Assembly: GCF_025965215.1 (NCBI RefSeq)
Contig: NZ_JAOPXI010000161.1
Span: forward strand, 1 to 34,072
Length of the DNA: 34,072 bases
Source: Marmoricola sp.
Lineage (GTDB): Bacteria; Actinomycetota; Actinomycetes; Propionibacteriales; Nocardioidaceae
Direction: 5' to 3'
The notes under the pieces were generated by a model, which did not search any database, was not told the DNA's origin, and worked only from the letters and a program-made list of their open reading frames with translations. A program made the position numbers and the translations under genes. Below are positions 1-34,072 of this stretch, in pieces (within the stretch, counting starts at the first letter, position 1; each line of letters starts with the position of its first letter).

Positions 1-116
1 CGTCGTCGTTCCCGTTGCTCGAGGGCCGCGGACTCGTCGACGGCTCTGCGGCGGCGTACGTGTTCCGGGCGTTGGTGTGCGAGCGCCCGGTCACCGACAC
101 GGATCTGTTCCTCTAA
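1..116 (+). CDS. C-terminal end of a DUF255 / YyaL-type thioredoxin-domain protein (partial)
   Basis: An open frame enters from the left edge (frame starts at base 3) and ends at TAA 114-116. The last residues read ...AAAYVFRALVCERPVTDTDLFL. From memory, this resembles the C-terminal end of large DUF255 (spermatogenesis-associated-protein-20/YyaL-like) proteins, where an AYVC..F.C..PVTD pattern is typical. The position next to a hemolysin III gene fits Rv1084-Rv1085c in Mycobacterium. Only about 37 residues are visible, so the catalytic thioredoxin-like part cannot be checked. The TAA overlaps, on the other strand, the stop of a truncated copy of the trhA 3' end (cta at 113-115), as if two convergent genes once met here. 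A degenerate copy of this gene's 3' end recurs in the array that follows. The call rests on a short tail and on context. Confidence 0.55.
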   Translation, partial: SSFPLLEGRGLVDGSAAAYVFRALVCERPVTDTDLFL

Positions 117-801
117 CGCAGCTGGTACGTCGCGATCGATACGTCGGCGTACGTGTGTCGGGCGATGGTGTGCGAACGACCGGTGACGGACCCCGGGGGA
201 GCTCACCACATCGCGGCAAGCTCGATGACCGGTGAACGCGGCTGGTACGTCGCGATCGATATGGCGGCGATGGTGTGCGAACGACCGGTGACGGACCCAG
301 GGGAGCTCACCACATCTCGGCAAGCTCGATGACCGGTGAACGTAGCTGGTACGTCGCGATCGACACGGCGGCGATGGTGTGCGAACGACCGGTGACGGAC
401 CCAGGGGAGCTCATCACATCTCGGCAAGCTCGATGACCGGTTGACGCGGCTGGTACGTCGGGATCGACACGGCGATGGTGTGCGAACGACCGGTGATGGA
501 CCCGGGGGAGCTCACCACATCTCGGCGAGCTCGATGACCGGTTGACGCGGCTGGTGCGTCGCGATCGACACGGCGATGGTGTGCGAACGACCGGTGACGG
601 ACCCAGGGGAGCTCACCACATCTCGGCAAGCTCGATGACCGGTTAACGCGGCTGGTACGTCGCGATCGACACGGCGGCGATGTTGCTCACCGCATCTCGG
701 CAAGCTCGATGACCGGCTAGCGCAACTGGTACGTCGCGATCGACACGGCGGCGATGGTGCTCACCACGTCTCGGCAAGCTCGATGACCGGTTAACGCAGC
801 T
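117..801. repeat. Tandem array of seven degenerate 74-120 bp units made of flanking gene ends
   Basis: The word GGTACGTCGCGATCGA, or a near copy, starts at 124, 244, 348, 452, 553, 654, 728 and 802, giving units of 120, 104, 104, 101, 101, 74 and 74 bp. The eighth copy is the real 3' end of trhA. Each full unit has three modules. A is the trhA tail read on the minus strand (VSIATYQ-P/L-R, often followed by a stop). B reads VCERPVTDP on the plus strand, like the tail of the gene ending at 116. C is ctcaccacatctcgg followed by caagctcgatgaccgg, half of the inverted repeat found whole at 4034-4089. The last two units lack B. Short open frames in the array merely follow the repeat period and are not taken as genes. 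Nothing else is seen in this 670-bp stretch. Confidence 0.9.
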
Positions 802-1507
802 GGTACGTCGCGATCGACACGGCGACGTAGTGGCACACGAACGCCGCGATCGTGAGCACGTGGAAGATCTCGTGGAAGCCGAACCAGCTCGGGAACGGGT
901 CGGGTTTCTTCAGGCCGTAGACCAGGCCGCCGAGGGTGTAGAGCCCGCCACCGACTGCGATCAGGGTGATCACCGCGGTGCCACCGTTGGCGGCGAAGTC
1001 GTGGGCGTAGAAGATCGCCGTCCAGCCGAGCAGCACGTACAGCGGCGTGTAGAGCCAGCGCGGCGCATCGGTCCACAGGAGTCGGAAGCCGACGCCGAGG
1101 ATCGCCCCGGTCCAGACCGTCGTGAGCATGCCGACCCGCGCGCTCCCGTGCAGCAGCAGCAGCACGAAAGGCGTGTAGGAACCGGCGATCAGCAGGAAGA
1201 TGTTGGCGTGGTCGAAGCGCCGCAGGATCGCCCACCACTTCGGCGACCAGGTACCGCGGTGATAGATCCCGCTGACCGTGAAGAGGAGGATCGCGGTCCC
1301 GGCGAACAGGGAGGATCCGACCTTGGTGGCCACGGTGGGCGAGAGGCAGATCAGCACGATGCCAGCAGCCACCGCGAGCGGCGAGACGGTCGCGTGCAGC
1401 CAGCCGCGCAGCTTCGGCTTGGCGGCATTCATCTTGTTGTGCAGGGTGAGCGCTGCCTCGTGGGAGAGCTCGGCGGCCTTCTCGGCAACCGGGAGGTGAG
1501 CGTTCAT
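791..1507 (-). CDS. trhA: Hemolysin III / TrhA family (PAQR-like) membrane protein
   Basis: 238 residues, usual for the family. After a polar N-terminus of about 35 residues there are about seven hydrophobic segments. Family marks are visible: KLRGWLHA before the first helix, the SGIYHRG segment, RRFDHANIFLLIAGSYTPF, and near the end FHEIFHVLTIAAFVCHYVAV. The His and Asp residues in these motifs match the presumed metal site of PAQR-type proteins. Members sit in the cytoplasmic membrane; some bacterial ones affect membrane energetics, and a haemolytic role is historical and not implied here. The ATG lies 7 nt after TAGCCT (1515-1520 on the minus strand), suggesting a leaderless transcript. 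The gene is transcribed away from uppS. Its last codons ...SIATYQLR recur seven times downstream in the array, so its 3' boundary seems to have been duplicated repeatedly. Confidence 0.9.
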   Translation of the reverse strand: MNAHLPVAEKAAELSHEAALTLHNKMNAAKPKLRGWLHATVSPLAVAAGIVLICLSPTVATKVGSSLFAGTAILLFTVSGIYHRGTWSPKWWAILRRFDHANIFLLIAGSYTPFVLLLLHGSARVGMLTTVWTGAILGVGFRLLWTDAPRWLYTPLYVLLGWTAIFYAHDFAANGGTAVITLIAVGGGLYTLGGLVYGLKKPDPFPSWFGFHEIFHVLTIAAFVCHYVAVSIATYQLR

Positions 1508-1514
1508 GCTCCCA

Positions 1515-1520
1515 AGGCTA
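1515..1520 (-). promoter_or_regulatory. -10 box of trhA, leaderless type
   Basis: TAGCCT on the minus strand, then 7 nt, then the trhA ATG. The spacing puts the expected transcription start on or next to the start codon. No clear -35 hexamer was found. Confidence 0.5.
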
Positions 1521-1610
1521 CGCGAGCGTAGGTTGACTCCAGCCTGAACGAGTCGGGCATCACGGCACGCGCAAGCTCGACGGCGTACCGGACGTCGCCG
1601 GATCCGGCGG

Positions 1611-1616
1611 TAACCT
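1611..1616 (+). promoter_or_regulatory. -10 box of uppS, leaderless type
   Basis: TAACCT, then 6 nt, then the second of two adjacent GTG codons (1623). No Shine-Dalgarno sequence precedes it. The spacing supports a leaderless start and is the reason GTG 1623 is preferred to GTG 1620. Confidence 0.45.
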
Positions 1617-1622
1617 GACGTG

Positions 1623-2399
1623 GTGGCCGACTGGAAGCGTGGACTCCGCAGGGTGCTCTACCCGGCGTACGAGGCACGCATGGTGCGGCGGATGCCGACC
1701 GACCGGCTGCCCAGGCACATCGGCGTCATGCTCGACGGCAACCGCCGCTGGGCGAAGGCAGTGGGCGCGGACACCGCTCACGGGCACCGGGCCGGCGCCG
1801 CGAACATCGAGCCCATGCTCGGCTGGTGCGAGGAGGTCGGGGTCCAGGTCGTCACGCTGTGGCTGCTCTCGACCGACAACCTGAACCGGCCCGCCGAGGA
1901 GCTCGAACCGCTGCTGGGGATCATCGGCGACGCCGTGGACAGCCTGGCCGCCGAAAGGCGCTGGCGACTGCACCCGGTGGGTGCGCTGGACCTCCTGCCG
2001 GCCCTCACCGCGGCCCGCCTCAAGGCAGCCGAGGAGGCGACCCGGGATGTCGACGGCATGCTGGTCAACATCGCCGTCGGGTACGGCGGTCGTCGTGAGA
2101 TCGCCGACGCCGTGCGCTCGCTGCTCCTCGAGCAGGCCGCCCAGGGCAAGACCCTGGAGGAGCTCGCCGAGACCGTCGACGTCGAGCACATCGCCGAGCA
2201 CCTCTACACCAAGGGACAGCCGGATCCCGACCTGGTGATCCGGACCTCCGGTGAGCAGCGACTCGGCGGTTTCCTGCTCTGGCAGAGCGCGCAGAGCGAG
2301 TTCTACTTCTGCGAGGCCTACTGGCCGGACTTCCGCCGGGTCGACTTCCTGCGAGCCGTGCGTGCCTATGCGTACCGCGATCGTCGGTACGGGGCCTGA
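1623..2399 (+). CDS. uppS: Isoprenyl (Z-prenyl) diphosphate synthase, short-chain Rv1086-like type
   Basis: 258 residues. It condenses isopentenyl diphosphate in cis onto an allylic primer, feeding polyprenyl-phosphate carriers for cell-wall assembly. The UPP-synthase signature is present: RHIGVMLDGNRRWAK with the catalytic Asp at about residue 38, HRAGA, the WLLSTDNLNR segment, and near the end DLVIRTSGEQRLGGFLLWQSAQSEFYF followed by YWPDFRRVDFLRAVRAY. From memory, the C-terminal part is closer to mycobacterial Rv1086 (Z,E-farnesyl diphosphate synthase) than to the long-chain Rv2361c, and the position after a hemolysin III gene matches Rv1085c-Rv1086. Product chain length cannot be read from sequence. 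GTG 1623 follows TAACCT by 6 nt; GTG 1620 would add one residue. Confidence 0.92.
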   Translation: MADWKRGLRRVLYPAYEARMVRRMPTDRLPRHIGVMLDGNRRWAKAVGADTAHGHRAGAANIEPMLGWCEEVGVQVVTLWLLSTDNLNRPAEELEPLLGIIGDAVDSLAAERRWRLHPVGALDLLPALTAARLKAAEEATRDVDGMLVNIAVGYGGRREIADAVRSLLLEQAAQGKTLEELAETVDVEHIAEHLYTKGQPDPDLVIRTSGEQRLGGFLLWQSAQSEFYFCEAYWPDFRRVDFLRAVRAYAYRDRRYGA

Positions 2400-2484
2400 G
2401 CGTCGTACCGCGCATCCCGCGAGCGTTCATGCGCCCGTAACCCGCTACCGGGCGTGTCTTCGCGAATATGGAAGCCGCAAGTCG

Positions 2485-2521
2485 TACTTTTTTCGCATCG
2501 GCCTGCAACGGTTGCAGGTCG
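2485..2521 (+). promoter_or_regulatory. Candidate phoH promoter with a palindromic operator
   Basis: TACTTT at 2485-2490 fits a -10 box and lies in a rare T-run. Next comes a near-perfect palindrome at 2499-2521, with core CCTGCAAC (2502-2509), a central G, and GTTGCAGG (2511-2518). The arms extend by two further Watson-Crick pairs beyond one G.T. A one-base centre suits a protein-bound operator better than an RNA hairpin. The core TGCAACGGTTGCA looks LacI-like, but no regulator can be named. No convincing -35 element was found. Confidence 0.4.
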
Positions 2522-2529
2522 CGCCGAAA

Positions 2530-2656
2530 GGCAGGTTCGTGAGAGATCACGGCTCAAGGGGTTCGCACTCAGTCCCCTGCCTGTCCCGGTCCGAGCACAA
2601 CTGCTAGGACCAGGGGCGCTGAGTGCGCGTGCCTGGTCCGTGAGGGGAAACATCTC
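2530..2656 (+). promoter_or_regulatory. Structured 5' leader of phoH with competing stems
   Basis: Perfect complementary pairs found by eye: 2538-2542 with 2547-2551, a 5-bp stem capped by GAGA; GGCAGG 2530-2535 with CCTGCC 2576-2581; 2564-2572 with 2619-2627, 9 bp, continued by 2574-2579 with 2611-2616, 6 bp; 2589-2592 with 2607-2610; 2594-2597 with 2602-2605; and GGACCAGG 2607-2614 with CCTGGTCC 2632-2639. The last excludes the 2611-2616 pairing. CCCCT (2574-2578) can pair either with AGGGG 2612-2616 or with the ribosome binding site AGGGG 2643-2647. This is the layout expected of a cis-regulatory switch. It matches no riboswitch class known to me. Confidence 0.45.
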
Positions 2657-4027
2657 GTGGCCACTGCGAAGAGCGCGTCCAGCAAGACCCCCGGCACCGC
2701 CCCCGCGGAAGCATCCGGAAACGGGACACCCCAGCGACGTACCTACGTCCTCGACACATCGGTCCTGCTGGCCGACCCCGGGGCGCTCAAGCGCTTCGAC
2801 GAGCACGAGGTCGTCCTGCCGGTCGTGGTGATTACCGAGCTCGAGGGCAAGCGGCACCACCCGGAGCTGGGCTACTTCGCCAGGTCCGCGCTGCGGATGC
2901 TCGACGAGCTGCGGATCCAGGCCGGCCGCCTCGACCAGCCGGTTCCGATCGGCGAGCACGGTGGCACCGTCCGGGTGGAGCTCAACCACACCGACGCCGA
3001 ATCGCTCCCCTCCGGCTTCCGCCTCGGTGACAACGACACCCGCATCCTCGCCGTCGCCAACAACCTGCACCACGAGGGCTTCAAGGTGACCCTGGTCTCC
3101 AAGGACCTGCCGCTGCGGATCAAGGCTTCGGCCGTCGGTCTCGACGCCGAGGAGTACCTGGGCGAGCAGATCCACGAGTCGGACGCCGGCTGGACGGGGA
3201 TGGCCGAGGTGGACGTGACTGCGGCCGACCTCGACGAGCTGTACGACGACACCGTGATCGACCTCGACGACGCGCGTGAGATGCCGTGCCACACCGGCCT
3301 GGTGCTGATCTCCGACCGGGGCAGCGCGTTGGGTCGCGTCGGTGCCGACAAGCGGGTGCACCTGGTCCGCGGTGACCGTGAGGCGTTCGGCATCCACGGG
3401 CGCTCCGCCGAACAGCGCGTCGCGCTCGACCTCCTGCTCGACCCCGAGGTCGGCATCGTGTCGCTGGGAGGGCGCGCGGGGACGGGGAAGTCGGCGCTCG
3501 CCCTCTGCGCCGGCCTGGAGACGGTGATGGAACGCCGCCAGCACAAGAAGGTCATCGTGTTCCGCCCGCTGTTCGCTGTCGGTGGCCAGGAGCTCGGCTA
3601 CCTGCCCGGCAGCGAGTCGGAGAAGATGTCGCCGTGGGGGCAGGCCGTCTTCGACACGCTGGGGGCAGTGGCCAGCGCCGAGGTCGTCGAGGAGATCCTC
3701 GATCGCGGGATGCTCGAGGTGATGCCGCTGACCCACATCCGCGGCCGTTCGCTGCACGACGCGTTCGTGATCGTGGACGAGGCGCAGTCGCTGGAGCGCA
3801 ACGTGCTGCTCACCGTGCTCTCGCGGATGGGCGCCAACTCCAAGGTCGTGCTGACCCACGATGTCGCACAGCGCGACAACCTGCGCGTCGGGCGTCACGA
3901 CGGTGTCGTCGCCGTGGTCGACCGGCTCAAGGGCCACCCGCTCTTCGCCCACGTCACCCTGACCCGCTCCGAGCGCTCGCCGATCGCGGCGCTGGTGACC
4001 GAGATGCTGGAGCACGTCTCGATGTAG
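2657..4027 (+). CDS. phoH: PIN domain-PhoH ATPase (PhoH2-type RNA helicase/ribonuclease)
   Basis: 456 residues in two parts. The first is a PIN nuclease domain (about residues 28-165) beginning [13 protein letters not shown], with acidic residues at D33, in ELEGK and in LGDNDTRIL. The second is a PhoH-like ATPase (about 245-456) with Walker [10 protein letters not shown] at 271-279, Walker B FVIVDEAQ with D374/E375, and the sensor-like [14 protein letters not shown]. Mycobacterial PhoH2 proteins with this layout unwind and cut RNA in an ATP-dependent way; that activity is inferred here by family. GTG 2657 is well supported by AGGGG at 2643-2647. No separate antitoxin-like gene is evident upstream. 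The long leader suggests post-transcriptional control. A large hairpin follows the stop by a few bases. The position between uppS and fumC recalls Rv1086-Rv1095-Rv1098c. Confidence 0.93.
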
Positions 4028-4033
4028 CGACCT

Positions 4034-4089
4034 TCGGTCATTGAGCTTGCCGAGCTGCCTCACCACGTCTCGGCGAGCTCGATGACTGG
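4034..4089. repeat. Interspersed inverted repeat (REP-like hairpin) after phoH
   Basis: The left arm 4034-4054 (ggtcattgagcttgccgag plus two bases) pairs with 4069-4089 over about 21 bp, using G.T wobbles at the few non-complementary positions. The loop is 14 nt (4055-4068). It starts about 7 nt after the phoH stop and may protect or end the transcript, although no U-tract follows. The loop and right arm (about 4058-4090) match module C of the 117-801 array with roughly three differences, so this is a dispersed family element with at least one intact and seven half copies in the window. Confidence 0.75.
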
Positions 4090-4178
4090 TCCGGTGGTCC
4101 ACCCCAGCAGCCACACCAGTCACAACACGCCGAACGGTCTCACAACTCGGCGAGCCGAACTTGATTCTCCGGCTCGTT

Positions 4179-4220
4179 TCGGGTTTAGGTGGTCCCTCGT
4201 TCCCGGCGTCAACCCGAGAG
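4179..4220 (+). promoter_or_regulatory. Possible hairpin and weak ribosome binding site of the transglycosylase-like gene
   Basis: TCGGGTT (4179-4185) is complementary to AACCCGA (4211-4217). The second arm runs into GAGAG (4216-4220), the only purine-rich block in front of TTG 4230, so the fold could cover part of the ribosome binding site. TTGATT at 4161 and TTTAGG at 4184 are a loose match to a -35/-10 pair. The stem is short and the proposal tentative. Confidence 0.25.
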
Positions 4221-4229
4221 TCCTTTCCC

Positions 4230-4862
4230 TTGTCTGACAAGTACGTTCCCAAACATCGGAACGCACCACCCAGGCGCGCCCGCGCCAAGGCGAAGAACGC
4301 CGTGTACTACTCGGGCATCGCTGCCATTGCGACCGGACTGACCGTCTCCGGCGGCATCGCGGCCCACGGCGCGACGCCGAACGGCACCCTGGTGAACCTC
4401 GCCGCCGGGAAGTCGCCGTTGACCGCAGCCGACCTGGCGCGTCGGGAGGCGTCCGTCTCGCGCTCGAGCGTGGACCGCCGTACGCAGGTCGACGCGCTCA
4501 AGGCCGCCGAGCTCGCGACGACCACGGGTGCTGTCGTGGCCCGTTCGGTCGACATCTCGCGGACCGACCCCAAGACCCTGACCCGCGCCCTGATGTCGCA
4601 GTACGGCCTGAACCCGGCCGACTTCAACTGCGTCGATGAGATCTGGACCCAGGAATCGAACTGGAACGTGCACGCCGCGAACCCGTCCTCCTCGGCGTAC
4701 GGGATCCCGCAGGCGCTGCCGGGCAGCAAGATGGCCTCAGCCGGCGCCGACTGGCAGAACAGTGCCGAGACCCAGATCCGCTGGGGCCTGTCCTACATCG
4801 CCAACCGCTACGGCAGTGCGTGTGCCGCGTGGTCGTTCAAGCAGGGCCACGGCTACTACTGA
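4230..4862 (+). CDS. Secreted transglycosylase-SLT-like protein
   Basis: About 210 residues from TTG 4230. A basic N-terminus (KHRNAPPRRARAKAK) is followed by a hydrophobic stretch YYSGIAAIATGLTVSGGIAAHGA that looks like an uncleaved or Sec-cleaved export signal. A low-complexity linker leads to the C-terminal domain (about residues 120-210), which reads FNCVDEIWTQESNWNVHAANPSSSAYGIPQA...ETQIRWGLSYIANRYGSACAAW and ends KQGHGYY. This is the short actinobacterial lysozyme-like/SLT fold with Glu142 (QESNW) as likely catalytic acid. It probably trims peptidoglycan glycan strands outside the membrane. TTG 4230 is chosen because it gives a basic N-region and follows GAGAG; TTG 4161 is possible but gives an atypical start. 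The 3' end overlaps the convergent SDR gene by 26 bp. Confidence 0.8.
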   Translation: MSDKYVPKHRNAPPRRARAKAKNAVYYSGIAAIATGLTVSGGIAAHGATPNGTLVNLAAGKSPLTAADLARREASVSRSSVDRRTQVDALKAAELATTTGAVVARSVDISRTDPKTLTRALMSQYGLNPADFNCVDEIWTQESNWNVHAANPSSSAYGIPQALPGSKMASAGADWQNSAETQIRWGLSYIANRYGSACAAWSFKQGHGYY

Positions 4863-5694
4863 GCCCGACCAGCTCACGGCTCGTCTCGACCAGGCGTCGC
4901 GCAGCGGCATCGTCCTGCGCGAGCTCGGAGGGCTCCTTGATCCGGTTCTTCTCGTAGTAGCCGCCACTGAGTCCCTCGACGTCAGGGCTGGTGGCCAGGT
5001 ACGTCAGCGTCGCCCCTCCCTCAGCAGGGCTGATCATGAAGAACCTCTTGACGACCGCGAGGATCGGCTTGGCCACCGCTGGCGCGCCGGCCCAGATGCC
5101 GGTGGCGACCGCTCCGGGGTGCAGGCAGTTCGCGGTGGCGGCGGTGCCCGCCAGCCGCACCGCCAGCGACCGGGTGTACATCACGTTGGCCAGCTTCGAC
5201 CGGCTGTAGGCACGCATGATCTGGTAACCGCGCTCGTAGCCGAGGTCGTCGAAGTCCATCGTGCCGCGGTAGTGGCCGACCGACGCGGTGGTCACGATCC
5301 GTGCCGGGCCACTGGCAACCAGGCGGTCGAAGAGCAGCTCGGTGAGCAGGAAGCAGGCCAGGTGGTTGACCGCGAACGTGGACTCGTAGCCGTCGACGGT
5401 CAGGTGCCGCTTGTCGTAGACCGTGCCCGCATTGTTGACCAGGACGTCGATCCGCGGGTACGCCGCCAGCAGCTCGCCGGCCAGTCGGCGTACGTCGTCG
5501 AGGACGGCGAAGTCGGCCACGAACGACTCGACCTCGACGTCGGGTGACTCGGTCCTCACCCGCGCGGCGGCAGCGGCGAGCTTGGTCGGGTTGCGGCCGA
5601 CGAGCACGACGTGATGACCCTGGGCGGCGAGCTGGCTCGCAGCCTCCAGGCCGATGCCGTCGCTGGCCCCGGTGATGATGATGGTCTTGCTCAT
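4837..5694 (-). CDS. Short-chain dehydrogenase/reductase (retinol-dehydrogenase-like)
   Basis: 285 residues with a complete classical SDR core: TGASDGIG at 8-15 for the cofactor, DF at 61-62, NNAG at 87-90, Asn110, Ser138, and the YSRSK active site with Tyr163 and Lys167. GRNPTKL after beta-strand 2 suggests NADP(H) preference. The shape ([20 protein letters not shown]) is that of the RDH/WWOX-like group often annotated as an oxidoreductase of unknown substrate. Its ATG overlaps the fumC stop in ATGA (5691-5694), so it is the second gene of a fumC operon and probably translationally coupled. No link to fumarate chemistry is evident. Its last 26 bp overlap the convergent transglycosylase-like gene. 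Confidence 0.88.
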
Positions 5695-7082
5695 GGGTGC
5701 GTCATTCCTTCGGTGTCGAGCGCTGCGTCGAGTTCTTCGAGGGTGACGACCCCGCGATCGACGTACCCCATCTCCAGGACCTGTTCTCGGATGGTGCGGC
5801 CGTGCTTGAGGGACTCCTTGGCCACCTTGGCCGCCTCCTCGTAGCCGAGGTACTTGTTGAGCGGGGTGACCACCGACGGCGAGGACGCGGCATAGCGCCG
5901 CATCCGATCGGCATCAGCGCTGATGCCCTCGACGCACCGGGTGGCGAGCAGTCGCGTCGAGGTCGAGAGGATCCGGATCGACTCCAGCAGGTTGCGCGCC
6001 ATCACCGGCATCATCACGTTGAGCTCGAAGTTGCCGGCCGCCCCGGCGGTGGTGATGGCGGAGTCGTTGCCGATGACCTGGGCGCACACCATCAGGGTCG
6101 CCTCGGGCAGGACCGGGTTCACCTTGCCGGGCATGATGCTCGAGCCCGGTTGCAGGTCGGGCAGGTGGATCTCGGCCAGCCCGGTGGTGGGGCCCGAGGA
6201 CATCCAGCGCAGGTCGTTGCAGATCTTGGTCAGGCCGACCGCGATCGTCTTGAGGACGCCGCTGAGCTCGACCAGGGAGTCCCGGGTGCCCTGGGCCTCG
6301 AAGTGGTTGCGCGTCTCGGTGAAGCCCTGCCCGGTGCGCCGGGCGAGCTCGTCGATGACTGCTGCCGCGAATCCCGGGGGCGTGTTGATGCCGGTACCGA
6401 CCGCGGTGCCGCCCAGCGGGAGCTCGCGGACCCGGGGGAGCACCGACTCCAGACGTTCGATCGCCAGTCTGATCGTGGCGGCGTAGCCACCGAACTCCTG
6501 GCCGAGCATCACTGGGGTCGCATCCATCAGGTGGGTGCGACCGGACTTCACCAGGCCGGCGAACTCGACCGCTTTGGTCTCCAGCGCGGTGGCCAGTACG
6601 TCGAGCGCGGGTTCGAGGTCCTCGACGACCCCGAGGGCCGCGGCGACGTGGATCGAGGTGGGGAACGTGTCGTTGCTGGACTGGCTGGCGTTGACGTCGT
6701 CGTTGGGATGCAGGTCGGTCCCGGCCCGCGCCGCGAGCGAGGCGATCACCTCGTTGGCGTTCATGTTCGAGCTCGTCCCGGACCCGGTCTGGAAGACGTC
6801 GAGCGGGAAGTGGGCGTCGTAGGTGCCGGTCATCACCTGCTCGGCCGCAGCGGCGATCGCGGACGCCTTCTCCGGCAAGATCACCCCGAGGTCTGCGTTG
6901 ACGGTCGCGGCGCTGGCCTTGATCGTGGCGAGGGCCTCGATGTGCCGTCGCTCCAGGGTCGTGCCGGAGATCGGGAAATTCTCGACGGCGCGCTGGGTCT
7001 GTGCCCGCCACAGCGCGTCGGCCGGTACGGCGACCTCTCCCATGGAGTCGTGCTCGATCCGCGTGCCCTGTTCGGGGTCCAT
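5691..7082 (-). CDS. fumC: Class II fumarate hydratase
   Basis: 463 residues, the full length of an iron-independent class II fumarase, interconverting fumarate and L-malate in the TCA cycle. Visible marks are [14 protein letters not shown] (about residues 98-111), [37 protein letters not shown], and the superfamily signature [11 protein letters not shown] with the mobile-loop serine. The final domain [28 protein letters not shown] is typical. The ATG is 6 nt after TAGCCT (7089-7094), so the transcript is probably leaderless. It is followed by the SDR gene with a 4-bp overlap. A second fumarase of the unrelated Fe-S class lies at 11347-13053, beyond the subtilase. Confidence 0.97.
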
Positions 7083-7088
7083 GATCGA

Positions 7089-7094
7089 AGGCTA
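7089..7094 (-). promoter_or_regulatory. -10 box of fumC, leaderless type
   Basis: TAGCCT on the minus strand, 6 nt before the ATG at 7082. No Shine-Dalgarno sequence lies between. Confidence 0.5.
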
Positions 7095-7174
7095 CTTCCG
7101 CGGTGGATGCGGAGCGCCGGGTGTCGGGTGCCGACCGGCGGACACGACGTAATCCACTCCGTCTTTATTACGCG

Positions 7175-7319
7175 ACACCGCAAATTGTCCTGCATTTGTG
7201 ACTAGCGGCCGCGGTGTTGATGTGGTTATCTGCCGAGGACGAGGTTGAGTGTGAGGTGCGAGCGCATCTCGCAAACAAGGTCGATCTGGCCTTGGTGCTC
7301 GGGCACCCTCGGGTTGAGG
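7175..7319 (+). promoter_or_regulatory. Regulatory leader of the subtilase gene: paired arms, three hairpins, SD
   Basis: The region is AT-richer than its surroundings at 7160-7200. ACACCGC (7175-7181) and GCGGTGT (7211-7217) form 7-bp arms. Three short perfect hairpins follow: 7257-7262 with 7268-7273, 7276-7280 with 7290-7294, and 7294-7298 with 7303-7307. The last two share base 7294, so they cannot both form fully. TTGAGGA at 7314-7320 supplies the ribosome binding site for ATG 7327. The function is unknown. Confidence 0.3.
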
Positions 7320-7326
7320 AATTCGC

Positions 7327-10300
7327 ATGTCGTACTTCTCTCGCAGCGCAGTCGCCATCGGGGCCAGCGTTGCCGTCGTCGCAGCACTGGCAGGTACCGG
7401 TGCCACCGCCATCGCGGCCCCGGTCGGTCCGTCGGGCACCCAGGGTGTGTCGATCACCCGGCACGACCTGATGCAGGCCGCCCAGGGCCACACGATCCTG
7501 CCGCGCAGCATGCAGCCGAAGTCGGTGCCGACGGAGCCCGGTCAGGACGGCCTCCCCGCGGGCGTGCCGACCAAGGGCCGGTACGCGTTCCTCCTCAAGC
7601 TCAGCATCCGTGACACCAGCAGCGCGTACGCCGGCGCTCTGAGCCAGGGCAAGGCAGCAGCACACGACGCAGCCGTGAACCAGAGGCACAACGTCATCAC
7701 GGCCCAGAACAAGGTGATCAGCGACCTCCCCGCCAGGTCGAGCGTGCTCTACCGCACCCACGCCGTGCTGTCCGGGCTGGCGGTGATGACCGACGTCAGG
7801 AACTACGCCAGTCTCAGGGGACTGCCCGGAGTAACGGCGGTCTACCCGATCGCACCGAAGACGCCGAGCAACTCCTACGCCGTCCCGCTCCAGGGCGCAC
7901 CGGCCGGCTGGGAGGCGCACGGTGACCTCGGCGCCAACAGCACCGTGGCGATCATCGACACCGGCGTCGACTACACCCACGCCGACTTCGGTGGCGTCGG
8001 CACCGTTGCCGACTACCAGGCCGCCAAGGCACAGCTCGGCGAGCCGGTCTCCGCGAACGAGTTCCCCGGGCCGAAGGTCATCGGCGGGTACGACTTCGCC
8101 GGTGACGCGTACAACAGCGACCCGACGAGCCCGGACTACAACCCGGTGACCTCGCCCGACCCGTGGCCGCTGGACTGCAACAGCCACGGCACCCACGTCG
8201 CAGGCACCGTTGCCGGGTACGGCGAGAACGCCGACGGCAGCACGTACACCGGTGACTACAACACCTCGACGCCGTTCGACACCATGCGGATCGGCCCGGG
8301 CATGGCGCCGGAAGCCAAGCTCTACGCCTACCGCGTGTTCGGCTGTGCCGGCTCGACCGACCTGGTCAGCGCGGCCATCGACCGAGCCGCCGACCCGAAC
8401 GGCGACGGTGACACCTCGGACCACGTCGACGTGATCAACATGTCCCTGGGTTCGGACTACGGATCGCCCCAGGACGGCGACTCGGTGTCGACGAACGATG
8501 CTTCGTCGCTCGGCATCACCGTCGTCGTGGCCTCGGGGAACGCCGGTGACATCTACGACGTCGGCGGTTCACCCGGCGATGCGACATCAGCGTTGACCGC
8601 GGCAGCCAGCCGTGACGCGTACGCACAGGTCGACGCCCTCAACGTGACGGCTCCGGCCGGAATCGCCGGTGCCTACGCGGCTGAGCGCTCGATCGCGTAC
8701 GACTGGGCCACCAAGCCGGACCTGTCCGGGGACGTCGCGCAGGTCACGCAGTCGACCAACCTGGACGCGTGCAATCCGCTGAACACGGCCGACGCCAACG
8801 CGGTGAACGGCAAGATCGCCTTCGTCGAGTGGACCGACGTCGACTCGAACAGGCGCTGCGGATCGGCTGCCCGCGCGGCCAACCTCGCGGCCGCCGGAGC
8901 GATCGGCTTCATCTACGCCGACGACGAGGAGCACTTCAGCGCCGGCATCACCGGGAGCGCCACGATCCCGGGCGTCCTGGTCGCCAAGAGCGGCGGCGAC
9001 GCCATCCGCACCCAGCTCGCGGCGGACAACACGGTCACGATCGGGAGCACGACCCTCAACGGGTTCCGGCAGGTCGACACGGCTCTCAACGACCAGCTCG
9101 CGAGCTTCTCCTCGCGCGGCATCGGCGACGCCGGTGACGTGAAGCCGGACATCGCCGCTGTGGGCGACACCGTCTTCTCGGCCAGCAACGGGTCGGGCAA
9201 CCTGGGCCAGAACGACAGCGGAACCTCGATGGCGACACCGATGACCGCAGGCCTGGCAGCGCTGGTGAAGTCGCTGCACCCGAACTGGAACGCCGAGCAG
9301 ACCAAGGCCGACATCATGAACACGGCCGGCCAGGACGTCTTCACCGGTTCCAGCCACACCGGGGACATCTATGCGCCGCAGCGGGTCGGCGCCGGTCGGA
9401 TCAAGGCGGACGCTGCACTCGACAACCAGGTGCTCGCCTACGTAGCGGGCGGGACGGGCGCGGTCAGTGCGTCGTTCGGTCCGCAGCCGGTCAGCGCGCC
9501 GACGGTCCTCACCAAGACGATCAAGGTGGAGAACACGGGACTCACCTCCCAGAGCTACGACGTCTCGTACGTGGCACGCACCGAGGTTCCGGGAGCGACG
9601 TACTCGGTCTCGCCGTCGAGCGTCACCGTCGACCCGAGGTCGAGCACCACGGTGACCCTCACCCTCACCCTCGACCCCAGTGCGATGACCAAGACCGTCG
9701 ACCCGACGATCGCGACCTTCCAGGACGGGGTGCCGCGGCAGTTCCAGGCCGACGCATCCGGTCTGCTCGAGCTGAACGCACAGACGGACACGCCCGACCT
9801 CCGGGTGCCCGTCTACGCGGCACCGCGTCCGGCCTCGACGATGACCCAGGCCGGGTCGCTGACGCTGCCCGACGGTGCCGTGCAGACCGCTCTGCTGCCG
9901 TTGACCGGACAGGCTTACAACCAGGGTTCGGTCGTCGACGGCACCAAGACGCAGTCGACCGTGGCCGGCTTCGAGCTGCAGGCGCTCAGCGGCCTGGCGC
10001 CGACCTGCTCGGTCTCGGTGACGTCGGGGTGCGTCGGCTTCCCGGACGAACGGGCAGCCGACCTCAAGGCCGTGGGCGTGACCTCGAGTGCGCCGGAGCT
10101 GACGGCCAACTCGCAGGATCCGATGGCTGGTGAGGCGTACTTCGCCGTCAACACCCAGGGTCCGTGGCGCACGGCGGCGTCGTCGCAGGAGTTCGACATC
10201 TACATCGACGGCAACGGCGACGGGATTGCGGATGCGGTGCTGTTCAACACCAGGTTGACCAGCTCCGACGTCCTCGTCTCCGAGCTGATCGACCTGAACA

Positions 10301-11307
10301 CCGGTCACGTCCTCGACGTCGAGCCGCTCAACGACTCGTTCGGCGACACCGACACGGCGATGTTCAACAGCGACACCCTGGTGCTGCCGACGGCGATCGG
10401 CGCGATCCCCGGGGTGTCACCCGGCCAGTCGCGGATCAGTTACATCGTGCAGTCGTTCAGCCCGTACCAGGGCGACCCGGTCGACAAGATCGGCGACGTC
10501 GACCCGGATGGCAACCTGGTGAACCCGCTGTCGTTCGACGTCCTGAACCCCGGGATCGCGTTGTATGGCAGCTACACCGGCGATGCGAGTCCGCTGCTGT
10601 ACCCGGACGCGCCCAGTGCGGTCGTGAACCTGCGACGCGACGCCGCGGCCTACGCCACCGACGGGGCGCTCGGCGCGATGATCGTGCACTTCGGCAACCA
10701 GCTGGGTGACAAGACCCAGGTCGTGGGCCTGCAGATCGCGCCGGCAGTCAACCTGACGCTCTCGCCGAACCCGGTGGGACGCGGTCAGCAGGTGACGGCC
10801 AACGTGACGGTGCCCGGCACCGGCACCCCGGCCACCGGTGCGGTGGTCATCAAGCAGGGCAGCACGACGCTGGCCACGGGCACGGTCGTCGCCGGAGCCG
10901 CCCAGCTCCACTTCACCGAGGCCGTCGCCGGCGCCTACCCCGTCACCGCCGAGTACGCCGGTGACGGGGGCCACCAGGGCGGGACCTCGGCTCCCGTCCT
11001 GCTGCACGTCGCCAAGTCGGCCTCGTCCGTCGGGATCACCGTGTCGCCCAACCCCGTGAGGAGGGGCAGGACCGTCACAGTGACGGTGCGGGTCACCACC
11101 GTGGCAGGGATTCCCGCCACCGGGGTCGTGACCGTGCGCCGGGGCAGTGGCACCGTCCTCGGACAGGCACGCCTGGTGAACGGCGTCGCGACGATCCATT
11201 TCGTCAACCACAGCAGCACCAGGTACGGCGTCAAGGCGACCTATCCGGGTGACCGGAACTACAACCCGGGCACGTCGGCGACGGTGCAGCTGCGGATCAC
11301 GAGGTGA
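7327..11307 (+). CDS. Large secreted S8 (subtilisin-like) serine protease with PA and Ig-like domains
   Basis: 1326 residues. A Sec signal (SRSAVAIGASVAVVAALAGTGATAIAA) ends near residue 32. A propeptide/I9-like inhibitor region (about 75-180) precedes the S8 catalytic domain, with Asp211 (VAIIDTGVDYTHADF), His287 (NSHGTHVAG) and Ser634 (DSGTSMATP); Asn of the oxyanion hole is likely in VVASGNAGD. A PA-like insert lies at about 478-568 (GKIAFVEWTDV...GAIGFIYAD). After the protease come beta-rich segments and, at about 1140-1326, two Ig-like repeats (LSPNPVGRGQQVTANV and VSPNPVRRGRTVTVTV). This is the common layout of extracellular subtilases of Nocardioides-like bacteria. No LPXTG motif or membrane anchor is seen at the C-terminus, so release is likely. 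ATG 7327 follows GAGG. A strong terminator follows. Confidence 0.95.
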   Translation: MSYFSRSAVAIGASVAVVAALAGTGATAIAAPVGPSGTQGVSITRHDLMQAAQGHTILPRSMQPKSVPTEPGQDGLPAGVPTKGRYAFLLKLSIRDTSSAYAGALSQGKAAAHDAAVNQRHNVITAQNKVISDLPARSSVLYRTHAVLSGLAVMTDVRNYASLRGLPGVTAVYPIAPKTPSNSYAVPLQGAPAGWEAHGDLGANSTVAIIDTGVDYTHADFGGVGTVADYQAAKAQLGEPVSANEFPGPKVIGGYDFAGDAYNSDPTSPDYNPVTSPDPWPLDCNSHGTHVAGTVAGYGENADGSTYTGDYNTSTPFDTMRIGPGMAPEAKLYAYRVFGCAGSTDLVSAAIDRAADPNGDGDTSDHVDVINMSLGSDYGSPQDGDSVSTNDASSLGITVVVASGNAGDIYDVGGSPGDATSALTAAASRDAYAQVDALNVTAPAGIAGAYAAERSIAYDWATKPDLSGDVAQVTQSTNLDACNPLNTADANAVNGKIAFVEWTDVDSNRRCGSAARAANLAAAGAIGFIYADDEEHFSAGITGSATIPGVLVAKSGGDAIRTQLAADNTVTIGSTTLNGFRQVDTALNDQLASFSSRGIGDAGDVKPDIAAVGDTVFSASNGSGNLGQNDSGTSMATPMTAGLAALVKSLHPNWNAEQTKADIMNTAGQDVFTGSSHTGDIYAPQRVGAGRIKADAALDNQVLAYVAGGTGAVSASFGPQPVSAPTVLTKTIKVENTGLTSQSYDVSYVARTEVPGATYSVSPSSVTVDPRSSTTVTLTLTLDPSAMTKTVDPTIATFQDGVPRQFQADASGLLELNAQTDTPDLRVPVYAAPRPASTMTQAGSLTLPDGAVQTALLPLTGQAYNQGSVVDGTKTQSTVAGFELQALSGLAPTCSVSVTSGCVGFPDERAADLKAVGVTSSAPELTANSQDPMAGEAYFAVNTQGPWRTAASSQEFDIYIDGNGDGIADAVLFNTRLTSSDVLVSELIDLNTGHVLDVEPLNDSFGDTDTAMFNSDTLVLPTAIGAIPGVSPGQSRISYIVQSFSPYQGDPVDKIGDVDPDGNLVNPLSFDVLNPGIALYGSYTGDASPLLYPDAPSAVVNLRRDAAAYATDGALGAMIVHFGNQLGDKTQVVGLQIAPAVNLTLSPNPVGRGQQVTANVTVPGTGTPATGAVVIKQGSTTLATGTVVAGAAQLHFTEAVAGAYPVTAEYAGDGGHQGGTSAPVLLHVAKSASSVGITVSPNPVRRGRTVTVTVRVTTVAGIPATGVVTVRRGSGTVLGQARLVNGVATIHFVNHSSTRYGVKATYPGDRNYNPGTSATVQLRITR

Positions 11308-11313
11308 GTTGAT

Positions 11314-11345
11314 CCCTGCGGGCGGGCTTCGGCCCGCTCGCAGGG
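11314..11345. terminator. Strong hairpin terminator between convergent genes
   Basis: A 14-bp stem (11314-11327 with 11332-11345, one G.T wobble) is closed by a TTCG tetraloop, a very stable cap in RNA. It lies 6 nt after the subtilase stop and 1 nt from the fumarase stop on the other strand, so it can serve both. Neither side has a long U-run, as is common in high-GC actinobacteria. Confidence 0.8.
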
Positions 11346-11346
11346 A

Positions 11347-13053
11347 CTACTTCTCGGCGGAACGCACCCGCAGACCCGTGATGGGCACGTTCACCGCACC
11401 GCTCGGGTCGGTGAAGAAGTCGTTGCCCTTGTCGTCGACGACAATGAAGGCCGGGAAGTCGACGACGTCGATCTTCCACACGGCTTCCATGCCGAGCTCG
11501 GGGTACTCGATGACTTCCTGGCTCTTGATGCAGTCCTGCGCGAGCCGGGCCGCGGGGCCACCGATCGAGCCGAGGTAGAAGCCGCCGTGGCTGTTGCACG
11601 CCTCGGTGACGACCTTCGAGCGGTTCCCCTTGGCGAGCATGACCATCGAGCCGCCGGCGGCCTGGAACTGGTCGACGTAGGAATCCATCCGTCCGGCCGT
11701 GGTCGGTCCGAAGGAACCAGACGCCATGCCGGCCGGGGTCTTGGCCGGGCCGGCGTAGTAGACGGGGTGGTTCTTCAGGTAGTCCGGCATCTCGCCGCCC
11801 GCATCGAGCAGCTCCTTGATCTTGGCGTGCGCTATGTCGCGGGCCACGACCAGCGGGCCGGTCAGCGAGAGCCGGGTCTTGACCGGGTGCTTGCGCAGCT
11901 CGGCGAGGATGTCGGCCATCGGCTGGTTCAGGTCGATCGCGACGACCTCGCCGCCGGAGCCATCCCCCGATGAAATCGTCTCGGCGACGCCGGCGTCCGG
12001 CATGTAGTGGGCCGGATCCGTCTCGAGCTGCTCGAGGAAGACTCCGTCGGCGGTGATCTTGCCGAGCGCCTGGCGGTCAGCAGAGCAGGACACCGCGATC
12101 GCGACCGGGCAGGAGGCTCCGTGGCGGGGCAGCCGCACCACCCTGACGTCGTGGCAGAAGTACTTGCCGCCGAACTGGGCGCCGATCCCGAAGGACTGGG
12201 TCAGCGTGAAGACCTCTTCCTCCAGCTCGAGGTCGCGGAAGCCGTGGGCGCTCATCGACCCCGAGGTCGGCAGGTTGTCCAGGTAGTGCGCGCTGGCGTA
12301 CTTCGCCGTCTTGAGGGCGAACTCCGCGCTGGTCCCGCCGATCACGATCGCCAGGTGGTACGGCGGACAGGCTGCGGTGCCGAGCGAGCGGATCTTCTCG
12401 TCCAGGAACTCCAGCATCCGCGTCGGGTTCAGGACAGCCTTGGTCTCCTGGAAGAGGAACGACTTGTTGGCCGACCCGCCGCCCTTGGCCATGAAGAGGA
12501 ACTTGTACTCCGGCCCCTTCGGTCCCTGCGCCGTCGAGTAGAGCTCGATCTGGGCCGGCAGGTTCGTCCCGGTGTTCTTCTCCTCGTACGTCGTCAGGGG
12601 AGCGAGCTGTGAGTAGCGCAGGTTGAGCTTGGTGTAGGCGTCGTACACGCCACGGCTGATGGCCTCGGCGTCGTCCGTCCCGGTCAGCACACCCTCGGAC
12701 TTCTTGCCCATCACGATCGCCGTGCCGGTGTCCTGACACATCGGCAGCACGCCACCGGCGGAGATGTTGACGTTCTTGAGCAGGTCCAGGGCGACGAAGC
12801 GGTCGTTGCCTGAGGACTCGGGATCGTCGATGATCTTGCGGAGTTGGGCCAGGTGCGCTGGACGCAGGTAGTGCGAGATGTCGTGCATCGCCTCAGCGGT
12901 CAGCTGCTGGATCGCCTCGGGAGTCACCCGCAAGAACTGCCTCCCGTCCGCCTCGAAGGTGGAGACGCCCTCGCGGGTGACGAGCCGGTACGGGGTGTCG
13001 TCATGCGAGGTCGGGAGGAGATCGGAGTAGTGGAATTCGGGCTCGGTGCTCAC
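11347..13053 (-). CDS. fumA: Class I (Fe-S dependent) fumarate hydratase
   Basis: 568 residues, the single-chain class I form with the N-terminal (alpha) and C-terminal (beta) domains fused. Likely 4Fe-4S ligands are Cys106 (PMCQDTGTA), Cys229 (GTAACPPYH) and Cys323 (VSCSADRQ). The beta part carries [44 protein letters not shown] and KGNRSKVV. It hydrates fumarate to malate; enzymes of this class are fast but sensitive to oxygen and iron shortage, unlike the fumC product 4 kb away. GTG 13053 lies 6 nt from TACCCT, a leaderless arrangement. The symbol follows E. coli usage; the fumA/fumB distinction has no meaning here. It lies downstream of the lipoprotein gene but appears to have its own promoter. 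Confidence 0.95.
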
Positions 13054-13059
13054 GGGGGA

Positions 13060-13065
13060 AGGGTA
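13060..13065 (-). promoter_or_regulatory. -10 box of the class I fumarase gene, leaderless type
   Basis: TACCCT on the minus strand, 6 nt before GTG 13053, within the 81-bp gap after the lipoprotein gene. The same hexamer and spacing precede the xth gene. Confidence 0.5.
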
Positions 13066-13134
13066 GTCCGGGCTGGTCCGGCCCAGCTCGGGCGGCCTTG
13101 GTCCGGGTGCTGCCCGAGCCCGGTAGCCGGGCCG

Positions 13135-14286
13135 TCACCAGACGGAGAGCTCGCTGCCCAGGCTCTCATCGAGACCCGACGGTGCACGGAGCCTGACGAA
13201 GCGTGCCCGCTGTGCGTCGCGCGGAGTCAGCGCGATCGGTTCGCCGCCCACGTACGCGCTCGCCACAGTCCGGAAGTGGACGCCGTCCGTCGAGAGCTCG
13301 AGCACGACCCGACCGGCGAACCCGCGGGCGACGACGAGGTGGACCGGTCTGAGAGCGCCCAGGTCGATCACGGCTCCGGTCACGACCTTGCCACCACCGC
13401 TCAGCCGCGCGGGCGCGTCCACAACTCCGTCGGTGAGTGCGCACCCGGATGAGGCACCGACGACGTGGGGTCTTGTCCCTGTCACCGCGGCGCACGGCTT
13501 GCCGCGCGAAGGCGGCGGTCCGGCCCTCGACTGGATCGGGACCGGGTGGGAGAGATAGGAGACCCGGACGTCGCCGGTACCCTCCCCACCCTGCAGGCGA
13601 GCCTCCACGTCGAAGGACAGGGTGCTGGGGAAGTCCTCGAGCACGCGAGTGTCGAGGATCCCCCTGCGGTCGTGGAGCGGTTGGGCCCAGATCAGGGTCT
13701 GGTGGTCGAACACACGAACGCTGTAGGTCTTGTTCGTTCCGTGGATGAACGGGTTCGGCCCGATCTCCACGTGGACTGTCCCCGGCCGGGGAGTCGACTG
13801 GGTGACCTGGTCGTTCGGCCAGACCACCTGGGCGTCCGGCACCCGGACCAGGGTGCTCTTCGCTGCGAACCGGACAGTGGTGCTGGCACCCCCATCGGAT
13901 CCGACGACGACGTCGAGCGTGTCCTCGAGACCGAGCGAGCCCTGGGTCTCGGCGCCCGTGAGGGTGAACGAGTACCGGCCCGTTGCGTCGGTGGTTGTCG
14001 TGCGCGCCCGGTCGCAGACGGCAGGCGGATCGGGCGCGAAACAGATCGCACTCAACGTCCCGAGAGCCAGGATCGAGCCGAACAGCACCTGACCGAGGTC
14101 AGCCTCGCGGACCAGCATCACCCGAATGTGCCGGAAGGGTTTCCCACCGGGACCGACGACACGTCCTGACACGTGCACCGTCGCGTTCGGTGCGACCTTG
14201 CTGAACGAGCAGGCAGCCAGCGAGCCGACCGCAGCGCCGATCAGGACCGCTGCGAGCGCCATCCGCAGGGACCGCCGCCGAGCCAT
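13135..14286 (-). CDS. Putative lipoprotein, carboxypeptidase-regulatory-like N-part and discoidin-like C-part
   Basis: 383 residues. The N-terminus (RRRSLRMALAAVLIGAAVGSLAAC) is a lipoprotein signal with lipobox LAAC and Cys26. Next, VHVSGRVVGPGGKPFRHIRVMLVRE...TTTDATGRYSFTL looks like a carboxypeptidase regulatory-like (prealbumin-like) beta domain. The last about 110 residues (GVVDAPARLSGGGKVVTGAVIDLGALRPVHLVVARG...VVLELSTDGVHFRTVASAYVGG...ARFVRLRAP) resemble an F5/8 type C (discoidin-like) fold. No enzyme motif is seen; a binding or structural role on the outer face of the membrane is inferred. ATG 14286 follows TAGGCT by 6 nt. The family is not recognised by name. Confidence 0.75.
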   Translation of the reverse strand: MARRRSLRMALAAVLIGAAVGSLAACSFSKVAPNATVHVSGRVVGPGGKPFRHIRVMLVREADLGQVLFGSILALGTLSAICFAPDPPAVCDRARTTTTDATGRYSFTLTGAETQGSLGLEDTLDVVVGSDGGASTTVRFAAKSTLVRVPDAQVVWPNDQVTQSTPRPGTVHVEIGPNPFIHGTNKTYSVRVFDHQTLIWAQPLHDRRGILDTRVLEDFPSTLSFDVEARLQGGEGTGDVRVSYLSHPVPIQSRAGPPPSRGKPCAAVTGTRPHVVGASSGCALTDGVVDAPARLSGGGKVVTGAVIDLGALRPVHLVVARGFAGRVVLELSTDGVHFRTVASAYVGGEPIALTPRDAQRARFVRLRAPSGLDESLGSELSVW

Positions 14287-14292
14287 GCTCCG

Positions 14293-14298
14293 AGCCTA
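14293..14298 (-). promoter_or_regulatory. -10 box of the lipoprotein gene, leaderless type
   Basis: TAGGCT on the minus strand, 6 nt before ATG 14286, in the 15-bp gap after the hydrolase gene. Confidence 0.45.
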
Positions 14299-14301
14299 CG
14301 G

Positions 14302-15276
14302 TCAGACCTGCTCTGCGAGAACCTTGTCGGCGGTCCGGCGGATCGTCTCGGCGAACGTCTCGTGCAGCTCGACCGGCAGGTCGTGTCCCATCCCGGGGAT
14401 CAGCAACAGGTTCGCACCGGGGATCGCCTGGGCGGTAGCGCGACCACCGGAGGGGTGCACCATCCGGTCCTCCATGCCGTGGATGACCGCGGCCGGCATC
14501 CGCAGCGAGTGCAGCGCCCGACCACGATCGGGCTGCGTCAGGACCGCCAGCATCTGCCGCAGGTTGCCGGCCGCGCTGACGCCGCGGTCGTAGGTCTCCG
14601 AGGCCCGGGCGTCGGCGGACTCGGGCGCTTCGGGGTAGCCCGGCGATCCGATCAGGGCGCTGACCTTGCGGGCGCCCTCGATGTAGGCCTCCTTGGTCGT
14701 GCCGCGCGGCGCGAGCAGGACCGGGATCAACCGCGGGTCCTGCCAGCCGACGGTACGGCGTCCGGTCGTCGACATGATCGAGACCAGGCTGCGCACTCGT
14801 GCCGGCTCGGCGATCGCCATGCTCTGCGCGATCATGCCGCCCATCGATACCCCGGTGACGTGCGCCGAGGCGATGCCGAGATGGTCCAGCAGCCCGAACG
14901 CGTCGATCGCAAGATCGGTGATGGCGTAGGGCGCTTTCGTCCTGGCGTTGAACGCGGTCCGCCCCAGGAACGCCTGGACCAGCATCGTTCGGGTGACCCT
15001 GCCGGTGCCGCGGCTGGACCTGCCCGTGTCCCGGTTGTCGTACCGGATCACGAAGAACCCCTGTCGGGCCAGCAGCGTGCACAACGCCGGGTCCCACCAG
15101 GTCATCGGTCCGCCCAGCCCCATCACGAGCAGGAGCGGCTCGGCCGCGGGGTCGCCGAAGGTCTGGTAGCAGAGCTCGACACCGGGACTGACCGGCGCGT
15201 AGAGCTCCCCGCTGACGACGACCTCGGGCTCGCCCGAGGCGTCGGGCGAGTTCCTGCGGGATCGGCTGCGCGGCAT
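14302..15276 (-). CDS. Alpha/beta hydrolase
   Basis: 324 residues from ATG 15276. The fold is clear: LLLVMGLGGPMTWWDPALCTLLARQGFFVIRYDNRDTGRSS for the first strands and oxyanion region, nucleophile elbow GVSMGG, acid in HGMEDRMV, and His in IPGMGHDLP. Sequences of this type are annotated as hydrolases near the haloperoxidase/esterase group; the substrate is unknown. The start at 15276 is preferred to 15324 because AAAGG lies 7 nt before it and the extra residues (LVSRFFRHTTPKGPL) look like leader. A -10-like TAGATT at 15308-15313 would give a leader of about 25 nt. It is divergent from the lipase-like gene at 15394. It ends 15 bp before the start of the lipoprotein gene, which has its own -10 box. 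Confidence 0.87.
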   Translation of the reverse strand: MPRSRSRRNSPDASGEPEVVVSGELYAPVSPGVELCYQTFGDPAAEPLLLVMGLGGPMTWWDPALCTLLARQGFFVIRYDNRDTGRSSRGTGRVTRTMLVQAFLGRTAFNARTKAPYAITDLAIDAFGLLDHLGIASAHVTGVSMGGMIAQSMAIAEPARVRSLVSIMSTTGRRTVGWQDPRLIPVLLAPRGTTKEAYIEGARKVSALIGSPGYPEAPESADARASETYDRGVSAAGNLRQMLAVLTQPDRGRALHSLRMPAAVIHGMEDRMVHPSGGRATAQAIPGANLLLIPGMGHDLPVELHETFAETIRRTADKVLAEQV

Positions 15277-15307
15277 CAGAGGGCCTTTCGGAGTGGTATG
15301 TCGGAAA

Positions 15308-15313
15308 AATCTA
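15308..15313 (-). promoter_or_regulatory. -10 box of the alpha/beta hydrolase gene (14302-15276)
   Basis: TAGATT on the minus strand, followed by TTTCC. The expected start near 15301 gives about 25 nt of leader containing AAAGG before ATG 15276. This gene is therefore one of the minority here with a leader and ribosome binding site. Confidence 0.35.
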
Positions 15314-15380
15314 CTCACGAGCATCGCCGACTCGCGTGACGAAATCAGTCGAGTTGCGTTTGAAGAACTGTGGTTTCCGT

Positions 15381-15386
15381 TACGTT
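15381..15386 (+). promoter_or_regulatory. -10 box of the lipase-like gene, leaderless type
   Basis: TACGTT, then 7 nt, then GTG 15394. TTGAAG at 15360-15365 could be a -35 element, but the 15-bp spacer is short. Confidence 0.35.
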
Positions 15387-15393
15387 CGGCTCC

Positions 15394-16257
15394 GTGAGCT
15401 CACCGATGGGCGATTTCCTCAAGCCCGAAGGCTTTGCTGGTCCCCAAGGTCTCAGAGCACTGTCCCGTGAGGGAAGTGTCCTCTCCGAGGCCGCCCGGTA
15501 CGTCGTGCGCGCCCGTGCCGAGCGCAAGGCTCGCTCCGCGCAGCCGTACGCGGGCCACCACCGTCCGCTCGGCGTCGAACCGGTGCTGCTGGTTCCCGGG
15601 TTCATGGCGGGCGACACGACCCTGGTGCCGATGGCCAGGATGCTGCGCGGTGCCGGCTACCGGACCTACAAGTCGCAGATCCACGTCAACATGGGCTGCA
15701 CCCGCGACGCGGCCGATCGGCTCGAGCGCCGGGTCGAGTCGATCGCGCTGCGGCGCGGCCGCAAGGTGAGCATCGTCGGGCACAGCCTGGGCGGCATGCT
15801 GGCGCGGGCCCTGGCGGCCCGCAGGCCCGACCTGATCGCCGGCATCGTCTCGATGGGCAGCCCGATCATGGCTCCTGGCGCGGTCCACGATGTCCTGGCC
15901 TGGGATGCCGAACTGCTGACCCGGCTGACGCGTGCCGGGTTCGGCGGCCTGATGAGCGAGGACTGCATCGCCGGCGCGTGCGCACGGGCGAGCTTCGAGG
16001 AGAGCCACGCGCCGCTCGACCCCGACGTCGGGTTCACGGCCATCTACTCCCGACGTGACGGCATCGTCGACTGGCGGGCCTGCATCGACCCCGCCGCGGT
16101 TGCGGTCGAGGTGGGCGCGAGCCATGTCGGGATGGCGCTGGACCCGCTGGTCTTCGACGCCGTACGGATGGCTCTGGAGACCCAGAGCGTCAGTCGGGCC
16201 AACCGACGCGAAGCTCCGAGCGACGCGGTGCCGCTGCTCCCGGCCGTGCACAGCTGA
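15394..16257 (+). CDS. Lipase-like alpha/beta hydrolase (cytoplasmic)
   Basis: 287 residues from GTG 15394. The core reads EPVLLVPGFMAGDTTLVPMARMLRGAGYRTYKSQIHVNMGCTRDAADRLERRV, then SIVGHSLGGMLARALAARRPDLIAGIVSMGSP with nucleophile Ser131, a likely Asp in YSRRDGIVDW, and His in GASHVGMALDP. The combination of VPGF with an SxGG-type lid-less elbow is that of triacylglycerol-lipase/PGAP1-like proteins in actinobacteria. There is no signal peptide, so it probably acts in the cytosol; the substrate is unknown. The start is uncertain: GTG 15370 and ATG 15406 are in frame; 15394 sits 7 nt after TACGTT. The last 68 bp overlap the convergent kinase gene. Confidence 0.83.
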   Translation: MSSPMGDFLKPEGFAGPQGLRALSREGSVLSEAARYVVRARAERKARSAQPYAGHHRPLGVEPVLLVPGFMAGDTTLVPMARMLRGAGYRTYKSQIHVNMGCTRDAADRLERRVESIALRRGRKVSIVGHSLGGMLARALAARRPDLIAGIVSMGSPIMAPGAVHDVLAWDAELLTRLTRAGFGGLMSEDCIAGACARASFEESHAPLDPDVGFTAIYSRRDGIVDWRACIDPAAVAVEVGASHVGMALDPLVFDAVRMALETQSVSRANRREAPSDAVPLLPAVHS

Positions 16258-17101
16258 GTCCGGCCACCTCGGTCGCGGCCCGGAGCAGGTGCTCGAGGGC
16301 GACCTCGTCGTGCGGAACGCCGCCGGCGTACCGGCCCATGGCGTTGGACTCCAGCAGGACGGCGAGCGTGGCTGCCATGAAGGCGTCACCGGCACCGACG
16401 GTGTCGACGACCGTGACCGGATGTGCTGGTACGTCGACCGCCAGCCCGTCGACGTACGCGGTGGCGCCGCGGACACCGCGGGTCAGGATCACCAGCTCGG
16501 TGCGATCGCCGGTCAGCAACGAGCGCGCGATGACGTCCGGGTCGGCTCCGGGGTGCAGCAGGTCGATGTCCTGCTCGCTGAGCTTGACCAGGTGGGCGCG
16601 GTCGGCGAGCGACTCGACGTCGCGCCAGGACTGGTCCTGACCGATGAGCACCTGGGCACGGACGTTCGGGTCGTAGCTCACGAAGACGTCGAGCGCCCAG
16701 GCCTGCTCGACGAGGTCGAGCACGCTGTCGCGACCCGGTTCCAGCACTGTGCCCAACGAACCCACGTGCAGCGCGTCGCAATGCGGCAGCTCCTGGCCCG
16801 AGAGGTACCAGGTCACGTCCAGGTCGTAGGCCGGTTCGCCGTCGACGACGCGCACGCGTGCGGTCGCGGTCCGGCCACCGTGACTCGGTGCCGCGATGAG
16901 CTCGATCTCGCTGGCCTGCACGTAGCGCAGGATCTGCTCACCACGGTCGTCGTTGCCGACCTCAGTGATGAGTAGGGCAGGTACGTCGAGACGGCCCAGC
17001 GCGACCGCGACGTTGAGCGGCGAGCCCCCAACGGTCTCGACGATGCTGCCGTCGGCACCCGGAGTGAGGTCGACGAGGGACTCACCGACGACGACGATCA
17101 T
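16190..17101 (-). CDS. PfkB-family carbohydrate kinase (fructokinase-like)
   Basis: 303 residues. The ribokinase/PfkB pattern is complete: IVVVGESLVDL at the N-terminus, GGSPLNVAVALGRL (PfkB signature 1), a lid region, LVKLSEQDIDLL, LVILTRGVRGATAYV, and signature 2 DTVGAGDAFMAATLAV with the catalytic Asp of GAGD. It transfers phosphate from ATP to a sugar; fructose is the usual guess for proteins annotated this way. It follows glpX by 30 bp on the same strand and is likely cotranscribed with this fructose-1,6-bisphosphatase, so control of the fructose phosphate pool is a reasonable inference. Its 3' end overlaps the lipase-like gene by 68 bp, tail to tail. Confidence 0.9.
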   Translation of the reverse strand: MIVVVGESLVDLTPGADGSIVETVGGSPLNVAVALGRLDVPALLITEVGNDDRGEQILRYVQASEIELIAAPSHGGRTATARVRVVDGEPAYDLDVTWYLSGQELPHCDALHVGSLGTVLEPGRDSVLDLVEQAWALDVFVSYDPNVRAQVLIGQDQSWRDVESLADRAHLVKLSEQDIDLLHPGADPDVIARSLLTGDRTELVILTRGVRGATAYVDGLAVDVPAHPVTVVDTVGAGDAFMAATLAVLLESNAMGRYAGGVPHDEVALEHLLRAATEVAGLSCARPGAAAPRRSELRVGWPD

Positions 17102-17131
17102 GGCGCGATCATGCGATCGCCATCGAGGTGC

Positions 17132-18157
17132 TCAGCGCTCGAAGTCGACGTTGGCGTAGGCGCGAAGCTTGCTGAGCTTGTGGTCGCTGATGATCTCGCG
17201 GATCGTGCCGCTGCGGCTGCGCATCACCAGCGAGTGCGTTGAGGCTCCGCCGGCGCGGTAGCGCACGCCCTTCATGAGCTCACCGTCGGTGATCCCGGTC
17301 GCGACGAAGAAGCAGTCGTCGCCGGAGACCAGGTCGTCGGTGTAGAGCACCCGGTCGAGGTCGTGACCGGCGCCGATCGCGCGCTCACGCTCATCGCCGT
17401 CGGTCGGCCACAGCCGACCCTGGATGACGCCGTCGAGACACTTCAGTGCGCACGCCGTGATGATGCCTTCCGGCGTGCCGCCGATGCCGAGGAGCAGGTC
17501 GACGCCGGTGTCCGCACGGGCCGCCATGATCGCTCCCGCGACGTCGCCGTCGGTGATGAACTTGATCCGGGCGCCGGTGTCGCGGATCTCGCTGGCCAGC
17601 CCCTCGTGCCGCGGTCGGTCGAGCAGGACGACCGTGACGTCCTCGGGCTTGCCGCCCTTGGCCTTGGCGACCTGGTGGATGTTCTCGGAGACCGGGTAGC
17701 GGATGTCGACGACATCGGCGGCCTCGGGTCCGGTGACCAGCTTCTCCATGTAGAACACCGCGGACGGGTCGTACATCGAGCCCCGCGGGGAGACCGCGAG
17801 CACCGACACGGCGTTCGCCATGCCCTTCGCGGTCAGCGTGGTGCCGTCGATCGGGTCGACCGCGACGTCGCACTCGGGGCCGTCGCCGTCCCCGACCTCT
17901 TCGCCGTTGTAGAGCATCGGCGCGTTGTCCTTCTCGCCCTCGCCGATCACAACCGTGCCCCGCATGCCGACCGTCGAGATCAGGGTGCGCATCGCGTTGA
18001 CAGCAACCCCGTCGGCACCGTTCTTGTCGCCCTTGCCGACCCAGCGACCAGCGGCCATCGCGGCGGCTTCGGTCACCCGGACGAGCTCGAGCGCGAGGTT
18101 GCGGTCGGGCACGGAGGGGGCGACGGCGAGCTCAACGGGGCGGTGGGAGTCGGCCAT
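17132..18157 (-). CDS. glpX: Class II fructose-1,6-bisphosphatase
   Basis: 341 residues, full length for GlpX. It removes the C1 phosphate of fructose 1,6-bisphosphate in gluconeogenesis and needs a divalent metal. Visible marks are [52 protein letters not shown] (about 71-122), which contains the metal- and phosphate-binding acids and DPIDGTT, then [26 protein letters not shown], and a C-terminal [14 protein letters not shown]. In actinobacteria this class is normally the main FBPase (Rv1099c in M. tuberculosis, next to the fumarase gene). ATG 18157 follows TAACAT by 6 nt, so the mRNA is probably leaderless. It leads an operon with the PfkB-family kinase. Confidence 0.96.
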
Positions 18158-18163
18158 GGGCTG

Positions 18164-18169
18164 ATGTTA
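18164..18169 (-). promoter_or_regulatory. -10 box of glpX, leaderless type
   Basis: TAACAT on the minus strand, 6 nt before ATG 18157. No ribosome binding site lies between. Confidence 0.45.
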
Positions 18170-18204
18170 TCGGTCGGGCGGGGATGACGCCGCAGCGATG
18201 ACTC

Positions 18205-18594
18205 TCACGGACGCTCGACGACGACGTTGGTCGCCTTGATCGAGGCGACGGCTCGCGCTCCGGCAACCAGGCCGAGCTCGTCGGCCGCGTCGGCAGACAT
18301 CAGCGAGACCACCCGATGAGGGCCGCAGATCATCTCGACCTGCGCCATCACGCTGTCCTTGCGGACGGCCACGACGATCCCGGCGAGGCGGTTGCGCGCC
18401 GAGGACCGGCGGCTGCCGGCGACGTCAGGGGAGTCTGCGAGCGACTCGGCGAGAACGGCGAGCTCGCCACCGTCGACCGCGAGACGTCCGCCGTCGGTCA
18501 TCGACGTCAGCTTGCCCGCCTCGACCCAGCGCCGGACGGTGTCGTCACTGACACCGAGGAGCTCGGCTGCCTCTGCGATCCGGTACGTCGTCAC
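18205..18594 (-). CDS. HTH-TOBE (Mop-like) molybdate-binding-type protein
   Basis: 129 residues from GTG 18594. The first part (TTYRIAEAAELLGVSDDTVRRWVEAGKLTSMTDGGRLAVDG, 1-45) is a MerR/excisionase-like helix-turn-helix. The second (about 60-129: SARNRLAGIVVAVRKDSVMAQVEMICGPHRVVSLMSADAADELGLVAGARAVASIKATNVVVE) is a single TOBE/Mop domain as in molbindins. Proteins of this layout are usually encoded beside modABC; no transporter is seen here. It may sense or store oxyanions and bind DNA, but this is inference. The start is chosen because VTTYRIAEAA is the natural N-terminus and CAGACT lies 6 nt upstream, one base from the leaderless pattern. A longer frame upstream has no support. It is divergent from the DUF4245 gene. 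Confidence 0.8.
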   Translation of the reverse strand: MTTYRIAEAAELLGVSDDTVRRWVEAGKLTSMTDGGRLAVDGGELAVLAESLADSPDVAGSRRSSARNRLAGIVVAVRKDSVMAQVEMICGPHRVVSLMSADAADELGLVAGARAVASIKATNVVVERP

Positions 18595-18682
18595 CAGGCC
18601 AGTCTGCCCCAGCAGGGCCACGCCGGGAACGCCTCGACCGGGCGGTGCGGGGCGGTCCGGAGCTGGTTGGCAAGATGGGCCC

Positions 18683-19243
18683 ATGAGCCAGTCCGCCACG
18701 AACCCGCGCGCCGACCGCTCCGTGGCCGGCATGGTGGTGGCGCTGCTCGTCGCCGTGGGCGCTGCCGGCGGCTGGTACCTGCTGGCGAGGCCGAGCTCCA
18801 AGGACGTCAACCCGGTACCGACCGTCCCGTGGCAGATCTGGGTCAGTGCAGGCGCCGCCGATCACAAGCTGGCGCTCCAGGTCCCGGCGCAGCTCCCGAC
18901 GGGCTGGCGCGCCACGAGCGCCAACTACCAGACCGGCATCAGCCCACACCTGGACCTCGGGCTGCTGACCGCGAACGGCAAGTTCGTCGGACTGGAGGAG
19001 TCGCTGGACCCCACCAGCGACATGCTCAGCCAGTACGTCGACAAGAACGCGACCCAGGGCAAGGACGTCACCGTCGGCGGCCACGTCTGGCAGACGTGGA
19101 CCGATGCCGGCGGCGACTACGCACTGATCCGTACGGTCCGGGCCCTCGACGGCAACCAGCAGCGGATCCTCGTGTACGGGAGCGCGCCGGACGCGCAGAT
19201 CCGCACGTACGCCGCAGCCCTGACGGCACCGCCGGCTCGCTGA
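18683..19243 (+). CDS. DUF4245 family membrane-anchored protein
   Basis: 186 residues from ATG 18683. A short polar N-terminus is followed by one transmembrane segment (VAGMVVALLVAVGAAGGWYLLA, about 14-35), then an extracytoplasmic domain with VPWQIWVSAGAADHKLALQVPAQLPTGWRATSANYQTG, LGLLTANGKFVGLEES and VWQTWTDAGGDYALIRTV, the pattern of DUF4245. From memory, Rv1100 beside glpX in M. tuberculosis is the counterpart. The function is unknown. CAAGAT lies 6 nt before the ATG, a weak fit to the leaderless pattern. The upstream ATGGGCCCATGA is a three-codon frame overlapping the start. The stop is 3 bp from the convergent xseB stop, with no visible terminator. Confidence 0.8.
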   Translation: MSQSATNPRADRSVAGMVVALLVAVGAAGGWYLLARPSSKDVNPVPTVPWQIWVSAGAADHKLALQVPAQLPTGWRATSANYQTGISPHLDLGLLTANGKFVGLEESLDPTSDMLSQYVDKNATQGKDVTVGGHVWQTWTDAGGDYALIRTVRALDGNQQRILVYGSAPDAQIRTYAAALTAPPAR

Positions 19244-19246
19244 GCC

Positions 19247-19462
19247 TCAGCCCTCGTCCTGCTCTGCGCCCAGGACCGCGTCGAGGCGCGCCCGGGCGCC
19301 GTCGAGCGCGTTCTGACACGTCTTCGCGAGCTCCTCGCCGCGCTCCCACAGCGAGAGCGATTCGGCGAGCGTGGTGCCGCCGGCCTCGAGGGTCCGGACG
19401 ACCTCGATGAGTTGCTCGCGGGCGGCCTCGTAGCTCAGCTCGCTCGGCTTGTTCTCACTCAT
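19247..19462 (-). CDS. xseB: Exodeoxyribonuclease VII small subunit
   Basis: 71 residues from ATG 19462. The conserved core [53 protein letters not shown] spans nearly the whole protein and is unmistakable for XseB, a helical hairpin that binds XseA. The complex degrades single-stranded DNA from both ends in repair and recombination. The start is supported by GAGGAG seven or so bases upstream and by the 8-bp overlap with the end of xseA (19455-19462), which implies translational coupling. A longer in-frame extension upstream would read through xseA and is not credible. Confidence 0.95.
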
Positions 19463-20738
19463 CCTGCTCCTCGTTAGGGCTGTCCTCGGTGGCGCTGTCC
19501 TCCGGTGTGGTGGGCAGCGGGATGGATTCGACACCCGTCACGGCGGCGTTGATCCGGCCGTCGGCGACGCGGATCGTCACGGCGGACCCGGCGCCGATGT
19601 CGGCGATGCTGGAGAACGGCGCCCCGTCGGCGTCGGACAGGACGGCGTAGCCGCGGCGCAGGGTCGCGAGCGGGGACAGCGCCCGTACCCGGGCCAGGCT
19701 GTGGCCGAGGTCGTCCGCGGCACGGTCCAGCACGTGGCCCAGGACCCGGCGACCGCGACGCGACAGGGCATTGATCTCCTCTGATCGGCCGAGCAGGTCG
19801 TTGCGCGGATCGGCCATACTCGGCCTGCTCCGCAAAGCGTCGAGCTGTTGCTGTTCACGACCGAGCAGGTGGCCGATGGTCCGGCGGGAGCGTTCGCGCA
19901 GCGCGACGACCCGCTGGGCCTCCTCGGCCACATCGGGAACGATCCTCTTGGCTGCGTCGGTCGGCGTCGACGCCCGCAGGTCGGCCACCAGGTCGAGGAT
20001 CGGGGAGTCCGGCTCGTGCCCGATCGCTGAGACCACCGGTGTCGTGGCGGCGTGGACCGCGCGGATCAGGGCCTCGTCGGAGAACGGCAGCAGGTCCTCG
20101 ACCGAGCCGCCGCCCCGGGCGATCACGATCACGTCGACCTCGGCATCGCGGTCCAGCGCACCGAGCGCGTCGATGACCTGCGCCGCGGCGTTGACGCCCT
20201 GCATCGCGGCGTACCGGATCTCGAAGGCGACGCCCGGCCACCGGCGACGGGCGTTCTCCAGGACGTCCTTCTCGGCGGCGGAGTCCTTCCCGGTGACCAG
20301 GCCGATGCGTCGCGGGAGGAAGGGCAGGGGTCGCTTGAGGTCCGGGGAGAAGAGGCCCTCGGCTGCCAGCAGCTGACGGCGGCGCTCGAGCCTGGCCAGC
20401 AGCTCGCCCTCACCGACCAGGCGCAGCTCCCGAACCTGGAGCGAGAGGGAGCCGCGGTTCGGGTACACCGAGGGCTTGGCGTGCGCGACGACCTGGGCAC
20501 CGTTGACCAGGGGCGTCGGCAACGAGTCGACGACGGCCCGCGGGCAGGTCAGCTGCACCGAGACGTCGGCGAGCTTGTCGCGCAGGGTGAGGAAGTCGGT
20601 GTTGGAGTTGGCCGGTCGGTTGAGCTGGACGACCTGGCCCTCGACCCACACCGAGCCGAGGCGGTCGACCCAGCCGGTGATCATGCCGACGACCTGGCGC
20701 ACCGGGATCGGACTCTCCGGGGTGGTCGACAGCGGCAT
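19455..20738 (-). CDS. xseA: Exodeoxyribonuclease VII large subunit
   Basis: 427 residues. An N-terminal OB-fold (about 10-110) includes [38 protein letters not shown] and [27 protein letters not shown]. The catalytic core follows with [56 protein letters not shown], and [27 protein letters not shown], where family catalytic acids and His lie. The coiled-coil stretch after residue 270 is present, and the C-terminal tail ([12 protein letters not shown]...) is typical. The acidic end [11 protein letters not shown] overlaps xseB. The ATG lies 6 nt after TAGGGT and only 37 bp from the divergent ispH start. Confidence 0.96.
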
Positions 20739-20744
20739 GAAGGC

Positions 20745-20768
20745 ACCCTAGTCGCGGCCCACTACGAT
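20745..20768. promoter_or_regulatory. Back-to-back leaderless promoters of xseA (-) and ispH (+)
   Basis: On the minus strand TAGGGT (20745-20750) stands 6 nt from the xseA ATG. On the plus strand TACGAT (20763-20768) stands 7 nt from ATG 20776 of ispH. The -10 boxes are 12 bp apart. The -35 zone of each promoter therefore falls on or beyond the other's -10 box, so two RNA polymerases could hardly bind at once. Confidence 0.5.
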
Positions 20769-20775
20769 GGAGCCC

Positions 20776-21792
20776 ATGGACACCGACCTGGCGATGCCCC
20801 GCGTCCTCCCCGAGGCCGAGCGCGCCGTCCTCCTCGCCGCACCGCGCGGGTACTGCGCCGGCGTCGACCGCGCCGTGATCACCGTCGAGAAGGCGCTGGA
20901 CCTGTACGGCGCCCCGGTCTACGTGCGCAAGCAGATCGTGCACAACAAGCACGTCGTGGCGAACCTCGAGTCCCGTGGTGCGATCTTCGTCGAGGAGCTG
21001 GACGAGGTGCCGGCCGGCGAGACCGTGGTGTTCTCCGCCCACGGTGTCTCCCCGGCTGTCCACGCCGAAGCGCTGACCCGCGACCTCAAGACGATCGACG
21101 CCACCTGCCCGCTGGTCACCAAGGTGCACCACGAGGCCAAGCGGTTCGCCGCCGACGACTACGACATCCTGCTGATCGGCCACGAGGGCCACGAGGAGGT
21201 CGAAGGCACCGCGGGCGAGGCCCCCGAGCACATCCAGCTCGTGCAGAGCCCCGAGGACGTGCCGAACATCGTGGTCCGCGATCCCGCCAAGGTCGCCTGG
21301 TTGTCCCAGACGACGCTCTCGGTCGACGAGACCATGGCCACCGTCGATGCCATCCGCGAGCGCTTCCCGCTGCTGCTCGACCCGCCGAGCGACGACATCT
21401 GCTACGCCACCCAGAACCGCCAGCTCGCGGTGAAGGAGATCAGCCCCGAGGCAGACCTGGTGATCGTGGTCGGTTCGGCGAACTCGTCCAACAGCGTGCG
21501 GCTGGCCGAGGTGGCCCTCGAGGCCGGCGCGAAGGCCGCCCACCGGGTCGACGATGCCACCGAGATCGACGTCACCTGGCTGACCGGGGTCGACAGGGTC
21601 AGCGTGACCTCCGGGGCCTCGGTGCCCGAGGACCTCGTCGACGGGGTCCTGCGCTTCCTGGCGGAGCACGGGTACCCCGATGCCCAGGCCGTGCACACGG
21701 CCGAGGAGTCGCTGATCTTCGCGCTTCCGCCTGAGCTGCGGCGCGACATGCGTCTGGCTGAGAGCGCGGCAAAAGGCCCGTCCACGACCTGA
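20776..21792 (+). CDS. ispH: 4-hydroxy-3-methylbut-2-enyl diphosphate reductase
   Basis: 338 residues from ATG 20776. It is the last enzyme of the MEP pathway, making IPP and DMAPP with a 4Fe-4S cluster. The three cluster cysteines are visible at about Cys27 ([13 protein letters not shown]), Cys111 ([11 protein letters not shown]) and Cys209 ([11 protein letters not shown]). [26 protein letters not shown] and [13 protein letters not shown] complete the pattern. Its product supplies the uppS enzyme elsewhere in the window. The start at 20776 is preferred to ATG 20767 because TACGAT lies 7 nt before it and would overlap the earlier ATG. The stop overlaps the next start in TGATG, so ispH and yciO are coupled. 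Confidence 0.96.
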
Positions 21793-22412
21793 TGGCCCGC
21801 TATCTCGACGTCCATCCGGTCGACCCGCAGGCGCGGCTGATCTCGCAGGCCGTCGCCATCCTGCGCGAGGACGGCCTGCTCGCCTACCCGACCGACTCGG
21901 GCTACGCGCTCGGCATCCAGCTCGGCAACCGGGACGGTCTCGAGCGGATCAGGTCCATCCGCCAGCTCGACGACAAGCACCACTTCACCCTGGTATGCCG
22001 AGACTTCGCGCAGCTGGGGCAGCTGGCGCACATCGACAACGCGGCCTTTCGGGCGATCAAGGCTGCCACCCCGGGGCCCTACACCTTCATCCTGCCGGCG
22101 ACGGGTGAGGTGCCCAAGCGGCTGATGCACCCGAAGAAGCGGACCGTGGGCGTGCGGATCCCTGACCATCCGGTCGTGCAGGCGCTGCTCGAGGAGCTCG
22201 GCGAGCCGATGCTGTCGAGCACGCTGCTGTTGCCGGGGGAGACGGAGCCGATGACCCAGGGCTGGTTGGTCAAGGACGAGCTGGATCAGGTGCTGGACGC
22301 GGTGATCGACTCCGGAGAGTGCGGCTCGCTGCCCACGACCGTCGTCGACTTCACCTCGGGCTCACCCGAGATCACCCGGTACGGCGCCGGCGACCCGGCC
22401 AGGTTCGAATAG
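21792..22412 (+). CDS. yciO: YciO/YrdC/Sua5 family protein (YciO subtype)
   Basis: 206 residues. The YrdC-like fold is covered by one domain: DGLLAYPTDSGYALGIQLGNRDGLERIRSIRQLDDKHHFTLVCRDFAQLG, then AIKAATPGPYTFILPATGEVPKRL and KKRTVGVRIPDHPVVQALLEELGEPMLSSTLLLPG. Order and wording are very near E. coli YciO. YrdC/Sua5 proteins make the threonylcarbamoyl-AMP for the tRNA t6A base; YciO proteins keep the nucleotide- and RNA-binding surface, but their role is less settled. The gene starts on the last base of the ispH stop. The 3' end overlaps the convergent DUF6542 gene by 127 bp, the largest overlap in the window. Confidence 0.92.
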   Translation: MARYLDVHPVDPQARLISQAVAILREDGLLAYPTDSGYALGIQLGNRDGLERIRSIRQLDDKHHFTLVCRDFAQLGQLAHIDNAAFRAIKAATPGPYTFILPATGEVPKRLMHPKKRTVGVRIPDHPVVQALLEELGEPMLSSTLLLPGETEPMTQGWLVKDELDQVLDAVIDSGECGSLPTTVVDFTSGSPEITRYGAGDPARFE

Positions 22413-22828
22413 CCCTCACGCATCCGGCGCCGGTGTCGCCTGAGCACCCGGGTCCGGATAGCCAGGACCGCGAGCGCGAGCAGGTACCCGGCCATCAGCG
22501 GTCCCGAGTGGTGTGCCAGACCTGAGATCACGGACTGGACGAGGCTGTCGCCGCGCCTCGCCACGGCACCCCTGTCGACGGTCCCGAGCAGCATCGAGAC
22601 TGCCAGCAGCAACATCGGCGGGAGGACGCCGACCACGACGAAGTCCGAGGGCCGGACGACCAGTGCCATCGCGACGCACAACAGGATGAAGCCGGAGTCG
22701 AAGAGTCGTTCCAGGTGGCCGAAGGCGGCGAGGTCGAGGCCGGCGAGCAGCACGCACGCGAACATCGAGAACCGCGTGACCCGGGAGCCGGGCCAACGGC
22801 CTTCTTCCCACAACGTGGGTGCGCTCAC
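22286..22828 (-). CDS. DUF6542-type membrane protein
   Basis: 180 residues from GTG 22828. About four hydrophobic segments are seen: FSMFACVLLAGLDLAAF, SGFILLCVAMALVV, FVVVGVLPPMLLLAVSMLLGTV and GPLMAGYLLALAVLAI, followed by a very basic stretch RTRVLRRHRRRMR and a polar tail. From memory, its place between ispH and ychF matches Rv1111c, a DUF6542 protein. The function is unknown. The last 42 residues are encoded opposite the 3' end of yciO. TACCGT stands 7 nt from the GTG, inside the end of rmuC, so it may have its own leaderless promoter besides readthrough from rmuC. Confidence 0.72.
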   Translation of the reverse strand: MSAPTLWEEGRWPGSRVTRFSMFACVLLAGLDLAAFGHLERLFDSGFILLCVAMALVVRPSDFVVVGVLPPMLLLAVSMLLGTVDRGAVARRGDSLVQSVISGLAHHSGPLMAGYLLALAVLAIRTRVLRRHRRRMREGYSNLAGSPAPYRVISGEPEVKSTTVVGSEPHSPESITASST

Positions 22829-22833
22829 GGGCT

Positions 22834-23976
22834 CTACGGTAGGTCTGCCACCCGGGGCAGCTGGGGAGCCACGCCGGGACCGGCCCCGGGACCGGAGCCG
22901 TCGAGGTCCGGAAGCTCGGGTCGATGGTCCGCCACGGCCTCCAGGAGCTCGACGGCGCTGAGCGGGCGCGGTGCCTCCTCGACAGGCCGCGGTGCGACTA
23001 GGGGTTCGGACAGCTCCGCGACGTCGGAGAAGTGGCGCGCGGTCACGAACACCCGGTTCTCCAGGGACCCGACAGCGCTGTTGTAGGACTCCACGCTGGT
23101 CTTCAGTGACCGGCCGAGCTTGTCGAGGTGGCGTCCGACGGTGCCGAGGCGGCTGTACAGGTCGCGACCGAGCTGGTGGATCTCGCGGGTGCGCTCGGCC
23201 AGCACCTCGGTCGTCCAGCCGTGGGCGACCGTGCGGAGCAGGGCGATCAGCGTCGTCGGCGTCGCCAGGATGACGTTGCGGGTCGCGGCGTACTCGAGGA
23301 GCTCAGGTTCGACGTCCAGGGCTGCCGAGAGGAACGACTCGGCCGGCACGAAGAGGACCACGAACTCCGGGCTGTTCGGCTGCGCCCGCCAGTAGGCCTT
23401 CCCGGCGAGCTGGTCGACATGGGCGCGCAGCTGGCGGGCGTGCTGGGCCAGCTGGGCCTGCTGCGCGTCGGGGTCCTCGGTCGTCAGGGCGTCCAGGTAC
23501 GCCGCCAGCGGAACCTTCGCATCGACGACGAGGTTCTTGCCGCCGGCAAGGTGGATGACCACGTCGGGGCGCTGGATGCCCTCGGCGCCGACCAGGTGGA
23601 CCTGCTGGGAGAAGTCGCAGTGCTCGACCATGCCCGCCAGCTCGATGCTGCGCCGCAGGTGGAGCTCACCCCACTGTCCCCGGACCTGTGGCTTGCGCAG
23701 TGCGGTGGTCAGGGCGGAGGTCTCCCGGCGCAGCGAATCGGTGGAGTGCCGGACCTCGTCGACCTGCTGGTGCAGCGTGCTCTGCCAGGAGACCCGCTGG
23801 TGTTCGAGGTCGGTCATCTTGTCGTGCAGCCGGTTGAGGTCCTCGCGGATCAGAGCCTGGTCGATGGCGGGCGCGAGCGGGGCGAGCGAGGACGAGCCGT
23901 GTCCGAGGCGCACCATGCCGAGGACCCCGAGCAGGATGCCGAGCACCAGCGCGAGCAGCGGAATCAGAATCTCCAT
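22834..23976 (-). CDS. rmuC: DNA recombination protein RmuC
   Basis: 380 residues. An N-terminal membrane anchor (MEILIPLLALVLGILLGVLGMV, 1-22) precedes a helical, coiled-coil-prone region (about 35-90: REDLNRLHDKMTDLEHQRVSWQSTLHQQVDEV). The RmuC domain (about 90-325) has VRGQWGELHLRRSIELAGMVEHCDF, RPDVVIHLAGGKNLVVDAKVPLAAY with a PD-(D/E)xK-like D...DAK, and NVILATPTTLIALLRTVAHGW. RmuC proteins limit inversion at short inverted repeats and are presumed nucleases. That is of note in a window with an inverted-repeat element and a tandem array, though no link can be shown. The ATG is preceded by GAGG. The C-terminal Pro/Gly-rich tail is poorly conserved. The DUF6542 gene follows after 5 bp. Confidence 0.92.
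   Translation of the reverse strand: MEILIPLLALVLGILLGVLGMVRLGHGSSSLAPLAPAIDQALIREDLNRLHDKMTDLEHQRVSWQSTLHQQVDEVRHSTDSLRRETSALTTALRKPQVRGQWGELHLRRSIELAGMVEHCDFSQQVHLVGAEGIQRPDVVIHLAGGKNLVVDAKVPLAAYLDALTTEDPDAQQAQLAQHARQLRAHVDQLAGKAYWRAQPNSPEFVVLFVPAESFLSAALDVEPELLEYAATRNVILATPTTLIALLRTVAHGWTTEVLAERTREIHQLGRDLYSRLGTVGRHLDKLGRSLKTSVESYNSAVGSLENRVFVTARHFSDVAELSEPLVAPRPVEEAPRPLSAVELLEAVADHRPELPDLDGSGPGAGPGVAPQLPRVADLP
22836..22841 (-). promoter_or_regulatory. -10 box of the DUF6542 gene, leaderless type
   Basis: TACCGT on the minus strand, 7 nt before GTG 22828, overlapping the last codons of rmuC. Confidence 0.35.
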
Positions 23977-24011
23977 GCCTCGACGGTGACAGCACCCACC
24001 GACAGATCCGG

Positions 24012-24395
24012 TCAGGAGGCAGCGGTGGGGCCGCGCAGCCGCGGTGTCCGGACGTGGCGGCGTACCGGCGGAGCCGCCAGCGCGAGGGCCTGGATGAGGA
24101 AAGCGACGAACATGACGTTGACGGCATCGGCGTTCGAGATCCCGGGCGCGTTCAGGATCGCTCCCGCGGTCGCCGTCACGATGATCAGACTGCGGGCGAG
24201 CTCGCTGCGCCGTACCTGGACGAGCATCAGCAGGGCGAACTCGATGAGGATCCAGAACGTCGGCGGACCGAGCAGGTTCTCGCCGTACCCCATCGCGACC
24301 ACCTGCATCGTCATGCCGGCGAAGGCGACCAGGATGATCTCGCCGACGTACCGTTCAGCGCCGCACGGTCGCGGCCTCCGTGTCCTTCTGGCCAT
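24012..24395 (-). CDS. Small hypothetical membrane protein
   Basis: 127 residues. A basic, Cys-containing N-terminus (ARRTRRPRPCGAERY) is followed by about four hydrophobic segments (VGEIILVAFAGMTMQVVAM, FWILIEFALLMLVQV, LARSLIIVTATAGAILNA, VNVMFVAFLIQALALAA) and a basic tail. It is not recognised as a named family. It lies between rmuC and the DUF3140 gene on the same strand with short gaps. A good -10 box, TAGGTT, stands 6 nt from the ATG, which supports the gene and its start. A role cannot be given. Confidence 0.65.
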   Translation of the reverse strand: MARRTRRPRPCGAERYVGEIILVAFAGMTMQVVAMGYGENLLGPPTFWILIEFALLMLVQVRRSELARSLIIVTATAGAILNAPGISNADAVNVMFVAFLIQALALAAPPVRRHVRTPRLRGPTAAS

Positions 24396-24401
24396 GGATC
24401 C

Positions 24402-24407
24402 AACCTA
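24402..24407 (-). promoter_or_regulatory. -10 box of the small membrane protein gene, leaderless type
   Basis: TAGGTT on the minus strand, 6 nt before ATG 24395. Confidence 0.45.
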
Positions 24408-24416
24408 CGTCGCGGG

Positions 24417-24746
24417 TCACTGATCCCGGAGCGGGTCGTGGCCCCAGTTCATCAGCGAGTAGCGCCACCGGGTCTCGCTCACGTCGCCGTCGGGGCGCTG
24501 TGCGGTGTGCCGCCGGATGAAGCCGACAGTCTTGCGGACGTGTCGCCAGTCCTCGGCCGACAGCTCCTCACGACTCCGCTCGAGCAGTCCGACGATCCGG
24601 CGACCGCTCGCATGGCCCACCGACTCCTCGCCGTAGACCTTGGAACCGACCGAGTGCGACTCCGGGGTCGTGAGCCACTCCTCGAGCTCCTCAGCCGTCA
24701 GGTTCACCAGCGACGTCCAGCGTTCCCAGAGCTGGTCGTCGCTCAC
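24417..24746 (-). CDS. DUF3140 family protein
   Basis: 109 residues from GTG 24746. The text LTAEELEEWLTTPESHSVGSKVYGEESVGHASGRRIVGLLERSREELSAEDWRHVRKTVGFIRRHTAQRPDGDVSETRWRYSLMNWGHDPL covers the DUF3140 pattern almost entirely. Such proteins are small, helical and sometimes labelled DNA-binding; the function is not established. The GTG stands 1 nt after the xth stop (TGACGTG), so it is likely expressed from xth by coupling. TTG 24758 is an alternative that would overlap xth by 11 bp. Coupling to a DNA-repair nuclease is suggestive but not proof of a repair role. Confidence 0.8.
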   Translation of the reverse strand: MSDDQLWERWTSLVNLTAEELEEWLTTPESHSVGSKVYGEESVGHASGRRIVGLLERSREELSAEDWRHVRKTVGFIRRHTAQRPDGDVSETRWRYSLMNWGHDPLRDQ

Positions 24747-24747
24747 G

Positions 24748-25533
24748 TCAGTCCGCAAGGTCGACGATCACGGGGGCGTGGTCGGACGGACTCCCGGTGC
24801 CCTGCGCCGGGTCACGCTCGTCGGTGTCGATGAAGGCACCGACGACCCGGTCGGCGAACGCGGGGGAGCCGAGGACAAAGTCGATGCGCAGGCCACGGTT
24901 CCGCTCGAAGCGCTGGCGGTAGTAGTCCCAGTAGGTGTAGACCTCGGGGCCCGGCAGCCGCGGGCGGGTCACCTCGGTGTAGCCGGCGTCGAGGAAGGCC
25001 TGGAACGCTGCGCGCTCGGGCGCGGTGACGTGGGTCGAGGTGGCGAACTGCGCCATGTCGAAGACGTCCTCGTCGGTGGGTGCGATGTTCCAGTCGCCGA
25101 CCAGGGCCACCGGCTGACCGGTCCACTCCAGAGCTGCGGCGCGCAGCTTGGCGAGCCAGTCCAGCTTGTAGACGTAGTGCGGGTCGTCGACCTTGCGACC
25201 GTTGGGCACGTACAGCGACCACACCCGTACGCCGGCACACGTCACGCCGATCGCGCGCGCCTCGGATATCCCCGCGAACTCCGGCATCCCCGGGAAACCG
25301 ACAGCGACGTCCTCCATCCCGACGCGGGAGATGACGGCGACGCCGTTCCACTGGTTGTAGCCCGCGGACGCGATGTCGTAACCGCGTGCCTGGAGTCCCA
25401 TCAGCGGCAGCTGGTCCTCGCGTGCCTTGGTCTCCTGCAGGGCGAGCACGTCGATGTCGTGGCGCTCGAGGAGGGCCTCGACGCGGTCGATACGGGAGCG
25501 GAGGCTGTTGACGTTCCAGGTCGCGATGCGCAC
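24748..25533 (-). CDS. xthA: Exodeoxyribonuclease III / AP endonuclease
   Basis: 261 residues, full length. It is an exonuclease III family enzyme (Mg-dependent, base-excision repair, cutting at abasic sites). Motifs in order are TWNVNSLRSR with the metal Asn, DVLALQETK with the metal Glu, SLYVPNGR with the catalytic Tyr, VGDWNIAP with Asp/Asn, RNRGLRIDFVLGSP, and the final PSDHAPVIVDL with Asp-His. All key residues are in place. GTG 25533 lies 6 nt from TACCCT, so it is probably leaderless. DUF3140 follows directly. It is divergent from a small membrane protein gene starting 36 bp away. Confidence 0.96.
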   Translation of the reverse strand: MRIATWNVNSLRSRIDRVEALLERHDIDVLALQETKAREDQLPLMGLQARGYDIASAGYNQWNGVAVISRVGMEDVAVGFPGMPEFAGISEARAIGVTCAGVRVWSLYVPNGRKVDDPHYVYKLDWLAKLRAAALEWTGQPVALVGDWNIAPTDEDVFDMAQFATSTHVTAPERAAFQAFLDAGYTEVTRPRLPGPEVYTYWDYYRQRFERNRGLRIDFVLGSPAFADRVVGAFIDTDERDPAQGTGSPSDHAPVIVDLAD

Positions 25534-25539
25534 GGGCTG

Positions 25540-25562
25540 AGGGTAGTCCGGTGGTGCAGGAT
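25540..25562. promoter_or_regulatory. Back-to-back promoters of xthA (-) and the membrane protein gene (+)
   Basis: On the minus strand TACCCT (25540-25545) is 6 nt from the xthA GTG. On the plus strand CAGGAT (25557-25562), one base off TANNNT, is 6 nt from ATG 25569. The boxes are 11 bp apart, the same crowded layout as between xseA and ispH. Confidence 0.4.
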
Positions 25563-25568
25563 GCAGGC

Positions 25569-25988
25569 ATGCGGAGGCTCATCGAGGTCATGGTGCTGGT
25601 GGCGATCCTGCTCGACCTGACCTACTGGACCCTGTGGTTCGCTCAGCGCGACTGGATCGCGAGCGAGCACACCTCGGCCTACGACGCCTTCGAGAACTCC
25701 TTCCCGCTCGCCGACCTCTGGATCGGTGCTGCCTGCGTCCTGGCGCTGGTCGCACTGCGGCGGCGTCGGCCGAGCGCGTTGCTCTGGCTCCTGGCCGCCG
25801 GGAGTGCGGGCCTGTACCTGTTCAGCATGGACTTCCTGTACGACGTCGAGCACGGCATCTTCGGCAAAGGCGGTGGCGGTGCCTTCGAGGCGCTCGTCGT
25901 CGCGCTCACCTTGACCTTCTCGGTGACGGCCCTGACCTGGTCCTGGCGTCACCGGGGTGAGTTGCTCAGCACCCATGCGGAGAGCTGA
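25569..25988 (+). CDS. Small hypothetical membrane protein
   Basis: 139 residues from ATG 25569. There are four hydrophobic segments: IEVMVLVAILLDLTYWTLWFA, LADLWIGAACVLALVAL, ALLWLLAAGSAGLYLFSMDFLY and FEALVVALTLTFSVTALTWSW. The loop AQRDWIASEHTSAYDAFENSFP and the DVEHGIFGKGGGGAFEA stretch are the most distinctive parts. I do not recognise the family by name. Context gives no role; it is divergent from xthA and runs into the convergent hydrolase gene with a 40-bp overlap. GTG 25551 would add six residues; ATG 25569 is preferred. Confidence 0.72.
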   Translation: MRRLIEVMVLVAILLDLTYWTLWFAQRDWIASEHTSAYDAFENSFPLADLWIGAACVLALVALRRRRPSALLWLLAAGSAGLYLFSMDFLYDVEHGIFGKGGGGAFEALVVALTLTFSVTALTWSWRHRGELLSTHAES

Positions 25989-26737
25989 TCCGCAACGGCC
26001 TCCCAGCCCACGTCGAGCATCACGTCGTGCCCGATGCCCTCGATCATGACAGGTTCGGTGCCCCACGCCTGGGCGGTCGCCGCGGTCTCGGCCCGGCTGA
26101 AGATCGGGTCCTCTCCGGCACCCAGGACGAACACCTGCTCGTCGACCGACCGAGGACGCGGGCGGTCGAGCACCAGCATGTCCAAGAACGCCAGGTAGGA
26201 CTCGGACTGGACCCGTGCGGTCGTCGCCGCGACCACGTCGAACGGCGTCGCGGCGCGGAAGAAGAGAGCGCGCACCTGGTCCGGCGTACGGGCAAGGCGG
26301 GCGAGGTTCATGGTGGCGTTGGCGAGCAGGAAGGTGCCGGGACTGTGCCGTGCCACCCGGGTGGTCACGCCGATGACGCCACGCGGAGGCATCGAGGCAA
26401 GCAGCGCGGCGCCGGCGAGCACCGGGCGGTCGGTGCGTTCGAGCAGGCCCTGGACCACGCCGCCGCCCATCGAATGCCCGGCCACGAAGGCCGGAGCGTC
26501 GAGGCCGGCCAGGACCGAGGCGACGTCGTCGGCGTAGTCGCGCATCCGCATCCGGTTCAGTCGGACGCCGTCCGAGGAGCCACCGTGGCCGCGCAGGCTC
26601 GGGGACAGCGACGAGATCCCGTGCTCGGCGAGGCGTTGGGCAAAGCCGTCCTGCCAGCACCAGGCTGCGTGCCAGGCGCCGTGGACCAGGACGATCGTGG
26701 CCTGTGGGTCGGGTGCATCGACTCGGATGATCTCCAC
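25949..26737 (-). CDS. Alpha/beta hydrolase (esterase-like)
   Basis: 262 residues from GTG 26737. The fold is plain: TIVLVHGAWHAAWCWQDGFAQRLAEHGISSLSPSLRGHGGSS for the oxyanion loop and strand 4, FVAGHSMGGGVVQGLLE for the nucleophile elbow, an Asp in VLGAGEDPIFS, and His in IEGIGHDVMLD. The short cap between residues 115 and 195 suggests a small-molecule esterase or lactonase; the substrate is unknown. There is no signal peptide. The 3' end overlaps the convergent membrane protein gene by 40 bp, and the start is 27 bp from that of divergent ychF. No good -10 box stands at the leaderless distance, unlike most neighbours. Confidence 0.85.
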   Translation of the reverse strand: MEIIRVDAPDPQATIVLVHGAWHAAWCWQDGFAQRLAEHGISSLSPSLRGHGGSSDGVRLNRMRMRDYADDVASVLAGLDAPAFVAGHSMGGGVVQGLLERTDRPVLAGAALLASMPPRGVIGVTTRVARHSPGTFLLANATMNLARLARTPDQVRALFFRAATPFDVVAATTARVQSESYLAFLDMLVLDRPRPRSVDEQVFVLGAGEDPIFSRAETAATAQAWGTEPVMIEGIGHDVMLDVGWEAVADQLSAWVLSNSPR

Positions 26738-26752
26738 GCCGACATGCTGCCC

Positions 26753-26758
26753 TAGAAT
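26753..26758 (+). promoter_or_regulatory. -10 box of ychF, leaderless type
   Basis: TAGAAT, the best -10 match in the window, then 6 nt, then GTG 26765. No -35 consensus is visible. Confidence 0.55.
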
Positions 26759-26764
26759 CCGCGG

Positions 26765-27841
26765 GTGGCACTCACTATCGGCATCGTCGGTCTCCCCAAT
26801 GCGGGCAAGTCAACGCTCTTCAATGCGCTCACGAAGAACAACGTGCTTGCGGCGAACTACCCGTTCGCGACGATCGAGCCGAACGTCGGCGTCGTCGCCG
26901 TACCGGACGAGCGGCTCGAGAAGCTGGCCGGGATCTTCGGCTCGGCGAAGATCCTGCCGGCGACGGTCGAGTTCGTCGACATCGCCGGCATCGTGGCGGG
27001 TGCCTCGCAAGGAGAGGGGCTGGGCAACAAGTTCCTCTCGCACATCCGGGAGGCGTCGGCGATCTGCCAGGTCACCCGGGTCTTCCGCGACGAGGACGTG
27101 ACCCACGTGGACGGCGAGGTCAACCCGGCCTCGGACATCGGCACCATCCAGACCGAGATGATCCTGGCCGACCTGCAGACCGTCGAGAAGGCGATCCCCC
27201 GGCTGGAGAAGGAAGCCCGCGCCAACAAAGCTATGGCGGCCAACCTGGCGGCGACCCTCGAGGCCAAGGAGCTTCTCGAGGCCGGTACGCCGATCATCGC
27301 GTCGAAGCTCGACCTCGACCTGGTCCGCGAGCTCAGCCTGCTCACCGCCAAGCCGTACATCTATGTCTTCAACTGCGACGCCGACGAGCTCGGTGACGAG
27401 ACCCTCAAGGACGAGATGCGCGCCCTGATCGCGCCGGCCGAGGCGATCTTCCTCGACGCCAAGTTCGAGTCCGAGCTCGTCGAGCTCGGTGACGAGGCCG
27501 AGGCTCGCGAGATGCTGGCAGAGATGGGCGTCACCGAGCCCGGCCTCGACGTCCTGGCGCGCGTCGGCTTCGACACCCTCGGCCTGCAGACCTACCTGAC
27601 CGCAGGACCGAAGGAAGCGCGCGCCTGGACGATCAGGAAGGGCGCCACCGCCCCCGAGGCCGCCGGCGTGATCCACACCGACTTCCAGAAGGGCTTCATC
27701 AAGGCCGAGATCGTCTCCTACGACGACCTGGTGGCGGCGGAGTCGATGGCAGCCGCCAAGGCTGCGGGCAAGGTGCGCATGGAGGGCAAGGACTACGTCA
27801 TGGCCGACGGGGATGTCGTGGAGTTCCGCTTCAACGTGTAG
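26765..27841 (+). CDS. ychF: Redox-regulated ATPase/GTPase YchF (OLA1)
   Basis: 358 residues. The G domain opens with IGIVGLPNAGKSTLFNALT (P-loop at 9-16), then NYPFATIEPNVG, VDIAGIVAGASQGEGLGNKFLSHIREA (G3 DxxG and switch 2), a coiled-coil insert, and an altered G4 (FNCDADE in place of NKxD), the feature that gives this family ATP preference. The last about 85 residues (LQTYLTAGPKEARAWTIRKGATAPEAAGVIHTDFQKGFIKAEIVSYDDL...YVMADGDVVEFRFNV) are the TGS domain. YchF binds ribosomes and affects translation and stress responses. GTG 26765 sits 6 nt after TAGAAT and is the natural N-terminus. From memory, Rv1112 is the syntenic counterpart. Confidence 0.97.
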   Translation: MALTIGIVGLPNAGKSTLFNALTKNNVLAANYPFATIEPNVGVVAVPDERLEKLAGIFGSAKILPATVEFVDIAGIVAGASQGEGLGNKFLSHIREASAICQVTRVFRDEDVTHVDGEVNPASDIGTIQTEMILADLQTVEKAIPRLEKEARANKAMAANLAATLEAKELLEAGTPIIASKLDLDLVRELSLLTAKPYIYVFNCDADELGDETLKDEMRALIAPAEAIFLDAKFESELVELGDEAEAREMLAEMGVTEPGLDVLARVGFDTLGLQTYLTAGPKEARAWTIRKGATAPEAAGVIHTDFQKGFIKAEIVSYDDLVAAESMAAAKAAGKVRMEGKDYVMADGDVVEFRFNV

Positions 27842-28031
27842 CCCTGGGCCCGGAGGGATCCATGCCCGCTGTTCCCCTCGCGAAGGCCCGCGCAAGAGCC
27901 GGCAATCCGGACGCAAACCACCGACGTGTGTCAATCTGTATCGGGTTCGACAATTCGGACGCGGTGAGTGGGGCTATCGACCGGCGGTGGTCACCTGTGT
28001 GGCGCGCCGTGCCACGGGGAAGGGGGTTCGC

Positions 28032-31000
28032 ATGCGTGTCGTCCAGGCGGGTCGGGTGATCAAGCGGGTCGGCTACGTCGGCTTCGGCTGTGCGGCGGCC
28101 CTCGTCGTGGTGCTCGCGCCCAGCACGGCGCAGGTTCCGCCCCGGCTCGGGGAGCAGGCGTCGAGTTCCGCGCACGTCGCGGCTTCAACCAGGTTCGTCA
28201 CCTACAACGGTGTGCGGGTCACGGTGCCGGCTGGCTGGCCGGTCGTCGATCTGCGGTCGCATCCCCGTGCGTGCCTCCGGTTCGACAGGACAGCCGTCTA
28301 CCTGGGGACGCCGGGTGCACAGTCGGACTGTCCGGCACACGCCGTCGGGCGGACCGACACGATCTGGTTGAGACCGGTGGCCAGGACGCCCCAGGACGGG
28401 CCCGCGTTCCTTGACGCGAGAGTGGGCCCCCTGACCGCTCGCGTGGGTGTCGACCCGGTGGCTCACGACAAGCGGGCGCAGTTCCCTGCGCAGGGAGTCG
28501 AGGTGGACGCGACGTGGGGGACGACCAGCTCCCCGGTCGACCGCGTCCTCGCCTCCGCGGTCGCGTCGGCAACTCCGTCCACTCCGGCACCGACCCCCAC
28601 GGTGGCCGCGGCACCGGCCACCGGCACGCCCGTGCTCGCGGCCCGAGCAGCATCCAGCCCCGGCGCCTTCACCGCCCAGGCCTCGGCCGCTGTTGCGTCC
28701 TCGACGTTCACCGGGATGGCCTTCGACACGTGCTCTGCTCCGTCTGTCACCAGCATGAAGGCCTGGCTCAGCTCGCCGTACCGTGCGGCCGGGATCTACA
28801 TCGGCGGGTCGATGCGAGCCTGTGGGGACGGCAACCTCTCCGCCAGCTGGGTCAGCCAGGTTCGTGCGCTGGGCTTCGGGCTCCTGCCGCTCTACGTGGG
28901 GGTCCAGGCTCCGTGCGTCTACCAGTCCGGCCTGGCCATGATCGTTGCGTCCAAGGCCGCCGCGCAAGGCACCTCCAGCGCCGACGACGCCGTCTCACGT
29001 GCCAAGTTCTTCGGCCTGGGCGCGGGTACGCCGATCTACTACGACATGGAGGCCTACAACTCCGGAGTGACCGGGTGCAAGCAGACGGTGATGAAGTTCA
29101 TCTCCGCCTGGACCGCCGAGCTGCACCGCCTCGGGTACAAGTCCGGCGCCTACGGCAGCACCGCGTCGCTGATGGTCAACATGGCAACCTCGGTGGGCTC
29201 GACCGGGTTCAGCGCGCCCGACGATGTCTGGTTCGCGCACTGGAACCAGCTCCAGAACACGTCCGACGCGAGCAGCTACCCGGCCTTTTCCGACAGTTAC
29301 TGGAGAAGTCACCAGCGCGTGCACCAGTACGCCGGCGGCGCCAACCAGAGCTGGGGCGGAGTCAGTCTGAACATCGACGCCAACTGGGTGGATGCAGCCG
29401 TCGCGGGCACCGCGGTTCCCGTCAACTACGGCACCAACGTCCTGGGGCCGGGCAGCAGCGGATTCGTCTTCACCGGGTCCATGACGTACTGGCGGCCCGG
29501 AGCCCCGGCGGGACTGAAGCGGATGGCCTACTGGACGTACTCGAACGGCTCGACCGAGGCCAACGGGGCCACCTGGTCGCCGCACCTGGCACCTGGGCGT
29601 TACGCCGTCCAGGCCTACATCCCGTCGACGAACGCGACCGCCAAGGCGCCGTACACGATCACCGACGCCCTCGGGACGACCCACAGGATCCTCAGCCAGC
29701 AATCCAACGGCGCCTACGCCAGCCTCGGCACCTACACCGCCAAGGCCGGCAGCTCGATCGTGGTTCACGTCGGTGACAACGACCCCAGCGCGACCAAGAC
29801 GAAGATCGGCGTGGACGCGATGGCGTTCCGGCTGGTCGTCACCGTGCCCGGGGCACCGACAGGGGTGGCGGCCACTCCGGGCAACGGCCGGGCCGTGGTC
29901 TCGTGGAGCGCTCCTGCCAGCAACGGGGGTGCGCCGATCACGGCGTACAAGGTGACTGCGTCTCCGGGGGGCCGCACGGCCAGCACGACGGGTGCGACCA
30001 CGGCGACGGTGACCGGTCTGGCCAACGCGACGGCGTACACGTTCACCGTGACCGCGACCAACAGCATCGGGACCTCCGCAGCGTCGGCTGCGTCGACGCC
30101 GGTGACGCCCAAGGGTCCTCCTGATGCACCGACCGGGGTGGCGGCGTCGTCCGCGGACCGCTCGGCAACCGTGTCCTGGTCCGCTCCTGCTTTCGACGGC
30201 GGGTCTGCGGTGACCGGTTACACGGTCGTCGCGATCGACGCGTCGAACCGCAACGCCCGGTCCACGGTGTGTGCGGGCAGCCTGTCCTCGACGACCACCT
30301 CGTGCACCGCGACCGGTTTGACGAACGGACACGTCTACACGTTCACCGTCGCCGCGGCGAACGCCATCGGGACGGGCCCGGCCTCGACCCCCTCGACCGC
30401 TGTCACTCCGGCGACGGTGCCGACCGCGCCCACCAGCGTGTCGGCCGCATCCGGTGACGGGGCGGCCCGGGTGACCTGGTCGGCACCGTACAACGGCGGC
30501 GCACCGATCACGGGGTACACCGCCACGGCCGAGCCCGGGGGTGCGACCTGCTCGACCACGACGGCGACCACGACCTCGTGCACGATCGCCGGACTTCTGG
30601 ACGGCACCGCCTACACCGTCACCGTCACCGCGTCCAACCGCATGGGCATCTCCCAGCTGAGCAGTCCGGCATCGGTCACCCCACTCGCCCGCTCCACCAC
30701 GACGGCAACGGTCCCTGCGGCGGCGACCTACGGGCACGTGTACGCGATACCGGTCACCGTCAGCTCCGCCCTGGACGTGTCCGGCACGGTGACGGCCAAG
30801 GCCGGCACGACGACCCTCGGAACCGCGACGCTGGGCGCGAGCACGTACTCCAACGGCCGCTACACCGCGACCACGAGGATCCTCGTGCCGGGGACCGCGG
30901 TCCCGACCGGGGCCTATCGGATCGCGGTGACCTACCACGGCGACCCTGACGTCGCCTCGAGTACCTCCGCGGCTGGCGCGGTCACGATCCGGAAGGAAGC

Positions 31001-31286
31001 GACCACCACCAGTGCCAGGTTGAGCACGTCACGCGTGCGTCACCGGGCGCACGCGAAGATCACGATGACGGTAGCGGCCTGGGGGACGACCCCGACCGGA
31101 GTCCTGGCGGTCTACGACGGCACCACCAGGATCAGCCGTGTCCTACTGAGCCGGAGTGCCAACGGCACGATCACCATCGCCCTGCCCCTGCTGCGTCCGG
31201 GCACCCACCGACTCACGGTCCACTACCGCGGCAACCGCAACCTGCGCCCGAGCACCAGCCGGACGCTGGTCCTGCGCTCGCTCTGA
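28032..31286 (+). CDS. Large secreted DUF1906 (glycoside-hydrolase-like) protein with FN3 and Ig-like repeats
   Basis: 1084 residues from ATG 28032, which follows AAGGGGG. A Sec-type signal (GRVIKRVGYVGFGCAAALVVVLAPSTAQ) is followed by an unassigned region (about 40-190) and an Ala/Pro/Thr linker. At about 228-460 comes a DUF1906 / Rv2525c-like TIM-barrel: GMAFDTCSAPSVTSMKAWL, GIYIGGSMRAC, GFGLLPLYVGVQAP, PIYYDMEAY, SGAYGS, WFAHWN and HQYAGGANQSWGGVSLNIDANW. At about 463-604 is a beta domain like the golvesin/xly C-terminal module. Three fibronectin III repeats cover about 605-890, and two Ig-like domains end the protein. It probably acts on, or binds, cell-wall or exopolysaccharide glycans outside the cell. 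The 190-bp gap after ychF holds the ribosome binding site but no clear promoter or terminator. Confidence 0.9.
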   Translation: MRVVQAGRVIKRVGYVGFGCAAALVVVLAPSTAQVPPRLGEQASSSAHVAASTRFVTYNGVRVTVPAGWPVVDLRSHPRACLRFDRTAVYLGTPGAQSDCPAHAVGRTDTIWLRPVARTPQDGPAFLDARVGPLTARVGVDPVAHDKRAQFPAQGVEVDATWGTTSSPVDRVLASAVASATPSTPAPTPTVAAAPATGTPVLAARAASSPGAFTAQASAAVASSTFTGMAFDTCSAPSVTSMKAWLSSPYRAAGIYIGGSMRACGDGNLSASWVSQVRALGFGLLPLYVGVQAPCVYQSGLAMIVASKAAAQGTSSADDAVSRAKFFGLGAGTPIYYDMEAYNSGVTGCKQTVMKFISAWTAELHRLGYKSGAYGSTASLMVNMATSVGSTGFSAPDDVWFAHWNQLQNTSDASSYPAFSDSYWRSHQRVHQYAGGANQSWGGVSLNIDANWVDAAVAGTAVPVNYGTNVLGPGSSGFVFTGSMTYWRPGAPAGLKRMAYWTYSNGSTEANGATWSPHLAPGRYAVQAYIPSTNATAKAPYTITDALGTTHRILSQQSNGAYASLGTYTAKAGSSIVVHVGDNDPSATKTKIGVDAMAFRLVVTVPGAPTGVAATPGNGRAVVSWSAPASNGGAPITAYKVTASPGGRTASTTGATTATVTGLANATAYTFTVTATNSIGTSAASAASTPVTPKGPPDAPTGVAASSADRSATVSWSAPAFDGGSAVTGYTVVAIDASNRNARSTVCAGSLSSTTTSCTATGLTNGHVYTFTVAAANAIGTGPASTPSTAVTPATVPTAPTSVSAASGDGAARVTWSAPYNGGAPITGYTATAEPGGATCSTTTATTTSCTIAGLLDGTAYTVTVTASNRMGISQLSSPASVTPLARSTTTATVPAAATYGHVYAIPVTVSSALDVSGTVTAKAGTTTLGTATLGASTYSNGRYTATTRILVPGTAVPTGAYRIAVTYHGDPDVASSTSAAGAVTIRKEATTTSARLSTSRVRHRAHAKITMTVAAWGTTPTGVLAVYDGTTRISRVLLSRSANGTITIALPLLRPGTHRLTVHYRGNRNLRPSTSRTLVLRSL

Positions 31287-31289
31287 GCT

Positions 31290-31372
31290 CGGTACTGACT
31301 AGTGCCGTGGCCGACTCGGGGTGATCGGTAGGTTCCAGCACGTACCAAACCACGGGGCAGTGGAACAGCCCC
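31290..31372 (+). promoter_or_regulatory. Two small hairpins between the DUF1906 gene and the MFS gene
   Basis: CGGTACT (31290-31296) pairs with AGTGCCG (31301-31307) around a GACT loop, directly after the DUF1906 stop, and could be a weak terminator. GGGGC (31354-31358) pairs with GCCCC (31368-31372), 20 nt before the MFS start, and could lie in its leader. Both are short; chance is possible. Confidence 0.25.
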
Positions 31373-31391
31373 TCGACCGCCCGGAGTGACC

Positions 31392-32636
31392 GTGGAGAGT
31401 GATGACCCGATGCAGCCGGGAGCTCTGGCTCGTCCCGGGGTGAAGCCCTGGCATTTCGTGCTGGTCTTCGGGATCGTCAGCCTGCTGGCCGACATGGTCT
31501 ACGAAGGTGCTCGCAGCATCATCGGTCCCTACCTCGCCACGCTCGGCGCCTCCGCCACCGTCGTCGGTGTGGTGGCCGGTGGTGGCGAGTTCGTCGGCTA
31601 CAGCCTGCGCGTTGTGTCGGGCTACGCGGTCCAGCGCACCGGTCGCTACTGGACCTGGACGATCCTGGGCTACGCGCTGACGGTGCTGAGCGTGCCGCTG
31701 ATCGGAGTCACCAGCCTGATGGCGCCCGCGTTGCTGCTCTACGGCACCGAGCGGCTCGGGAAGGCGGTGCGGTCGCCGGCCAAGGACACCTTGCTCTCCC
31801 ACGCGTCCGCACAGACCGGCCGCGGCAGCGCGTTCGGCGTCCACCAGGCACTGGACCAGACGGGCGCCGTCCTGGGGCCGCTCCTGCTGGCGGCGCTGCT
31901 GAGCTGGCGCGCCGGTGACTACCGGCTGGCCTTCGGCTCACTCGCGGTTCCCGGCGTCGCGGTGCTCGTCGTACTGGGGTGGCTCCGCCGTCGGGTGCCT
32001 GATCCGGCGGCGTACGAAACAGGAACCGTCGAGCAGTCCGACGTCGTGGCTGGTGCGCCGGCCTCCAGGCCCCTGCCCCGGCTGTTCTGGCAGTACGTCG
32101 CCGCGGTCGGCATCCTCTCCTGCGGCGTCGCCTCGTTTCCGCTGCTCGCTTTCCACGCCCAGACCCGCCATCTTCTCAGCGACGCGCAGGTACCCCTGCT
32201 GTTCGCGGTCGCCATGGCCGTGGACGGGCTCAGTGGACTCGTGATGGGCCGGGTCTACGACCGTCGCGGTCCGCTGACGCTGCTCGCCGTGCCCGTTGCC
32301 GCGGGCGTCTCGGTCCTCGCCCTGACCGATCGGGTGTGGCTGATCTGGGTCGGCGTCGCCGTCTGGGGAGTCGTCAACGGCGTTCTCGACTCGACGGTCA
32401 AGGCCGTCGTCACCGAGCTGGTGCCCAGCGCGTCCCGGGCCGTGGCCTTCGGGTGGTTGGCATTCGTTCGCGGGGCCGCGCTGCTCGTTGCCGGCGGGCT
32501 CCTCGGCTTCTCCTACGACAGGTCATCGGATCTGGCGATCGCTGTCGTCCTGATCGCCAACGCGATCGCGCTCGTCGCCTTGTTCCTGGTGCTGCGGACG
32601 ATGCGGGTGGATCGAGCTCACGACTCCGCGGGTTGA
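31392..32636 (+). CDS. MFS transporter (12-TM exporter-like)
   Basis: 414 residues from GTG 31392, with about twelve hydrophobic segments. The first begins [38 protein letters not shown]. The loop 2-3 region reads [11 protein letters not shown], and [48 protein letters not shown] is a very typical block of a conserved MFS exporter group with a charged RxxGKAxRxPAKD loop. The second half has a matching loop [16 protein letters not shown]. The substrate is unknown. GGAG lies 5 nt before GTG 31392, which favours it over GTG 31386 and ATG 31410. A TetR-type gene lies 800 bp away but is transcribed toward rnhA, so a regulatory link is only a guess. The 3' end overlaps the next minus-strand frame by 19 bp. 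Confidence 0.88.
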
Positions 32637-32872
32637 CCTCGCCGAGCCAGGATGGTCCGGCGCGCCAACACGAGCCAGCAGCCGATGGCCACCGCCGAGA
32701 ACGTTGCCGGCAGCACGTGGCCGAGCAGGATCGACGCGGCCATCGCGCTCGCGAAGGCGGCCAGGTTCGCGACGACGTCGTAGACCGGGGCGATGAAACC
32801 CTGGTTGAGGACGTGGGCCACGGCGATCAGCAGTCCGCACGCAAAGGTCACCGACAACAGGATGCTCACCAT
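32618..32872 (-). CDS. Small hypothetical membrane protein
   Basis: 84 residues from ATG 32872. Two to three hydrophobic segments are seen: [47 protein letters not shown] and [12 protein letters not shown], ending in a basic tail [20 protein letters not shown] lies about 10 nt before the ATG. The family is not recognised. It fills the gap between the MFS gene, whose end it overlaps by 19 bp, and rnhA. Hydrophobic composition and the ribosome binding site support a real gene, but with only 84 codons the call is moderate. TTG 32899 would extend it by nine residues. Confidence 0.5.
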
Positions 32873-32998
32873 GGGGCCGAGTCTCCCTGCTCGCTCCAAG
32901 CCGGACCCAGCGTTCGGCTGGGGCTACGACGTCAACTTCTCCCGGATCTTTCCGCCGGCGGTCGAAATAGGTCGCTTGCCGCAAGGCATGATGTCGCG

Positions 32999-33454
32999 GT
33001 GAGTGAAGACGTGGTGGTCATCCATACCGACGGCGGCTGTACGCCGAATCCGGGCCCCGGGGGTTGGGGCGCGGTGCTGCGTCAGGGCGAGCACGTCCTC
33101 GAGCTCTGCGGGGGCGAGCCGGGTGAGACCACCAACAACCGGATGGAGCTGATGGCGCCGATCATGGCGCTTGAGGCACTCAAGCGCCCCGTTGTCGTGC
33201 ACTTCTACACCGACAGCACCTACGTCCGGAACGGCATCACCAAGTGGGTCGCCGGCTGGGAGCAGAACGGCTGGCGCACGTCGGCCAAGCAGCCGGTCAA
33301 GAACGTCGACCTCTGGCGGCGCCTGCAGGATGCCTGCAACCAGCACCAGGTCGAATGGTTCTGGGTGAAGGGCCATGCCGGCATTGCCGACAACGAGCTG
33401 GCAGATCAACTCGCGACACGAGGGATGCGCCAGGCGATGGGGTCGACAACTTGA
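32999..33454 (+). CDS. rnhA: Ribonuclease HI
   Basis: 151 residues from GTG 32999, the size of a stand-alone RNase HI. It cuts the RNA strand of RNA-DNA hybrids using two Mg ions. The active-site acids are Asp11 ([16 protein letters not shown]), Glu50 ([12 protein letters not shown]), Asp72 (FYTDSTYV) and Asp136 (DNELADQLA), with His126 in VKGHAG. The basic-protrusion region [24 protein letters not shown] is present, as in the E. coli enzyme. Upstream in-frame codons run far into the MFS gene and are not part of it. CATGAT lies 6 nt before the GTG, and AAGG further up, so either a near-leaderless start or a weak ribosome binding site is possible. Confidence 0.94.
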
Positions 33455-33469
33455 GCGTGGGGGTCCGGT

Positions 33470-34036
33470 TCACCGGTCCTGGGTGATCGAGCTGAGCCGA
33501 CCCATCGCGTCACTCATCACCTGAGCAAGCACGCGGTCTCCCGGACCGGTGGCCCAGGTATCGAACGCCACCCGGAAGACCGCCATCCCGGTCTCGGCGG
33601 CCAGGCCGGCCTCCGGGTCCGGCACTCCACGGAGTCGGAGGCTGTCGGTCAGCGCCGAAGCGAGGGTCGCCAGCTTGATGAGCTCGCGCTCCTGCAGCTC
33701 CGGATTGGCCTTGATCAGCGCTTGGCGCTGCCGGGAGAAGTCGTGACGGCCTCCCAGGAAGTCGGCGGCACGGTCGAGCGCTGCCGCGACCGCGACCATC
33801 GGAGGTGCTGTGGACGGCGTGTTGTGCACTGCCTCGACCATGGCCTCCTGCAGCAGGGTCGAGCCGCCGAACAGGACCTCGCGCTTGTCGGCGAAGTACC
33901 GGAAGAAGGTCCTCGGCGTGACCCCGGCACGGTCGGCGATCTCGGCCACCGTGGTCTGGGCGAAGCCACGCTCGACGTACAACTGCATCGCTGCGTCGCG
34001 CAGACGTCCGCTTGCGCCCGGCTCCCAGCGACTCAT
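33470..34036 (-). CDS. TetR/AcrR family transcriptional regulator
   Basis: 188 residues. The N-terminal DNA-binding domain is canonical: GRLRDAAMQLYVERGFAQTTVAEIADRAGVTPRTFFRYFADKREVLFGG (about 10-58), with the helix-turn-helix at VAEIADRAGVTPRTFFRYF. The rest is an all-helical ligand domain (RQRQALIKANPELQERELIKLATLASALTDSLRLRG...GMAVFRVAFDTWA), often seen in regulators of efflux or lipid genes. The ligand is unknown. ATG 34036 lies 6 nt from TAGACT, and a partial palindrome sits just upstream, so autoregulation is likely. The target genes may lie past the right edge; rnhA is convergent and an unlikely target. Confidence 0.92.
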   Translation of the reverse strand: MSRWEPGASGRLRDAAMQLYVERGFAQTTVAEIADRAGVTPRTFFRYFADKREVLFGGSTLLQEAMVEAVHNTPSTAPPMVAVAAALDRAADFLGGRHDFSRQRQALIKANPELQERELIKLATLASALTDSLRLRGVPDPEAGLAAETGMAVFRVAFDTWATGPGDRVLAQVMSDAMGRLSSITQDR

Positions 34037-34042
34037 AGGACG

Positions 34043-34068
34043 AGTCTAGGGGATGACACTGTGTGACA
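34043..34068 (-). promoter_or_regulatory. Leaderless -10 box of the tetR gene with an adjoining operator-like palindrome
   Basis: TAGACT on the minus strand (34043-34048) stands 6 nt from ATG 34036. TGACACTGTGTGACA (34054-34068) has arms TGaCAC and GTGaCA, 10 of 15 positions symmetric, near the common TetR-family TGACAC-N-GTGTCA type. It covers the spacer of the promoter, so binding would block it. The window ends 4 nt later, so the other side is unseen. Confidence 0.45.
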
Positions 34069-34072
34069 TCAC

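Follow-up and report, generated by a model that had tools for sequence, protein, structure and literature searches.

How can the space between two convergent genes come to be filled with tandem copies of their own ends? This question is raised by the left end of the window, i.e. the whole stretch of 34,072 nt analysed here, which is contig C130 of the genome G000, a draft with 206 contigs. The first 116 bases of the window (1-116, plus strand) hold the last 37 codons and the stop (114-116) of a gene cut by the contig edge, the family of which, DUF255 (Thioredox_DsbH), was named through its homologue in G016, a Marmoricola MAG and the sister genome of G000. On the minus strand at 791-1507 lies trhA, which is intact, encodes 238 aa and falls in the Pfam family HlyIII (haemolysin-III related). 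Between the two genes a tandem array occupies positions 117-794. Our analysis suggests that this array is probably a gene junction that was amplified in tandem together with a dispersed REP-like element, and that it has no function.

Layout of the array and relations among its units

The array consists of seven units of 120, 104, 104, 101, 101, 74 and 74 bp, lengths already given in the initial annotation and on which the repeat searches and the unit alignment agree. TRF detected a repeat with period 101 and 5.1 copies at 161-682 and another with period 74 and 2.9 copies at 611-824, each with 92% matches, and a repeat search found 7 copies with spacings of 104, 104, 101, 101, 74 and 74. We cut the units where the trhA-tail segment begins, which gives unit 0 at 117-236 (120 bp), unit 1 at 237-340 (104 bp), unit 2 at 341-444 (104 bp), unit 3 at 445-545 (101 bp), unit 4 at 546-646 (101 bp), unit 5 at 647-720 (74 bp) and unit 6 at 721-794 (74 bp), with the true trhA end directly after unit 6.

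In units 1-4 the order is trhA tail, DUF255 tail (D' hereafter) and REP-like element. All seven units have a trhA tail and a REP-like core, and five of them (units 0-4) have the DUF255-type tail, of which units 5 and 6 both lack 30 bp. This anatomy bears out the initial description of the units as a trhA tail, a DUF255-like tail and half of a dispersed inverted repeat, except that the DUF255 tail is confined to five of the seven units and represents another allele than the flanking gene (see below). In our reading, the 101-bp form is what would be expected if a trhA tail had joined a DUF255 tail at the common GGCGA; the 104-bp form is the 101-bp form with one extra GCG. Unit 0 retains the longest D', with ~15 bp more of it. 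The DUF255 frame ends in units 1-4 at a TGA within the REP-like element, and in unit 0 one added base shifts this frame, which is open on to 332. The REP-like element is absent from the left junction of the window. At 113-116 the letters CTAA serve as the stop of the left gene on the plus strand and as a stop of a trhA-tail copy on the minus strand; this two-strand overlap, noticed at the outset, is present and has the same letters as the real overlap of the two genes in G016.

That the array grew stepwise, as first proposed, agrees with the tendency of neighbouring units to share states. Using seven characters hand-chosen from the unit alignment (five informative sites plus two length classes), we found that 38 of 5040 orders are as parsimonious along the array as the observed one, and with the five single-base sites alone 282 of 5040 orders equal it. 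The sequences give some support to the view that adjacent units tend to be alike, which would fit either stepwise duplication or local conversion. The correlation between the distance of two units and their separation is r = 0.35, a value reached by 462 of the 5040 orders. With a correlation this weak we dropped any polarity of growth, and with it the earlier claim that the copy on the trhA side is the newest.

The junction in related genomes and the REP-like element

The sister genome G016 has no array. Its trhA protein is identical to that of G000 at 237 of 238 residues, and the DNA of the two genomes is ~94-96% identical over the compared stretches. The DUF255 gene and trhA lie tail to tail in G016, overlapping by 4 nt at their stops, and the REP-like element is absent from this junction as well. 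G021 and G018 share this 4-nt overlap, and in G004 the two genes overlap more extensively. The suspicion that the two convergent genes once touched is supported by G016, G021 and G018. Overall, trhA is present in 38 of the 39 genomes searched, and a full-length DUF255 gene in 17 of the 23 other genus genomes, in every case on the same contig as trhA and pointing towards it. The distance between the two genes is at most 3.6 kb in 15 of these 17 genomes, and ~7.4 kb in G020 and ~14.5 kb in G005, as read from the coordinates. In G015, G011, G019 and G006 (loci L004, L005, L008 and L009), DUF255 and trhA are separated by ~900 bp containing a long open frame, which suggests that the junction took inserts more than once.

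A 64-nt probe for the array junction, running from the trhA tail into the DUF255 tail, matches at 63 or more of its 64 bases in G000 only among the 24 genus genomes, where it has five matches; seven of the other genomes hold fragments no longer than 36 bases, and the remaining 16 hold none. None of the genus genomes examined was found to carry just one DUF255-element-trhA junction. The initial claim that the junction was duplicated repeatedly is upheld in so far as the full array junction exists in G000 only, but the units contain no copy of the present flanking end, so the claim needs to be amended on this point.

With up to 2 mismatches allowed, we counted 140 matches of the REP-like core genome-wide on both strands of G000, 25 in G016, 212 in G019, 70 in G014 and 32 in G015; the remaining 19 genomes have 0 to 8 each. 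The search pattern was derived from the G000 copies, so that these counts favour G000. The reversed pattern, used as a control, has 1 match in G000 and at most 1 in any other genome. The inverted-repeat half of the units had been noticed before, and it is indeed dispersed on both strands, but it had been given no role; its insertion as a step in the origin of the array is added here. TRF arrays holding the element were also found on contigs C95, C125, C132 and C154. Between convergent genes on C95, the left one of which we take to resemble purQ, the intergenic space of G000 is 381 bp long and holds ten copies of the element, vs 19 bp in G016; the element clusters on C125 and C154 measure ~780 bp vs 10 bp and 422 bp vs 122 bp, respectively. 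These three sites were selected for having clusters in G000, and the figures describe growth at those sites rather than a genome-wide test.

No Y1 transposase (PF01797) was found in the 24 genus genomes, while 5 of 14 known genomes used as a control were positive, and a RAYT-driven system was rejected on this ground. No GTAG or CGTC tag was seen by eye in the listed copies of the element, and the stem of its 32-nt consensus folds with z scores of -0.92 and -0.65. Since no Y1 transposase was found in the 24 genomes and the palindrome of the consensus is weak, we term the element REP-like and claim no membership in the REPIN-RAYT family. Across the 24 genomes, none of which yielded such a transposase, the number of matches to the core lies anywhere between 0 and 212.

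As the REP-like portion of every unit is dispersed, one could consider the array an independent mobile or VNTR-type repeat with a merely coincidental likeness to the gene tails. We find this hardly credible: 30-odd bases of the trhA part fit the real end of that gene in all seven units, D' codes for the C-terminus conserved in DUF255, and both tails sit between exactly these two genes, a combination seen nowhere else in the 24 genomes. The occurrence of units elsewhere without either gene end, which the initial annotation regarded as the mark of such a repeat, was observed for the REP-like third of the unit only.

Two DUF255 alleles and a proposed origin of the array

The D' segment of unit 0 at 147-194 (plus strand) encodes AYVCRAMVCERPVTDP and was aligned to its relatives. 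Of its 48 nt, 6 differ from G016; these all fall at third codon positions and leave the peptide unchanged, and the chance of six out of six differences falling at third positions is 0.0014. It is equidistant from G016, G021 and G018, with 6 differences to each. The flanking tail has a different record: over the matching 48 nt (54-101) it shows 3 differences from G016, none of them at a third position, and over 1-116 it shows five, all amino-acid-changing and four of them to T. The absence of any synonymous difference from G016 over 1-116 has a chance of ~0.013 at the rate of trhA and uppS, which together show 62 differences from their G016 counterparts, 54 at third positions. D' and the flanking tail differ from each other at 9 of 48 nt. 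The samples behind this comparison of alleles are small, i.e. 48 and 116 bases. The third-position-only pattern of D', taken together with the differing flanking tail, suggests that the units hold the other allele. Judged from the sequences, the unit tail has the history of a functional gene and does not copy the adjoining tail. Because the DUF255 tail of the units differs from the flanking allele, the array cannot have arisen simply by duplicating the present end, and its history must include an additional exchange.

This mismatch could have come about in one of three ways: a G016-like sequence took the place of the left gene end, D' stems from a different lineage, or the contig is a strain chimera at its left edge. 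In the last case the array would be real, positions 1 to ~140 would belong to a G016-like strain, and the true DUF255 gene, of the D' type, would run into unit 0. We consider such a chimera less likely than not. Positions 1-116 form the contig edge and lack synonymous differences from G016, four of the five changes there go to T, and D' has the look of a functional gene with ordinary divergence, all of which a chimera would accommodate; on the other hand, the T at 140 is common to unit 1, which would confine any false join to ~23 bp of trhA tail, and the other DUF255 piece of G000 looks broken too.

Apart from the D' of unit 0, DUF255 is represented in G000 by two end pieces only, both at contig edges. 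The second piece (C61:1-241, locus L156) covers approximately the first 62 codons; the CHWC of G016 reads YHWR in it, and a block has been lost. Beyond the DUF255 start, 105 bp at the contig edge are unrelated and matched only themselves among the loci compared, other matches being at chance level. The DUF255 gene appears to be broken in G000, and the contig edges of the draft may account for part of this picture, the left flank in the window being just 116 bp at such an edge. If the gene is lost in G000, growth of its tail would be harmless.

Returning to the amplification of the junction with a REP-like element, we infer the following order of events, in which a microhomology would start the array and the decay of DUF255 would let it persist. 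The ancestral DUF255 gene and trhA would have overlapped by the 4 nt of their stops, the state observed in three relatives. A dispersed REP-like element may then have landed at the junction, displacing the last DUF255 codons and bringing a new TGA stop, as the anatomy of the units suggests, with DUF255 tail, element and trhA tail as the outcome. This segment would have been duplicated when the trhA tail rejoined the DUF255 tail at GGCGA, producing the 101-bp unit. Unequal exchange or slippage may have raised the copy number, and the pairs of units could reflect minor changes in length (the classes differ by 16, 3 and 30 bp) along with local homogenisation. The array would have been tolerated with trhA keeping an intact end of its own and DUF255 decaying. 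The present left DUF255 end, a different allele, would have been joined to the array or replaced beside it later.

One array and its relatives present an empty ancestral junction, a dispersed element, a likely duplication join and later deletions, and hence a clear record of how intergenic spacer DNA can grow. The origin of intergenic tandem repeats becomes testable at a named site. A gene tail within an array can differ in allele from the adjoining gene, which matters when repeats are used to reconstruct history.

Possible function and comparison with known repeat systems

The initial annotation left open whether the array plays a role in 3' end processing, termination or antisense control, and our scans, Rfam searches and folds gave nothing beyond chance. 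The location between convergent ends would suit such a role, and a minus-strand hairpin of the element (window 300-335) has a z score of -2.35, with 4 of 200 shuffles equally stable. Against this, no promoter-like site was found in the array scan, and the single terminator-like site, at 887-900, lies outside the array and compares with 0.5 expected. Rfam gave no match up to E = 1, folding of eight stretches, six of them whole units (three units, both strands), gave z scores from -1.10 to +1.25, and the array is absent from G016. We consider a functional array quite unlikely; most likely the array is functionless. A plasmid origin was also considered and rejected, as window 100-830 has no match in 72,556 plasmid records at E 1e-5.

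The array is a well-resolved case of the tandem REP clusters with flanking DNA already described in PMC3733652. Large REP clusters are elements reiterated in tandem together with flanking DNA, REP sites lie mostly between unidirectional and convergent genes, and REP ends frequently supply the flanking genes with a stop codon (PMC3733652). Like the REP/BIME clusters of that account, with their GTAG- or CGTC-tagged REPs, the array involves a short dispersed intergenic element that supplies a stop codon and the copy number of which is uneven across relatives. Unlike in those clusters, the flanking DNA carried along comes from two convergent gene ends, relatives show the empty junction, and the element goes with neither a RAYT-type Y1 transposase in the 24 genus genomes nor a tag visible by eye.

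We recognised no report of an array made of two convergent gene tails in the open-licence literature. The MIRUs and the Borg arrays are looser parallels than the REP clusters. MIRUs form a dispersed family of their own, whereas two thirds of the unit in our array is local gene tail. By description, the MIRUs of mycobacteria (PMC4213456) resemble our array in being actinobacterial tandem intergenic units of 50-100 bp between neighbour genes. The Borg tandem repeats are likewise recent, with some absent from a close relative, and about half of the Borg arrays are intergenic or have their first unit in a gene end (PMC9879509). In that account the Borg units are perfect repeats enriched in A, while the units of our array are ~92% alike.

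Elsewhere in G000, the 3' half of tRNA-Arg(CCG) and ~32 bp of spacer are present in 2.6 tandem copies (L188:6257-6493, i.e. contig C137 at ~15393-15629), with a period of 78, 98% matches and no REP-like element. We could speculate that gene tails are recurrent substrates of tandem amplification in this lineage, DUF255/trhA with the element and the 3' half of tRNA-Arg without it. Combined with the idea of a fossil allele, this whole reading is rather improbable; if it were true, the array would keep an allele, D', lost from the flanking gene, and would record a past exchange as well as the decay of a gene at the junction. Another repeat was noticed on contig C88 (L176:821-2588), where a long open frame carries collagen-like Gly-X-Y repeats, one frame beginning ...KGDTGATGATGATGAQGP and being stop-free over 2 kb.
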